From NCBI RefSeq assembly GCF_013394305.1, contig NZ_AP019810.1, positions 2,296,001 through 2,360,000 on the forward strand: a stretch of 64,000 bases of DNA, given 5' to 3'. Made by a program: the position numbers and the translations under genes. Source of the stretch: Enterococcus mundtii. GTDB taxonomy: Bacteria; Bacillota; Bacilli; Lactobacillales; Enterococcaceae. This document shows, in pieces, positions 1-64,000 of the stretch; the stretch's first letter is position 1; each line of letters starts with the position of its first letter. The notes below the pieces were generated by a model that had not been told where the DNA came from, ran no database searches, and was given only the letters and a program-made list of their open reading frames with translations.

Positions 1-596
1 TCGTGATCGCGATCGCGTTGATTTGTTACCCAGAAATCTTGATTGCAGATGAACCAACGACAGCCTTAGATGTGACGATCCAAGCACAGATTTTAGAGTT
101 GTTGAAAAAAATCCAATCAAAAATCGACACGTCGATCATTTTTATCACCCATGATCTTGGTGTCGTAGCGAATGTCGCTGATCGAGTAGCAGTGATGTAC
201 GGTGGAAAAATCATTGAAGTGGGGACATCTGAAGAGATTTTTTACAATCCACAGCATCCGTATACATGGGGCTTACTTGGCTCTATGCCTACATTGGAAA
301 GTGGCAATGACCGCTTATATGCAATCCCAGGTTCTCCACCGGATTTATTGAATCCGCCAAAAGGTGATGCCTTCTATCCACGAAATGAATTTGCATTGAA
401 AATCGATGCGGAACAAGCACCACCGTTTTTCGAACTATCACCAACACACCAAGCAGCTACTTGGCTATTAGCCCCACAAGCTCCAAAAGTGACACCGCCA
501 GAAGAGATTCAACGGCGCTGGGCGATTTTTCAAGAAAAGCAAAAAGCACATGGCCAAGGGGGATTGAACAATGAACAAAAAACTGCTCGAGGTTAA
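1..596 (+). CDS. oppD: Oligopeptide ABC transporter ATP-binding protein OppD, C-terminal part (cut by window edge)
   Basis: The reading frame is open from base 3, so the N-terminus with Walker A lies to the left of the window. What remains starts just before the Walker B/D-loop stretch [11 protein letters not shown] and the H-loop (IFITHDLG). It ends with the C-terminal extension of the Opp/Dpp ATPases, which carries [12 protein letters not shown] and GSPPDL. In this family the protein couples ATP hydrolysis in the cytoplasm to oligopeptide import through OppB/OppC. The last 26 nt overlap the start of oppF, so the two are translationally coupled. OppD rather than OppF is chosen because a second, complete Opp-type ATPase follows, which is the usual D-F order. 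The family call is secure; the peptide substrate is not visible. Confidence 0.93.
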
Positions 597-1524
597 AGGC
601 TTAAAACAGTATTTTAATGTAGGAAAGAAAAATGAAGTCCATGCGGTGAATGATATCAGTTTTCACATCTATGAAGGAGAAACATTCGGCTTAGTTGGCG
701 AATCTGGTAGTGGAAAGTCAACCACAGGTCGAACGATCATCCGTTTGAATGAACCAACGGGTGGCGAGATCTTATTTGATGGGCAAGATGTGACGAAATT
801 AAAAGGCAAACAAGCCATGACAAAGTTTCGTCATGAAGTCCAAATGATTTTCCAAGATCCATATGCTTCATTAAATCCAAGAATGAAAGTACGAGATATT
901 ATTGCAGAAGGAATCGATGTCAACGGACTAGCTAAATCACCCGAAGAACGTGCAGAAAAAGTCAACGAGTTACTAAAAACAGTTGGCTTAAATCCCAGCC
1001 ATGGCACACGCTATCCTCATGAATTTTCAGGGGGACAACGCCAACGGATCGGGATTGCACGAGCATTAGCAGTCAATCCGAAGTTTATCATTTGTGATGA
1101 ACCAATCTCTGCTTTAGACGTATCGATCCAAGCCCAAGTGGTCAATCTTTTACAAGATTTACAAAAAGAGCAAGGATTGACTTACTTGTTTATCGCGCAC
1201 GATCTATCCATGGTGAAACATATCAGTGACCGTATTGGTGTGATGCACAATGGCTTGTTGCTTGAGATGGGAACCAGTGAAGAAATCTATAATCATGGAG
1301 TGCACCCATATACGGAAAGCTTACTATCAGCGATCCCATTGCCTGACCCTGATCATGAACGCCAACGTCGCCGGATCAAGTATCAACCTGAACCAGATGA
1401 TGGACAAATCCGCACGTTAAGAGAAATTGCTCCTGAACATTTTGTATATGCAACAGAACAAGAAGTTGCTTATTATGCGAAAAAATTAAAACGGCAGAAA
1501 GAAGCCTTGCTAGTCGCAAACTAG
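571..1524 (+). CDS. oppF: Oligopeptide ABC transporter ATP-binding protein OppF
   Basis: Complete 317-aa ATPase, normal length for OppF. Walker [10 protein letters not shown] is at about residues 43-51, the signature FSGGQRQR at about 151-158, Walker B FIICDEP at about 172-178, and the H-loop IAHDLS follows. The C-terminal [16 protein letters not shown] block is typical of OppF/DppF. It pairs with OppD to energise uptake of peptides bound by an extracellular OppA lipoprotein. It overlaps oppD by 26 nt and is followed after only 11 nt by the TnpB-like gene, so all three are probably on one transcript. Sensing of peptide pheromones is a known role of Opp systems in enterococci, but nothing in the sequence assigns it here. 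Confidence 0.95.
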
Positions 1525-1535
1525 GGGAGAAGCCG

Positions 1536-2543
1536 ATGCTAAAAGCCTTTAAATTTCGAATCTATCCCACTGATTCACAAAAACAGTGGTTGATCCAAAC
1601 ATTTGGTTGTGTGCGTTTCACTTACAATCATTTATTAAAAGCCAGACAGGCGTATTATTTAGAAACACAAGCGATCGATTATACGCTGACACCAGCTTCT
1701 TTAAAAAAGCAATATCCGTTTTTAAAAGAAGTCGATAGTTTAGCCTTAGCGAATGCCCAATTAAACTTGGATCGTGCATTTCGTAATTATTTTAAAGGAC
1801 GCGCAAGCTTCCCCAAACTAAAAAATAAAAAAAGTATTTGGCAGTCGTATACGACGAATAATCAAAAAGGAACAATCTATTTAGAAGAAACATACCTCAA
1901 ATTGCCAAAGCTAAAAGAGAAAATTCGCATCCATGCCCATCGTCCGATTGAAGGAACGATTCGTTCAGCAACGATCTCATCTCGATACAACGAGATCTTT
2001 TATGTCTCCTTGCTCTGTGAAGTTCCCCAAAAGACGATGAAAGCGTCAAATAAATGGATCGGGATAGCCTATGATCCAGATCGTCTAGTGGAGATGTCCA
2101 CACCACTTGACATCACGATTCCTAAATTCAAACAAGTTGATCAACAACTTCTGCGGGCAAAGAGAAAGCTTGTGATCAAAGGACGATCAGCACAGCATCG
2201 ACGCACACGCGTTGAAAGAGTAAAAAATTATCAAAAGCAAAAAAGGAAAATCAAAGACCTTTATTTAAAACAAAAATTTCAACGAGAAGACTATTTAGAA
2301 CAAATTTCAGGAACAGTGATCCGTCATTATGATTATTTGTTTGTCGAATCGATTTCAGCAGATTGTCCGGAAGGTGATTTTTCTATCCAAGACTGGCATA
2401 AGCTATTAGCAAAGCTCCAATATAAATCGCAATGGTATAGCAAAAAGTTAGTATTGATCGATATGAAAGAACAAACAGATCCTTCCACAAATAAAAAGAG
2501 TCTGGAATTAGTTGAAATCGGGAAACAAGTCCTTTTTGAATAA
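1536..2543 (+). CDS. tldR: TldR-type nuclease-dead TnpB homologue (putative RNA-guided repressor), oppF-associated
   Basis: The 335-aa protein opens like TnpB/OrfB: MLKAFKFRIYPT, then a helix-turn-helix region with FTYNHLLKAR. It keeps the overall TnpB layout through LQYKSQWYSKKLV. The nuclease is broken. The RuvC-I motif that should read GID reads GIA (Ala178), so the catalytic Asp is gone. The RuvC-II Glu (Glu271, in FVESIS) remains. After LVLIDM the zinc-ribbon CxxC pairs and the RuvC-III Asp are missing, and the protein simply ends, 40-70 residues shorter than usual TnpB. The frame is intact, with a good ribosome site (GGGGAG, 6 nt before ATG), and the gene sits 11 nt behind oppF. No tnpA and no transposon ends flank it. 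Nuclease-dead TnpBs retained next to oppF in enterococci are known as TldR: they bind a guide RNA made from their 3' region and repress a promoter. The same role is inferred here, probably on opp expression. A decaying transposase is the alternative, but an open frame with selectively lost catalytic residues argues against it. Confidence 0.88.
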   Translation: MLKAFKFRIYPTDSQKQWLIQTFGCVRFTYNHLLKARQAYYLETQAIDYTLTPASLKKQYPFLKEVDSLALANAQLNLDRAFRNYFKGRASFPKLKNKKSIWQSYTTNNQKGTIYLEETYLKLPKLKEKIRIHAHRPIEGTIRSATISSRYNEIFYVSLLCEVPQKTMKASNKWIGIAYDPDRLVEMSTPLDITIPKFKQVDQQLLRAKRKLVIKGRSAQHRRTRVERVKNYQKQKRKIKDLYLKQKFQREDYLEQISGTVIRHYDYLFVESISADCPEGDFSIQDWHKLLAKLQYKSQWYSKKLVLIDMKEQTDPSTNKKSLELVEIGKQVLFE

Positions 2544-2600
2544 AAAAACTGGTAGGGGCGCCAGGGTTCGCCTTGCTAATAAAAAACATCTATTGTTTTT
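2480..2600 (+). ncRNA. Candidate TldR guide RNA (scaffold plus guide) at the 3' end of the TnpB-like gene
   Basis: TnpB omega-RNAs and TldR guide RNAs overlap the 3' end of the protein gene and continue just beyond it, with the guide at the RNA's 3' end. Right after the stop codon here is a short G+C-rich block in otherwise A/T-rich sequence: CTGG (2549-2552) can pair with CCAG (2561-2564), and GGCG (2557-2560) with CGCC (2569-2572), which would give a stem and pseudoknot-like fold. A/T-rich sequence starting TTGCTAATAAA follows, and the guide would be expected there. The boundaries and the guide cannot be fixed by eye. The presumed target, the opp promoter, lies outside the window. Confidence 0.45.
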
Positions 2601-2650
2601 GTTTCTAGGAATTTCTTTCAGAGAAGCTCACTAATTATGACAAACCAAAA

Positions 2651-2686
2651 AAGAGGAGAAGAGCATGAATGCTCTTCTCCTTTCAG
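2651..2686 (+). terminator. Intrinsic terminator of the opp-tldR transcript
   Basis: Perfect 13-bp inverted repeat (2654-2666 with 2669-2681, loop GA) built on AGGAGAAGAGCAT, preceded by an A-run and followed by only a short T-run. It would stop transcripts running through oppF, the TnpB-like gene and its guide RNA. Confidence 0.7.
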
Positions 2687-2690
2687 ACTG

Positions 2691-2753
2691 TAGACAAAAG
2701 CATCAGTTTCCTCTTTACTAAGAGTGTAGACTAATACTTTTGTCTATTTTTGT
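2691..2753 (+). terminator. Second hairpin with T-run (TAGACAAAAG/CTTTTGTCTA)
   Basis: The arms TAGACAAAAG (2691-2700) and CTTTTGTCTA (2737-2746) pair perfectly and are followed by a run of T. The sequence CAGACTGTAGACAAA at its start recurs in another terminator-like hairpin at about 10,668, on the other side of the giant gene. Confidence 0.5.
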
Positions 2754-2769
2754 ATAATAAAAGATATGG

Positions 2770-3356
2770 GCTCTTTGTCAATAAGGACTGATGAGTTGCG
2801 AAAAACTAAATCTGAGTCAGAACAAACCTCATTCTGACTCAGATTTTGTGTTATCTAACTTTGATTAATTGATTGGTCAAAAAGATTCTAATTTTCATAT
2901 TCTCAAATGATTTAAATCCGTAGGATACTCGTTTCATTGTTTTTATGTGGGTATTCTTTGCTTCTATTTTTCCATTGGAGTAAGGATAAATCATCGCATT
3001 GCCGATGCCTTCTTCGTAGATCAGAAGGTTTTGAAGTTTCTCACGAAATCCTTCATCTAATGTTTCGGGAAGTTCTGCCAATAAGGAGAAAAGCAAGTCA
3101 GGATCTTTGTCTCGAAAAGCTTCAACTAATTCATGGAAAACGGGATACGCCTCCTTTAGGGGCGTGGAAAAGCTAAGCAATCGATCAATCATCATTGCTT
3201 CAGTAAGAAATGGGTATTTAGGTGCTCGGAAACTTTTCCATGTTTTATATTCATAGTGGTTAATGTTTGCACGATTTTTTAGCAGAAAGCGCCAGTTCTT
3301 TTTCAGTTTTTCTGCATGGCTTTTCTGTTCTACTTTACGTTGCTCATTCATTTGAT
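2770..3356. mobile_element. Truncated ISL3-family element
   Basis: The left end, GGCTCTTTGTCAATAAGG, and the following 580 bases match the left end and transposase 3' part of the complete ISL3 copy at 14,947-16,460, with scattered differences. The homology stops near 3,356, so the other end and two thirds of the transposase are missing. This is an older, decayed copy. Confidence 0.85.
2851..3351 (-). pseudogene. ISL3 transposase, C-terminal fragment
   Basis: The 166-residue frame is nearly identical to the last part of the 431-aa transposase at 15,029-16,324 (shared AEKLKKNWRFLLKNRANIN and the ending FLTNQLIKVR against FLINQLIKVR). The N-terminal zinc-binding and helix-turn-helix region is absent, as is most of the DDE core. 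The ATG at its start is fortuitous, so this is a dead fragment. Confidence 0.85.
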
Positions 3357-3474
3357 TGTTTGGACAGCATTATACATTCCTCCTCAAAAAGCGAACGTTT
3401 TTTTTTAATTGTAATAAAAAAACTGTAGTCTGAGTTTTCTTTTTTAGTGTATTTTTTGAAGTTTGTATTATATG

Positions 3475-3561
3475 ATACAAAAAAGAGTGATTAGGAGGTG
3501 CTTTTTGTTGACTACATATAAATAAACTATCTATCTTATTAATTAACGAGGAGTGAAAGAG
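3475..3561 (+). promoter_or_regulatory. Leader region of the giant toxin-like gene
   Basis: A strong ribosome site (TTAGGAGGTG, 3491-3500) precedes a TTG at 3508 that opens a five-codon frame (M T T Y K, stop at 3523). The TTGACT of that frame could instead be a -35 box. The real gene start is served by GAGGAG at about 3548-3553. No convincing -10 could be chosen. Confidence 0.3.
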
Positions 3562-6500
3562 ATGCCAAAGTTACCAGAAGATGCTCATAGAGAAAAAATT
3601 GGGAATAATTACAACAAACGGAATGATGAACATCCGCCAGGAACGGACCAAAAGATTTTAACCTATCTAGCCAATCACAGGGGGCAAACGCTGATACGCA
3701 ATGGTGTATGGACATTTACTGGATTGGTTTATCTAGCCACTATTTTTCAAAATTTTCGGCCAGTAGATCCTCCCGAACAACATCCGGTTATAAAAAAAGA
3801 CTCGCCAGCATTTGAAGTCACTACACGAGTTGACGTGAGAAGAGAGGGGAATCAGGCAAGGATTCACTCCTTTGTTTCCACCTCCACCATCAATCGTGCT
3901 CGAATCCATTCCTTGAATCCAAACCATGCGATATCCCATTCGGATACAGACAAACTTTCTTATGACAATCAGACGTTTGCTAATACGACATCCATGGATC
4001 TATCACCGTACGTTGATCTCGCGAAGATGGTGCATGAACGAAGTCTTTCTTTGTACCGACGGAGGCATAAGATTCATCAACTGATCAATTGTACCACCAC
4101 GAGAAGGACAGATCAGGTAAACACATGGATCGTCACAGGAACAAGTGTGGAACAAACGCGATTGACCACTATTTGCCAAGAAGCGATTACTCGATCGAAT
4201 GCGCAAAATGAGCAAAAGAAACAAGAGAGGGAGAATTCTACACACTCTTCTCACCATAAGAATGATTCAAAAACTCAAGATTTTCCTTATTTTTCTGCAC
4301 AAGAGTCGGCTCAAAAACTAAGTGAAGCCATCCGAACCACCTTTGAAACCAAATATAATGGCACAACAGATGCCCCAACGAATGTACATAGACCAATCCC
4401 AGCCACGTTTTGGAAGGGATTAACGGAGCGATTTTACCAGATCTTTCACCAATACGAGAATACGAGCTACACCCAAGAACAAAAAGACACAAGTGGTGGG
4501 TCAGTGCTGTCGCAGTTTGTGAATTTATTGTTGCGTACTTTTTCGATAGATTATGAGGAAGAGCTATCTAGTGATTTCCATTTAGAAAAGGATCAACAGT
4601 TACCGATGAATGTGTACTCCACGAAAGACTCGCATCCATCCAAGATTTCACCAAAAAAATCAAGGGAGGAAAAACAGGCGCAGGATCCTCAGGAAACAGC
4701 TTCAGAGGAAGTGACAGGCACACCACCAGAAGGTGAATCTGTACTATCTCCTGAAAAAGTGAGTTTCTTCACGCAACTTTGGGATCTAGTAGAAGATTTT
4801 TGTGAAAAAGTAGGGAGCTTTGATATTTTCCCAACATTTGGGGTGGAAGCAATGCCCCTTCCTGTTAGCACTGAAACAACTCTCGAAGACAGTTCGGTGA
4901 ATGCGACAGCTATTCCTACGGAAGTACTTGGATTAAATGTGACAACAGCTGGAGAATTTGACACCACCCAAGAGCAAGAGATCAATGAAAAAATCCAAGC
5001 ATTTTTGCGTGAAAATAGAGCTGATCCAGCAAAGGAAATAATTCAAGAAGAACAGGAAACACCTCTTCCAATGTGGAATAAGGAACAAAAAGAGGACATA
5101 AATAAAAAGCTGACTCATTTTTTCACGGAAAAAGGAATTGCTTGTCAAGAAAATGCTGAGGAATTAATGGAGACAGTCGGTGAGTGGGTACTTCTTGAAG
5201 GTGCAGCGCCACCAACGTTGGATATGGTGAAAGTTAAACAAATTGCAAAACTGATCTTGGAAATGAGCGAAGAGACAGTGATTTCAGAGGAACAAGCCGG
5301 TCTAACGGTCGGGACATGGATCTATGAAACAGTGAAGGACAACCAATCTGTGGCTTTAAATCTTGTTGTGGAAACGACTAAACAACCAGAAGGAACCAGT
5401 ACGCCCCACCCCACAAGAACAGAAAACCAACCTGTGGCTTTAAATCTTGTTGTGGAAACGACTAAACAACCAGAAGGAATCAGTACGCCCCACCCCACAA
5501 GGACAGAAAACCAAAAAAATAACAGCGAAACTGATGGAATTCAATGGCGTGACCCTAATGTGCGAAAACAAATGGAAGCATTTTTTCAAGAAAAGGAATT
5601 ATTACCAAATCAGCCAACCAAAGAACAAATATTGATCGCCTTAGGAAAATGGATCATCAAAGAAGAAAATAACAAATTCGTCTTCAATTATAAAAGAATT
5701 CAAGCAGTAGCAAAAGTGATTATAAAAGGATTGAAGCTTTATGATATAAAAGGAAAGGAAAAGATTTCAAACAAAGATGCCGAATTAACTGTCATGAAAT
5801 GGGCCTTTGAAACGATATTAGGAAGTTCGATTGAAGCTTATATAGTCAAAACCTTAGTGTCGGCTCCTGATGTAGAGCAATTTACCATAGGTCGATTGAG
5901 AGATTTATTCACTGCCAGAAACTTAGAAAAAGAGGGATTAATTCAGTTAGATACGCCTACCCTTTCTCAAGAACAGAAAAGAGTCTTTAACAAATTATGG
6001 AATTTGTTACTTCATAAAGAGCTACCAAATTATTTTCTAGATAGCAGTGGTTTAGCGGATCACTTATTGATTTCTGATTATCAATCATTGATGCAGCTGA
6101 CAGGAGCACAAATTTTAAATGAGAGTGGGTACCCACAGGCATTCAGTCAAGAAGATAGTTGGTTGATGGGGCAACATTTCTGGGAAACGATCCTTGAAAA
6201 AGGCGTGACCAGCTATGAAGAATTCCGTCAACTTCTAATGCCTTCTTTGCTTGCGGTCGCCCAACTAGAACCAAATCTATTACGAGAGGCATTGGCTACG
6301 GACACCTACAAAGAAGTGGCAATCAGTACCTTTATTGGATATCAACAAGAAGGTTATTATAAGCTAGTCGAAAATCAAGAACTCCTCAGTCAATTGTATA
6401 AAGCTTATCAAAAAGTCTTTCTTCAATGGCGTCGAAAAAAAGCATTAGCTATAACTGTGGCACAGACTTGTCGCGACAAAGGTTCCCTCATTTCATTTCA

Positions 6501-9500
6501 TGTGATTAAACAAAATTATCTTATAGGTTCAGAAGATCCTTGTCCAGATATTGACTGGATTCCAGAGAAATTAGAAACTAGTTATGTTAAATTGACGAAA
6601 AATGTAGCAGATACGTATTTGCCACTGAATAAAAAACTGATAGAGTTTGCATTACTCGCCTTCGACAAAGAGGAAAGAGCGTTTATTTTCTCAGAAGGAA
6701 CTCAGCTATATGAGGCAAATGCCGAGTTGACAAATGAAAGTGACTATATGGCTGAAGTGCCAGTCGCAAGTGTGGCTCTGAAGATGTATCAGTTGCTTTC
6801 TATGAAGAAGAAACAGAGAACGATTCTAAATCTAGACAAAACCGATCTGTTTGTAGCGGACAACGAAAAGGAAAAACGTTGGTATGCCCTGAAGCAGTTG
6901 GCTGGCGAAGGAGGTTATCGTTTTTATCGTGTTGATCAAGATCCTCTATTATACCTCAAATTTGGGTTATTTGATCAGAAAAACCTTTGGAAAAATGGGT
7001 ATAAGAAAGAAGGAAATGAGATTCGGATCGGGGATAAACTTTTTACATTTTCTACTCGTATGAATTGGAGTAAAAAATTATCCCATGGAGTTGAGACAAC
7101 TCCATTCATTGAAGCACTTAGTCGTAAACATAGTGATCAACTGTATCAACAATTGTATGATTCGGGAGACGACAAAGCGGATCTCGAAAAAGCTTTGGAG
7201 GTCGTCAAGCATTTTATTCCTTTTTATGATTGTGTGACAGGGAGCATTAATCAAGACACAGAAGGAGCAATTGTTTCTTGTACGATTGATGCCTTACTCA
7301 TGATTCCGGTACTCGGTCAAGTCACTTCCCTCAATATGAAATTTACATTAGGTGCGGCTCGAGCGTTTGCCAGTAGAGGAATTCGCAACGCCATCAGAAG
7401 TGGTAAAAGTTTCCTACCAACAGCGGCCGAGACCAGAAGACTTGCGTTAACTCTTGCACAAACGATTGATCCAGGATTTGAGACCATTGTAGGTGGAGGA
7501 CGATGGATCATTAGAAAAGTAGTGCAGTTCAAAAATGAACTTCGTGTGGGTAAAAAGACGAGAGAAATGTTAGAAAGAGTCGAAGCGTGGGAGAAGAAGC
7601 AAAAAGCGTGGGAGAAATCAATCGAGATCGTTCAGTTAAATGGTCTGGAAGTACCAGTGAGAAAAGTGAATGCTCATTTGTATATGCGCGTGACGAATCT
7701 AGAAACTGCAGAGGTGTTTGGCGGCTTGTTTATGAAAAAGGGGGATCGCTTAGAGCCCTATAGACCCGCTACATTTACGAATGAACAACTCAACTTGATT
7801 AACCTCTTGGAGGTGAAGTTGGATGAAAATCAGATCTTTGTCGTGGAAGATAATTTAAATCCTCAAGCCTATGGTATAGGAAAGATCACAACTGTAGCAA
7901 AAGAAGGTGAAGAAACGAAGCGTTGTATTGAAATGAAGGAGAAATTGATTGAAGTGACCATGACAGTCATCAAAAAGCATGGAATCCGATTAGATGTTTA
8001 TGATCGTCATGAAGGAAAAATGTTACCAGTGAATTTTAACGGGATGGAATGGTATTTTGAAGAAGCAACGTCTACTTTCATATCAAAATCCGTAGAGGAA
8101 AAAATCGCTGGGATGTTAGATAAGTTTGAAACACTAAAAGATCCAAGTGGACTTTCTGCTCCGTATGGAAAGGGGATGATGTGGAATGAATCAGGCAGAT
8201 CCTACATCAAGATCAATAATCATTACATTCCGTTGATCGCATTGGATAAAAATAGCAATCGGTATCATTTAGTGAAAAAGGAATACAATGAACCGATGAC
8301 GATTTTGATATTTGATGAAAAAAAAGGCAAGTTTCGTTTTGAGACAGATTCGGAAAGAGCGAAGGTAGAAGCAATTGAACAAACAAGTAAGAAAGAAAAA
8401 CCTCATAAGTTAGAGGCTTTACAGCATAAAAGAAAAACCACTTCAGGTGAATCAAGAGTGTCGCAAGGAGAGACACCGGGCACCTCAGGTACTTCAAGCA
8501 CAAGTTCTCACGATAAAAGGGTTAAAATGGGCACATTGGTTGGTCAAGTGGAAAATAATGATATTCCCAAATCCGCGGGAAAATATGATTTATGGAGTAA
8601 ACTTAGAGAAGCAGAGCTTTCTAAAGGTGTAATTCCAAGAATAGAAGATCCTAATGTTCGACTTGCACCGTTAACTGAATTTGTTTCAGATTTGCCTAAT
8701 AAATATCATTTTAGTGACGAGGAAATAAGACAGAGTATTTTGAAAACAATTAAAGTGAACTTGCCGCCCAATTCTACTTTTAAAACAGTGGCAGGAGTTA
8801 CTTCTGATAAAGTGCCAGACTTTCTCAAACCGTTTGTTCAAGATATGGAATATGGTCTTGAACAATTAATGGATTTTGCAGATTCTGGAATAGCCATATT
8901 TGAAAAATTATTGCTTGACAAAACTACTGAAAAAGTTGAGCTTAATAAAGCCGTGGCAAACGCTGAGGTTGAAAACGCTGTGGCAAAAGCTGTAGTTAAC
9001 GATGCTGTGGCAAAAGTTCAGCTTGCAGAATCTCCGCTTGACAAAGCTATTGCACAAGCAGAGCTAGAAGAAGTTATGGCAAAAGCAGAGCAGGCACAAT
9101 TTGAACTTGACAAAGCGATTGAACTAGTTAAGTTTGATCAAACTCTTTCACAATCTAAGGAAGGGAAATATTTAATAAAATTATTTTCAATAGGTGAGAC
9201 TCCTAGCCAAGAACTCATCATAACAGAAACGATTAAAAGACTGTTGAATAGGTTGAAAAAAATCAAAAACTTCTATAAGCAATCAAAGGAATGGGACTAT
9301 GAAAATATTTTGCTCGTTTGGAGTGATTCATTCACCAAGAAAGAAGGATTAGATGTTTATGTATCAACAGCTGATATAAATATTCCGAAAGCAGAGGTTT
9401 TTCCAGTTGATGGAGAATGTCGGGTCATTATTTATGCAGATAGTTTTCATTTGGATCCTCAAAAATTTCCAGAATATGAGCTAACAGCAAGACCTTCTTC

Positions 9501-10317
9501 AGTGCTCTTTCATGAAGGATCACATCTTGTTTCAAATACAAACGATCTGGCAGTTCAATATTATTCTCCAAGAGGGACGGAATTGACTACAGTACAAGCA
9601 ATAAACCGGTTTTACGAGGAATTAAAAAACATAGTAAATGTAGATTCTAAACCTTTCGGTGTTTTTGTGGATCATTTAGCGAAAGAATTGAATTTACCTA
9701 CCTTATCCAAGTCTGAGGTTATAAGGAGAATGTGTGAAGATGATGTGTTGCTTTATAATTTTTTATTGACAGATGCAGAATTCTTTACAATGATTTTAAG
9801 GGACATTATCGAAGGAAGAGAGGTGGATGAAATCGTTCGTGTCCCAAGAAGTACAGATAATAAAAAAATGAAACTAAAATTTCTGTTCCTCTATACGGCA
9901 ATGGCTTATCTGTCTAGAAATTCAAATTTAGAGGTAAATCATCAGTTAAACCAAATGAAAGAACAGACCACAACAAAAGTAATGGATAATGTAAGTACAG
10001 ATATCCCAAGTAAAGAAATGCCGAAAGAAACAAGAATGCCTGTACACACGGAATCTTTAAAAATACTAAAATATAAAGCAAAAGATATGTTGAAAAAGGA
10101 AGTCTCAGACCTTCTAACGGCTAGTATGATAAAAAGTAATAACAGTACAACTGAATATATTATAAAAGAACAAGGAGTAATGAGCCCAACACACCCTTCA
10201 TTGACTTTAAGTTTCTCGAACCTTGTAACTAGTAGTATTGAAAAAAGTAATAAACTTCGACAAAATGTCTCGAAGAGACGAACAAACCATCTGCAAGAAG
10301 TAACTCCACAATATTAA
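3562..10317 (+). CDS. Giant toxin-like protein with C-terminal HExxH metallopeptidase domain
   Basis: About 2,251 aa from the ATG at 3562. GAGGAG lies 8 nt before this ATG, whereas the upstream GTG at 3553 overlaps the ribosome site. Layout: a polar N-terminus; a weakly hydrophobic helix at about 48-63; a Ser/Thr/Pro-rich, low-complexity region to about 470; two imperfect helical repeats of about 90 aa; an exact-looking 28-aa duplication at about 594-649; a long helical region; and a hydrophobic stretch at about 1217-1255 (FIPFYDCV, then ALLMIPVLGQV) of the kind seen in large toxins between delivery and effector parts. Next come a Ser/Thr/Gly linker near 1640-1655, an Ala/Lys/Glu-rich coiled coil at about 1792-1860, and HEGSH at 1984-1988 with an Asp at 1995 (NTND). 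HExxH plus a downstream Asp fits a zinc protease of the aspzincin type. The last third looks more A/T-rich than the rest. No immunity gene or standard secretion signal is evident. A secreted or cell-associated protein toxin is inferred; the target is unknown. Confidence 0.75.
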   Translation: MPKLPEDAHREKIGNNYNKRNDEHPPGTDQKILTYLANHRGQTLIRNGVWTFTGLVYLATIFQNFRPVDPPEQHPVIKKDSPAFEVTTRVDVRREGNQARIHSFVSTSTINRARIHSLNPNHAISHSDTDKLSYDNQTFANTTSMDLSPYVDLAKMVHERSLSLYRRRHKIHQLINCTTTRRTDQVNTWIVTGTSVEQTRLTTICQEAITRSNAQNEQKKQERENSTHSSHHKNDSKTQDFPYFSAQESAQKLSEAIRTTFETKYNGTTDAPTNVHRPIPATFWKGLTERFYQIFHQYENTSYTQEQKDTSGGSVLSQFVNLLLRTFSIDYEEELSSDFHLEKDQQLPMNVYSTKDSHPSKISPKKSREEKQAQDPQETASEEVTGTPPEGESVLSPEKVSFFTQLWDLVEDFCEKVGSFDIFPTFGVEAMPLPVSTETTLEDSSVNATAIPTEVLGLNVTTAGEFDTTQEQEINEKIQAFLRENRADPAKEIIQEEQETPLPMWNKEQKEDINKKLTHFFTEKGIACQENAEELMETVGEWVLLEGAAPPTLDMVKVKQIAKLILEMSEETVISEEQAGLTVGTWIYETVKDNQSVALNLVVETTKQPEGTSTPHPTRTENQPVALNLVVETTKQPEGISTPHPTRTENQKNNSETDGIQWRDPNVRKQMEAFFQEKELLPNQPTKEQILIALGKWIIKEENNKFVFNYKRIQAVAKVIIKGLKLYDIKGKEKISNKDAELTVMKWAFETILGSSIEAYIVKTLVSAPDVEQFTIGRLRDLFTARNLEKEGLIQLDTPTLSQEQKRVFNKLWNLLLHKELPNYFLDSSGLADHLLISDYQSLMQLTGAQILNESGYPQAFSQEDSWLMGQHFWETILEKGVTSYEEFRQLLMPSLLAVAQLEPNLLREALATDTYKEVAISTFIGYQQEGYYKLVENQELLSQLYKAYQKVFLQWRRKKALAITVAQTCRDKGSLISFHVIKQNYLIGSEDPCPDIDWIPEKLETSYVKLTKNVADTYLPLNKKLIEFALLAFDKEERAFIFSEGTQLYEANAELTNESDYMAEVPVASVALKMYQLLSMKKKQRTILNLDKTDLFVADNEKEKRWYALKQLAGEGGYRFYRVDQDPLLYLKFGLFDQKNLWKNGYKKEGNEIRIGDKLFTFSTRMNWSKKLSHGVETTPFIEALSRKHSDQLYQQLYDSGDDKADLEKALEVVKHFIPFYDCVTGSINQDTEGAIVSCTIDALLMIPVLGQVTSLNMKFTLGAARAFASRGIRNAIRSGKSFLPTAAETRRLALTLAQTIDPGFETIVGGGRWIIRKVVQFKNELRVGKKTREMLERVEAWEKKQKAWEKSIEIVQLNGLEVPVRKVNAHLYMRVTNLETAEVFGGLFMKKGDRLEPYRPATFTNEQLNLINLLEVKLDENQIFVVEDNLNPQAYGIGKITTVAKEGEETKRCIEMKEKLIEVTMTVIKKHGIRLDVYDRHEGKMLPVNFNGMEWYFEEATSTFISKSVEEKIAGMLDKFETLKDPSGLSAPYGKGMMWNESGRSYIKINNHYIPLIALDKNSNRYHLVKKEYNEPMTILIFDEKKGKFRFETDSERAKVEAIEQTSKKEKPHKLEALQHKRKTTSGESRVSQGETPGTSGTSSTSSHDKRVKMGTLVGQVENNDIPKSAGKYDLWSKLREAELSKGVIPRIEDPNVRLAPLTEFVSDLPNKYHFSDEEIRQSILKTIKVNLPPNSTFKTVAGVTSDKVPDFLKPFVQDMEYGLEQLMDFADSGIAIFEKLLLDKTTEKVELNKAVANAEVENAVAKAVVNDAVAKVQLAESPLDKAIAQAELEEVMAKAEQAQFELDKAIELVKFDQTLSQSKEGKYLIKLFSIGETPSQELIITETIKRLLNRLKKIKNFYKQSKEWDYENILLVWSDSFTKKEGLDVYVSTADINIPKAEVFPVDGECRVIIYADSFHLDPQKFPEYELTARPSSVLFHEGSHLVSNTNDLAVQYYSPRGTELTTVQAINRFYEELKNIVNVDSKPFGVFVDHLAKELNLPTLSKSEVIRRMCEDDVLLYNFLLTDAEFFTMILRDIIEGREVDEIVRVPRSTDNKKMKLKFLFLYTAMAYLSRNSNLEVNHQLNQMKEQTTTKVMDNVSTDIPSKEMPKETRMPVHTESLKILKYKAKDMLKKEVSDLLTASMIKSNNSTTEYIIKEQGVMSPTHPSLTLSFSNLVTSSIEKSNKLRQNVSKRRTNHLQEVTPQY
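5341..5508 (+). repeat. Tandem 84-bp duplication inside the giant gene
   Basis: Two in-frame 84-bp copies (5341-5424 and 5425-5508) encode 28-aa units beginning NQSVALNLVV and NQPVALNLVV, differing at only a few bases. They lie in the linker between the two helical repeats. Near-identity indicates a recent duplication. Confidence 0.9.
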
Positions 10318-10443
10318 TTCAAGTAGGTCATTCAAAAATATATGGGCTTGGTATAATAAACTAAACAAAAAATTAAGGAGGAGTGATGGACGAGTTATAT
10401 TAAAGTAGACACCAAGTTAAGAGAGTTTGTGGGGGAAATTACT

Positions 10444-10551
10444 ATGAAACATGGACCATTTACACAAGAATTCAAACGATAAGCGGTTTTATTCATCTTG
10501 GATGAAGGACTACCTGTCCAAATTGTTTCAAAAAATTGGAAGTCCATCCTC
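10444..10551 (+). pseudogene. IS3-family OrfA fragment
   Basis: The frame starts at ATG 10444 and reads MKHGPFTQEFKR, a stop, then AVLFILDEGLPVQIVSKNW. This matches the N-terminus of IS3-group OrfA proteins (a pattern like FKREAVQLVLEEGLSV). The in-frame stop and the loss of everything after about 35 codons show a dead remnant. A possible IS end (TAAAGTAGACACC) lies about 40 nt upstream. Confidence 0.6.
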
Positions 10552-10667
10552 ACAAAATTAACTTATCTTTTTGTTCATAAAAGTCTTGCCAGTTCCCCCT
10601 TCATATTTAAATGAAAAAGGCTCGAGTAATGAAAAGCAACTCCCACAAATAGGAACCAAACATAATC

Positions 10668-10712
10668 AGACTGTAGACAAAGAAAAAATTTCTTTGTTCT
10701 ACAGTTTTTTTG
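10668..10712 (+). terminator. Terminator-like hairpin (ACTGTAGACAAAG/CTTTGTTCTACAGT)
   Basis: A 13-bp stem with one bulged T is followed by seven T residues. It shares CAGACTGTAGACAAA with the hairpin at 2,686. It may be the terminator of the giant gene or of a lost IS. Confidence 0.6.
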
Positions 10713-10794
10713 TTATTGACTTTAGTCAGTTTCGTTCGCGTAGCGTACGAAATAAAAAAACCGCGCGTTTCTATGCGTGGACGAAATAGCTTTA

Positions 10795-11442
10795 GCGATA
10801 AAAAACTCCTTTCGATATACTAATAGTGGCTACCAACCGCATATCAGATTGAAAGGAGTTTTTTTATGTCTAACAATGATAAAAGTTTAGCACATACAAG
10901 ATGGAATTGTAAGTATCACATAGTATTCATCCCGAAGTATCGACGAAAAGTGATTTATGGAAAGTTAAGAGTAAGTATTGGTCAGATATTAAGAAAATTG
11001 TGTGAGATGAAAGATGTTGAAATCATTGGAGCACATGCAATGCCTGACCATATTCATATGTTAGTAAGAATACCGCCAAAGATTAGTATTTCTAGTTTTA
11101 TGGGCTACTTAAAAGGACGAAGTGCAACTTTAATCCATGAAAAACATGCGAATTTGAAATATAAGTATGGGAATAAAAGCTTTTGGTCCAAAGGATACTA
11201 CGTGAGTACGGTTGGGTTAAATCAAAAAACAATTGAAAAATATATTCGAGAACAAGAAGCAGATGATCGAATTAGAGATAGTATAAGTAAACAAGAGTAT
11301 GTAGATCCATTTAAATAGTTAAAGAGAGATAGAGCTGTGAGCGAGCGGTTGGTGGTTATTTAAAAAGCCCCTTTTAAGGGGCTAGCGAGTGGTGAGCCCT
11401 TCTAGAGCTGTTAAAAAGCCACCCGTTTTCACGGGTGGATAT
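10795..11442. mobile_element. Solo IS200-type element (IS200/IS605 superfamily)
   Basis: About 650 bp. The 5' part forms the long stem AAAACTCCTTTC/GAAAGGAGTTTT just before tnpA, the classic IS200 hairpin that shields the tnpA start. The 3' end carries the hairpin CCACCCG-TTTT-CACGGGTGG (11,419-11,437). There is no tnpB, and the right end abuts the stop codon of the Nudix gene. Exact cleavage sites are not determined. Confidence 0.8.
10866..11318 (+). CDS. tnpA: IS200-type Y1 transposase TnpA
   Basis: 150 aa, the standard size. It carries the HUH metal motif in DHIHMLV (about residues 61-67) and the C-terminal helix TIEKYIREQE that carries the catalytic tyrosine. The family moves single-stranded copies by a 5'-phosphotyrosine mechanism. 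The AGGAG ribosome site is buried in the preceding stem, which in IS200 keeps expression very low. The frame is intact, so the element may be active. Whether this kind of TnpA ever served the TnpB ancestor of the gene at 1,536 cannot be said. Confidence 0.93.
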   Translation: MSNNDKSLAHTRWNCKYHIVFIPKYRRKVIYGKLRVSIGQILRKLCEMKDVEIIGAHAMPDHIHMLVRIPPKISISSFMGYLKGRSATLIHEKHANLKYKYGNKSFWSKGYYVSTVGLNQKTIEKYIREQEADDRIRDSISKQEYVDPFK

Positions 11443-12264
11443 TTACTCTGTATGTCCAGGTTTTAATTGATAGATCTTTGAGGGACGTCCGATACCGACA
11501 GGACGTTCACCGATTTCATCGAAGTATTGTAACATAGCTTTTTTGAAATTGGAATGATCGATCATTTTAAAATCGATCCCTAAGAATTTAGCGAATACTT
11601 TGCGTGCTTCAGTGATCGTGAAGTCTTTTCCTAGCACTTGAAGCACTTGGGGTTCATGTTCCATTTTGTTGACGACACGGTTGAAGGCTTTGACAATGAT
11701 CTCGCTATGGTCAAAAGCTAATGTGTCTTTGCCAGAAGACTCGCTCGTCGTCAAGTCTAGAGTGATTGCTACATCCCCACTCGATAAATGCAGTTTGTTT
11801 GCATTGCGTTCAAGTGAAAACCACTGCACTTCTTTGGCATCGTCTCCAGCGATCAAAGGTTCTTCACCGATAAAGGCGAGATAGCTGACTGTCACGACCC
11901 AGCCACGAGGATCACGATTCGGTGTACTGAAGGTATGCAGTTGTTCAATATTTTCTTCGGATATGATGACGCCTGTTTCTTCTTTTGTTTCTCGCAATAC
12001 GCTGGCACCAGTCGATTCATTTTTTTGGACGAATCCTCCGGGAAGTGCCCAAGAATTTCGGTAAGGATGGCTTTTACGTTGGATAAGTAAAACTTTTAAT
12101 TGATCTTCTTCTTTGTTGTAGCAGAGTAAAACGATATCGACGGTCAAGGAAGGTTTTTCATATTCAGGACGTTCTTGGTCTTGGTACCAAGATAAGAAAT
12201 CAGTTTCAGAGGCCTCTTGTTCATAATATGTTTTTTCTTCTTCTTTTGAATGAAAATGTTCCAC
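11443..12264 (-). CDS. NrtR-like Nudix protein with winged-helix domain (transcription regulator)
   Basis: 273 aa from a GTG with AGGAGGTG upstream. The Nudix domain (about 40-180) holds the box GGFVQKNES followed by RETKEETGV, so the catalytic Glu residues are present. The C-terminal part (about 190-273) resembles the winged helix of NrtR-type regulators (GRPSKIYQLKPG at the end). NrtR proteins control NAD or sugar-nucleotide genes by sensing ADP-ribose-like ligands. The conserved Nudix box suggests hydrolysis may also be retained. No obvious target gene is adjacent. An IS200 element sits directly behind its stop codon. Confidence 0.8.
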   Translation of the reverse strand: MEHFHSKEEEKTYYEQEASETDFLSWYQDQERPEYEKPSLTVDIVLLCYNKEEDQLKVLLIQRKSHPYRNSWALPGGFVQKNESTGASVLRETKEETGVIISEENIEQLHTFSTPNRDPRGWVVTVSYLAFIGEEPLIAGDDAKEVQWFSLERNANKLHLSSGDVAITLDLTTSESSGKDTLAFDHSEIIVKAFNRVVNKMEHEPQVLQVLGKDFTITEARKVFAKFLGIDFKMIDHSNFKKAMLQYFDEIGERPVGIGRPSKIYQLKPGHTE

Positions 12265-12355
12265 TTTCTCACCTCCTATTATGTTAAGGTACTTTTTACT
12301 TTATTGTAGCAGAATCTCTCTGAAAACCAAAGATTTCTAGACAAATAAATCCAAC

Positions 12356-12634
12356 TCAGAGTTGAAAAAGAAACGGTAAGAGTAGATTAAATAGGAAGAA
12401 AAGCAAATAAAAAGGGGGAAGCTTCTGTTTTTCTTCTCGAATGGCGAAAAAGCCACAGAGGACGATATACCCTGCTAGGATCACTCGAAGGATCAAAGTG
12501 AGCAAAAGAAAAGTATTTAATTGCCCATGTAGATTGAAATAACCATACAGATGTAAATAGTAAAAACTAAATAATAGATGGATGAGAGAAAGTAAAGCAA
12601 TGCTGATAATCATTCGTTTGTGTTTTTTTGTCAT
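12356..12634 (-). CDS. Small membrane protein, function unknown
   Basis: 92 aa from ATG 12634 (an in-frame TTG three codons earlier is less likely). It has a basic N-terminus, MTKKHKRM, then about three hydrophobic segments (IALLSLIHLLFSFYYL, TFLLLTLILRVILAGYIVL and a C-terminal one). It lies between the Nudix gene and metG with a weak AAAGG ribosome site. No family is recognised. Confidence 0.55.
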   Translation of the reverse strand: MTKKHKRMIISIALLSLIHLLFSFYYLHLYGYFNLHGQLNTFLLLTLILRVILAGYIVLCGFFAIREEKQKLPPFYLLFFLFNLLLPFLFQL

Positions 12635-12852
12635 TAGTCTCAAAACCTTTTCTTATATGATATTGCTTATTATAGCATGTTTGTAAAGTAAAAATGAGAG
12701 AGTAGACGATCCTGAAGAAAAAGGAGCGAGAGTGTGGGTAGAGAAGGAAGTGGTTCATCACGATAACGTAGGTTCTTTATAAATGTTTTCTTGAAGGGAA
12801 AGGACATCTTTACATTTCGGGAGTTATCAAAAAAAGCTAACAGCGTATTCAT

Positions 12853-14921
<2,069 letters not shown>

Positions 14922-14946
14922 TCAATGACTGTTAAGAACTATTCTA

Positions 14947-16460
14947 GGCTCTTTGTCAATAAGGACTGATGAGTTGTGCAAAATCAAATCTGGGTCAGAA
15001 TGAACCTCATTCTGGCTCAGATTTTTTGTTATCTTACTTTGATTAATTGATTGATCAAAAAGATTCTAATTCTCATGTTCTCGAATGATTTAAATCCGTA
15101 GGATACTCGTTTCATTGTCTTTATGTGGGTATTCTTCGCTTCTATTTTTCCATTGGAATAAGGATAGATCATTGCGTTGGTGATGCCTTCTTCATAGGTC
15201 AGAAGGTTTTGAAGCTTTTCCCGAAAGCTGTCATCCAACGTTTCGGGAAGTTCTGCTAATAAGGAGAAAAATAAGTCAGGGTCTTTGTCTCGAAAGGCTT
15301 CAACTAATTCATGAAAAAAGGGATACGCCTCCTTTAGGGGCGTAGAAAACTCAAGCAATCGATCAATCATCATTGCTTCAGTAAGAAATGGGTATTTTGG
15401 TGCTCGGAAACTTTTCCATGTTTTGTATTCATAATGGTTGATGTTTGCACGATTTTTTAGCAAAAAGCGCCAGTTCTTTTTCAGTTTTTCTGCCTGGCTT
15501 TTCTGTCCTGCTTTACGAAGTTCATTCATTTCACGGATACGCAACTCATTGAACGCTTGATTCATGTGTTTGACAATATGAAACCGATCAATCACTATTT
15601 TCGCATTTGGCAGAACACGTTTGGTGAGCTGGAAGTAGGCGGCGTTCATGTCTGTCACCAAGAATTCTACTTCTTCTGGATTGGTACACTTTAAGAAATA
15701 GCTTGTTAATCGAGGTAATTTACGCGTAGGCAAAACATCTATTAATTTTCCTGTTTCGCCATCTGCGCAAATAAAGCTCATTTTATCTTCTATGGAAGCA
15801 TGCGAACGAAATTCATCAACCATCAATACTCTTGGGAGAATCTTCTTAGATTGCTTTGGTAAATAGCTTTTAAACTCTTTCAATGTACGAATAACAGTGG
15901 TCAAAGATACCTGACAGCTTTTCGCAATAAAAGATAAAGATACTTTTTCAGTCAGTAAAGAAGCAATTTTATATCTAACATGATTTGCGATTGAATGTCT
16001 GGATTGGACAAAATAACTTTGAGCAGTCCAATGGGTTCGGCAGTTTTTACAGGTATAGCGCTGCTTTTTTAGGCGCATAACCAAAGGCATATGATTGTAT
16101 TGTTCAAAACGGACAATCGTTTCTTTTTTTCCATTTTTCACTATAATTGCTTTCCCGTTTCCATCTACCACAGTAGAACCACAACTTCTACAAGCACGAG
16201 GAGTAGGCGAGAGAACAGCATCGACGACCAACGTCTTTTTCTTCTGAAGGGTCTCGTAAGAGACCTCTGTAATCATCAAATCTTTCTCTATTATTCTCAG
16301 CATTTTTTTGATAGAATCATTCATATAGCATATCGTCCTCTCAGTTGTTTATTTTGTGGTGATTTAATCATACTAGAGAACGATATGTTTTTTAATACCT
16401 AAAATGAAAATGGGACTGAAGAATCAATTCTGATTCATCAGTCCCATAAATTATAGAGCC
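14947..16460. mobile_element. Complete ISL3-family insertion sequence with 8-bp target duplication
   Basis: 1,514 bp. The left end GGCTCTTTGTCAATAAGGAC and the right end (reverse complement GGCTCTATAATTTATGGGAC) are imperfect inverted repeats. CTATTCTA is repeated immediately outside both ends (14,939-14,946 and 16,461-16,468), the 8-bp duplication expected of ISL3. The transposase is intact. The insertion point is inside the metG terminator stem. Confidence 0.95.
15029..16324 (-). CDS. ISL3-family transposase
   Basis: 431 aa, full length. The N-terminus has the zinc-binding pairs CRSCG (about 40-44) and CKNCRTHW (about 94-101), followed by a helix-turn-helix. The DDE-type core includes LMVDEF and VIDRFHIVKHMNQAFNELR. 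The frame is intact, so the element can probably still move. A truncated homologue is at 2,851-3,351. Confidence 0.95.
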   Translation of the reverse strand: MNDSIKKMLRIIEKDLMITEVSYETLQKKKTLVVDAVLSPTPRACRSCGSTVVDGNGKAIIVKNGKKETIVRFEQYNHMPLVMRLKKQRYTCKNCRTHWTAQSYFVQSRHSIANHVRYKIASLLTEKVSLSFIAKSCQVSLTTVIRTLKEFKSYLPKQSKKILPRVLMVDEFRSHASIEDKMSFICADGETGKLIDVLPTRKLPRLTSYFLKCTNPEEVEFLVTDMNAAYFQLTKRVLPNAKIVIDRFHIVKHMNQAFNELRIREMNELRKAGQKSQAEKLKKNWRFLLKNRANINHYEYKTWKSFRAPKYPFLTEAMMIDRLLEFSTPLKEAYPFFHELVEAFRDKDPDLFFSLLAELPETLDDSFREKLQNLLTYEEGITNAMIYPYSNGKIEAKNTHIKTMKRVSYGFKSFENMRIRIFLINQLIKVR

Positions 16461-16498
16461 CTATTCTAAGCAAATAAGCTTAGAATAGTTCTTTTTTG
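16461..16498 (+). terminator. metG terminator, right half, split by the ISL3 insertion
   Basis: Joining 14,935-14,946 to 16,469 onward (one copy of the duplication removed) rebuilds a perfect 15-bp stem, AGAACTATTCTAAGC / GCTTAGAATAGTTCT, with loop AAATAA and a T6 run. Today the left arm lies 1.5 kb away. The duplicated 8 bp still let the right flank form the shorter stem CTATTCTAAGC / GCTTAGAATAG. Confidence 0.85.
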
Positions 16499-16783
16499 AT
16501 AACCTTACTTTTCATGGCTCTATAAAAATAAAACTAACGAGGTTGTGCGAACACCGTTTATTTGTTTTTAGGGGGTACGAAAGGACGAATCTCCTCGGCT
16601 TTTTTATAACTTTGATTGAGTGACAAATTTTTTGGAACTGCAGTATTAAACCATTCATTCATGTTACAATAAGAAAGAAAAGTGAGTAAGTAAACGATCC
16701 AAGCCGAATGAGCAGGTCATTGGCTTAGTTAGCGCTTGATAAGAAATAGGATAACTATGCTATCTATTGGAAGGAGACGAAAG
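16499..16783. other. Intergenic region before fic
   Basis: A/T-rich. A possible -10 (TACAAT) lies near 16,670, without a good -35. The ribosome site GGAAGGAG is 8 nt before the fic ATG. Nothing else is evident. Confidence 0.4.
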
Positions 16784-17545
16784 ATGAATGTGGCTGAGTT
16801 AGATTTAGTTACCCGATTTGTACTGGAAAAAAAAGCAAATCTGCATGGCGGAATTTACCATTTGACTCAAGTAGAAATGGCGTATAACTCCAATCGAATC
16901 GAAGGGTCGAGAATTTCTGAGAAGCAAACCGCCTTAATATTTGAAAATAATATTCTCCCTCCTGCTGAAAGTGGCGAGGCAACGAAACTAGATGATATCA
17001 AAGAAACAGAAAATCATTTCAAAGGTTTCGATTACGTGATCGATCATATCGAAGAACCGTTATCGAATGATTTTATCAAAGAACTACATCGAATTTTGAA
17101 ACGAGGAACAACTGATGAAAACAATCCGCTAACACCTGTCGGAGAATTTAAACTTGTTCAAAATATGATTGGTTTTGGTTATGATGAGGTTGAAACCATA
17201 GCATCCGAGGAAGTAACTGAAAAAATGACGGAATTACTTGCTCACTATGAGAACTCAAAAAAACAAAGCTTAGTTGAAATTGCAGATTTTCATGTGAAAT
17301 ATGAACGCATCCACCCATTTGCAGATGGCAACGGACGTATGGGACGTTTGATGATGTTCAAAGAATGCTTGAGGCACAATATCATGCCTTTCGTGATCAA
17401 AGTTGTCCATCGTGAGTTCTACTACAGAGGTTTAAGTAATTGGGGAACCGAGAATGGTTATTTACTTGATACTTTAGGTATGAGTCAAGATATGTATGAA
17501 CAGTTTTTAAAAAAAATGAAATTCACAGGATCGGTTCATCAATAA
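16784..17545 (+). CDS. fic: Fic-domain protein (probable AMP transferase)
   Basis: 253 aa from the ATG preceded by GGAAGGAG; an upstream in-frame ATG at 16,736 has no ribosome site. The core motif HPFADGNGRMGR starts at His177 and is complete (His, Asp, Asn and both Arg). The N-terminal inhibitory-helix motif SNRIEG (36-41) fits the S/TxxxE(G/N) pattern, so this is a self-inhibited class II Fic protein. Fic enzymes transfer AMP or related groups to proteins; the target is unknown. No separate antitoxin gene is present, consistent with a built-in inhibitor. Confidence 0.92.
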   Translation: MNVAELDLVTRFVLEKKANLHGGIYHLTQVEMAYNSNRIEGSRISEKQTALIFENNILPPAESGEATKLDDIKETENHFKGFDYVIDHIEEPLSNDFIKELHRILKRGTTDENNPLTPVGEFKLVQNMIGFGYDEVETIASEEVTEKMTELLAHYENSKKQSLVEIADFHVKYERIHPFADGNGRMGRLMMFKECLRHNIMPFVIKVVHREFYYRGLSNWGTENGYLLDTLGMSQDMYEQFLKKMKFTGSVHQ

Positions 17546-17564
17546 AATAGCTTTATAGATATAT

Positions 17565-17608
17565 TGAAAAAGTCGAGCGATGATAATCATCGTCCGACTT
17601 TTTTTAGT
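17565..17608. terminator. Bidirectional terminator between fic and the convergent membrane gene
   Basis: The stem AAGTCGAGCGATGAT / ATCATCGTCCGACTT has an A-run on the left and a T-run on the right, so it serves both genes. It overlaps the stop codon of the minus-strand gene. Confidence 0.8.
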
Positions 17609-18180
17609 TTTAGCCGTTGTTTGACTTTCGTTGGCAATAATGCTGCGACGATTGAAAATGGAATACATAGAATATACCAAGCAATCAGGCGGCTATTGCC
17701 GTAACGTACATAAATCTTGGTCAATAGCGAGTGAAGGATCACCAGCCCTAGGAGCAAGCTGATCGCAAAGAACCATCTTGTATCCCAATCAGTCAAGTGG
17801 CGCAAGGCGTTCATGGTTAAAGGATAGCCGTAGAAAAAAATCCCGACCATCGTGACGCGCCAATTTTTGACGATCGTTTGAACATTCAATAGTAAAAAGA
17901 TGACCGATAGTAAAAAAGCAATGGGCGGAAACAAGCCGACGAGAAAGGAATAGACGATTCCCCACAACAACATCCCAGGCCCTTTGATCAAGGCGGCAAT
18001 GAGAAGAAAACTAGCCATCAATAGCAATTGCTGTGTCAATGTCGCAATTGTTAGCCAGCCAAATAAAATCAACAATAACCAATGTAGCTTGGATTGTTTT
18101 TGTTCTTTTTGTGGAAAGAAAGTAGTACCTTTATCTTTTAGATAAGATGCTAGTTTTGGATCGATCGATTGAAAATCCAT
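17587..18180 (-). CDS. Polytopic membrane protein, function unknown
   Basis: 197 aa with a polar N-terminus of about 30 residues (starting MDFQSIDPKLASYLKDKG), then five to six hydrophobic segments and a basic C-terminus (KVKQRLKLKK). AGGAGGT lies just before the ATG. It stands alone on the minus strand between fic and a permease. No family is recognised. Confidence 0.75.
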   Translation of the reverse strand: MDFQSIDPKLASYLKDKGTTFFPQKEQKQSKLHWLLLILFGWLTIATLTQQLLLMASFLLIAALIKGPGMLLWGIVYSFLVGLFPPIAFLLSVIFLLLNVQTIVKNWRVTMVGIFFYGYPLTMNALRHLTDWDTRWFFAISLLLGLVILHSLLTKIYVRYGNSRLIAWYILCIPFSIVAALLPTKVKQRLKLKKVGR

Positions 18181-18348
18181 AGGGTACCTCCTGACATTTC
18201 AAGTAGCTTCATTCTATAAGAAGTAAGACAAGAATACATCCGTCTTTAGAGGGATATTTTCACTACAAATTTCTGAAAAGAATGGTAAAATGAAAAGTTC
18301 TCGGTTATACTGAAAAAAATAAAAAAGAAATACGAAATGAGGAAGAGG

Positions 18349-19671
18349 ATGAAGGGGAAATTAAAACGCGAGATCAATTTGTTTGGTGCATTATCCACAG
18401 TAATGGGAACTGTGATCGGCGCCGGCGTCTTTTTTAAAACAGCAGCGGTAGTGGCAAGTACACAATCAACAAGTTTGACGTTACTCGCGTGGTTGTTAGG
18501 GGGATTCTTAACGATCTGTGCGGGGCTAACAGTCGCTGAATTAGCCACTGCCATTCCTGAAACAGGTGGAGCTGTCAAGTATATTGAAGCAGCTTACGGT
18601 AAGTTACCAAGTTTTTTGTTAGGCTGGGCACAAAGTTTGATTTACTTTCCAGCCAACATTGCGGCATTATCGATCATCTTTGCAACACAGCTGATCAATC
18701 TCTTACAGCTATCTCCTGATTATTTATTGGTGATTGCTATTATTACAGCACTTTCTATCACTGGATTGAATCTGTTAGGGACCAAAGTTGGTGCGTACGT
18801 TCAATCGATTACATTGGTAGTCAAGTTGATCCCAATTGCAGTGATCATTATTTGGGGGCTTCTGACACCCGGACAGGGTACTGTTCAATTATTTCCAGTA
18901 GAAGCCGGACAAGGTGTTTCATGGGCAGAAGGACTTAGTGGTGCTTTGTTGGCGACACTATTCGCTTACGATGGCTGGTTAGGTGTCGGAGCCATGGCTG
19001 GAGAAATGAAACGTCCAGAAAAGGATCTACCAAAAGCGATTATTTTAGGATTGAGTTTTGTGACATTCGTTTATCTATTGATCAACTTCGTCTTTTTAAA
19101 AACATTACCGATTGATCAAATTGCTGGAAACTTGAATGCTTCATCTGATGCGTCAGCGGTCATCTTCGGTGAACTAGGAGGAAAAATCGTTACGATCGGT
19201 ATTTTGATCTCTGTCTACGGCGCACTGAATGGTTATACGTTGACTGGGATTCGTGTTCCATATGCAATGGCATTAGAAAATGAGTTGCCGTTCAGTAACC
19301 AGTTGACAAAGCTCTCAAAAAAATTCACCGTTCCTTATGTCCCTGCGTTGTTCCAACTAGCGATTGCATGTATCATGATGAGCTTGGGTTCATTTGATTT
19401 TCTGACAGATATGTTGATTTTTGTCATGTGGCTATTTAGCTTATTGATTTTTATTGGCGTATTTATTTTAAGAAAGAAAGCCCCAGAGATGCCTCGTCCA
19501 TACAAAGTACCCCTTTATCCAGTGATACCGATCATTGCGATTTTAGGAGCCATCTTTATTTTAGGGATGACACTGATCACACAAACGAATTTGGCATTGA
19601 TCGGAATCTTAGTCACATTGTTAGGTGTACCTGTGTTTTACTACAAAAAAAGACAAACTGAAAGTAACTAA
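18349..19671 (+). CDS. APC-family amino acid permease
   Basis: 440 aa from the ATG at 18,349 (GAGGAAG 5 nt upstream); an in-frame ATG at 18,337 has no ribosome site. Twelve hydrophobic segments are expected. The first carries the APC substrate-binding signature GTVIGAGVFF, and YIEAAYGKLPSFLLGWAQ follows in segment 3. It resembles the SteT/LAT-like exchanger branch. The substrate cannot be read from the sequence. Confidence 0.88.
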   Translation: MKGKLKREINLFGALSTVMGTVIGAGVFFKTAAVVASTQSTSLTLLAWLLGGFLTICAGLTVAELATAIPETGGAVKYIEAAYGKLPSFLLGWAQSLIYFPANIAALSIIFATQLINLLQLSPDYLLVIAIITALSITGLNLLGTKVGAYVQSITLVVKLIPIAVIIIWGLLTPGQGTVQLFPVEAGQGVSWAEGLSGALLATLFAYDGWLGVGAMAGEMKRPEKDLPKAIILGLSFVTFVYLLINFVFLKTLPIDQIAGNLNASSDASAVIFGELGGKIVTIGILISVYGALNGYTLTGIRVPYAMALENELPFSNQLTKLSKKFTVPYVPALFQLAIACIMMSLGSFDFLTDMLIFVMWLFSLLIFIGVFILRKKAPEMPRPYKVPLYPVIPIIAILGAIFILGMTLITQTNLALIGILVTLLGVPVFYYKKRQTESN

Positions 19672-19677
19672 CTGATA

Positions 19678-19722
19678 ATGAAAAGACAAGAAGTGAATCA
19701 AGTCATTTCTTGTCTTTCTTTG
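19678..19722 (+). terminator. Terminator after the APC permease
   Basis: The stem AAAGACAAGAA / TTCTTGTCTTT is followed by CTTTG; the weak T-run follows directly. Confidence 0.7.
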
Positions 19723-19807
19723 TACGATATCTCATGTTTTTTAGTCTTTGAGACTTCTTTAACGCCTGCTTATATGCTAAAGTAATGAATGAAAAGGAGA
19801 GATAAAG

Positions 19808-20576
19808 ATGATATTTGATTCTCATACTCATTTGAACGCGGAACAATTCAATGATGATATTCCTGAAACGATCCAGCGTGCAGAAGAACTAGGTGTGACT
19901 AAAATGGCCGTTGTAGGCTTTGATACACCAACGATCGAAAAGTCCTTGATGCTTAGTCAAGATTACCCAAACATTTATAGCATCATCGGCTGGCATCCTA
20001 CAGAAGCTGGTAGCTATACGAAAGAAATCGAAAACAAACTACAAGAACAACTGACTTTACCAAAAGTGGTTGCTTTAGGTGAAATCGGACTGGATTATTA
20101 TTGGATGGAAGATCCCAAAGAAGTCCAAGATAAAATCTTTAGAAGACAGATCGCCATCGCAAAAGAAATGCGTCTACCGATCAGTATCCATACGAGAGAT
20201 GCCTTGGAAGACACTTATAAGGTGTTAAAAGAAGAAGACATTCGTGATATTGGCGGAATCATGCATAGCTTTAGTGGTGATTATGAATGGGCACAACGTT
20301 TCCTTGATTTAGGGATGCACATTTCTTTTAGTGGTGTCGTGACATTCAAAAAGGCGTTAGATGTGCAAGAAGCAGCGACAAACGTCCCAATGGATCGTCT
20401 ATTAGTGGAAACGGATGCTCCTTATTTAGCGCCAGTGCCCTATCGAGGAAAAAGAAATGAACCAGGGTATACTCGTTACACAGTCGAAAAGATCGCTGAA
20501 CTTCGTCAACTACCAATGGAAGAAGTTGCGGCACAAACATGGAAAAACGCCCATCATTTATTTGGATTATCAGAGC

Positions 20577-20584
<8 letters not shown>
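19808..20584 (+). CDS. tatD: TatD-family metal-dependent DNase
   Basis: 258 aa, standard length. The metal ligands include FDSHTHLN at the N-terminus, GEIGLDYY (about 96-103), SIHTRDA (about 125) and a late ETDAPY. The family are TIM-barrel 3'-5' DNases. Its end overlaps rnmV by 8 nt, giving the common tatD-rnmV-ksgA operon. Confidence 0.95.
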
Positions 20585-22023
<1,439 letters not shown>

Positions 22024-22065
22024 AATGAGGAATAGAAGGCTGAAAAAGTCTTTTCGCTCTAAGTC

Positions 22066-22122
22066 TGAAGGCATCACTTGAGAAAACCATTTTGGGTATT
22101 CTTCAAGTGATGCCTGACTATT
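22066..22122 (+). terminator. Terminator after ksgA
   Basis: AGGCATCACTTGA pairs with TCAAGTGATGCCT; the T-rich tail (GACTATTTTAG) is weak. Confidence 0.6.
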
Positions 22123-22195
22123 TTAGGAAACAAGATCCCAAATCAAATTCTTGGATTTTAAAGAGGGTGGTATTTCAGGCGCCTTGTTCCTCTTG

Positions 22196-22259
22196 ATGTG
22201 TCTTGACACATTAGAAAGTTAGCGGTACAATAGGTCAAAACAAATGTGTCAAGACACAT
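22196..22259 (+). promoter_or_regulatory. Promoter with two 16-bp palindromic operators (NiaR-like)
   Basis: A consensus promoter: TTGACA (22,203-22,208), 17-nt spacer, TACAAT (22,226-22,231). Operator 1, ATGTGTCTTGACACAT (22,196-22,211), covers the -35. Operator 2, ATGTGTCAAGACACAT (22,244-22,259), lies just downstream of the start site. The two are the same palindrome in opposite orientation. The TGTCTTGACA-type core agrees with what I recall of sites for the niacin repressor NiaR in Firmicutes, and the gene behind is a niacin-type transporter. Confidence 0.82.
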
Positions 22260-22274
22260 CAAGGGAGTAAAAAA

Positions 22275-22901
22275 ATGAAAACAAATTCTGTAAGAAAATT
22301 GACAATTTCCGCTTTATTGATCGGGATGGGCGTTCTTATTCCGATGATCATGCCTAAGATCGTAATTCCGCCTGCTTCATTTACACTAGCTTCACATGTG
22401 CCATTATTTATCGCAATGTTTTTTTCACCCGGTGTAGCTGTGGCAGTGGCGCTAGGTACAACATTTGGTTTCTTCTTGACGACACCTGTGATTATTGCGC
22501 TTCGTGCATTGTCTCATTTGGTATTCGCTCTAATCGGTGCATGGTATTTACAAAAAAAACCAGGGATCGTCTTAAAAGACGGGCAATTCACATTAATGAA
22601 CTGGCGTTTTCAAGGGTTTAACTTATTGATCGGCGTGATCCACTCGATCATCGAAATGCTAGTGGTGAGTGTGTTCTTCTTCATTGGGAATATGCCGGAA
22701 ACATACTATGCAGAAGGCTACTTCTATACCGTATTCATCTTGATGGGGATCGGTGGCTTGATCCATAGTTTGGTGGATTACAATATCGCTTACTTCATTG
22801 CCGGAACATTGAGTAAATTCTTTGATGTCCCAGTTTTCACTGCTGCCAAGAAACAGCAAAAGAAAGAGATCGTGCAAGGAACGATCAAAAAAGTCGTTTA
22901 G
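22275..22901 (+). CDS. niaX: ECF transporter S component, probably niacin-specific (NiaX)
   Basis: 208 aa, about six membrane segments, beginning MKTNSVRKLTISALLIGMG, an ECF S-component start with the AxxxA-like small-residue surface. The sequence PASFTLASHVPLFIAMFFSPG fits the NiaX branch. In this class the S component binds the vitamin and docks to the shared EcfT/EcfA module encoded elsewhere. The NiaR-like operators immediately upstream are the best support for niacin. GGGAG is 8 nt before the ATG. Another S-component specificity is possible. Confidence 0.75.
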   Translation: MKTNSVRKLTISALLIGMGVLIPMIMPKIVIPPASFTLASHVPLFIAMFFSPGVAVAVALGTTFGFFLTTPVIIALRALSHLVFALIGAWYLQKKPGIVLKDGQFTLMNWRFQGFNLLIGVIHSIIEMLVVSVFFFIGNMPETYYAEGYFYTVFILMGIGGLIHSLVDYNIAYFIAGTLSKFFDVPVFTAAKKQQKKEIVQGTIKKVV

Positions 22902-22933
22902 CAATGCCACAGATAAAGACTGAAAAATAACCA

Positions 22934-22972
22934 AAAAAAGACCCAAGATCGAACGATCGTTGGGTCTTTTAC
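22934..22972. terminator. Bidirectional terminator between niaX and the convergent ABC ATPase
   Basis: AGACCCAAGATCG / CGATCGTTGGGTCT with an A-run before and a T-run after. Confidence 0.75.
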
Positions 22973-22994
22973 GTATCATCAAGTTCTGTTTCGT

Positions 22995-24104
22995 TTATGG
23001 GATCGTGATGACATCTTCTGTATCTTTATCAAAGAAATGGCCTTTATTGATATTGAAGGCAAGGTCGATCATTTCTCCTGGTTTATGGAAGTCACGCGCG
23101 TCAACTTTTGAAATGAACTCAGTTGTTCCAGTGCGAGTATAAAGCATGGTTTCTGCGCCTAGTAATTCTGAAACAACGACTTCTGAATTGACAACAGTTT
23201 CTGGTGAGGCATCCAAGACAACTTGTTCACTGTGGATATCTTCAGGACGAATACCAAAGACAAGTTCTTTGCCTTCATAACCTTTTTCAACTAGTACTTT
23301 ATTTTTACCTTCAGGGATTCTCAATTTTAGTCCATGACCATCTGAGATAACGCCTTGGCTTAATTTTACGTTGAAAAAGTTCATGGCAGGCGAACCAATG
23401 AAACCAGCAACGAACATGTTGACTGGTGTGTCATAAACTTCTTTCGGTGAACCGATTTGTTGGATAAATCCATCTTTCATGATGACGATACGGTCTGCCA
23501 TCGTCATCGCTTCTGTTTGGTCATGGGTAACGTAAATGGTTGTTGTTTCTAAGCGTTGATGCAACTTCGCGATCTCGGCACGCATGGCTACACGTAGTTT
23601 GGCATCCAAGTTTGACAATGGCTCATCCATCAAGAAGACTTTCGCATCACGTACGATGGCACGACCTAAAGCCACACGCTGACGTTGCCCCCCAGAAAGA
23701 GCAGCAGGTTTACGTTTTAAGTATTCAGTCAAACCAAGGATCTCTGCAGCATTTTCTACACGTTGTTGGATGTCTGCTTTATCGTATTTACGCAATTTCA
23801 AACCAAACGCCATGTTGTCAAATACCGTCATGTGAGGGTATAAGGCATAGTTTTGGAATACCATCGCGATATCACGGTCTTTAGGAGCAACATCGTTCAT
23901 TACTTTGCCTCCGATATTCAATTCTCCTTCGGAAATATCTTCAAGACCAGCGATCATTCGTAGAGTTGTTGATTTCCCACAACCGGAAGGACCAACGAAT
24001 ACGATAAATTCGCGATCTTTGATTGCCAAGTTAAAGTCAGTAACAGAATAGTTTTCTGCATTATCATATTTCTTGTATACATTTTTCAGAGCCATTTCTA
24101 CCAT
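22995..24104 (-). CDS. msmX: Sugar ABC transporter ATPase (MsmX/UgpC type)
   Basis: 369 aa. Walker [10 protein letters not shown] (about 37-45), signature LSGGQRQR (about 134-141), Walker [18 protein letters not shown]-loop [10 protein letters not shown], and a C-terminal TOBE/regulatory domain ([12 protein letters not shown]). The length and regulatory domain are those of the multitask ATPases that energise several carbohydrate ABC importers. It stands alone with a cre-bearing promoter, consistent with such a shared role. The ATG at 24,104 was preferred over the GTG at 24,116; neither has a strong ribosome site. Confidence 0.9.
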
Positions 24105-24147
24105 CGTACAAACCACGCTTTCTTTTTTTCTTTTATTTGATGTGTTT

Positions 24148-24177
24148 AGTATAGTTGAAAGCGCTATCTATATTCAA
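24148..24177 (-). promoter_or_regulatory. Promoter of the sugar ATPase gene with cre site in the spacer
   Basis: Read on the minus strand: -35 TTGAAT (24,177-24,172), 18-nt spacer, -10 TATACT (24,153-24,148). The spacer contains AGATAGCGCTTTCA (24,169-24,156), a good match to the CcpA catabolite element. CcpA bound there would block polymerase, so glucose repression is inferred. Confidence 0.7.
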
Positions 24178-24467
24178 TGTCACAATGAACAAGAATTCGT
24201 AGGAACTTTCGTCAATGTGTACAAAATAATTGGAAAGTGCGTGAGATTACTAAATCTGCCACCTATAAAATAGAATAAATGATGTTCATGAAACAGATCC
24301 TTCAACAATGAGAGCAAACTCCAGCAATATGGCAATTTATTTTTTTGTTTTTACTGCTCGAGTTATCAAAGATTTACCGTGTATTCACTATCTTAGAGCG
24401 TATAATACTTTGTAGATATTAAGAGATATAAAAAAGGAGGCAACCAAGAAAACAAAATTTGATTTTC

Positions 24468-24498
24468 ATGTTAAATTAAGTTAAACTCGATTTAACAT
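24468..24498 (+). promoter_or_regulatory. Palindromic operator upstream of pemI
   Basis: ATGTTAAAT (24,468-24,476) and ATTTAACAT (24,490-24,498) are perfect 9-bp arms 13 nt apart; an inner TTAAGTTAA adds symmetry. It ends 19 nt before the antitoxin start, a normal place for autoregulation by a MazE-fold antitoxin. Confidence 0.55.
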
Positions 24499-24517
24499 AA
24501 GCTGGGAGATGATAATA

Positions 24518-24751
24518 ATGGAAACGACTGTTAGAAAGATTGGAAATTCTGTAGGAGCAATTTTTCCCAAAGATATTTCTCCAGAAGTTGGAAAAATATA
24601 TACGATTATTAAAATAGGTGAAACATATGTATTAAAGCCCAAAAAAGAAGATATTTTTAAGACTCCAGAGGCATGGGCAGGCTTTAGAGATTCAATCACC
24701 CAAGAAGATAAAGAGTGGGATGAGATGAACCTTGAGGGGGAGGAACTATAA
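24518..24751 (+). CDS. pemI: PemI/MazE-like antitoxin
   Basis: 77 aa from ATG 24,518 (GGGAG upstream; the ATG at 24,509 is too close to it). METTVRKIGNSVGAIFPKD is the swapped-hairpin AbrB/MazE DNA-binding fold. The acidic tail (WDEMNLEGEEL) is the part that binds and blocks the toxin. Its stop codon touches the toxin's ATG. Confidence 0.88.
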   Translation: METTVRKIGNSVGAIFPKDISPEVGKIYTIIKIGETYVLKPKKEDIFKTPEAWAGFRDSITQEDKEWDEMNLEGEEL

Positions 24752-25078
24752 ATGGATTATCCAAAGCAAAAAGATATTGTATGGCTGGATTTTGATCCAG
24801 CTAGAGGAAAGGAAATAAAGAAGCGAAGACCAGGTTTGGTAGTAAGTAAGAATAAATTCAACCAATACACTGGTTTTTGTTTGATTTGCCCAATCACATC
24901 AACTGAAAGAAAATTTGATACATATATTAAGATCAAAGAACCACAAATCATTTCTGGACAAGTTGTTACACATCAATTGCGTTCAATTGACTACACCTCT
25001 AGAAACATAATAAAAATTGAACAATGTGATATTCTCACATGGGTGGATGTACTAGAAGTCCTTGATATGTTTTTATAG
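24752..25078 (+). CDS. pemK: PemK/MazF-family endoribonuclease toxin
   Basis: 108 aa. QKDIVWLDFDPARGKEIKKRRPGLV is the PemK/MazF N-terminal loop and strand with the conserved Arg/Pro residues, and CPITST and VVTHQLRSID follow in the expected order. The family cuts mRNA at short sequences; the specificity is not visible. It is coupled to the antitoxin with no gap and belongs to a two-gene operon that sits between core genes. Confidence 0.9.
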   Translation: MDYPKQKDIVWLDFDPARGKEIKKRRPGLVVSKNKFNQYTGFCLICPITSTERKFDTYIKIKEPQIISGQVVTHQLRSIDYTSRNIIKIEQCDILTWVDVLEVLDMFL

Positions 25079-25141
25079 AAATTTGAAAAATATCAAACCA
25101 CAAAGAAATTTGGTACACTGGTAAAAAAGGAGTGAGGACGG

Positions 25142-25573
25142 ATGAAGATAGCATTGATTGCACATGATCGCAAAAAAGAATTGATGATAAAATTTACCAC
25201 TGCTTACAAAACGATACTGGAACAACATGAACTATTCGCGACAGGGACGACCGGACAAAAGATTGCAGAAGCCACAGGATTATTGGTCCATCGGTTCAAT
25301 TCAGGACCTTTAGGCGGTGACCAACAAATTGGCGCGATGATCTCAGAAGATGAATTGGATCTAGTGATTTTCCTGCGTGATCCTTTAGCAGCTCAACCTC
25401 ATGAACCTGATGTCACTGCGTTGATCCGCTTGGCTGATGTATATGATATTCCTTTAGCAACGAATATCGGTACCGCAGAAGTTTTATTACGAGGGCTTGA
25501 AGCCGGATTTTTGGAGTTCCGACAAGTGATCCATGAAGAAGGAAGTAAGATCCCTTTTCCTAATAAGATTTAA
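25142..25573 (+). CDS. mgsA: Methylglyoxal synthase
   Basis: 143 aa. Conserved blocks: [11 protein letters not shown] at the N-terminus, [23 protein letters not shown] and [15 protein letters not shown], which carry the catalytic Asp/His set. It converts dihydroxyacetone phosphate to methylglyoxal, bypassing lower glycolysis when phosphate is short. AAGGAG precedes the ATG. Confidence 0.96.
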
Positions 25574-25672
25574 AATTCGGATTTTATGAGGATAGAGACA
25601 GTTGATCAAGGCGAATGTCTGCCATGTTACGAACTTAGGAATCGTTTTCGTTTAGAACATTAGGTTTTTTTA

Positions 25673-25702
25673 TTTACAGTTCTTCCTTTTCTATGCTATA
25701 GT
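25673..25702 (+). promoter_or_regulatory. Promoter of the folT riboswitch transcript
   Basis: TTTACA (25,673-25,678), 18-nt spacer, TATAGT (25,697-25,702), just upstream of the THF riboswitch. Confidence 0.6.
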
Positions 25703-25727
25703 TTGTCTGGGATAAGTTCCCACTATT

Positions 25728-25828
25728 AACAGAGTAGAAAATAAAGCGTTAAGTGCTTAGAGGATGGGATGTTGCCTCTAGGACGAAGGACGTAAGTTCG
25801 CGGTTTTATTTTCGCATTCGCTGCATGA
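25728..25828 (+). ncRNA. Tetrahydrofolate (THF) riboswitch
   Basis: The conserved pieces of the THF aptamer occur in order: AGAGTAGA, GCGTTAAGTGC, GGATGGGATGTTGCCTC, GACGAAGG and GTTCGCGGT. It lies directly upstream of a FolT-type transporter. A hairpin GCTGCATG-AAA-CATGTAGCAGC lies between the aptamer and the ribosome site, so control of translation initiation is likely. The outer boundaries are approximate. Confidence 0.9.
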
Positions 25829-25861
25829 AACATGTAGCAGCTCTTAAAGGAGATGCTAGAA

Positions 25862-26395
25862 ATGAAGAAAAATCGTTTAGATGCTCGTATGATTACGATC
25901 ATGGGACTGCTGATCGCATTGATGGTCACGTTGTCTCGCTTAGTTTCATTTGAAACACCATTACTCAAAATCAGTGTAACGTTCATTCCCCAAGTAATCA
26001 TGGGTATTTTATTTGGCCCATTTTGGACAGGGGTCGGTTCTGTGTTAGCTGATGTGGTGGGTATGGCATTATTTCCTAAATCTGTCTTTTTCATTGGCTT
26101 CACGTTGAATGCTTTTATTGAAGGAGCGATTTATGGGTTCTTTTTCTATCGCAAAGAGATCACTTGGAAAAATGCAATCTTAGCCACGCTCAGTGTGACA
26201 GTGTTCGTTAGCTTGATCCTGACACCATTATGGTTGGTCATCATGTATCAAGTACCGATGAACTGGGTATTCTGGGGACCACGTTTATTAAAAGCCATTA
26301 TCTGGTTGCCGATCCAATCGACGATGATCTACGTGATTGGGCGCGCCATGCCATATAAAAGAATTTTGCGGAGTTTAACGACGCATACAAAATAA
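25862..26395 (+). CDS. folT: ECF transporter S component for folate (FolT)
   Basis: 177 aa from ATG 25,862 (AAAGGAG 8 nt upstream). About six membrane segments; the N-terminus has LLIALMVTLSR, then the block PQVIMGILFGPFWTGVGSVLADVVG typical of FolT-type S components, and a central EGAIYGFFFY. It binds folates and relies on a shared EcfAT module encoded elsewhere. The THF riboswitch upstream supports the substrate. Confidence 0.92.
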   Translation: MKKNRLDARMITIMGLLIALMVTLSRLVSFETPLLKISVTFIPQVIMGILFGPFWTGVGSVLADVVGMALFPKSVFFIGFTLNAFIEGAIYGFFFYRKEITWKNAILATLSVTVFVSLILTPLWLVIMYQVPMNWVFWGPRLLKAIIWLPIQSTMIYVIGRAMPYKRILRSLTTHTK

Positions 26396-26440
26396 AAAAC
26401 AAGCAGTCTTCCCATCCCAGAAGACTGCTTGTTTTTTGCA
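26396..26440. terminator. Terminator between folT and the convergent ABC exporter genes
   Basis: AAACAAGCAGTCTTC / GAAGACTGCTTGTTT, flanked by A- and T-runs; bidirectional. Confidence 0.85.
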
Positions 26441-26472
26441 TAGATCAGAAAAATCATCTGATTCGATGTTCA

Positions 26473-28248
26473 CTATTTTTCAACCGATCCAGTAAATTGC
26501 GCTTGATAAAGTTGACGATAGCTACCATCTTCGATTTTCAATAATTCATCATGTGTTCCTATCTCAACGATTGCCCCTTGGTCCATCACGAGGATCTGAT
26601 CGGCATTTTTGATCGTGGACAAGCGATGGGCAATCACAAAACTAGTTTTTCCTTCCATCATTTTTAGGAAGGCATTTTGGATTTTCTTCTCTGTCAATGT
26701 ATCCACTGAACTTGTTGCTTCATCAAGTATCAACATGGGTGGATTACTGATCATCGTACGAGCGATCGTCAGTAATTGACGCTGCCCATCGGAGATTTTT
26801 AATCCCTGTCCACCAATGCGTGTATCTAGTTTTTGTGGCAAGCGTTGGACAAATTCATACATATAGGCTGATTTTAGGGCCTCATTGATTTCTTCATCAC
26901 TGGCATCTGGCTTCCCGTAACGTAAGTTTTCTCGTAGCGTACTGTCGAATAACCAAGTATCTTGTAAAACCATCCCAAAGCTTTTACGTAAGGAATCACG
27001 GGCGATTTGGGTAATATCATAATCGTCGATCATGATCGTCCCAGAATTGACATCGTAAAACCGCATCAATAAATTCACTAATGTGGATTTACCAGCTCCT
27101 GTTTTACCAACGATTGCCACTGTTTGACCTGGTTTGGCAACAAAGCTGAAATTCTCGATCAACCGTTGTTGTGGCTCATAAGAGAAAGAAACATGTTTAA
27201 AAGCGACCTCGCCTTTGATCGTTTGAGGATCAAGTTGATACGCAAAAGGTTCATCTGGCGTTTCTTCCGGTTGGTCGATCAATTCAAATGCTCGTTCTAA
27301 ACCAGAAAATGCTGTTTGGATCTGTGTCGTGATCCCTGATAATTCAATAAAAGGTTTTGAAAACTGACTTGAATAGATCGTAAAGCTTGAAATGATCCCG
27401 ACAGTAATCGTTGAATCACTTCGTAAGGCAAGTAAACCACCAATCAAACCAATGGAGAGATAGGCTAAGTGATCGACAAAACGAGAAGATGGGTTCGTTA
27501 ATGAAGAAGAGAATTGCGCGCGCTGCCCTTTCTCATATAAGTCAGCATTCAATGCGCTGAATTGCTGTTGATTGACTTCTTCTTGTTGGAACGCTTTGAT
27601 GATTTTTTGATTACCGATACGTTCCGTAACGAATCCTGAAATGTTCCCAATGATTTTTTGTTGGTTATCAAAATCATTTTGAGAAGCCCGTGCGACTAAC
27701 CAGCTGACTAAGAAAATGATTGGTGTCGAACAAATGACGACAAGTGTCAATAACGGACTCAAGTTGAGCATGAAGATCAGTGAGAGGATAATGATCGCTA
27801 CCCCAGAAAATAATTGATTGAACGCCGCTGATATCGCGATGGAGATATTGTCCATGTCATTTGTGAAACGGCTGACGATATTCCCATGTGAATTTTGATC
27901 ATAGTATCTTAAAGGTAAAAGATTCAAACGAGCAAAGGCATCTTTTCGTAGATTCGCAACGGAGAGGTAAGCCAATCGGTTACTTAATACTTGGATCAGC
28001 CATTGACTGATGACATTAAGTAAAACGATCCCGCCAAACATCACCAGAAGTTGGACTAATCGAGTAAAGTTGACTTGTCCCACACCAACCATTTGATCGA
28101 TACTTAGACCGATTTGTAAGGTCATTACGACGGTAGCAACACCATTGACGATTCCCAACAAGACAGCTAACCAAATTTCACGTGGATGGGCCGTCAGATA
28201 AGGAACAAAACGTTTGAGCGTTTGCCAAGATAGTTTTTTTGTTTTCAT
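26473..28248 (-). CDS. Heterodimeric ABC exporter, subunit with consensus Walker B
   Basis: 591 aa from the ATG 1 nt after the upstream gene's stop, with GGAGGAGG overlapping the end of that gene. The six-helix membrane domain is followed by an ATPase domain with Walker A GKTGAGKST, a non-standard signature ISDGQRQ, Walker B MLILDEATSS (catalytic Glu present) and an H-loop with His (VIAHRLS). Together with the partner's missing Glu and His, this gives one working and one degenerate ATP site, as in EfrAB/EfrCD, BmrCD and TM287/288. Drug or lipid export is inferred. Which Efr pair this is cannot be told by eye. Confidence 0.9.
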   Translation of the reverse strand: MKTKKLSWQTLKRFVPYLTAHPREIWLAVLLGIVNGVATVVMTLQIGLSIDQMVGVGQVNFTRLVQLLVMFGGIVLLNVISQWLIQVLSNRLAYLSVANLRKDAFARLNLLPLRYYDQNSHGNIVSRFTNDMDNISIAISAAFNQLFSGVAIIILSLIFMLNLSPLLTLVVICSTPIIFLVSWLVARASQNDFDNQQKIIGNISGFVTERIGNQKIIKAFQQEEVNQQQFSALNADLYEKGQRAQFSSSLTNPSSRFVDHLAYLSIGLIGGLLALRSDSTITVGIISSFTIYSSQFSKPFIELSGITTQIQTAFSGLERAFELIDQPEETPDEPFAYQLDPQTIKGEVAFKHVSFSYEPQQRLIENFSFVAKPGQTVAIVGKTGAGKSTLVNLLMRFYDVNSGTIMIDDYDITQIARDSLRKSFGMVLQDTWLFDSTLRENLRYGKPDASDEEINEALKSAYMYEFVQRLPQKLDTRIGGQGLKISDGQRQLLTIARTMISNPPMLILDEATSSVDTLTEKKIQNAFLKMMEGKTSFVIAHRLSTIKNADQILVMDQGAIVEIGTHDELLKIEDGSYRQLYQAQFTGSVEK

Positions 28249-28249
28249 T

Positions 28250-29965
28250 TTATTCCTCCTCCTGTGATGCCACGATTTCACGATACTCAGAAGATTGACT
28301 AAGCAATGTATCGTGCGTACCCTGGGCCACGATTTTTCCTTGATCCATGACGAGGATATGCTCTGCTTGTTGAATCGAACGGATGCGTTGAGAAATAATG
28401 ATGACCGTTGTGTTGAGGGAAGTTTGTAGTGCTTGGCGTAAGTTTAGATCCGTTTGATAATCAAGGGCACTCAAGGAGTCATCTAAGATCAATAAGGCGG
28501 GTTTGGCGATCAATGCACGAGCAATCGTCAACCGTTGTTTTTGTCCTCCGGAAAAGTTTTTCCCATTCTCCATGACTCTTGTGTCTAAACCTTTGGGTAA
28601 TTGGCGAACAAAATCCTCCGCTTGGGCAATTGCCAAAGCTTCCCAACACTCTGCGTCTGTCGCGTCAGGTTTTCCCCACTGAAGATTTTCCCGAATGGTA
28701 CCGGTGAATAAGACAGCCGTTTGTGGTACTTGCGAAATCTGACTTCGTAATGTATCTAAGGGCCAGTCACGAACGTCTTGTTCATCAAATAGCACAGAGC
28801 CTTCACTAACATCATAAAAACGTGGGATCAATTGTGTCAATGTCGTCTTCCCACTTCCGGTCGGACCAATGATCCCTAAGACAGTTTGGCGTTTCAAAGT
28901 GAAATTGATTCCTTGTAATGACAGACCAGATTCTGGCGTATAACGAAAATCTACGTTTTTAAATTGTAGAATTGTTTCAGAATCCATGACTGGTTCACTA
29001 GGAGTCTCAGCATCTGTAATGGTATTTTCGGTATCTAAGACTTCTTTGACCCGCTGAGCAGAAGCTTCTGCACGAGTAAAAATCACGACAAGATTGGAAA
29101 CGACGATCAAGGCTAATAACATTTGGTTCATGTAATTGATCAATGCTAAAACTTGTCCTTGTTGTAAGGAACCGATATTTACCTTGACCCCGCCGACAGT
29201 CAATAGACAAATGATTCCGACATTCATGATCAATGTCGTTGCCGGAGAGAGCAAAGCGGAGATATTGGAAACACGTAAATAATTTTTTGCTAAGACATCT
29301 GTGTTTTCATCAAATGTTTCGATTTCTTTATTGGTACGTGAAAATGCTCGGATCACACGAACCCCGCTTAAGTTTTGGCTAACAGTCTCGTTTAGACCAT
29401 CCAACTTTTCTTGGACTTTTTGATAGAGGGGGATCGTCTTACGGATAATAAAGTATAAAATGATTGAAAAAATTGGTAATAAAGCTAAGAAGAATAGCCC
29501 GACTTGCCAGTCGATCACAAACGCCATCACTACTGATCCAATACTTAAAAAAGGTGCTCGGATCAATAAACGGATAACCATTGCGAGTGCAAGTTGTAGC
29601 TGATTGATATCATTGGTCATCCGCGTGATCAATGTATCCGTCCCAAAATGATTTAATTCACTATGGGAGAAAGAGTTGATTTTTTTGATGAGTTGATTTC
29701 TAAGTTCTGTTCCAAACCCTTGAGAGGCAATGGATGAATAATATTGACAAATAATGGCACAGATCAATCCGATCACCGACATCGCGATCATCCAGATACC
29801 CATATTGATGATTACTTCACGATTGTTCATTTTTAGCCCATTATCGATCAGCGAAGCCATCAGTAAAGGTAAAATCAATTCAAAGACTGCTTCTAAAAAT
29901 TTAAATACAGGACCTAGGATGATTTGTTTTCGATAGTCTTTCGCATAGCGCAATAACTGAATCAT
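28250..29965 (-). CDS. Heterodimeric ABC exporter, subunit with degenerate catalytic site
   Basis: 571 aa and the first gene of the pair. The ATPase domain has Walker A GPTGSGKTT, a standard signature FSGGQKQR, but Walker B ends LLILDDSLS (Asp in place of the catalytic Glu) and the H-loop His is replaced by Gln (ISQRIRS). These changes are the hallmark of one half of asymmetric type IV ABC exporters. It acts with the downstream subunit in the membrane. Confidence 0.9.
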   Translation of the reverse strand: MIQLLRYAKDYRKQIILGPVFKFLEAVFELILPLLMASLIDNGLKMNNREVIINMGIWMIAMSVIGLICAIICQYYSSIASQGFGTELRNQLIKKINSFSHSELNHFGTDTLITRMTNDINQLQLALAMVIRLLIRAPFLSIGSVVMAFVIDWQVGLFFLALLPIFSIILYFIIRKTIPLYQKVQEKLDGLNETVSQNLSGVRVIRAFSRTNKEIETFDENTDVLAKNYLRVSNISALLSPATTLIMNVGIICLLTVGGVKVNIGSLQQGQVLALINYMNQMLLALIVVSNLVVIFTRAEASAQRVKEVLDTENTITDAETPSEPVMDSETILQFKNVDFRYTPESGLSLQGINFTLKRQTVLGIIGPTGSGKTTLTQLIPRFYDVSEGSVLFDEQDVRDWPLDTLRSQISQVPQTAVLFTGTIRENLQWGKPDATDAECWEALAIAQAEDFVRQLPKGLDTRVMENGKNFSGGQKQRLTIARALIAKPALLILDDSLSALDYQTDLNLRQALQTSLNTTVIIISQRIRSIQQAEHILVMDQGKIVAQGTHDTLLSQSSEYREIVASQEEE

Positions 29966-30371
29966 AAAAATTTCCTCCTAAAAACAAGTTACCCAATATT
30001 GTTCGAACGTCTATCGGCAAAAAACAACCGATTTATGATAAATAGATATCCTTAAAGCAACAAAAATATCTTGCAGCGAGAAATCTAACGATGATATAAC
30101 TAGGTACTCTCATATTGTAGCTTATGAAATTTAGAATGAAAAGAGAACAAGCCTTTTCATAATCCGCACATTTTAGTAAAACTTAAGAAATCACACCATA
30201 ACGCTTAACGCGTTGTCGCTCTTGCAACGCCTATAATTGAATAAACCATAGAAAAAAATAATTACAAAAAAGCACCATCTACAAAAAATTGACGAACAAC
30301 TCTCGTAGATGGTGACTTATTTCCGTGGCTAAAGATTCCTGCCTCGGTCTCTTTCGGTCATTAATAATTTT
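29966..30371. other. Intergenic region between LPMO and ABC exporter genes
   Basis: Holds the ABC operon promoter region (GGAGGAAA just before the gene) and, near 30,255-30,315, the LPMO terminator. No gene is seen. Confidence 0.5.
30255..30315 (-). terminator. Terminator of the LPMO gene
   Basis: CACCATCTAC (30,273-30,282) pairs with GTAGATGGTG (30,305-30,314); on the minus strand the stem is followed by CTTTTTTG. Confidence 0.6.
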
Positions 30372-31013
30372 TTATTTTTGTAAGTCAGCTAAAACTGTTT
30401 CACCTTTAACATCGACATCAATGACATTATAGAACCCATTTTTAGTATCAGCGACATCCCAAACAGCTAAGATCACATGATAACCTAATCGGTCATTGGG
30501 AATGTTGATCGAATGTGTCGGATTAGTAGAAGCTAGTTGTCCATCATTGCCTACTTCACCAATGAATTCCAAGTCGTCTCTTGTCAACGCATCATTTTGA
30601 TCCCAACCGGCTTTCGTCATGTAGTAATGCCATTTCGTTGTTGCATGGTTGGCAGTAAATGTCCAAGTAAAATCATTTGCACCAGCTGTCAGTTGTTGTT
30701 TTGTCCACAATGAGGCTGTTTGTTGATCCAATAAGAAATCACCTACCGTACCATTTGCAGAAGCGATTTGACCATCTTCAGGTCCTGCAGCTGGGAATCC
30801 TTTTGGTGCTTCAAGGGATTGTGGCTCATTGATAACAGCTCCGTATTTTTTGAATGCAGCATTCCAGTTTGTATTTTTGTCAAGGCTTCCTTGGTAGCCA
30901 CGACTTGCTGGTTCAGAAACATAACCATGAGCAGCAACATCAACAGAAGTAAGCGTGCTTGCTCCGATACCTGCCAAAATGAATCCTAAACCAATTAATG
31001 TACTCTTTTTCAT
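30372..31013 (-). CDS. AA10 lytic polysaccharide monooxygenase (chitin-binding protein)
   Basis: 213 aa with a signal peptide ending VDVAA, so His29 (HGYVSEPASR) becomes the mature N-terminus. In AA10 enzymes that His plus a second His (here in ANHATTKWHYY) form the copper histidine brace. The single catalytic domain has no added binding module, like the single-domain E. faecalis enzyme. It is secreted and oxidatively cleaves crystalline chitin, or possibly other glycans. The GH18 chitinase about 1.8 kb away supports chitin. GGAGGAA precedes the ATG. Confidence 0.93.
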   Translation of the reverse strand: MKKSTLIGLGFILAGIGASTLTSVDVAAHGYVSEPASRGYQGSLDKNTNWNAAFKKYGAVINEPQSLEAPKGFPAAGPEDGQIASANGTVGDFLLDQQTASLWTKQQLTAGANDFTWTFTANHATTKWHYYMTKAGWDQNDALTRDDLEFIGEVGNDGQLASTNPTHSINIPNDRLGYHVILAVWDVADTKNGFYNVIDVDVKGETVLADLQK

Positions 31014-31625
31014 AATAATTCCTCCGATATTTTTACTTTATGTAATGTACGATTGTTATCATAACTGATATATTTTTAATCTGAAAATTATGTATGTTAT
31101 TGCAACAAAAAAATTTCGTTCATCGCGAGTGTTATTAGAAATTATACTATTTAGTCATTTTTTAGGTGAAACGCAAATGTTCGCTGGAGAAAGAACTGCC
31201 ACTGAAGGAGTCGCGTTTGCACAGTATAGAAAGGGGAGACATGGGGATAAAACAAGTAACAAAAGAATTTATTGAGAGGAAATGTAGAGAACGAATCAGA
31301 AAATGAAGGAAGCAACGTTATGCACCTACACAGGCAGTAGGCTGGTGCGCCCTTGTAGGTGGTCCATATGACTGGCCAGGATTTGTTGACTTTAGTAATC
31401 GGTGCCCCTGAAAGGAATACACGAAGACGCATTTCTTCAATGCGTTGCATTTCTGATAGTTCTTTGATCGATAATCGTCTGACTACGAAATGTGCAATGA
31501 ACTGTTTAGAAACTCTCGTATCAAGCACGCCATTCCAGTGGAACCTATCGAATCAATCGAGAATAAACAGAGAGACTTAAAAACCGTGTATCTTCTCATT
31601 GGGAGTGAGGAGATACGCGGTTATT
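31014..31625. other. Intergenic region between Rgg-like regulator and LPMO
   Basis: Contains the LPMO promoter region and a 126-codon minus-strand frame (31,151-31,528). Its first half (RLSIKELSEMQRIEEMRLR and on) looks protein-like, while the remainder does not. A 10-bp hairpin with arms CACCTACA/TGTAGGTG lies at 31,323-31,361. A decayed gene is possible; no function can be assigned. Confidence 0.35.
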
Positions 31626-31628
31626 TTA
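31578..31628. terminator. Terminator of the Rgg-like gene
   Basis: CCGTGTATCTTCTCA pairs with TGAGGAGATACGCGG, with an A-run on the left and T-run on the right; it overlaps the gene's end. Confidence 0.7.
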
Positions 31629-32567
31629 GGCAGTATTCACTTGGCGTTGTGGAGAGAGGCGATCGCACGTACTTTTGACAACGACTTTTGTGTGATGATC
31701 ATTGTTCGGAAAATCACATACTTCAGCGCAAAATTTTTCTTTTAGATTGATCATGTAGTCTTTACTCGTAGAAAGATCTAACCATTCAAAAAACGCAATA
31801 CCCGTTTCCACTTCTTTTAAAGCTGTTTTTTGTCCATCAGCTAGTTTATCTAAAGCAGTAAACACTTTGTAATGTGCAAGATCGAGTGTTTGTTTGTGTG
31901 TCGTCGCGATTTTTTTTAATTGGGCTAGAAATAATTTGCGTAATGTGGTTGATTCACGGTTAAAAGAAAGACGTATGCCGTTCAAAATAAAGTTAGAAAG
32001 AAGCTCCGAATAATAGGTATTATCTATGTAGGCTTTCATCTTTGTGACACTATTTTGGAACGAATAGGCAATGTATTCATCATCAAAAATAAATAAACAA
32101 TTCGAAAAAATAGTCAATTCAAAGTGCCCCCATGTATCAATCTTTTCAAGATACTTCTTTATAACACTGATTTCTTCTTTCATTGATGCGGTAAAAGAGC
32201 TACTATACAGATAATTTGAAATCAATTTTCTTTGGGCGTAGATCAAACGATAATAAATGTTTCCTGTTTTTTCAAATTCGTTGAGCAATTCTTGTTCTTG
32301 AGCAGATGTAATGGTTTTTGAAGTGATTAAATAATTCGTTAATTTTTGTTTATTAGACAACGAATTACTATTCAATAAAAATTGATATTCTTCAAGTGTG
32401 ATATTCATCCGATCAAGGTAGTTTACTATTAGTTCAAAGCCGATTTTTGTTCCACGTGATTCAAAAGCTGCTAAGGTTCCTCTTTGTGAGATACCTGAAG
32501 TTAGTTGTTCTTGTGTCAATCCACGATCTTTTCTTAATTTTCGAATTAGAGCAGCATGTTCTGTCAT
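31626..32567 (-). CDS. Rgg/MutR-family transcriptional regulator
   Basis: 313 aa from the second ATG (GGAGG 8 nt upstream). The N-terminal helix-turn-helix has LIRKLRKDRGLTQEQLTSGISQ; a helical C-terminal domain of about 230 residues follows, as in Rgg proteins. Divergent from the GH18 chitinase gene and 200 bp away, it is a natural candidate to control the chitin genes. Rgg proteins often answer to short peptides, but no SHP-like peptide gene is evident here. Confidence 0.82.
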   Translation of the reverse strand: MTEHAALIRKLRKDRGLTQEQLTSGISQRGTLAAFESRGTKIGFELIVNYLDRMNITLEEYQFLLNSNSLSNKQKLTNYLITSKTITSAQEQELLNEFEKTGNIYYRLIYAQRKLISNYLYSSSFTASMKEEISVIKKYLEKIDTWGHFELTIFSNCLFIFDDEYIAYSFQNSVTKMKAYIDNTYYSELLSNFILNGIRLSFNRESTTLRKLFLAQLKKIATTHKQTLDLAHYKVFTALDKLADGQKTALKEVETGIAFFEWLDLSTSKDYMINLKEKFCAEVCDFPNNDHHTKVVVKSTCDRLSPQRQVNTA

Positions 32568-32779
32568 GTTCATTTCCTCCAGAAGCTGTTTTTTTGTACA
32601 TGGTTATAATAGCATAATATAGTTATGTGGATGTTATGTTTTCATATGTGCGCCCTTTTGTTAAAAAAGTGCGATTTTTTTGTTTGGAAAGTTATTTTGT
32701 TGCAATACCAAACAAAAAAAATTTTGAAGGATAAAATATGTTTTAATCTCTTCTGTAATACAAATTTAGGAGGGAAAAA

Positions 32780-34516
32780 ATGAATAAGAAAAGTTTATTA
32801 TTCTCAGTTGGTCTTTTAGGTTGTTTGTTTGGAGGCGGAACAGATGTGTTTGCAGCAGATGCAGCAGATACGATGCCAGATATCTCAAATCGCCAAGTTT
32901 CAGTAGGTTATTATCATAATTGGGTGCCTGAACAAGGTGCTGGTTACCAAGGTGGCCGTCCGGCAGATACTGATTTGGCAAAAGTAAATCCTTTTTATAA
33001 TGTGATTGCTGTGTCATTCATGAAAGGAGAAGGTATCCCAACATTCAAACCTTACAATATGTCAGATACTGAATTTAGACAAAAAGTAGCCACTTTGAAT
33101 GCTGAAAATCGTGTGGTCATTATTTCACTTGGTGGTGCAGATTCACATATTGAATTACATAAAGGGGAAGAACAAGCCTTTGCCGATGAAATCATCCGTT
33201 TGGTTGAAGTTTATGGATTTGATGGCTTAGATATCGATTTAGAACAAACCGCAGTAGATGCAGGCGACAATAAAACAGTAATTCCAGATGCTTTGAAGAT
33301 TGTCCGTGCGCATTTTGAGAAAGAACAAAAACATTTCATTATCTCCATGGCGCCAGAGTTTCCATATTTAAGAACACAAGGTAAATATGTACCATACATT
33401 ACTGCTTTAGAACAAGAATATGATTTTATTGCACCACAGTTATACAACCAAGCAGGTGACGGTATAAGTGTTGGAACTGAATGGATCGCTCAAAATAATG
33501 ATAGCAAAAAATTTGAATTCTTATATGGAATTTCAAAAGCTTTCAACGAAGGAAGCGGTGGGTTTATCCAAATCCCAGCGAATCGCTTAGCTTTAGGTAT
33601 TCCAGCAAACGTAGATGCAGCAGCAAATGGTTTTGTAAAAGAACCATCAAAAGTTTACGATGTATTCGAACAAATGGAAAAAGATCAAACACCATTAAAA
33701 GGTTTGATGACTTGGAGTATCAACTGGGATGAAGGAAGAAACTCAGCTGGTGTCGAGTACAATGAATCATTTGCGAAGTCTTATCAGGATCTATTCCAAG
33801 AAAAAACACCTGATACAGAAAAACCATCACAACCAACAAATCTAGCAGGCACAGCAACACATTCAACTGTTGCTTTATCATGGACAAAATCAACAGATGA
33901 TCGTGGCGTAGCAGGTTATTACATTTATCGTGATGGCGAACAAATTGGTAGAGCAACAAACAATGCTTATACAGACACAAAATTGACTGCCAGCACAGAA
34001 TACACTTATACAGTGAAAGCATTTGATGCAGCTGGTAACGTTTCAGAAGAAAGTAAAGCATTAGTGATCTCTACATTAGAAGAGCCACCAGCAGACTTAG
34101 AAGCTCCATCAGTACCATTGAACATTACGGCTTCATCAATTAGTGACAAGAGTGTTTCTTTATCATGGACACAATCAACAGATAACGTGGGTGTAGTAGG
34201 TTACTATGTTTACCGTGATGGTGAGCAAGTAGGAGAAACAGAAACAAATACATTTAGTGACGCAGGATTAACAGCTAATACGGAGTATTCTTATACAGTA
34301 AAAGCATTTGACGAAGCGGGCAACATTTCAGAAGAAAGCAAAGCATTAGTTGTGACAACGGCGGATGCACCATCAGCAGAAGCATGGGATGCAGATACAA
34401 TTTATGATTTAGGTGATATCGTGACACACAAAGGAAACACATATCGTGCAAAATGGTGGACACGAGGCAATGAGCCTGGAACTGAACAATGGGGACCTTG
34501 GGAATTGATTGGCTAA
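32780..34516 (+). CDS. Secreted GH18 chitinase with two Fn3 domains and a CBM5/12
   Basis: 578 aa. Signal peptide of about 25 residues ending DVFAAD; GH18 barrel to about 345 with the catalytic motif DGLDIDLE (148-155, acid Glu155) and the downstream APQLYNQ. Two fibronectin type III repeats follow (about 352-440 and 445-530, each with SVSLSWTQSTD-like strands). A C-terminal carbohydrate-binding module contains YRAKWWTRGNEPG and ends WGPWELIG. It cleaves chitin outside the cell and would act with the LPMO. AGGAGGG precedes the ATG. Confidence 0.95.
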   Translation: MNKKSLLFSVGLLGCLFGGGTDVFAADAADTMPDISNRQVSVGYYHNWVPEQGAGYQGGRPADTDLAKVNPFYNVIAVSFMKGEGIPTFKPYNMSDTEFRQKVATLNAENRVVIISLGGADSHIELHKGEEQAFADEIIRLVEVYGFDGLDIDLEQTAVDAGDNKTVIPDALKIVRAHFEKEQKHFIISMAPEFPYLRTQGKYVPYITALEQEYDFIAPQLYNQAGDGISVGTEWIAQNNDSKKFEFLYGISKAFNEGSGGFIQIPANRLALGIPANVDAAANGFVKEPSKVYDVFEQMEKDQTPLKGLMTWSINWDEGRNSAGVEYNESFAKSYQDLFQEKTPDTEKPSQPTNLAGTATHSTVALSWTKSTDDRGVAGYYIYRDGEQIGRATNNAYTDTKLTASTEYTYTVKAFDAAGNVSEESKALVISTLEEPPADLEAPSVPLNITASSISDKSVSLSWTQSTDNVGVVGYYVYRDGEQVGETETNTFSDAGLTANTEYSYTVKAFDEAGNISEESKALVVTTADAPSAEAWDADTIYDLGDIVTHKGNTYRAKWWTRGNEPGTEQWGPWELIG

Positions 34517-34724
34517 TCGATCCATACCCGTTTTTATTAATGAAGCAATCGTTGATGCTGAATCAATCAACGAATAAGTGATTTGCTCAGTATTGTTAAG
34601 ATTTTCGTGCATGTATAACGAGAATCTTAGCAATTGGGCAAACGCATGATAAAAATTCAATTATTTATTTATGTTTGTATAACAGAACATGAAAAAAACA
34701 TATATTATAACAACTATTATAAAA

Positions 34725-34760
34725 ATTCCAAGTCCTCTTTTTAGAGGGCTTTTTTTATTT
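34725..34760 (+). terminator. Terminator downstream of the chitinase
   Basis: AGTCCTCT-TTTT-AGAGGGCT followed by a long T-run. Confidence 0.65.
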
Positions 34761-34877
34761 TTTAAGAAACATAATTGTTTGGTTATGATATTGCTATGTA
34801 TAAAAAAATCATCGAGAAAGAATTACGATAAATAGAAGAGATGGATAGAGACAGCTGATTTTTAGAAAAATAAATAA

Positions 34878-34922
34878 AAAAACGAAAATCGCTTATTAAA
34901 CGACGATTTTCGTTTTTTATTC
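34878..34922. terminator. Bidirectional terminator
   Basis: AACGAAAATCG (with a preceding A-run) pairs with CGATTTTCGTT followed by TTTTATT. On the minus strand it closes the unit with the 8-codon frame. Confidence 0.7.
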
Positions 34923-34954
34923 TTGAGGATTTTGTCTATTCTTGAAACTTGCAC

Positions 34955-34981
34955 TTACATTGGTGGAGTAACTGACCACAT
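34955..34981 (-). CDS. Eight-codon ORF with strong ribosome site (leader, sRNA or toxin remnant)
   Basis: On the minus strand AAAGGAGGTG (34,997-34,988) is followed at ideal spacing by ATG and the frame MWSVTPPM, then a stop. An extended -10 (TGATATAGT, 35,027-35,019) lies upstream and a strong terminator at 34,878-34,922 downstream, predicting a transcript of about 130 nt. Whether the peptide, the RNA or neither matters is unknown. Confidence 0.35.
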   Translation of the reverse strand: MWSVTPPM

Positions 34982-35282
34982 AAGATGCACCTCCTTTAGT
35001 TCGACTGTTGATAAATAGACTATATCATTGGAATAGACCAAAAAACATCTTGTATGGTATTGCAACATTATAATTTCTATTTAAGGTAGATCAAGAAATA
35101 AAATGGCTGAATAAAATGTTTCTGGGGCATTTGACCTCTCACACCATCTAAAAAGTAGCCACTTCGAAACACTTATATCTCGACCTCTTCTTAAACAAAA
35201 GCTAAAAACAATGAAAATAAGTCCAGTATTTTGTTAATCTATACTATAATAGAAACTAACTATGAATTTTGGAGGAATTTCC

Positions 35283-36296
35283 ATGAAACAAAAAATTGCA
35301 GTATTAGGCCCTGGCTCTTGGGGAACTGCTTTAGCTCAAACCTTAGCAGAAAATGGACATGACGTCCGTATCTGGGGGAATGTTCCAGAACAAATCACAG
35401 AAATCAATACGTATCATACGAATAAACACTATTTACCTGAGTTACATTTACCAGAATCAATCATCGGTTACACAGAATTGGCTGAAGCTGTCAAAGAGGT
35501 AGATGCAGTATTATTTGTCGTACCGACGAAAGCAATCCGTGCTGTAGCACAAGAATTGCTACAACATTTAACGACAAAACCAGTGATCATCCATGCAAGT
35601 AAAGGATTAGAACAAGACACGCATAAGCGGATCTCAGAAGTGATTGCTGAAGAAATCCCAGAAGAAAAACGTCAATCCATCGTTGTTTTGTCGGGACCTA
35701 GTCATGCAGAGGAAGTGGCAGTCCACGATATCACAACGATTACTGCTGCAAGTGTTGATCAAAAAGCAGCTACTTATGTGCAAGAATTATTTATGAATGA
35801 TTATTTCCGAATCTATACAAATAATGATGTGATCGGTGTGGAAACAGGTGCAGCATTGAAGAATATCATTGCAATCGGTGCCGGCGCGATCCACGGTCTT
35901 GGTTTTGGTGACAATGCGAAAGCGGCGATCATGACAAGAGGATTAGCTGAAATCAGTCGTCTCGGTGTAGCAATGGGCGCGAACCCTTTGACCTTTATTG
36001 GATTGAGCGGTGTTGGTGATCTGATCGTCACTTGTACCAGTGTCCATTCACGAAATTGGCGCGCGGGTCATATGTTAGGTGAAGGACAGAAATTAGACCA
36101 AATCCTAGAGAATATGGGAATGATCGTGGAGGGTGTATCGACAACAAAAGCGGCGGTTGAACTTGCTGATCAACTAGGTGTAGAAATGCCCATCACTCAA
36201 ACAATCTATCAGGTCCTTTATCAAGGGAAGGATATCAAACAAGCAGCAAAAGAAATCATGTTGCGTGATGGCAAGATGGAAAACGAATTTCAGTAA
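35283..36296 (+). CDS. gpsA: Glycerol-3-phosphate dehydrogenase [NAD(P)+]
   Basis: 337 aa from the ATG with TTGGAGG 8 nt upstream; the ATG at 35,262 precedes that site. [19 protein letters not shown] is the dinucleotide fold; [11 protein letters not shown], the catalytic-Lys block [15 protein letters not shown] and [14 protein letters not shown] follow. It makes sn-glycerol 3-phosphate for phospholipid and lipoteichoic acid synthesis. galU follows within 31 nt. Confidence 0.97.
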
Positions 36297-36326
36297 ATCA
36301 ACAGAATGGAGTATATAAATACGCAT

Positions 36327-37208
36327 ATGGAGAATAAAATCGTAAGAAAAGCAGTCATTCCTGCAGCAGGTCTAGGTACACGTTTTTTACCTGCTACAAA
36401 GGCAATGGCAAAAGAAATGTTGCCGATCGTTGATAAACCAACGATCCAATTTATCGTAGAGGAAGCTTTAGCTTCGGGGATCGAAGATATTTTGATCGTT
36501 ACCGGAAAAGAAAAACGACCGATTGAAGACCATTTTGATTCGAATATCGAATTAGAATTGAATCTACAAGAAAAAAATAAAATCGACTTGCTAAAATTAG
36601 TCGAAGAAACAACGAATGTCAATCTCCACTTTATCCGTCAGTCCCATCCTTTAGGACTAGGTCATGCGGTATTACAAGCGAAAACTTTTGTTGGAGATGA
36701 ACCATTCATCGTTATGCTTGGGGACGATTTGATGGAAGATGAGATTCCACTGACAAAACAATTGATCTTAGATTACGAGAAAACAAAAGGTTCGACTGTA
36801 GCAGTCATGAAAGTTCCTCATGAAGACACGTCAAAATATGGGATCATCGATCCAGAAACAAAAGAATCTGAAGGCTTGTATGAAGTGAAACGATTCGTCG
36901 AAAAACCAACACCTGAACAAGCTCCGAGTGATTTAGCGATTATTGGACGCTACTTATTGACACCAGAAATTTTTGAATTATTAGAAACACAAAAACCTGG
37001 AGCTGGAAATGAGGTTCAATTGACGGATGCAATTGATGAATTAAATAAAAAGCAACCCGTATATGCGAGAGTATTCAAAGGCTCTAGATATGATGTCGGT
37101 GATAAATTTGGTTATCTAAAAACAAGTATCGAATACGGTTTAGGTCATCCTGAAATCAGCGAGCAGCTGAAACAATACCTCATTGATCTAAGTCATTCTC
37201 TGGACTAA
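36327..37208 (+). CDS. galU: UTP-glucose-1-phosphate uridylyltransferase
   Basis: 293 aa from ATG 36,327 (36,306 is an alternative seven codons upstream; the ribosome site does not settle it). [19 protein letters not shown] is the nucleotide-binding signature, followed by [21 protein letters not shown] and FVEKP. It makes UDP-glucose for glycolipids and wall polymers. The gpsA-galU pairing fits envelope precursor supply. Confidence 0.96.
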
Positions 37209-37271
37209 AAACTTAACAATTAGAGAAATAAAATCTTGAGAAAAGAATAGTAAATGAGGTGTATTGCTTAC

Positions 37272-37646
37272 ATGGGGATTCTAATCAACATTGCACAAAC
37301 GTTTCTTGATGGATTGAAATGGTTGATGGAGGGAAATAATTGGCTGTTTTTACTGCCAGTATTATTTATTAGTTTGTTTACGATGTTTTATATGGTCAGA
37401 ATAAAAGAAACCTTTTTGATTTTTATTTGGTACTTAGCAACAGTGGCGATCGGTAGTTTGATCATCGTTCTTTTGTGGGGAGATCAACAGGCATTTCTTT
37501 TTGCGGCAGCTTTTCTTTTGCTGTACCTTTTTGCCTATATCCCGTATCTACTCAAAAGATTTCATGTCGTCAAAAAAGGCAAACATGCGGCTTCTCCGAA
37601 CCGCTCAAAGGATGTCTCAGAAAGACGGACAAGATCTGACCGCTGA
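37272..37646 (+). CDS. Small membrane protein, function unknown
   Basis: 124 aa from ATG 37,272 (GAGGTG 10 nt upstream). Three hydrophobic segments (WLFLLPVLFISLFTMFYMV, FLIFIWYLATVAIGSLIIVLLW, AFLFAAAFLLLYLFAYIPYLL) and a basic, polar tail. It follows galU by 63 nt and may share its transcript. No family is recognised. Confidence 0.65.
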   Translation: MGILINIAQTFLDGLKWLMEGNNWLFLLPVLFISLFTMFYMVRIKETFLIFIWYLATVAIGSLIIVLLWGDQQAFLFAAAFLLLYLFAYIPYLLKRFHVVKKGKHAASPNRSKDVSERRTRSDR

Positions 37647-37705
37647 TATTTTGATACTTGCACTTGTTTCGCACTTTCCTTACAATAGATGCAGATAGAA
37701 ATAAC

Positions 37706-37752
37706 TAAAAAAAAGGCTCCTTGATAGTTAGCGGCAACTAACTATCAAGGAA
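37706..37752 (-). terminator. Minus-strand terminator without an obvious gene
   Basis: TCCTTGATAGTTAG (37,718-37,731) and CTAACTATCAAGGA (37,738-37,751) are perfect 14-bp arms. The T-run appears only on the minus strand (GCC followed by eight T), yet no minus-strand gene lies to its right. Confidence 0.55.
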
Positions 37753-38056
37753 TGACCAGTCACACGTATACACCCTGACCGATCATTTTGCCATAGTCGA
37801 TGCAGCGCACCGACCGCATTTATTGTACCTGATTTAAGGAAGATTTTCTACCTTATGAATCTAAAAAGCGGAGGAAGCGGGGCAGTTTATTTACTATGTC
37901 AAAACAGATGTATATTCAAGCGAGAAGTTTGTTTAATCCGTTTTAAAGACTTGCTTTTAGCGATACATCGTTCCTATCTTTTACACTGAAGCCGAAGAAC
38001 ATCAAGATGCTGCTACATCAGATCTTTTGCTTGATTGTAATGAATAAGTGGTTAAG
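37753..38056 (+). other. Probable decayed gene or unassigned RNA
   Basis: About 300 bp between a hairpin and a plus-strand terminator. Short protein-like pieces occur in shifted frames (YESKKRRKRGSLFTMSKQM, then RYIVPIFYTEAEEHQDA), broken by stops. It may be a degraded gene or a small RNA. Confidence 0.3.
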
Positions 38057-38098
38057 GTAAAGATGAGACTGAGCAATTGCTTCGTCTCATCTTTTTGT
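38057..38098 (+). terminator. Terminator upstream of the SIS-domain gene
   Basis: AAAGATGAGAC pairs with GTCTCATCTTT followed by a T-rich tail; it lies before the next gene, so it ends an upstream transcript. Confidence 0.65.
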
Positions 38099-38155
38099 AT
38101 TTTTCTTTTTGATAGTTATCTCTATTCTGAAATAGCAGAAGAAGAGGAGAAAAGA

Positions 38156-38761
38156 ATGAGCTTACCCTATTTTGATTATTGTCAAAAACTTGAACAAAAA
38201 TTAAGGATCGAGGAACCCTTGATGGAACAAGCGGGTCGTTGGATCGCTACACAGATTCATCGAGGAGGATGTTTACATATTTTTGCTAGCCGTACCTTAC
38301 AAGGCACTGCCTATGAATTTTGGCAACAATGTCCAAAAATCTTGCCAACTCAGTTGATTGAACATCCCGCAGCGGGGATTTATGAGTCGCTGGAAGGAAC
38401 TGGCCAAGCAATCATTGAACAAATCAATGCGCAACCCGAAGATATTTTTCTTTTCTTATCAAATGAAGGTAGAAATCCTGCAATCATTGAACTGGCGGAA
38501 TGGGTCAAAGAACAAGGGTATCTATTGATCGTGATCACCGGATTTGACTTATCCCGAAGTATCAAGTCAAGACATAGTAGTGGTTTGCGCTTATATGAAT
38601 ATGCAGATCTAGTATTAGATAACTATGCAACGATAGATGATGCCGTCCTTACGGTTCCTAAATTTGAGCCAGCTATATGTGGTGCAGCTTCCTTAGCAAC
38701 CTTAATCCTATTACAGCAGATCGTTTATTTTTCAGTGTATTATTTGTTGGAGAGTCACTAA
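38156..38761 (+). CDS. SIS-domain (phosphosugar-binding) protein
   Basis: 201 aa from the ATG with GAGGAG 6 nt upstream; a longer frame begins at 38,048 but runs through a terminator. The fold is suggested by GGCLHIFASRTLQGTAYEF and by IFLFLSNEGRNPAIIELAEW (SIS-type phosphate loop) followed by GYLLIVITG. Related proteins bind or isomerise phosphosugars, but no substrate can be named. It is a single gene between terminators. Confidence 0.72.
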   Translation: MSLPYFDYCQKLEQKLRIEEPLMEQAGRWIATQIHRGGCLHIFASRTLQGTAYEFWQQCPKILPTQLIEHPAAGIYESLEGTGQAIIEQINAQPEDIFLFLSNEGRNPAIIELAEWVKEQGYLLIVITGFDLSRSIKSRHSSGLRLYEYADLVLDNYATIDDAVLTVPKFEPAICGAASLATLILLQQIVYFSVYYLLESH

Positions 38762-38787
38762 AGCGAGAAGGTTAAGAGTCCGAAAAA

Positions 38788-38828
38788 GAGACAAGAAAGA
38801 ATCATGAAGATTCTTTCTTGTCTCTTTA
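38788..38828 (+). terminator. Terminator after the SIS-domain gene
   Basis: AGAGACAAGAAAGAATC / GATTCTTTCTTGTCTCT with an A-run before and TTTAT after. Confidence 0.8.
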
Positions 38829-39282
38829 TACACGTTGATGAAAGAGTCTTCCCCAAAACTCTTTACACTCCAATTATAGTACATTTGTTATGAATATTGC
38901 AATGAAGATACCTAATGAAAATAAAAAGAGAGGAAGAGAGAGGCAGAAATTCAATCAAAAACATCGATTCAAATAGGAAAGGAGCGAGGAAGAAAATGTA
39001 TAAATATTTGTTAATCGCTAAAAAATCTTTGTTTATACGTAATTAGAAATGAAAATAAATAGTCGGAAATAGCGACATTGTAAAAATAAAAAAAGAATTT
39101 TAATCCATTTTTATAGGTACTATGGCTTTGAAACCAGCGTTTTTATTAAAATGTGTCTTGATGATAACTAAAATCAATAGATTATTTTAATTGTTTATTC
39201 ATGTGGTATAGAACATTTTACTGTATAATCTATTTGCTTATTCATTATTGACAAAAACGTAGCAAGAAAGGAAGAACGAGTT
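38829..39282. other. A/T-rich intergenic region before the YfcC-type carrier
   Basis: No gene seen. The AAGGAAG ribosome site for the TTG start at 39,283 is at its end; probable promoters in the A/T-rich part cannot be singled out. Confidence 0.4.
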
Positions 39283-41022
39283 TTGAAGAGAAAAAATTCT
39301 TCAGTAAAGAAAAAACGAGACTTTACCAAAATGACGACACCGCATACGTATGTCATTATTTTTGGTGTAGTTGTACTTGCCTGGTTATTAACGTTTATCG
39401 TACCAGCTGGGAGATTCAGTACGCAAGATATAGAATACAAAGATGCAAATGGAGAAACCAGTACCAGAACAGTATTACGCCAAGATTCGTTTCGTTATGC
39501 TTATGAATTAGATAAGGCTTTTGTATTTGATCAACTGGAAGAATTACAAAATGATCCAAAGGAAAGAGAAAAGCTAGCTGTTCCTGAAGAAGGATTAGAA
39601 GAAGTCTTGGCAGCTGGTGAGAAAAACTTGACCCAGGAGAAACTAGATGAAATCTCACTGACAGATGATGTTTTATACGATGAATATGGTGAAGACATCT
39701 ATGACACCTCAAAGAAATTGCATAAAACAGCAAAACTATGGGGGACCGATGATTTCGGTGGTTTCGGCTTTTTAAACTTCGTTTTTGAAGGTCTAGTATC
39801 AGGTGATAAATATGGTTCAGCAGTCGGGATTGCTGCACTTATTTTAGTCGTGGGTGGTGCATTCGGGATCATTATGCGAACGGGTGCCATCGATGCAGGT
39901 ATTTATGCTTTTATCAATAAGACACGTGGTCTAGAACGTTTAGCTTTACCGCTCTTATTCTTTGCTTTTTCATTTGGAGGCGCAACGTTCGGTATGGCTG
40001 AAGAAGTCATTCCATTCTCAATGGTCATGGTACCTTTTGTGATTGCCTTAGGCTATGATTCAATCGTCGCCGTCACAGTCACCTATGTGGCGTCACAAGT
40101 CGGGAATGCCACGTCATGGATGAGTCCGTTCAGTGTCGCCGTTGCTCAAGGGATTGCAGGTATTCCAGTCTTATCAGGCGCCACCTTCCGATTGATCATG
40201 TGGGTCGTCGTGACTGCGTTATCGGCTGGTTACTTAATGATCTATGGCGAAAAAGTTCGGAAGAATCCGGAAAGTTCATTAACGTATAAATCTGATGAAT
40301 ACTTCCGTAACCACTTGAAGAAAACATCCGATGAACAAAAACCATTTACACTAGGCCATAAATTGATTTTAGGCGAAATGTTGATCGTTTTAGTTTGGAT
40401 CGTTTGGGGAGTCACACAAAAAGGCTATTATATCCCAGAAATCGCCTCTCAATTTTTTGTTATGGGACTCGTTGCAGGGATCATTGCTGTTTTATTCAAA
40501 TTGGACGGTATGACGGTCAATGATATCGCCTCTTCTTTCCAATCTGGAGCAGCAGATCTAGCTGGAACAGCGATCGTTGTTGGGATGGCAAAAGGAATCT
40601 TACTTGTATTAGGTGGATCAGATGCTTCTGTACCTTCTGCGCTTAATACGATCTTACATGGTATTGGAACAGCACTGACTGGTGTGCCGGCAGTTATCGG
40701 GGCATGGGCGATGTACGTATTCCAAAGTTTGTTCAACTTAGTCGTCACTTCAAATTCTGGACAAGCGGCATTGACGATGCCAATCATGGCACCGTTGGCT
40801 GATTTAGTAGGTGTCTCTCGTCAAGTGGCTGTATTAGCTTATCAATTAGGTTCAGGATTCATGGATGCGTTCACGCCGGTTTCTGCTAGCTTGATTGGTG
40901 TCTTAGGTGTGGCACGGATCGAATGGGCAAAATGGGCACGATTCCAAATCAAAATGCAAGGATTCTTCTTTGTTTTAGGAACGATCTTCATTATGATTGC
41001 AATCGCGATCGGACTTCAATAA
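39283..41022 (+). CDS. YfcC-type carrier (DcuC/ArcD-like superfamily)
   Basis: 579 aa with a TTG start (AAGGAAG 8 nt upstream). About twelve membrane segments: the first is TYVIIFGVVVLAWLLTFIVPAGRF, and a long acidic insert (about residues 45-160) follows, which is longer than in typical members. The core has GGAFGIIMRTGAIDAG and FAFSFGGATFGMAEEVIPF. The family moves dicarboxylates, amino acids or peptides. The isoaspartyl dipeptidase next door suggests a dipeptide or acidic amino acid substrate, which is inference. Confidence 0.82.
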   Translation: MKRKNSSVKKKRDFTKMTTPHTYVIIFGVVVLAWLLTFIVPAGRFSTQDIEYKDANGETSTRTVLRQDSFRYAYELDKAFVFDQLEELQNDPKEREKLAVPEEGLEEVLAAGEKNLTQEKLDEISLTDDVLYDEYGEDIYDTSKKLHKTAKLWGTDDFGGFGFLNFVFEGLVSGDKYGSAVGIAALILVVGGAFGIIMRTGAIDAGIYAFINKTRGLERLALPLLFFAFSFGGATFGMAEEVIPFSMVMVPFVIALGYDSIVAVTVTYVASQVGNATSWMSPFSVAVAQGIAGIPVLSGATFRLIMWVVVTALSAGYLMIYGEKVRKNPESSLTYKSDEYFRNHLKKTSDEQKPFTLGHKLILGEMLIVLVWIVWGVTQKGYYIPEIASQFFVMGLVAGIIAVLFKLDGMTVNDIASSFQSGAADLAGTAIVVGMAKGILLVLGGSDASVPSALNTILHGIGTALTGVPAVIGAWAMYVFQSLFNLVVTSNSGQAALTMPIMAPLADLVGVSRQVAVLAYQLGSGFMDAFTPVSASLIGVLGVARIEWAKWARFQIKMQGFFFVLGTIFIMIAIAIGLQ

Positions 41023-41087
41023 AACAAATAAGAACTGATTTATAGCAATCAAAGAAGTTATGCTAACCGATACGTAACTCTGAGACA

Positions 41088-41142
41088 ATAAGCGAGAAAA
41101 CCCGAAAGTATCTTCATATTTTTGGATTTTCTCGCTTATTTC
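41088..41142 (+). terminator. Hairpin between the carrier and iadA
   Basis: AAGCGAGAAAA pairs with TTTTCTCGCTT across a 29-nt loop; weak T-run (ATTTCC). It may attenuate rather than stop transcription. Confidence 0.4.
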
Positions 41143-41225
41143 CGAAAGAGCGATGGATTGCTTATTAAACAACCTTTTGAGTGTTCTAAAAGGTAAAGAC
41201 TATTTTATAAAGGAGAAGATCAGAT

Positions 41226-42416
41226 ATGAAACTCATTCGACAAATCGATGTCTATGCACCAGAATATCTTGGTAAGAAGGACGTATTAGTGGCAGGAAAT
41301 AAGATTGTTGCCTTGGAAGATCAACTATCCGGCGGTTACGAAGAATTGATCGTGGAAGAAATTTCAGGAGAAGGAAAACTCTTGACCCCAGGTTTTATTG
41401 ATGCCCATTTCCATATTTTAGGTGGCGGCGGCGAAGGAGGCTATCATAATCGCACGCCAGAAGTCACACTTAGTCAATTAACGACAGCAGGAGTGACAAC
41501 AGTCGTAGGTTGTATCGGGACAGATGGCGAGGGTCGAGATACGACTGCTTTGATCAGTAAAGCAAGAGGGTTAGAGGCAGAAGGATTGACTACGTATGTT
41601 TATGTTGGTTCTTATCGGTTGCCGGTCAAAACGGTGACTGATTCATTGATCAAAGATTTTCTTACCATTGATAAGATCATTGGGATCGGAGAAATCGCTG
41701 TCTCTGATCATCGCTCTTCTCAGCCAACATTCGATGAGTTTGCTCGGTCAGTGGCGGATGCTCGTGTTGGGGGCATGTTATCAGGTAAAGCAGGGATCGT
41801 GAATGTCCATTTAGGTGGCGGAAGTCGAAAATTGGAACTATTGAATCGTGTGGTTGAAGAAACAGAAATCCCTATTACTCAGTTTTATCCGACGCATGCG
41901 AATCGGACAACTGAATTATTAGCTGCATGTATCGAATTTGCGAAAAAAGGTGGAACGATCGATTTCACTGCAAGTGAAGATCCTGATTTTTGGGAAAAGA
42001 CCGATGGTGAAGTTCGTTTCAGTAAAGCATTGAAGCAGTTATTGGAAGCACAAGTCTCTCTTGATAACTTCACCTTGACCTCCGATGGACAAGGTAGTCT
42101 CCCATATTTTGACCAAGAGAACCATTTTATCGGTATGGGCGTCGGTAGTGCGAAATCCTTACTGGTGGGCATCAAAGAAGCCGTTCAAAAAGAAGACATT
42201 CCTTTAGAGATTGCCTTACGAGCTGTGACGTCCAATCCTGCAAGAGTCCTTAAACTGGACCAAAAGGGAAGAATCGCTGTTGGTAAAGATGCAGATCTTT
42301 GTCTACTTGATAAAGAAACCTTAGAAATCGATACGGTGATCGCTAATGGCACCATCATGGTCCAAGAAAAACAAGTGAAAGTTTGGGGAACATTTGAGCA
42401 AATTCTTAACAACTAA
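41226..42416 (+). CDS. iadA: Isoaspartyl dipeptidase
   Basis: 396 aa amidohydrolase. Metal ligands DAHFHI (about residues 59-64); HILGGGGEGG; GIGEIAVSDHRSSQPT, which carries the conserved substrate-binding residues of IadA; VHLGGG; and TSDGQGS near the C-terminal third with the catalytic Asp. It hydrolyses beta-aspartyl dipeptides from damaged proteins. GGAG lies upstream of the ATG. Confidence 0.92.
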   Translation: MKLIRQIDVYAPEYLGKKDVLVAGNKIVALEDQLSGGYEELIVEEISGEGKLLTPGFIDAHFHILGGGGEGGYHNRTPEVTLSQLTTAGVTTVVGCIGTDGEGRDTTALISKARGLEAEGLTTYVYVGSYRLPVKTVTDSLIKDFLTIDKIIGIGEIAVSDHRSSQPTFDEFARSVADARVGGMLSGKAGIVNVHLGGGSRKLELLNRVVEETEIPITQFYPTHANRTTELLAACIEFAKKGGTIDFTASEDPDFWEKTDGEVRFSKALKQLLEAQVSLDNFTLTSDGQGSLPYFDQENHFIGMGVGSAKSLLVGIKEAVQKEDIPLEIALRAVTSNPARVLKLDQKGRIAVGKDADLCLLDKETLEIDTVIANGTIMVQEKQVKVWGTFEQILNN

Positions 42417-42506
42417 ATAACACAATAAGCATTCTGTTTGTTTGTTTTTATAATTGGTGTTACTCTAAAAGTAGTTACAAAGACAAATTTTAGAGGAGGA
42501 AATATC

Positions 42507-42728
42507 ATGGCAGATTTAGAAGGACGCTCTAAAGATTTGAAAGACAAAGTTGCAGGTGAAGGCAAAGAAGCCTATGGAAAAGCAACAGGCGATAGAAGTA
42601 AAGAAACAGAAGGTAAAGCCCAATCTGTAGGTGCGGATATCAAGAGTAAAGCTCGTAATATCGGCGATGAAATCAAAGAAGGCTTTGAAGATGTAAAAGA
42701 AAAATTTTCAAAAAAAGACCATAAATAG
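42507..42728 (+). CDS. CsbD-family stress protein
   Basis: 73 aa from the ATG behind AGAGGAGG. Hydrophilic and Lys/Glu-rich, with the CsbD pattern [19 protein letters not shown]. Related small proteins are induced by general stress; the molecular role is not established. A strong terminator follows. Confidence 0.88.
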
Positions 42729-42744
42729 TCTACTTGTAAATTCT

Positions 42745-42786
42745 TAAAAAAAAGCGTCCTACCAATAAGGTGGACGCTTTTTTTTA
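42745..42786. terminator. Terminator shared by csbD and the convergent ABC genes
   Basis: AAAAGCGTCC / GGACGCTTTT (inner arms ACC/GGT) with A- and T-runs on the two sides. Confidence 0.85.
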
Positions 42787-42790
42787 GCGG

Positions 42791-43456
42791 TTATCCAATG
42801 GCAATGGACGCGAATGTTTTATTTTTTAATTCAAAAACTTCATCACATTTTTTAGCCACTTCTAGTTCGTGTGTCACAATGATGATACAGCGATCTTGCT
42901 CATGGGCGATTTCTTGGAAGAGTTGAACGATTTCTTGTGAAGTCGTTTCATCAAGGTTTCCTGTTGGTTCATCCGCAATGATCAACTGATGTTCGCAACA
43001 AATCGCTCGGACGATCGCTACGCGTTGTTGTTGTCCCCCAGATAATTTAGTGACTTGTTGTTTTGCAAGTGTTTCATTTATCCCAACGCGTGCCAAGCGA
43101 TCAAGTGCTACTTGGCGATACTCTTTTTGAGGAGTATTTGAAATTTCCATGGCGGTAATGACGTTATCAAGAGCGGAAAGGTAAGGCAATAAGTTGTACG
43201 CTTGAAAAATAATGGATACATCATTTTTGCGATAATTCCGTAGGCCTATTTTAGCTAAAGCTCGCTCTTCATAATAAACAGTCCCTTCTTTTGGTGTATC
43301 AAGTCCTGAAATCAACGAAAGAAAGGTCGTCTTTCCTGAACCACTAGCCCCTAATATGGCGTACATTTTTCCTTTTTCAAAGGATAGATTCACATCTTTA
43401 TAAAGTGCTTCTGTTGGATTCTGATACCAGAAGCCCAAGTTTTCTGTACGTAACAT
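42791..43456 (-). CDS. MacB/LolD-type ABC transporter ATPase
   Basis: 221 aa. Walker A GASGSGKTT, signature LSGGQQQR, Walker B LIIADEPTGNLD and H-loop VTHELEVA. The size and DEPTGNLD form match ATPases that work with MacB/FtsX-type permeases, and one lies directly upstream (12 nt). AGGAGGAATTGG precedes the ATG. The pair may move an antimicrobial peptide, a lipoprotein or drive a mechanical process; not specified. Confidence 0.92.
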   Translation of the reverse strand: MLRTENLGFWYQNPTEALYKDVNLSFEKGKMYAILGASGSGKTTFLSLISGLDTPKEGTVYYEERALAKIGLRNYRKNDVSIIFQAYNLLPYLSALDNVITAMEISNTPQKEYRQVALDRLARVGINETLAKQQVTKLSGGQQQRVAIVRAICCEHQLIIADEPTGNLDETTSQEIVQLFQEIAHEQDRCIIIVTHELEVAKKCDEVFELKNKTFASIAIG

Positions 43457-43468
43457 CCAATTCCTCCT

Positions 43469-44977
43469 TTAGTTTAATAAAATTTTTCGTGGATTTAATC
43501 GTAGTATGCCGATGGAGGCTAGAAAAACTGAGAGTAAGCTGATCCCAAATGCAACAGCTGCTAGTAGGCCAAGTTGAGCTGGTTGAACAGTGATTTCAAG
43601 GTCGCTTACTTGCTCCGAAACGGTAAATGGATTACTAGTTCCACCTGGTTGTCCGCCAGGTCCACGATTGCCACCACCAGGCATCTGCTCTCCTTGTTGC
43701 TCGGCAGGTGAGTCGGTTGACGTTTCAGTTTGTTGATCAAGCAACTGTTGACCGACAGCATTTGCAACGACATTTCCACTGAATGAAGCCACACCTAACG
43801 CGACGATCATACATATGGCCACTTCTGCAAACAATTGAAGGACGATTTTGCTTCTGGATTCACCTAATGAAAGCAATACCCCTAGTTCATGGCGACGCTC
43901 ACGAATCGTGATCATGATGATCAAAGTCAAAATAATGATTCCAGCAACCGCAACGAGTAAAACGACATTTTGTGAAAAACTGGCCACGTTGTTAAGTGGT
44001 TCAAGCATTGCTTGGAACATGGTATCGTTTGATTGAAGACTGAACGTTGAAGTATCGATCAGGTTTTCTGCTTCATTGATAAAGTCTGTCATTTTATTAG
44101 GATCGGTCAGCGTATAAACCGCAGAATCGATTGTGTCATCTTCTGTCGAGCCATTCAATGTATTGGCAAACGTATAATAAGTATACAAAGTGTTCGCTGG
44201 ATTCATGAAATTGAAATTCATTCCCATGCTACTACTTGTTTCACTTGACTGATAGATTCCTTTGATCGTCATTTCATAAGTTGTTTCTTCGTCTTCCGTG
44301 CTAGTAATTATGAAAGTATCTCCTACGGATAAGTCATTCGCACTAGCTAAAGTAGAGTCGATCACAACATTGTTCGTATCTTTGTCGCTATCAGTGATTC
44401 CTTCTCCTTCGATGATTTTAGCTGTGCCATCTGTAAAGCCACTGGTTTGGGCTGTATTGGATACCCCGCTGATTTGAAAATCTGCTTGGATCATTTGAGG
44501 TTTGCCACCTCCCATAGCTCCACCCATGTTTTCACCGTTTGGTGCAGCATCAGTTGCAGTATCAGTTTCTTCGGATGTTTCTGAGGTATCAGAGCTTGAA
44601 ATGGCAGTGATCCCGCTATTGGCTAAAGCTGATGCAGAGCTTTCGAAGGAAAAACTTGCTACATTATCTAGTGCTGCGATCTTTTCTGCATCGCTGACTG
44701 AAACAGGTGTGAGGGAGAAACTTCCAGGATCTGGTCGTCCACCGGATTCAGTATCAGTTGCCACTGTTTGTTTTTGAAAAGCCGCTTCACGATTTGCACT
44801 TAAAGTGACCGTCGCACCGACATCTTTTTGAGCTTGCTCTGCTGCTTCTTGTGCCGCACTACGTATGGTTAGTCCAGCAAGAACGAAGACAAGGATTGCT
44901 GTAAAAACTGCTAATAATAGTAAAGAACGCCCCCATTTTACTTTTGTACTTTTTAATGCTCGTTTGAAAAAATTCAT
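43469..44977 (-). CDS. MacB/FtsX-type ABC permease with Gly/Met/Pro-rich extracellular loops
   Basis: 502 aa from the ATG with AAAGGAGA upstream; the longer frame to 45,007 has no better site. One N-terminal membrane helix (LLLLAVFTAILVFVLAGL), a large extracellular domain, then three helices at about 350-500. Two low-complexity loops stand out, near 155-170 (GENMGGAMGGGKPQM) and near 435-455 (PGGGNRGPGGQPGG). The helices include the FtsX-type MITIRERRHELGVLLSLG block. It partners the ATPase downstream. Confidence 0.88.
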   Translation of the reverse strand: MNFFKRALKSTKVKWGRSLLLLAVFTAILVFVLAGLTIRSAAQEAAEQAQKDVGATVTLSANREAAFQKQTVATDTESGGRPDPGSFSLTPVSVSDAEKIAALDNVASFSFESSASALANSGITAISSSDTSETSEETDTATDAAPNGENMGGAMGGGKPQMIQADFQISGVSNTAQTSGFTDGTAKIIEGEGITDSDKDTNNVVIDSTLASANDLSVGDTFIITSTEDEETTYEMTIKGIYQSSETSSSMGMNFNFMNPANTLYTYYTFANTLNGSTEDDTIDSAVYTLTDPNKMTDFINEAENLIDTSTFSLQSNDTMFQAMLEPLNNVASFSQNVVLLVAVAGIIILTLIIMITIRERRHELGVLLSLGESRSKIVLQLFAEVAICMIVALGVASFSGNVVANAVGQQLLDQQTETSTDSPAEQQGEQMPGGGNRGPGGQPGGTSNPFTVSEQVSDLEITVQPAQLGLLAAVAFGISLLSVFLASIGILRLNPRKILLN

Positions 44978-45441
44978 TGGTTCGATCTCCTTTCGAAATG
45001 AGTACAAAAAATAGAATAAAGGGAGTAGCTTAAGCCTACCTTAAAAAGTGGCCACGAATACAAACAGTTGAAAGCTAAAAACAGATCAAATGGAGCAGGA
45101 AATGAAAAACATTCTATAGTTATTGAGTAATTTATGTTAAAATAGACGAAGTATCTTCTAAAACAAAAGAAGAAAAAATGGTCTGGGAAAAACATGAAGA
45201 CAGAAACAATCGTACATGCTAGCGATTTGTTTGATTTGTTGTATAATGATGTGGAGCAGTTGATCGAGCAGCTGAAGCAATCCCGATTTTTTTGTGTCAA
45301 AAAAAGATCCTAAACGCCTGTAAGATTAAGATAGATTTGATTATCTAATGAAATCATCCGAAAACGAGGCACTCAGAAATTGGATCGTTTTAAATAAAAT
45401 AGAGAATCGACATCGTCAAAATGAAGATGTCATAAGAAGAG
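44978..45441. other. Intergenic region before RNase J2
   Basis: Contains the 39-codon frame at 45,194 and probable divergent promoters (TGTTAAAAT near 45,132 on the plus strand). No other gene is seen. Confidence 0.4.
45194..45313 (+). CDS. Possible 39-aa small protein
   Basis: The frame from ATG 45,194 encodes a peptide beginning MKTETIVHASDLFDLLYNDV, amphipathic and Glu/Leu-rich in the middle, ending CVKKRS. The ribosome site is weak (GGGA). It lies on its own upstream of the RNase J2 gene, the place occupied by small genes in related species. It could be chance; no homology is recognised. Confidence 0.3.
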   Translation: MKTETIVHASDLFDLLYNDVEQLIEQLKQSRFFCVKKRS

Positions 45442-45450
45442 GTGAAATTT

Positions 45451-47130
45451 GTGAGTACCATTAAGATTATCCCTTTAGGCGGTGTACGCGAAAACGGAAA
45501 AAATTTGTACATTGCAGAAGTAGGGGAAGCTATTTTTGTTTTAGACTGTGGTCTGAAATATCCTGAAAACGAATTATTAGGGATTGACGTTGTGATTCCT
45601 GATTTTACGTATTTAGAAGATAATGTCGATCGTGTAGCAGGTGTCTTTCTGACACATGGTCACGCAGATGCGATTGGGGCGTTGCCTTATTTATTGTCAA
45701 AGATTTCTGTACCTGTGTTCGGAACTGAATTGACGATCGAATTGGCAAAATTGAATGTCAATCGCAATGATGCTGCAAAAGGATTCAAAGATTTTCATGT
45801 GGTAGATGAGCATACAGAGATCGATTTCGGTGAAACGATCGTTAGCTTCTTCCGCACCACCCATACGATTCCAGATTCAGTTGGGATCAATTTAAAAACC
45901 CAAGAAGGAAATATCGTTTATACGGGTGATTTCAAATTTGACCAAATGGCGATCCCAATGTACCAAACGGATTACGCTCGTTTAGCAGAGATTGGGAAAG
46001 AAGGCGTGTTAGCTTTACTAAGTGAGTCAGCAAATGCAGAAAACGCGACCCCTGTTGCTTCTGAGTTCCAAATTGCTGATGAAGTATTTGATACGATCAA
46101 ATATTGGGAAGGACGGATCATCGTTGCTTGTGTTGCAAGTAATCTTCAACGCGTCCAACAAATCTTAGACGCCGCTGCTAAAGCAGGACGTAAGGTTGTG
46201 TTGACTGGGCAAGACTTTGAACGGATCATCCGAACAGCTATGCGCTTAGAAAAACTTCAATTACCAAGTGAAGACCTATTGGTCACATTAAAAGATATGA
46301 AAAACTATGAGCCTGAAGAACTGATCATTTTGGAAACAGGCCGGATGGGTGAACCAATCAAGTCTTTACAAAAAATGGCGAATGGCGCGCATCGCCATAT
46401 CAAGATCAAAGAAGGCGATCTTGTTTATATCACAACGACACCAAGTATTGCGATGGAAACAATGGTTGCTAAGACAGAAGACATCATTTACCGAGCAGGT
46501 GGAATAGTCAAACAAATCTCTGACAACCTGCGGGTTTCCGGTCATGCAAATCCAAATGACTTACAATTGATGTTGAACTTCATGAAACCTAAATATTTCA
46601 TCCCAGTTCAAGGAGAATACCGTGAACTAGCTGCCCATGCAGACTTAGCCCGTGCAGTAGGTATCCCCTATAAAAATATCTATATCACAGGACGTGGGGA
46701 TATTTTAGAATATAAAAACAAGCGGATGAGTGTGGCAGGTACGACAAGTGCTGAAAATGTCATGATCGACGGACTAGGTGTTGGCGATATTGGAAACATC
46801 GTCTTACGCGATCGTAAAATCTTATCTGAAGACGGTATTTTTGTTGCAGTAGTGACAATTAGTCGTCGCGAAAAGAAAATTGTCTCAAAACCGCAAATCA
46901 CTTCACGAGGATTTGTTTATGTCAAAGCAAGTCGTGATTTGATCAATGAAAGTAGCAACATGATCGAAACCATTGTAGGCAAACATTTAGAAAGCGATGA
47001 TTTCGAGTGGAGCAAGCTGAAACAAGAAATACGTGATCAATTAGGTCGCTATTTGTTTGAACAAACCAAACGCCGCCCAGTGATTTTACCAGTCATCATG
47101 GAAGCGACACAACGTCGCGGCAAAAGATAA
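45451..47130 (+). CDS. rnjB: Ribonuclease J2
   Basis: 559 aa from GTG 45,451 (GAGGTG 6 nt upstream); a GTG three codons earlier overlaps that site. MSTIKIIPLGGVRENGKN is the RNase J opening. The metallo-beta-lactamase motif that reads HxHxDH in active J1 is HGHADA here (about 69-74), so a metal ligand is missing. This points to J2, the weak or structural partner of J1. A beta-CASP domain and C-terminal domain follow. It acts in mRNA turnover and 5' processing. Confidence 0.9.
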   Translation: MSTIKIIPLGGVRENGKNLYIAEVGEAIFVLDCGLKYPENELLGIDVVIPDFTYLEDNVDRVAGVFLTHGHADAIGALPYLLSKISVPVFGTELTIELAKLNVNRNDAAKGFKDFHVVDEHTEIDFGETIVSFFRTTHTIPDSVGINLKTQEGNIVYTGDFKFDQMAIPMYQTDYARLAEIGKEGVLALLSESANAENATPVASEFQIADEVFDTIKYWEGRIIVACVASNLQRVQQILDAAAKAGRKVVLTGQDFERIIRTAMRLEKLQLPSEDLLVTLKDMKNYEPEELIILETGRMGEPIKSLQKMANGAHRHIKIKEGDLVYITTTPSIAMETMVAKTEDIIYRAGGIVKQISDNLRVSGHANPNDLQLMLNFMKPKYFIPVQGEYRELAAHADLARAVGIPYKNIYITGRGDILEYKNKRMSVAGTTSAENVMIDGLGVGDIGNIVLRDRKILSEDGIFVAVVTISRREKKIVSKPQITSRGFVYVKASRDLINESSNMIETIVGKHLESDDFEWSKLKQEIRDQLGRYLFEQTKRRPVILPVIMEATQRRGKR

Positions 47131-47242
47131 AAAATGAAAAGCTGTATCAAAAGATGTTCAGATAATGAATATGTTTGGTATAGCTTTTATTTTATAGCAG
47201 TAAGAGCATTGGATATATTATGGAAAGGTGGAAGTGTCTGTA

Positions 47243-47593
47243 ATGGAAAAGGAACTTGTTTTGGAAAATAATCAAATGAAAGAGAAACAGATCATCGTTT
47301 TTGGCGTAACTTCAATGAGTACAGATAGTACCCTTTATACCAATTTGTTAATAACAAAGATGAACAACCTAGCAAAAAAACAACATTTACTTGTGCATGT
47401 TGACATGCATAGCATTTCTAAGTTAGATCAGTATGCAAAGGCTGCCGATGTTATTCTATTATCTCCAGAGCTTTCTTCTATGCGAGAAAGTATCGTAAAA
47501 GATTATCCTACAAAGGTTATTGAAGTGATAGACATGAAAGATTATGGTCTGCTAAATGCCGAGAATATCTTAAAAAAATTTCTCCATCACTAA
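47243..47593 (+). CDS. PTS lactose/cellobiose IIB-like protein lacking the active-site Cys
   Basis: 116 aa from ATG 47,243. The fold pattern of lactose-type IIB is clear: a first strand and loop KQIIVFGVTSMSTDSTLYTN, then LLSPELSSMRES and VIEVIDMKDYGLLNAENIL. In true IIB proteins the loop after the first strand has a phosphorylated Cys (CSAGMST); here that position is not Cys. It stands alone without IIA or IIC. A regulatory or degenerate role is inferred. Confidence 0.65.
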   Translation: MEKELVLENNQMKEKQIIVFGVTSMSTDSTLYTNLLITKMNNLAKKQHLLVHVDMHSISKLDQYAKAADVILLSPELSSMRESIVKDYPTKVIEVIDMKDYGLLNAENILKKFLHH

Positions 47594-48022
47594 ACTGGAA
47601 AAGAAGAAATTATCAAAATAGTTAGCAAACTTCGTTTTTTTTTATCACTCCTCTATCTAAAAAAGTGTTGCGGATTTATTCAATCTTGTAAGCCTTATAA
47701 GGCATCTAAACTGTAATAAAAATACCTATAGTAGAAACTGGCGTCTTAGTTTCTACTATGGGTATTTTTTATTTTGAGTATTATTACAGATTCGTAGTCA
47801 TTCTAGATTTATTCACAGAAATCAAACACTAAACAGAAACTGTCAATTATAGACGAAACATTCTTTTATCTGGGGATTCAGTCGTAAGTACACGCTCACT
47901 TGATACTTGGTACAACCTGTATTATCTGTTACAATTGAATAGGATATACTGTACTACTAATTGTGTAAATGTTCGAAACGAAAACGAAAGAGTCAGTGAC
48001 CGAAATGTTGAGGAGTGAGAAG
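47594..48022. other. Intergenic region between IIB-like gene and metal hydrolase operon
   Basis: Contains one strong terminator (47,716-47,773) and presumably the promoter of the next operon. No gene is seen. Confidence 0.45.
47716..47773 (+). terminator. Strong intrinsic terminator
   Basis: AAAATACCTATAGTAGAAACT pairs almost fully with AGTTTCTACTATGGGTATTTT and a T-run follows; bidirectional in appearance. Confidence 0.85.
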
Positions 48023-48703
48023 ATGAAGATTACTTATCATGGACATTCTTGTATTTCTCTTGAAATGCAAAATGGCCAGCAAGTGCTGATAGATCCATTT
48101 ATTACTGGGAATCCTATGACTGATTTAAAAGTGGATGAAGTCCAGACGGACTGGATATTGATCACCCATGGACATGCTGATCATATTGGAGACATGTTGC
48201 CGATTGCGAAGAACAATGAGGCGACCATCATCAGTATTGTCGAAATCGCTGATTATGCACAACAGCAAGGAGCAAACTCTTTTGGGATGAATATCGGTGG
48301 CAAAAGGGAGTTTCCTTTTGGCACAGTCAAATTTGTCCATGCACAGCATAGTTCAAGTATTGAAATCGATGGTGTTTCGCGTTATATGGGAGAGCCTAGT
48401 GGTATTCTGATCCAAGCAGATGGGAAGACGATTTATCATGCGGGTGATACCGCAGATTTTAGCGACTTAGCGCTCTTAGGTGAACAGTTTATGATCGATG
48501 TAGCCTTTTTACCGATTGGCGACAATTATACAATGGGACCTGAGGATGCGGCTCGTGCGGCGAAGCGAATCAAAGCGAAGAAAGTCGTGCCGATCCATTA
48601 CAATACCTTTCCTGTCATTGAACAAGATCCGCAAGTATTCATGGATTTATTAACAGATACCGAAGGAAAAATAATGAGCGTTTCGGAAACGCTGGAAGTG
48701 TAG
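48023..48703 (+). CDS. UPF0173 metal-dependent hydrolase
   Basis: 226 aa from the ATG with GAGGAG 9 nt upstream. Metallo-beta-lactamase fold: MKITYHGHSCISLE, VLIDPFITGNP, the metal site ITHGHADHIGDM (His-x-His-x-Asp-His complete) and IYHAGDTADFSD. The YtkL-like family is widespread; its substrate is unknown. It leads an operon with ytoI and nrnA, a gene order also found in Bacillus. Confidence 0.9.
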   Translation: MKITYHGHSCISLEMQNGQQVLIDPFITGNPMTDLKVDEVQTDWILITHGHADHIGDMLPIAKNNEATIISIVEIADYAQQQGANSFGMNIGGKREFPFGTVKFVHAQHSSSIEIDGVSRYMGEPSGILIQADGKTIYHAGDTADFSDLALLGEQFMIDVAFLPIGDNYTMGPEDAARAAKRIKAKKVVPIHYNTFPVIEQDPQVFMDLLTDTEGKIMSVSETLEV

Positions 48704-48712
48704 GGGAAAGAG

Positions 48713-50044
48713 ATGGCGACAAAACATGATTTGATTTTAGAATATATCGAAAGCCTACCAGTGGGGAATCGAATATCTGTCCGTAGTATAGCCAAAGAAT
48801 TGAATGTCAGTGAGGGAACGGCCTATCGAGCAATTAAAGATGCTGAAAACGTAGGGTTAGTGTCAACGATCCAACGAGTAGGAACGATACGGATCGAACG
48901 TAAGTTGAAGAAAAATATCGAACGATTGACGTTTGGCGAAGTCGTGCGGATCATTGAAGGCGATGTCTTAGGCGGGGCAGTTGGTCTAGATAAAGTTTTG
49001 AATAAATTTGTCATAGGTGCGATGACCGAGCACGCAATGGAACGCTATATCACTCCAGGTTCATTGATGATCGTCGGTAACCGTACAGAAGTGCAAAAGT
49101 TAGCACTTGAGGATGGCGCAGCAGTGTTGATCACGGGTGGTTTTGATACGACGCCTGAGATTGCTAAATTAGCCGATGAATTAGCTATGCCGATTTTACG
49201 TACGACTTATGATACCTTTACTGTAGCAACGATGATCAACCGAGCGCTTAGTGACCAACTGATCAAAAAAGATATCATGCTCGTCGGTGATATTTATCTG
49301 TCTGCCCAGAAAACACATTATTTGTTACAGTCGGATACGGTGGCTGATTATCAACGGATTTCAGAAGAAACCCAACATTCTCGTTTCCCAGTGGTGAATC
49401 ATCACATGCGTTTGATGGGGATCATTACGGCAAAAGATGTCGTAGGTAAAGCACCGACACAAGTCATTGATCGGGTCATGACCAAAGATCCAATCAGTGT
49501 CAAGAAATCGATGAGCGTCGCTTCTGTCGGACATCAAATGATTTGGGATGGTTTAGAAGTCATGCCAGTCGTTTCCGATGATTTGACGTTAGAAGGATTG
49601 ATCACACGGCAAGATGTCATGAAGGCGATGCAATTGGTGCAACGTCAACCGCAAATTGCTGATACGATTTCTGATCAGATTTCAGGAGCCATCCAAACGA
49701 TCGATACAGATCGTGAAGGCAATCGATTGACGACGCCTAAGTTCAAATTTGAGGTTTCACCACAAATGGTAACAGGTGTTGGAACGATTTCTTTTGGGGT
49801 GTTAAGTGAAATCATTTCAGATGTTGCGCAAAAAACAATGATCATGAATCAACGAAGAAATATCTTGTTGGAGCAAATGAATCTACATTACCTTCGTCTG
49901 ATCCAGATCGAAAGTGAGTTAGATATTCGTCCAAGAGTTTTAGAAATCGGTAGAAGGTCCGCTAAACTTGATGTAGAAGTATTTATAGAAAACACGATCG
50001 TGGCTAAAGCCATTGTCGTCTGCCAAGTGATGGAACGTTCGTAG
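48713..50044 (+). CDS. ytoI: YtoI-like protein: HTH, DRTGG, CBS pair and hotdog domain
   Basis: 443 aa. An N-terminal winged helix (SVRSIAKELNVSEGTAYRAIK, about 22-42), a DRTGG domain (about 70-185), two CBS motifs (about 190-310, with MRLMGIITAKDVVG and LEGLITRQDVM), and a C-terminal hotdog domain. CBS pairs usually bind adenine nucleotides, so a ligand-sensing regulator is inferred. It lies 9 nt after the hydrolase gene and 15 nt before nrnA. Confidence 0.88.
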   Translation: MATKHDLILEYIESLPVGNRISVRSIAKELNVSEGTAYRAIKDAENVGLVSTIQRVGTIRIERKLKKNIERLTFGEVVRIIEGDVLGGAVGLDKVLNKFVIGAMTEHAMERYITPGSLMIVGNRTEVQKLALEDGAAVLITGGFDTTPEIAKLADELAMPILRTTYDTFTVATMINRALSDQLIKKDIMLVGDIYLSAQKTHYLLQSDTVADYQRISEETQHSRFPVVNHHMRLMGIITAKDVVGKAPTQVIDRVMTKDPISVKKSMSVASVGHQMIWDGLEVMPVVSDDLTLEGLITRQDVMKAMQLVQRQPQIADTISDQISGAIQTIDTDREGNRLTTPKFKFEVSPQMVTGVGTISFGVLSEIISDVAQKTMIMNQRRNILLEQMNLHYLRLIQIESELDIRPRVLEIGRRSAKLDVEVFIENTIVAKAIVVCQVMERS

Positions 50045-50059
50045 AGAGTAGGAAAGAAA

Positions 50060-51010
50060 ATGACCATACAAGAAGAGATTTTGAATGAAATCAAAAAATA
50101 TCAAAAAATCGTGATCCACCGACATCAAAGGCCAGATCCGGATGCTTTAGGTTCACAAGTAGGATTAGCCGAGTTATTACGTAATAGTTTTTCAGAAAAA
50201 GAAATTCGTCAAGTTGGAAAAGACGTTGAAGGCTTACGTTATTTAACAGAAATGCAAGAAATCGACGATGCTTTCTATCAAGGAGCATTAGTCATCGTGA
50301 CAGACACAGCGAATGCGCCGCGTATTGATGATAATCGCTATTCCTTAGGGGATCAAGTGATCAAAATCGATCATCATCCGAATGATGAACCATATGGCGA
50401 TTTACTTTGGGTGGATACGAAAGCTAGCAGCTGTAGTGAAATGATCGCTGAGTTTGCTTTGATGTTCCCTAATGAGCTGAAAATGAACAGCGATTCTGCT
50501 CGCTTATTGTATGCGGGAATCGTTGGAGATACTGGTAGGTTCTTGTATCCTTCAACAACAGGTCGTACGTTAGAACTAGCAGCAGAGTTAAGAAAGTATT
50601 CTTTCGATGCAAGCCAATTGAATCGTGAAATTGAACAAATCACCATGAAAGTAGCGAAATTATCCGGTTGTGTCTATCAAACGATCGTAGTTGACGAAAA
50701 AGGTGCTGGAAAAGTAATTTTGTCACAAGAATTGTTAGGCAAGTATGGCATCGTCGATTCAGAGACCGCAGCTGTCGTCTCTTTACCTGGTGTGATTGAC
50801 GAAGTGTTAGCTTGGGCGATTTTTGTCGAACAACCAGAGGGCTATTATCGTGTACGTTTACGTTCAAAAGGACCAGTCATCAACGAGATCGCCAAACGAC
50901 ATCATGGTGGCGGCCATCCCTTGGCAAGTGGCGCAAATGCAAAAGACCTGCAAGAAGTAGCAGAGATCTACAAAGAAATACAAGAAGCTTGCACCAATTA
51001 TGCACGTTAA
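50060..51010 (+). CDS. nrnA: Bifunctional oligoribonuclease/PAP phosphatase NrnA
   Basis: 316 aa DHH/DHHA1 phosphoesterase. IVIHRHQRPDPDALGSQ (metal site), VTDTANAPR, the DHH motif IDHHPND (about residues 104-110) and the C-terminal GGGHPLASGA. It degrades nanoRNA and pAp, and members also act on pGpG or pApA. AGGAAAG precedes the ATG, and it is the last gene of the operon. Confidence 0.95.
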   Translation: MTIQEEILNEIKKYQKIVIHRHQRPDPDALGSQVGLAELLRNSFSEKEIRQVGKDVEGLRYLTEMQEIDDAFYQGALVIVTDTANAPRIDDNRYSLGDQVIKIDHHPNDEPYGDLLWVDTKASSCSEMIAEFALMFPNELKMNSDSARLLYAGIVGDTGRFLYPSTTGRTLELAAELRKYSFDASQLNREIEQITMKVAKLSGCVYQTIVVDEKGAGKVILSQELLGKYGIVDSETAAVVSLPGVIDEVLAWAIFVEQPEGYYRVRLRSKGPVINEIAKRHHGGGHPLASGANAKDLQEVAEIYKEIQEACTNYAR

Positions 51011-51093
51011 AAGTGTACTCCAAGTAGTCAATCGAGAATTTTAAGCAAACGTTACATGCTCTTTTATCTATTCCCTTTGGCACGAATAAATGG

Positions 51094-51142
51094 TGGGGCA
51101 GAAGTGACCTCTTCGGCAATCAGGTTACTTCTGCCTTGACCT
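51094..51142 (+). terminator. Terminator after nrnA
   Basis: GGCAGAAGTGACCT / AGGTTACTTCTGCC; a weak T-tract follows (TTGACCTTTT). Confidence 0.6.
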
Positions 51143-51309
51143 TTTACTCATCGAAGTTGATTGTCTTTTTATCAGGTGTATGTGCAATCAAGGTCAGTGA
51201 GATTGAATCAGCGTAGGCAGTTTAGGATCTCCGATAAGAAGTTGCTCTTTTCAAACTGTTATTTTTCCGTTATAATATTGCTCAATAACGAACAAAAAGG
51301 AGAAACAAC

Positions 51310-51642
51310 ATGACAGTACCAAATTGCCCAGTATGTGGTTCAGAATATGCTTATGAAGATCGGGGATTATTGATTTGTCCTGAATGTGGAAACGAATGGA
51401 CACCATCTGAAGAAACAGAAGCAGAAGGCCTAGTAGTAACTGATGCAAACGGCAATCGTTTAACAGATGGCGACAGTGTGACCGTTATCAAGGATTTAAA
51501 AGTTAAAGGAGCTTCCTCACCTATCAAACAAGGAACAAAGGTGAAGAATATCCGTTTAGTTGAAGGAGACCACAATATCGATTGTAAAATCGAAGGGTTT
51601 GGTCCGATGAAGCTGAAATCAGAATTTGTCAAAAAGAATTAA
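51310..51642 (+). CDS. PhnA/YjdM-family zinc-ribbon protein
   Basis: 110 aa. An N-terminal zinc ribbon with CPVC (residues 5-8) and CPEC (about 23-26), then the PhnA C-terminal domain with [21 protein letters not shown] and [13 protein letters not shown]-like residues. Despite the PhnA name, a role in phosphonate use is not established. AAGGAG precedes the ATG. Confidence 0.92.
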
Positions 51643-51719
51643 AATATTCAATCTCTTTTCACAATTATTCTACTCGAACAATGGTAAAATAAAAGCAATG
51701 AGGAAAGGGTGAAACGATT

Positions 51720-52424
51720 ATGTATGGATATGGTTTTTATGGCTTAGATCCAACGTTTCTTTTAGTTATTGCTGGATTAGCTATTTCCGGAATCGCTTCT
51801 GCTTACGTCAATAGTACTTTTCGTAAATACGACAAAATCAGAAGCAAAAATAATGTGACTGGTACACAAGCCGCCCAGTTCATTTTACAAAGTCAGAAAA
51901 TCAATAACGTTGGCGTCCAACAAATCGCCGGTGATTTGACGGACAATTATAATTCAGGGAACAAGATGTTGAGTTTATCGCAAGCTACAGCACAATCTAC
52001 ATCAGTCGCTGCAATTGGGGTAGCTGCCCATGAATGCGGACACGCAGTGCAAGATGCCGTTGGTTATGCGCCGTTGAAAATCAGAGCTTCATTAGTGCCT
52101 GTCGCTAATTTTGGCTCGATGATTTCGTTTCCGTTGATCATGGTAGGTGTATTATTTAGTTGGAATACGACGTTGATCAATATTGGTATCTTCGCTTTTT
52201 CATTGGCACTATTGTTTCAACTTGTTACGCTACCAGTAGAATTCAATGCGTCAAGACGAGCGATCCAAATTTTAAGTGAAGGTGGCTTACTGACAGAAGA
52301 AGAGGTACCAATGGCGAAACATGTGCTATTTGCGGCGGCTTTGACCTATGTTGCTGCAGCGCTATCTACTTTCTTACAATTGCTACGTTTGATTTTGATT
52401 TTTGGCGGTAACCGTCGAGACTAG
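51720..52424 (+). CDS. YugP-like membrane zinc metallopeptidase
   Basis: 234 aa. HECGH (in VAAHECGHAVQDA, about 101-113) is the HExxH zinc motif; three to four hydrophobic segments surround it, including the N-terminal one. SRRAIQIL late in the protein is typical of this peptidase family. The substrate is unknown. GAAAGGGTG precedes the ATG. Confidence 0.9.
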   Translation: MYGYGFYGLDPTFLLVIAGLAISGIASAYVNSTFRKYDKIRSKNNVTGTQAAQFILQSQKINNVGVQQIAGDLTDNYNSGNKMLSLSQATAQSTSVAAIGVAAHECGHAVQDAVGYAPLKIRASLVPVANFGSMISFPLIMVGVLFSWNTTLINIGIFAFSLALLFQLVTLPVEFNASRRAIQILSEGGLLTEEEVPMAKHVLFAAALTYVAAALSTFLQLLRLILIFGGNRRD

Positions 52425-52433
52425 AACAAACCA

Positions 52434-52486
52434 ATAAAAAGTGAGGGACAGTCGATTGGACTGATCCACTCACTTTTTATTTTGGA
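52434..52486 (+). terminator. Terminator after the YugP-like gene
   Basis: AAAAAGTGAG pairs with CTCACTTTTT (inner GGACAGTC/GACTGATCC partly), T-run after. Confidence 0.7.
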
Positions 52487-52549
52487 AAAATTAGTATTAA
52501 TTTAAAAGTTCAGACGGAGACCGCTTGCTTCTCCTATCTTTTCTTTAAA

Positions 52550-54025
52550 TCAAATCATTTTATTGACATAGAGTTGTTGAATTTTTGTGACTAAGTCTAC
52601 CCATAAATCTTTTTCTTTACTAGGATCAAGGTAAAAAATTTTACTCGTTTGATGAAATTTATCAAACCAATCGGTGACGATCAAATCTGCTTGTTCTGGA
52701 TTTTCTGTCAAGCGAATCATTTTTTCGTCAAATACTTGTCGTAATCGATTTTGGATATGATAATTTCCTGTCAGCGTTTTATTCATTTGTACATAGATCA
52801 ATAATTTTTCATTTGTTTCCGACTGCAAGAGGTTATAAATCAAGTTACTCAAATAATAAATAATCAATGTTTTTTTTGGGTGGTCATGAAAAACTTCAGA
52901 GATAATTTGTTGGATTTGTTGTATTTGTTCATTCGATTCATCAATCTCAAGTGCTGGTTTAGGAAAATGCAACGAGTAGAAAAAGGGAGTTGTATTTCCC
53001 AACATCAAAATAGAAATTAAAGAAAGCATAAGATAGTAATTGTAGAAAAACCTTTTTTCAGATGATGCGATCACTGGAAAGGTTTGAGCTAACTCTTTTG
53101 TTAGTGAGGTGATTTTCATACATAGATGATTACGTTTATTCGTCAAAGTATAACCAATCAAACTCTTCTGCTGGCTTGAAATGAGATTAGGAAAAAAGCA
53201 ATAAATCAAAAAATTGAAATGCAATAGTTCATCAATGGCGATTTCATGTGGTAAAAGATGAAACAAATGATGTTTAAAACTACCGGAGACATCTTGTACC
53301 TGATGTAGCAATTCTAAAATAGCATAGACCTCACTAGATTCAGAGGTGATCAATGATGATTGTTGTGTACGAAGCGTAAAGATAGCAATCAGCAAATACA
53401 GGTTTTCTTGATATTTCAATGAATGCTTTGAAACGAGCAATTTTTTGGATAATCGCCGCTCTCTTTTTAGTTGGCTCAATTTGAATTTGTCAAAAGGCCA
53501 TTCCAACCCTTGAAAAGCATCAGATAGAATAAAAAACAAATAGAGTCGGATAAATAATTCGTTTCCTTTGAACAAATAACAGCCCTGAGATGAAACAATC
53601 TCGATTTCAAAATCTTGAAGTGTTTCATTCAATTGGTGTGTTAATTTTTCTAAGTAAGAGTGGGATATGTATAATTGCTCCAATAAATATTTTTTCGGAA
53701 CATACGCTTTGGGATAATTGACCATAAGTAATAAGTAGTTGAAAAGATTGGATTCTCTTAAATAAAAAAGTTTGAGTTTGTGATAAATCATCATTTTTAT
53801 TTCTTGGTGTTCATCGGATATAGTTATTTCTCCTTTGTGTGTAGAGAAAATAAAAGTAGAAATGCTCAATTGCTGTTCAATCGTAGTGTTCAACTTTCGA
53901 ATCAATTCTTTGATTGTCCGTTTAGGTATAGTCAGTTCATCCGCAAGTTCTTTTAACGTACATTGACTTTTTTGAGCGATCGTATAGAGAACTAATAACT
54001 CTTTCTTTTTTGCATCGATTAACAT
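52550..54025 (-). CDS. Mga-like transcriptional regulator
   Basis: 491 aa. The N-terminal helix-turn-helix (TLKELADELTIPKRTIKELIRKLN, about residues 23-46) is followed by a second winged-helix segment (VPKKYLLEQLYISHSYLEKLTHQL) and PRD/EIIB-like helical domains to the end, the layout of Mga-type regulators. Such proteins control virulence and sugar genes in streptococci and enterococci. The gene stands alone; the targets are not visible. GGAG lies upstream of its ATG. Confidence 0.85.
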   Translation of the reverse strand: MLIDAKKKELLVLYTIAQKSQCTLKELADELTIPKRTIKELIRKLNTTIEQQLSISTFIFSTHKGEITISDEHQEIKMMIYHKLKLFYLRESNLFNYLLLMVNYPKAYVPKKYLLEQLYISHSYLEKLTHQLNETLQDFEIEIVSSQGCYLFKGNELFIRLYLFFILSDAFQGLEWPFDKFKLSQLKRERRLSKKLLVSKHSLKYQENLYLLIAIFTLRTQQSSLITSESSEVYAILELLHQVQDVSGSFKHHLFHLLPHEIAIDELLHFNFLIYCFFPNLISSQQKSLIGYTLTNKRNHLCMKITSLTKELAQTFPVIASSEKRFFYNYYLMLSLISILMLGNTTPFFYSLHFPKPALEIDESNEQIQQIQQIISEVFHDHPKKTLIIYYLSNLIYNLLQSETNEKLLIYVQMNKTLTGNYHIQNRLRQVFDEKMIRLTENPEQADLIVTDWFDKFHQTSKIFYLDPSKEKDLWVDLVTKIQQLYVNKMI

Positions 54026-54481
54026 GATGGACTCCTTTCTGACAATTAGTGTACTAGTGGTGACATAAAATGTGAGTGGAAAGTGTTTTCAATGTATGAT
54101 ATTCTCACATAGTAATAGAATTTGATTATATAACTTGTTATTTTAAGAAATGATAATCAGTTATCTATTCTATTGTTTATTTCTTTGCTTATTTTGTCAA
54201 GTTGGAATCATTTAAATAATCTTGGATAAGGGAATACAATGTTATTTAATTGATGATATCGTTATTTTTTAAATCTTATTTTTGGCGAAGCATTAGATAA
54301 ATCAAGCTTCTATTACAAAGAGACATATTTTAACCCCCGAAATATGTTATTATCGTTTTTTTTTATCAAAACTTGTTTCTTCATGGTTTACATAAGTTTT
54401 TCCTACTAGCGAATGCGCTGGATCGTCATGGGAAATTAAAAAAAGAATCATTGCCGGATATGAATAAGATAATCGGAAAGG
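54026..54481. other. A/T-rich intergenic region between the Mga-like and TetR-like genes
   Basis: About 455 bp with no credible frame. It should hold both divergent promoters. TGATAATCA near 54,151 is a short partial match to a Fur-like box, too weak to call. Confidence 0.45.
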
Positions 54482-55039
54482 ATGGATGGTTTCGTGGGAA
54501 GAGTGACGAATTTTAGTAAAGAATATTTACTATTTAAGAGTATGGTATATGCTGAAGAAAATGGGTTATCGACAATCACAGCGAGAAGTTTAGCTTCTTT
54601 TTGTGGCTGTTCTACTTACCCGATTTATGCACATTTTAAATCAATCCGTATACTAAAAGAAAAAATTATCGAAGAGATCACGATATGTTTTGATCGATAT
54701 TTAGCTGAATACGTTATTGACGATTTTTTCAGTGTCGTTCATTTATTGAAGGAGTTTTTCTCGATTCATGAGAGTATTAGAGGAGTAGTTATCAAATCCG
54801 AATTAGACATGGCCTCGTTGTTCAAACGAACGTTCTCAGAATTTGTCAGAGAACATACGGGAATCAAAGAAGCATATTTATTAGAACTTCTTTGGCTGAA
54901 CGCACTAGGAAGTTTAAATTCAGATAAATCATCAAAGGAATTTTTTGAGACAATGACATTGATTTGGAATAAGTTAGCAGAATTAGAAGATGATTTGCCT
55001 GAAATGCTAACAAATATCCAATACGTTCCGGTTAATTGA
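54482..55039 (+). CDS. TetR/AcrR-family transcriptional regulator
   Basis: 185 aa; a GTG at 54,494 is an alternative start with better ribosome-site spacing. The N-terminal helix-turn-helix is seen in GLSTITARSLASFCGCSTYPIYAHF (about 22-46), the TetR DNA-recognition pattern with YxHF. A helical ligand domain follows. It is a single gene between a large intergenic region and a terminator; its target is unknown. Confidence 0.8.
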   Translation: MDGFVGRVTNFSKEYLLFKSMVYAEENGLSTITARSLASFCGCSTYPIYAHFKSIRILKEKIIEEITICFDRYLAEYVIDDFFSVVHLLKEFFSIHESIRGVVIKSELDMASLFKRTFSEFVREHTGIKEAYLLELLWLNALGSLNSDKSSKEFFETMTLIWNKLAELEDDLPEMLTNIQYVPVN

Positions 55040-55079
55040 TCTTACATTTCTTAGTATGGATGATTTACTTTAGTTGTTC

Positions 55080-55116
55080 GTATGAAGCATCTCCAAAAAG
55101 GAGGTGCTTTTTTTAA
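55080..55116 (+). terminator. Terminator after the TetR-like gene
   Basis: AAGCATCTCC-AAAA-AGGAGGTGCTT followed by T-run. Confidence 0.8.
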
Positions 55117-55306
55117 CGCATCAAACTAAGGTTGCTTGAAACCGAAAATGCCAAATGAGGCGTCGTACAAAAGTAAATAATAAAACAAGACAGTATGTGC
55201 TTTTTGTAAATTTTTTTGCTATTCATCGGGCAGGGCTCATAGCAATTAGTTCGCTTATCTATTTGACTGTGATATGATTGTAGTAGATAAAAAGGAGCTG
55301 ATAATT

Positions 55307-55642
55307 ATGAAAACATCAACAAAAGTAACGATTGGATTAAGTGTCGTAGCAGCAGCAAGTGTGGCAACAGCTGTAGTTGTTTCTGGCAAAGTGATCGAAA
55401 AAATCCATCATCTAAGTAACCGCACAAAAGTAAAAAAATTCGTGTATGACAAATTTGATGGGAATGAAAAGTTATTAGATGTCGTCGACCATTTATCAGA
55501 TAGCGATTTAGATTCATTGATGGGCATGCTAGCAAAGATTAAATCTGGCAAAAAGAAAATTTCTGTCTACGGTGACTCTATCAAAGACTCAACAGAAGAT
55601 GCAAAAGGTCGTCTGATGTCACTTGTTGAGAAAATGATCTAA
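55307..55642 (+). CDS. Small membrane-anchored protein, function unknown
   Basis: 111 aa from ATG 55,307 (AAAGGAG 9 nt upstream). A single N-terminal hydrophobic segment (VTIGLSVVAAASVATAVVVSG) acts as signal anchor, followed by a charged helical domain (VKKFVYDKFDGNEKLLD and so on). Followed by a strong terminator. No family is recognised with confidence. Confidence 0.75.
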   Translation: MKTSTKVTIGLSVVAAASVATAVVVSGKVIEKIHHLSNRTKVKKFVYDKFDGNEKLLDVVDHLSDSDLDSLMGMLAKIKSGKKKISVYGDSIKDSTEDAKGRLMSLVEKMI

Positions 55643-55665
55643 AAACGATTCTCTTTGAATTGATC

Positions 55666-55718
55666 GAAAAAAGGAACAAGCAAGGCGATGTTTATTGCTG
55701 CTTGTTCCTTTTTTATAT
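55666..55718. terminator. Bidirectional terminator
   Basis: AAAAGGAACAAGCA / TGCTTGTTCCTTTT, inner loop partly paired; A-run before, T-run after. Serves the convergent PucR-like gene too. Confidence 0.85.
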
Positions 55719-56564
55719 GTGTAACAAAAGGAGATAACAAAAGAGTAAGTCATCTGCTTTTTTTAAATTGAAGCCTGTTTGTTCGTCAAACTTTTCGATC
55801 CGATATTGGAGAGTGTTTCGATGCATGAAAAGTTGTTTAGCCGCTGAACTGATATTCCCGAAATTTTTCCACAGTTCGATAATGATGTCTTCCATTTTAA
55901 AACTACGGATTATTTCTTGATATTCATTTGTTAGCTGACTGGATGTAACTAATTCTTTTGTATAATAATATAAGGCAATTTCTTGTATGGAAGTCGTTTG
56001 GTCGGCTACTTGTATGTGTGTTCGTTTATTCAGGAAAATTTTTCGTTCTTCATTGAACATAGCGGTTAGATTTTGTCCAGCTGAATGGAATGAACCGACA
56101 AAGGCTTGTGTCGTCATATCAAAATCGACATCAAGAGATAAAAAGATGCCTTTAAGATCTGCCGTACTCAAATAATTGGCATGCTTTCTTTCGATGATCA
56201 ACGCATCTGTCTCTGTGTAAAGAAAAAAATCAAGAGCTTCGGGAAATAATCCGGAAATTGTTTCTCGCCATTCTTTTTGTAAGAAATCTGATCTCTTTTC
56301 AAAATGTAACTGAATGATTCGGCAGCTTTCTTCACATACATATACCTTTTCCTCAAATAAATATTGATACCAAGGATGGCTGTCTAAGGTGTTTGTTTTC
56401 TGGAATAACGCTTTCAAAAGTTTTTCTTCTTGAACGGACAAGGAACTTTTATCGATCCACAAGAAGTAATCTTCTACAACCAGTGAAAGAATTCGATCAT
56501 CAGAAGAAGGAGAATTCTTTTTTTGTGCATTTGGGTATAATCCAAGTAACTTTTCTGTGTTCAT
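55713..56564 (-). CDS. PucR-like regulator with C-terminal HTH
   Basis: 283 aa. The C-terminal motif NISSAAKQLFMHRNTLQYRIEKF is the PucR/CdaR-type helix-turn-helix (about 238-260). The N-terminal 220 residues are of unassigned fold. Related proteins respond to metabolites, but the target genes are not adjacent. AGGTGA-type ribosome site precedes the ATG. Confidence 0.82.
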   Translation of the reverse strand: MNTEKLLGLYPNAQKKNSPSSDDRILSLVVEDYFLWIDKSSLSVQEEKLLKALFQKTNTLDSHPWYQYLFEEKVYVCEESCRIIQLHFEKRSDFLQKEWRETISGLFPEALDFFLYTETDALIIERKHANYLSTADLKGIFLSLDVDFDMTTQAFVGSFHSAGQNLTAMFNEERKIFLNKRTHIQVADQTTSIQEIALYYYTKELVTSSQLTNEYQEIIRSFKMEDIIIELWKNFGNISSAAKQLFMHRNTLQYRIEKFDEQTGFNLKKADDLLFCYLLLLHI

Positions 56565-56695
56565 TTACTTCACCTCATCCCCTAGTTTACCATAGGACAT
56601 GGCGATAAGGAAAAACTCTTTGTACTTCATTAAAAAGCCAGTTATACTATGTTTGATAGAGAAGATAAGTAAATCTAAAAAAGGTAGGAGTACAA

Positions 56696-57190
56696 GTGGA
56701 AGAAACAGAACAACAGCGAATAAAAGAAGAATGGATGCGTGTGGCTATTGAAGAAGCCAAAAAAGCAGAAGCGTTAGTAGAAGTACCAATCGGCGCCATC
56801 GTGGTTCACCAAGGACAGATTATTGGGCGTGGACACAATTTGAGGGAAACAACACAAAATGCAACAACACATGCTGAGATGATTGCGATCCAAGAAGCAT
56901 GCAAGGCCATCGGAAGTTGGCGTTTAGAAGAAACACAATTATATGTCACGTTAGAACCGTGTCCAATGTGTAGCGGTGCCATGATTCTTTCTCGCGTAAA
57001 AGAAGTTTACTTTGGTGCCTATGATCCAAAAGGAGGAACCGCAGGGACATTGATGAATTTACTTGAGGATGAACGTTTCAACCATCAGGCCGAGGTGGAG
57101 GGCGGGATATTAGAAGAAGAATGTGGTGAACTTTTATCTGTGTTTTTTAGAAATTTGCGAGCAAAGAAAAAGAAATTAAAAAAGGACTAG
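56696..57190 (+). CDS. tadA: tRNA-specific adenosine deaminase TadA
   Basis: 164 aa from a GTG (AGGAG 7 nt upstream). Zinc and catalytic motifs HAEMIAIQEA (His and Glu) and PCPMCSGAM (two Cys) are complete. It converts A34 to inosine in tRNA(Arg). The small SRP RNA follows about 35 nt after, a common neighbour. Confidence 0.96.
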   Translation: MEETEQQRIKEEWMRVAIEEAKKAEALVEVPIGAIVVHQGQIIGRGHNLRETTQNATTHAEMIAIQEACKAIGSWRLEETQLYVTLEPCPMCSGAMILSRVKEVYFGAYDPKGGTAGTLMNLLEDERFNHQAEVEGGILEEECGELLSVFFRNLRAKKKKLKKD

Positions 57191-57221
57191 CCAAGGATAA
57201 CAAAATGCGGTATACTATTCC

Positions 57222-57318
57222 TTGCCGAAAGGCTAGGACAATGGTGGGCTTGTGAAGCGTGTCAGATCCGGAAGGAAGCAGCACTAAGCAGGTGCCGCCA
57301 TGTGTCTGATTGATTGGA
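57222..57318 (+). ncRNA. ffs: Small signal recognition particle RNA
   Basis: The conserved SRP helix 8 core GTCAGATCCGGAAGGAAGCA, the apical loop, and the return strand GTGCCGCCATGTGTCTGA are all present, the latter pairing with the core. A -10 (TATACT, 57,211-57,216) lies just upstream and a terminator just after. The size (about 97 nt) is that of the small form without an Alu domain. The RNA binds Ffh for membrane targeting of nascent proteins. Confidence 0.92.
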
Positions 57319-57326
57319 TTTATTAA

Positions 57327-57347
57327 GCCTAAAGGGCTTTTTTTATT
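57327..57347 (+). terminator. Terminator of the SRP RNA
   Basis: AGCC-TAAA-GGGCT followed by seven T. Confidence 0.75.
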
Positions 57348-57472
57348 AGAGGCAAGTTTAAGGTATTTAGATTTTGTAAAAAAGTCTAAGTACCTTTTTT
57401 TGTGCAAAAACTTTCCATGTGAACAAAGGGGAACCCTATGGTATGATGAAAAAAAGTGAGGTGGAACTAACA

Positions 57473-58879
57473 GTGGAAGAAATCGTTCTTTTACACACGA
57501 ATGACTTACATTCTCATCTTGAAAACTGGCCACGGATCAGAAGATTCCTTGAGCAAAAAAAGCGTGAAAATGAGAAAAAAAATAATACGACAACTCTCAC
57601 GGTCGATCTTGGGGATTTCGTTGATCGTTGGCATCCTTTGTCAGAAGCAACGAATGGCCATGCCAATGTTGAACTAATGAATCAAATCGGCTATGATGCA
57701 GCAACTATAGGGAATAATGAAGGTGTAGGTAATTCCAAGAATGAGTTGAATCATTTATATGATCACGCGAATTTTGATGTGCTACTGAGCAACTTATTCG
57801 ATAAAAATACTTTGCAACCACCAGTATGGACAAAGCCATATAAAATCATCGAAACAAAGCAACGAACAAAAGTTGGGTTAATTGCTTTTACTGCACCATT
57901 TCCTTTGACGTATAATCCAAATGGCTGGGATATCCGTCAGCCTTATGATCTGTTGCCAGAGTTAGTTGAGCAATTACGTCCACAGGTAGACGTAATTGTT
58001 TTAATGAGTCATTTAGGCATTCAAGATGATTTACAGATTGCAAAAGAAATCCCTGCAATCGATGTGATTTTAGGATCACATACCCATCATCTTTTTATTG
58101 ATGGGAAAGTCGTGAATGAGGTACAATTAGCCGCTGCCGGAAAATTTGGGCAATATGTAGGGGAAGTACATCTTTCATTGGAAAATAAAAAAATCGTCGG
58201 ACACTACGCTAAAGCGATTCCGACAGATACAATGACTGCATTCGTAGAGGATGAGAAAGAAATCGCCGGTTATCTTGAACAAGGACATCGTCTTTTAGCT
58301 CAAAAGAAAGTGGCAGATCTACCATTTGACTTATCACTTGATTTATTTGATGAACATTCCTTTATCCAGATCGCTTTAGAAGCGGTAAAAGAAAGAGGGA
58401 ACACAGAAGCATCGTTTCTGAATAGTGGTCTTTTTTTGAATAGCGTACCTAAGGGGCTGGTTGACCAAGATCAACTCCATAGTGCACTGCCACATCCGAT
58501 GCATTTGATCAACGTCACGCTGAAAGGGTCAGATATGATTCGCTTAGTGTTGGAAATCGAAAAAAGTCGCCTTTTTTTACGGAATTTTCCTATCAGGGGA
58601 ATGGGGTTTCGTGGTCAGATATTCGGTGAGATTTTCTATAGTGGGATCACGTATGATGCGGTCAATCGAGAAGTTTTGTGGCAAAAACAACCAATCGAAG
58701 AGGAAAAGAATTATACCGTTACTACGGTCGACCATCTGATGTTTGTTCCTTTTTTCCCAACCATCGAAATTGTTGGACAGGTCGTTTTTTTATTTCCCGA
58801 ATTTATTCGTACAGTAGTGGGAGACTACTTAAATGCTCACTACCCAACCAATGAAAAAGAAGGTATAATAGAGAAATAG
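57473..58879 (+). CDS. yunD: YunD-like metallophosphatase / 5'-nucleotidase family protein
   Basis: 468 aa from GTG 57,473 (GAGGTGG 8 nt upstream). Calcineurin-type motifs: LLHTNDLHSHLEN, VDLGDFVDR, IGNNEG in place of the common GNHE/GNHD, MSHLG and ILGSHTHH. A C-terminal 5'-nucleotidase-like domain starts near residue 280. It has no signal peptide, so it is probably cytoplasmic; the substrate is uncertain. It leads a four-gene operon. Confidence 0.85.
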   Translation: MEEIVLLHTNDLHSHLENWPRIRRFLEQKKRENEKKNNTTTLTVDLGDFVDRWHPLSEATNGHANVELMNQIGYDAATIGNNEGVGNSKNELNHLYDHANFDVLLSNLFDKNTLQPPVWTKPYKIIETKQRTKVGLIAFTAPFPLTYNPNGWDIRQPYDLLPELVEQLRPQVDVIVLMSHLGIQDDLQIAKEIPAIDVILGSHTHHLFIDGKVVNEVQLAAAGKFGQYVGEVHLSLENKKIVGHYAKAIPTDTMTAFVEDEKEIAGYLEQGHRLLAQKKVADLPFDLSLDLFDEHSFIQIALEAVKERGNTEASFLNSGLFLNSVPKGLVDQDQLHSALPHPMHLINVTLKGSDMIRLVLEIEKSRLFLRNFPIRGMGFRGQIFGEIFYSGITYDAVNREVLWQKQPIEEEKNYTVTTVDHLMFVPFFPTIEIVGQVVFLFPEFIRTVVGDYLNAHYPTNEKEGIIEK

Positions 58880-58890
58880 GTGGTGAAAGC

Positions 58891-59574
58891 ATGTCGACGA
58901 AACAAAATAAACAACACAACAGTGACAAAAAAGAGAGTCAAGAAACGGTCGATCGCTCACAAGAACAAACAGTGACCGAAGAAGTGACGGCAGTTTTAGA
59001 AGAAATAATCGAGGAAACGAAGCCAGAGAAAGTCAAAGGAGAAATCGTCACATTGACAGATGAAACGAATCTTTTGATTGGTGATAGACCTTATCGTATC
59101 GTAACGGATTACCGGGAAGGTTTCAATGCTGAGAAGCTTGGTGAGAGATATAGCGAAGTGCTTTCCAGATACGATTACATCGTAGGTGACTGGGGTTACG
59201 AACAGCTACGTTTGAAAGGCTTTTTTGATGCCACGAATCGACGTGCTCACCCAGATCAGCGAATTGATGCATTAGAAGACTATTTATACGAATATTGTAA
59301 TTTTGGCTGTGCATATTTTGTCATTGAACGCATTGGTGGAAAAAAAGAAAAAAATACCCAACGACGTAAAAAGAAAAAAAATCCGAATCGCAACAATCAA
59401 GCGCATATCGATGAAAAAAAAGCGCCCGTTGAATCGGTACGCAAACAACCTGTGATCAAAAATCGTAAACCAGCAACTACTAAGGCAACACCAAAGGGAA
59501 CTGAAAAAACATCAGAACGCCCAACAAAATCAACTTCTAAAAAGAATTTTACTATTAGACAAAGGGAAGAATGA
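58891..59574 (+). CDS. yutD: YutD-like protein with Lys-rich tail
   Basis: 227 aa. The central part (about 50-150) has the YutD/DUF1027 pattern ([36 protein letters not shown]). The N-terminus is Glu/Lys-rich, and the C-terminal 70 residues are a highly basic, low-complexity tail that binds nucleic acid or is disordered. The function is unknown. The gene lies 11 nt after yunD. Confidence 0.85.
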
Positions 59575-59578
59575 TCCT

Positions 59579-60343
59579 ATGAATTATAAAGGCTATTTGA
59601 TCGATTTAGACGGAACGATCTATCGTGGAACGGAGCCGATACCGGCAGGAAAACGATTCGTCGAACAGTTACAGGAAAATGGGACGCCCTTTTTATTTGT
59701 AACCAACAATACGACAAAAACACCGGGAACAGTGGCACAACGTTTAGCCACTGAGTTTGATATCCATGTCTCACCAGAAACGATCTATACAGCATCTCTA
59801 GCGACCATTGATTTCATGAAATCAGACGCTAAAGGAAATAAAGTGTATGTGATCGGTGAAGCTGGCTTGACAGATTTGATCTTGGAGGCAGGGTTTGTAT
59901 GGGAAGAAGAACATCCTGATTATGTCGTAGTAGGTTTAGATAATCACTTGACTTACGAAAAAGTGGTGACCGCAACCTTAGCGATCCAAAAGGGAGCAAC
60001 GTTCATCGGTACAAATCCTGATAAAAATATCCCTACAGAAAGAGGATTATTACCTGGAGCTGGCTCGGTTGTTTCTTTTGTAGAGACAGCGACACAAACT
60101 ACACCAGTCTATATTGGTAAGCCAGAAGCAATCATTATGGATAAAGCAGTGGAACTTTTAGGATTGAACAAAGAAGAAGTCATCATGGTAGGGGACAATT
60201 ATGAAACTGACATCCAAGCAGGGATTCGTAATGGTATCGACACACTGCTTGTGTTATCAGGTTTTACCAAAGAAGAAGACATTCCAGATCTACCAACACC
60301 AGCTACCTTCGTTTTGCAATCGTTAGATGAATGGAGTTTCTAA
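59579..60343 (+). CDS. yutF: HAD-superfamily IIA phosphatase (YutF/NagD-like)
   Basis: 254 aa. The HAD motifs are [11 protein letters not shown] (nucleophile Asp), FVTNNTT, and [12 protein letters not shown] near the end; the cap is of IIA type. It would remove phosphate from a small metabolite; the substrate is unknown. It starts 5 nt after yutD's stop and ends 4 nt before the next gene. Confidence 0.93.
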
Positions 60344-60347
60344 AACA

Positions 60348-60995
60348 ATGAAAAATAAACGATGGCAATGGGTGGAATATGCGGGGATGGTTAGTTTGTT
60401 CCTGACGTTGCTCACTTTAGCAATTGCAATAACGATCAATTTCCGCCCACTATATGTGTTTGATATCGGGCATCTAGGTATCTTGGATTACACTACCGTA
60501 GATCAGCCAACATTACTCCAAAATTATGATCAACTGATGAGGTATCTGAATAATCCTTTTGAGCAAGTGTTGGCACTTCCCGACTTTCCAATGTCAGCGA
60601 GTGGCTTACATCATTTTTATGAAGTCAAGTTATTATTCATGCTCAATTATGCGGTGTTGTTACTTACATTGATCCCAAGTGGCTTGTTCCTTCGCCAGTT
60701 GAAAAGAAATCAGCGTTTGTGGCGGCTAATCCGCCCATTCCAAATCGGCATGATCCTACCATTTGTTTTTGGCTTTTTTATGTTGATTGGTTTTGATCGT
60801 TTTTTTATTCTTTTTCACGAAACATTTTTCAATAATGATGACTGGTTGTTTGATCCTCAAACTGATCCAATCATCAATGTGTTACCTGAGCAATACTTCA
60901 TGCATTGTTTCATTCTGTTTTTTGTGCTTATCGAATTATTTTTCGCTTTGATGGTTCTTGTTGGCAAAAGAGAATTGAAAAAGGGGAACAATTAA
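60348..60995 (+). CDS. TIGR01906-type integral membrane protein
   Basis: 215 aa from ATG 60,348; an in-frame ATG at 60,327 inside yutF is an alternative. Four hydrophobic segments with a conserved extracellular stretch (YNQLMRYLNNPFEQ-like: YDQLMRYLNNPFEQVLALPDF). The family follows the HAD phosphatase in many Firmicutes; the function is unknown. Confidence 0.82.
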   Translation: MKNKRWQWVEYAGMVSLFLTLLTLAIAITINFRPLYVFDIGHLGILDYTTVDQPTLLQNYDQLMRYLNNPFEQVLALPDFPMSASGLHHFYEVKLLFMLNYAVLLLTLIPSGLFLRQLKRNQRLWRLIRPFQIGMILPFVFGFFMLIGFDRFFILFHETFFNNDDWLFDPQTDPIINVLPEQYFMHCFILFFVLIELFFALMVLVGKRELKKGNN

Positions 60996-61037
60996 ACAAT
61001 CACTTTCGTGTAGCGCGTTGCTTGCTTTTTCGGATAT

Positions 61038-61095
61038 AGCAAAAAATCATCCATAAAAATCCTTTTGCGATTTTTATGGATGATTTTTTATTTTT
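61038..61095. terminator. Strong bidirectional terminator
   Basis: AAAAAATCATCCATAAAAAT pairs perfectly with ATTTTTATGGATGATTTTTT; it separates the yunD operon from the convergent pgpA. Confidence 0.9.
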
Positions 61096-61101
61096 ATTTG
61101 A

Positions 61102-61611
61102 TTATTGTGTCAAACGGCTCCGTTTTTCCGGTTCTTGGTGGGCCAAGCGGCTTGCGGCAGAGGCAGCAATTGCTCCCACGATATCATCTAAAAATGTATG
61201 GACATTTTTGCCATCGTGACTATTTAACTTTTTCAAGATCCCAGGTTTTACTTTATCGATATAGCCATAATTGGTAAAACCAATCGTTCCATAAACATTG
61301 ACGATCGACAAGGCTAAAATTTCATCTATTCCGTATAATCCTTCATCATCTTCAATGATATGCTGAAGAGGGCTCATCAATTGTTTTTGTTCTGCCAAGA
61401 TATCTAATTGGATGCCAGTAATGATCGCGTTATGGACTTCACGCTTTGTCAAGACTGCGTTAATACTTTCCGCACAATCCTCCAAGCTTAAATCTGAGAT
61501 ATAGTCTTTTTGTAAAAACATGACTAATTCAGCGATATCCTCAATTGTTACGCCACGTTCTTTTAGGAGATCTCGCGCTTTTTCTTCTAAGGTTTCTGTT
61601 TTTATGACCAT
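61102..61611 (-). CDS. pgpA: Phosphatidylglycerophosphatase A family protein
   Basis: 169 aa. The PgpA core has ETLEEKARDLLKERGVT at the N-terminus, then GIDEILALSIVNVYGTIGFTN and FLDDIVGAIAASAASRLAH at the end, with the conserved Asp pair. It lacks the multiple membrane helices of proteobacterial PgpA, like the YutG-type Firmicutes proteins. A phospholipid role is inferred. GGAGGAA precedes the ATG. Confidence 0.85.
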   Translation of the reverse strand: MVIKTETLEEKARDLLKERGVTIEDIAELVMFLQKDYISDLSLEDCAESINAVLTKREVHNAIITGIQLDILAEQKQLMSPLQHIIEDDEGLYGIDEILALSIVNVYGTIGFTNYGYIDKVKPGILKKLNSHDGKNVHTFLDDIVGAIAASAASRLAHQEPEKRSRLTQ

Positions 61612-61703
61612 TTTTGATTCCTCCGTCTCTTCTTTCTATCTATAATGGTAACGTAGTACGTACAAAAAGCAAGAATCATTTCTTTTATAAAAAAGCAGCT
61701 AAG

Positions 61704-62702
61704 TTATTTTGGTCCAAATGTTTTATCGTAAAGGCTTGTACTATGACCAGGCTGCGTACGTTCTTTTGGATTGATGAAATGTAACGCGTTATTGACAGCA
61801 GTCGGTGCCTCTCCAAATCCCGTGGCAATCAATTTCACTTTTCCTTCATAGCTACAAATGTCGCCAGCAGCATACACACCAGGAATTGAAGTTGACATAT
61901 CAGAGTGGACGGTGATCGCATTTCTGGAACTTTCAAGTCCCCAAGAAGATAAATGCTCTAAATTAGAAGTGAACCCATAATTGACGATCAATGAGTCAAC
62001 CATGAGATCAATCGTTTCATCCGTCTTAGCTTTTTTTAGACGAATGTCTGACAACTCTCCATTTAAACCAGATAAACGCTCAATCAAATAAGGTGTTAAT
62101 ACATTTACAGAGGATTGATTCAACTGATTGACGCTATGTTCATGAGCCCTAAATGCCTCTCGACGATGAATCAAATAAACTTCACTCGCAATAGGTTCAA
62201 GCATCAGTGCCCAGTCGATTGCTGAATCCCCACCACCAGCAATGGCAACTTTCTTTCCTGCATATTTCATCAAGTCGTTCACGAAATAATCTAACCCATG
62301 GTTTTCGTATCGGTCAGCATGTTCTAAATTCAGCTTTCTTGGTTGGAAAGAACCACTTCCTAGCGTCAGGATCACAGCTTTTGAATAATGGATACCTTTC
62401 GTAGTAGTGATCTCGATGATCTCATCTTCTCTGGAAAGTGAGAGAACTTCTTCATTTAAATGAAATGTATGATTAAAAGTGGTCAATTGTTTCTTTAAAT
62501 TATTAACAAGATCAACCGCTTTGATTGCTGGATAACCAGGAATGTCATAAATATATTTTTCAGGGTATAAGGTAGTTAACTGTCCACCAAGTTGAGGCAA
62601 ACTATCAATAATATTGGTTTTCGCTTGGCGCATACCAGCATAAAAAGCTGCAAACATGCCAACCGGCCCTGCACCAATAATTGTAATATCGTAAATTTCC
62701 AT
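61704..62702 (-). CDS. Ferredoxin/flavodoxin-NADP+ reductase (TrxB-like, YumC type)
   Basis: 332 aa from the ATG with GGGAGGAA upstream; the longer frame is noncoding. FAD-binding ITIIGAGPVGMFAAFYAGM, LPQLGGQLTTLYPEKYIYDIPGYP, NADP-binding VAIAGGGDSAIDWAL and the C-terminal GVYAAGDICSY. It lacks the CxxC of thioredoxin reductase, so it is the FNR type. The gene is transcribed away from the transporter at 62,892. Confidence 0.93.
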   Translation of the reverse strand: MEIYDITIIGAGPVGMFAAFYAGMRQAKTNIIDSLPQLGGQLTTLYPEKYIYDIPGYPAIKAVDLVNNLKKQLTTFNHTFHLNEEVLSLSREDEIIEITTTKGIHYSKAVILTLGSGSFQPRKLNLEHADRYENHGLDYFVNDLMKYAGKKVAIAGGGDSAIDWALMLEPIASEVYLIHRREAFRAHEHSVNQLNQSSVNVLTPYLIERLSGLNGELSDIRLKKAKTDETIDLMVDSLIVNYGFTSNLEHLSSWGLESSRNAITVHSDMSTSIPGVYAAGDICSYEGKVKLIATGFGEAPTAVNNALHFINPKERTQPGHSTSLYDKTFGPK

Positions 62703-62741
62703 TTGAAATTCCTCCCTTGGTGACACTATAACAGAATTTAA

Positions 62742-62758
62742 TTGAGAATTCTTCTCAA
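62742..62758. promoter_or_regulatory. Inverted repeat upstream of the reductase gene
   Basis: TTGAGAA-TTC-TTCTCAA, 7-bp perfect arms, in the 190-bp divergent region. A minus-strand -10 (TATAGT) lies at 62,730-62,725. A possible operator; no regulator is identified. Confidence 0.4.
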
Positions 62759-62891
62759 ATAGTTTAATTATGGAACGAGCAGTCACTAAAATATAAGGAG
62801 TGATCTAACATATAGTTTATTTACTTTCAATATTAGCTAAAAAGAGTTATTTTACTAGTACGAAGTGTTTGAATCTAAGAGGTAGAATTTT

Positions 62892-64000
62892 ATGATTAAA
62901 AGAATAACAAGCAATGCAAAAGAAGACGGAGTATTGACGCTGTCTTTTCTTTTAGCAATAGGTACCATGTTCATCATCCCGCCAAACTTCAATTATTTTT
63001 CTTATATCGATTTTCACACATTGATTCTTCTTTTTTGTTTGATGTTGATTGTAGAAGGGATACGGCAACAACAGTTTTTCGATTATCTAGGCAATTATTT
63101 GATCACCCAGACAAAAAATACGAGAGGGATTATTTTGATTTTAGTGTTTCTCACGTTTATCAGTAGTATGCTGATTACGAATGATGTGGCACTGATCATT
63201 TTTGTACCATTTGGTCTATTGATAGTAGAAAGGATCGGCATGCGAACATTGATTCCTCTCGTCATAACTTTGATGACGATTGCGGGTAATCTAGGAAGTA
63301 TGTTCACTCCGATCGGTAATCCACAAAATCTTTATTTATTCGCACAATCACACTTACAACTGTTCGAATTTTTACAGTTGATGCTTCCCTATACACTGGC
63401 TGCTGCCATATTATTGGTGGTGTTGATCTATGGGAGAATCAAGAATAATACCATCGATTTGGCGAATACAGAAGAGATAATGTTAAAGCGAAAACAACTC
63501 ATTTTTTATTTTGGTCTATTTTTAATATGTCTTCTAGCTGTAAGTGGCATCATCCCTCATTATGTCGTATTAGTCTTAGTGAGTGTCAGTATCCTAGGCA
63601 ATGATCGCCGACTCTTTAAACATATCGATTACTCCTTATTATTTACGTTTGTTTTTCTTTTTATATTCATCGGGAATATCAAACAAGTAGATGTTGTCCG
63701 AGCCTTTTTTGAAAAAAGTGTGGCGCATCATGAAGTCAGTGCAAGCATTTTTGCAAGTCAATTGATTAGTAATGTTCCTGCGGCGCTCCTGTTATCAAGT
63801 TATACAGAAAATATCAAGGGTTTGATCATTGGGACGAACTTGGGAGGATTAGGGACATTGATTGCTTCAATGGCAAGTTTGATCTCTTACAAATTAGTCA
63901 TCAAGCAATATCCGGAATGGAGAAAAAAGTATTTATTCGTCTTTGCATTCTACAACATCGTTTTTTTGATTTTCTTGTGGCTCATCTTTACCGTATATCA
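62892..64000 (+). CDS. ArsB/NhaD-superfamily ion transporter, N-terminal part (cut by window edge)
   Basis: At least 369 residues, open at the right edge. About ten hydrophobic segments so far. ITNDVALIIFVPFGLL and GNLGSMFTPIGNPQNLYLF are the signature of the citrate/arsenite/Na+ family. The ion is not visible. AGAGGT lies upstream of the ATG. Confidence 0.85.
   Translation, partial: MIKRITSNAKEDGVLTLSFLLAIGTMFIIPPNFNYFSYIDFHTLILLFCLMLIVEGIRQQQFFDYLGNYLITQTKNTRGIILILVFLTFISSMLITNDVALIIFVPFGLLIVERIGMRTLIPLVITLMTIAGNLGSMFTPIGNPQNLYLFAQSHLQLFEFLQLMLPYTLAAAILLVVLIYGRIKNNTIDLANTEEIMLKRKQLIFYFGLFLICLLAVSGIIPHYVVLVLVSVSILGNDRRLFKHIDYSLLFTFVFLFIFIGNIKQVDVVRAFFEKSVAHHEVSASIFASQLISNVPAALLLSSYTENIKGLIIGTNLGGLGTLIASMASLISYKLVIKQYPEWRKKYLFVFAFYNIVFLIFLWLIFTVY

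Follow-up and report, generated by a model that had tools for sequence, protein, structure and literature searches.

In Enterococcus, a class of TldR proteins associated with oppF was reportedly described in 2024 by Wiegand et al. (Nature 631:439); these proteins are said to be derived from TnpB, to be nuclease-dead, to have a guide RNA encoded downstream and to target a promoter. The TnpB nucleases of the IS200/IS605 type carry a D-E-D active site together with a zinc ribbon. A second kind of TldR is fliC-associated and phage-borne, and according to an excerpt of the source, which mentions neither oppF nor Enterococcus, it represses host flagellin and works with 6-nt guides (PMC13418256). The window analyzed here, i.e., the whole 64,000-nt stretch of Enterococcus mundtii DNA, contains a tnpB-like gene behind oppF, for which a sequence-only reading had proposed a TldR-type function, probably directed at its own opp operon. 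The features of the locus are collected in Table 1.

Table 1. Coordinates of the features at the tldR locus (window positions unless a genome is given)
Feature	Position	Strand	Basis or remark
oppD, 3' part (window starts inside the gene)	3..596	+	full-length ORF in L046 9505-10596
oppF, ATPase of oligopeptide importer	571..1524	+	ABC_tran and oligo_HPY domains
tldR, nuclease-dead TnpB homolog, 335 aa	1536..2543	+	ORF, Pfam, NCBIfam, structure matches, alignment
Guide RNA scaffold with pseudoknot (first loop pairs with GCTC before guide)	2547..2631	+	
Guide TAATTATGACAAACCA, 16 nt assumed	2632..2647	+	start by analogy with intact TnpB elements
Guide seed TAATTAT	2632-2638	+	
12-bp inverted repeat past guide, probable terminator	2654..2681	+	terminator scan
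ISL3-type transposase fragment	2851-3351	-	Pfam
IS200-type tnpA	10866-11318		by-eye naming
Candidate target in oppA promoter	G000:C1:2291258-2291269		4.7 kb before window

The tldR gene and its relatives

The intact TnpB-like gene of 335 codons that the sequence-only reading had placed directly behind oppF was recovered: its reading frame is uninterrupted, it starts 11 nt past the oppF stop codon, and its product matches the Pfam profile HTH_OrfB_IS605 (E 1.6e-17), the NCBIfam profile guided_TnpB (153 bits, cut-off 100) and solved TnpB structures (E 2.4e-27). In an alignment with intact TnpBs of the same bacterial family, the RuvC-I Asp is replaced by Ala178, the RuvC-II Glu271 is retained, and neither a zinc ribbon nor RuvC-III was found in the window protein, as that reading had claimed for the RuvC-I substitution and for both losses. 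The protein therefore lacks the intact D-E-D active site and the zinc ribbon of the IS200/IS605 nuclease, and it shares with TldR proteins both the homology to TnpB and the inactivated RuvC site.

Matches to tldR at E <= 1e-30 were detected in 14 of 16 genomes of the genus and in 79 of 106 genomes of the family, transposon TnpBs being counted in the latter figure. Two sets of loci were compared, i.e., set 1 (60 loci, L046-L105; 59 rows remain once the intact TnpB L105 is set aside) and set 2 (20 loci with longer homologs, L146-L165, 19 from one other genus and one from a third). An oppF gene (75.9-100% identity) is found at most about 0.6 kb upstream of tldR in 46 of the 60 set-1 loci (one of them, L104, has a broken tldR), while four loci have a diverged oppF (52-53%) and ten have none. 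All 20 set-2 loci have oppF (about 75-81%) upstream within about 0.6 kb, with a wider oppF-tldR gap of about 60-570 nt. The alignment with TnpB proposed by the sequence-only reading found the RuvC-I Asp in none of the 59 set-1 rows: the residue is A in 27, S in 7, V in 6, H in 5, R in 5, T in 4 and I in 2, and N, Y or M in the rest. At RuvC-II, 36 rows have E, 21 another residue and two a gap, and a C-terminal CxxC or DxDxN was detected in 0/59. The set-2 proteins (356-375 aa) have Thr or Ser at RuvC-I in 19/20 and the motif C(I/V)E at RuvC-II in 20/20; a single C-terminal CxxC is present in 12/20, and most keep a remnant tail like 'DPETAASI'. From their sequences, the set-2 proteins look like an earlier stage of nuclease loss, an order that we infer. 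In a tree, a single branch sets off each of three groups, set 1, set 2 and five TnpB rows, from the remainder; the tree is unrooted because these TnpBs are too few, and one or two origins are both compatible with it.

In comparisons with the three nearest relatives, tldR has dN/dS values of 0.06, 0.14 and 0.09; two further close pairs gave 0.11 and 0.02, and at larger distances dS is saturated. The gene is thus under purifying selection. We regard it as extremely unlikely that tldR is a decaying transposon-derived TnpB with no present function. Such decay would account for the loss of the active site and the C-terminus, and for the few relatives in which tldR is truncated (L086, L104) or the guide RNA is missing (L097, L103), but it is at odds with the purifying selection, with a guide RNA conserved with compensatory changes, and with a target whose presence or absence follows linked tldR, as described below.

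The claim that no tnpA or IS ends surround the gene held for the gene itself, which is stably linked to a non-transposon gene with no transposon around it, and failed for its neighborhood, in which two transposase genes were found (Table 1). A stretch at about 2681-11450, directly past the guide RNA terminator, is not present in the close relative G007; it holds both of these genes and a 2254-aa ORF with no confident Pfam match. The IS fragments near tldR are confined to this recent insertion. Over 8.7 kb, the opp-tldR region (host genome 3.3 Mb) is 97.5% identical to that of E. mundtii Pe161.

The guide RNA and its relation to Ref70

A guide RNA with scaffold (2547-2647 overall) lies adjacent to tldR on its downstream side; the sequence-only reading had not pointed it out. 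The scaffolds of intact TnpB elements in the same genomes end in GTTCAC, and the start of the guide was therefore placed at 2632 by analogy. The inverted repeat past the guide was scored by the terminator scan on the minus strand only, because the plus-strand T tract is short in this genome. The sequence AACTGG...CTCAC followed by TAATTAT was found behind tldR in 55 of 60 set-1 and 20 of 20 set-2 loci, and guide positions 1-7 are identical in all 75 loci with a guide RNA (of 80; L052 carries one that was left out of the coordinate list). The 55 set-1 guides hardly vary at positions 12-15 (AACC), which are unpaired with the oppA or dtpT sites described below.

Among 31 aligned set-1 RNAs (of the 55), the pseudoknot is 97.6% paired, and two of its pairs show changes on both sides. 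In covariation score, the structure tested surpassed all 500 shuffles and the slid versions; the count of pairs changed on both sides, taken alone, was reached by 113 of 500 shuffles and so is not unusual, and for a consensus fold without the pseudoknot the covariation term is almost nil. Folding of the single RNA gave a modest gain over shuffles (z -1.9).

The window guide RNA also matches the Rfam family Ref70 (RF02841) at 2543-2643 with 32.6 bits (E 0.0048), below the cut-off of 115. That cut-off was exceeded by 9 of 10 set-2 loci tested, at 117-141 bits, and was reached by 0/10 set-1 loci tested; matches below it were obtained in 15 of 16 loci L030-L045 (E <= 1) and in 5 of 13 genus loci (E <= 0.1). 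The end of the Ref70 consensus, CUAAUUAUUAg, is the start of the set-2 guide. From these matches and this guide start we conclude that Ref70 is the set-2 guide RNA, and by sequence the window guide RNA is its homolog.

Sites at the oppA promoter and elsewhere

The oppA promoter consists of TTGCAA, a 17-nt spacer and TAAACT, assigned by eye as -35 and -10 (a consensus scan found none), and the spacer contains TTTAA followed by TAATTAT (L046 5251-5279). TTTAA was deduced as the TAM from the recurrent site, in agreement with the TAM reported for this class. The sequence TTTAATAATTA occurs within 110 bp of oppA, between -35 and -10, in 44 of the 46 set-1 loci with oppA; of the two exceptions, L064 is truncated by the end of the retrieved sequence, and in L068, which has oppA genes in tandem, the first of them carries the site. 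In set 2, TTTAA+TAATTA is found on the opposite strand, after the -10, in 20/20 loci. The site was absent from the 160 bp before oppA in 14/14 orthologs from genomes without a detected oppF-linked tldR; one of these genomes, G003, belongs to the window's genus, and five (G018, G021, G025, G029, G033) hold other TnpB-like matches, assumed to be transposon copies. Among oppA paralogs unlinked to tldR, the site is present in 1 of 12 from tldR-bearing genomes and in 0 of 2 from a genome without tldR. The one exception, L177 (G057:C1:1966311-1967963), has it at -102 on the opposite strand and is a possible further target in trans. In shuffled oppA promoters (11 of the 46 loci) the site arose in 0.5% per window. 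Fisher's test for co-occurrence of site and linked tldR gave 7e-12, a value overstated owing to shared ancestry; the contrast is sharpest for G003 within its genus and for G022, with both tldR and site, within genus g3. By sequence, the own opp operon thus emerged as the likely target, as the sequence-only reading had anticipated.

The contiguous guide-target match is 7 nt in 31 set-1 loci and 6 nt in 12, and in set 2 it is 8 nt in 18 loci, 7 in one and 9 in one; in this genome TTTAA is followed by 7 matching nt. TTTAATAATTAT occurs 8 times genome-wide, vs 6 times for the reversed word, and TAM plus seed alone is therefore not selective. It is quite improbable, in our judgment, that the RNA acts as an sRNA (Ref70) on messenger RNA, or that the promoter motif belongs to another regulator, with a different role for the protein. 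The Rfam entry does describe an sRNA, the seed is short and AT-rich, and CodY-like repeats lie nearby; against this, the RNA is similar in scaffold and pseudoknot to the 3' RNA of TnpB elements, and the promoter motif combines the TAM with the first bases of the guide and is missing where linked tldR is missing.

Searches for longer matches yielded no conserved full-length target. With TAM plus 15 nt of guide and <= 3 mismatches, the own genome gave, besides the guide RNA, a single partial site; with <= 2 mismatches in 106 family genomes, the matches listed numbered 77 (6 of them guide RNAs) vs about 104 for the reversed word, and a recurrent pair (G048, G051) falls inside coding sequence. Exact words shared between guide and opp region were scattered, TAATTAT among them.

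Outside opp, the site recurs upstream of dtpT, a gene identified by eye as encoding a di/tripeptide importer of the POT type. Of the 16 genus genomes, 13 have it there, in a conserved 14-bp block surrounded by variable sequence; it is missing in G003 and G009, both without tldR, and in G015, which has tldR. In other genera it is present in 6 of 20 genomes with dtpT and absent from 14, about 0.055 being expected from shuffles, while control windows further upstream (coding and intergenic pooled) gave 0/57 and the reversed word 0/20. Given these counts within and outside the genus, the dtpT site is recurrent but far from universal. In four genera, among them that of the window, the distance from the site to dtpT is 160-260 bp.

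In 4/4 loci where a second opp operon is accompanied by a tldR of its own, the site stands immediately before the -35 of that operon. The L097 tldR lacks a guide RNA, and no site was found at the related oppA that follows it. Orphan tldR loci adjoin the genes bordering opp in the genome of the window; in 8/8 of them no site was found in the 400 bp before tldR, and six of the eight keep the guide RNA. L076, L078, L084, L087 and L089 have an orphan tldR and a guide RNA, and the opp operon does not occupy its usual position there.

Three further observations concern neighboring or additional sites. TAM and seed occur about 10 bp before an amino-acid permease gene (by-eye naming) in the own genome (L109 1501-1512). 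TAM plus 9 nt of guide precede a TetR-type regulator and an ABC exporter (L106 1501-1512); this site, seen in four of the 16 genus genomes and confined to the E. mundtii group, is retained as a lead. Inverted repeats close to the starts of oppA (L046 5281-5330) and dtpT (L220) resemble the CodY motif, which suggests shared nutrient control of the two genes.

Proposed mechanism and comparison with known systems

The dead TnpB, the adjacent guide RNA with scaffold, the promoter site beside a TAM and their co-occurrence across genomes identify the window protein, as far as sequence allows, as a TldR, in agreement with the earlier assignment. We consider it highly likely that it represses transcription under RNA guidance in the manner of TldR proteins, exerting feedback on its own opp operon. 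Transcription of opp would continue past oppF and cover tldR and the guide RNA, the 11-nt gap leaving no room for a promoter in this genome, which forms part of the feedback reading; a separate tldR promoter is possible in set 2, with its wider gap. The dead TnpB-like protein would bind the guide RNA, and a seed of 6-9 nt beside TTTAA would direct the complex to the oppA promoter, where, bound between -35 and -10, it would block RNA polymerase and provide negative feedback on peptide import. The opp operon is thus most likely turned down by TldR, and perhaps a second peptide importer as well. Several findings weigh against the TldR reading: the contiguous match is just 6-7 nt in set 1 and 7-9 nt in set 2, TAM plus seed shows no enrichment over the reversed word in the genome, conserved guide positions 12-15 find no partner in the target, orphan tldR genes have no target at their own promoter, an unlinked oppA paralog carries the site in one of 12 cases, and shared descent inflates the co-occurrence.

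Very improbable, to our mind, is an action of the complex other than simple repression, either tuning of start-site choice at the oppA promoter or a main effect elsewhere, e.g., at dtpT. The set-2 site after the -10 on the other strand and the distance of the dtpT sites from their gene would fit such an action, but the set-1 site lies in the spacer between -35 and -10, where occupancy should block polymerase. The repressor reading may extend to a peptide-import regulon, in which the same TAM and seed would serve opp in cis, dtpT in trans and the second opp operon through a paralogous tldR, with Ref70 as the guide RNA; we give this extension an even chance. Equally balanced is our view that, with sites varying in strand and position between genera, the RNA guide may have taken the evolutionary course of a classical regulator whose operators are short.

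A literature search on Ref70, which included term searches of PMC7724050 and PMC3166299, listed no paper on its function. The Rfam entry lines for RF02841 (Ref70, Enterococcus sRNA 70) class it as an sRNA and state no function; it is the same RNA as the set-2 guide RNA, and set-1 copies score under the cut-off. A catalogued sRNA would thereby gain a role, and dtpT is predicted as a second target. The findings support the view that nutrient uptake in Enterococcaceae is widely regulated by a native repressor guided by RNA, and with set 2 keeping remnants of zinc ribbon and RuvC-III, the two types show differing degrees of nuclease loss.

The oppF-TldR class is reportedly already published, and the dtpT sites and the second opp operon with tldR are apparently additional; our literature search listed no paper on oppF-TldR. 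The window locus shares with the oppF-TldR of Enterococcus, as reported, the oppF neighbor, the dead TnpB, the downstream guide RNA and the promoter target. With IS200/IS605-type TnpB it shares homology along residues 1-310 and a similar scaffold, but it lacks the catalytic Asp residues, the zinc ribbon and the transposon. The fliC TldR, as portrayed in the excerpt of PMC13418256, is alike in its dead TnpB, guide RNA, 6-nt seed beside a TAM and action at a promoter; it is phage-borne and acts on host flagellin, whereas the window TldR is chromosomal and points at peptide import.
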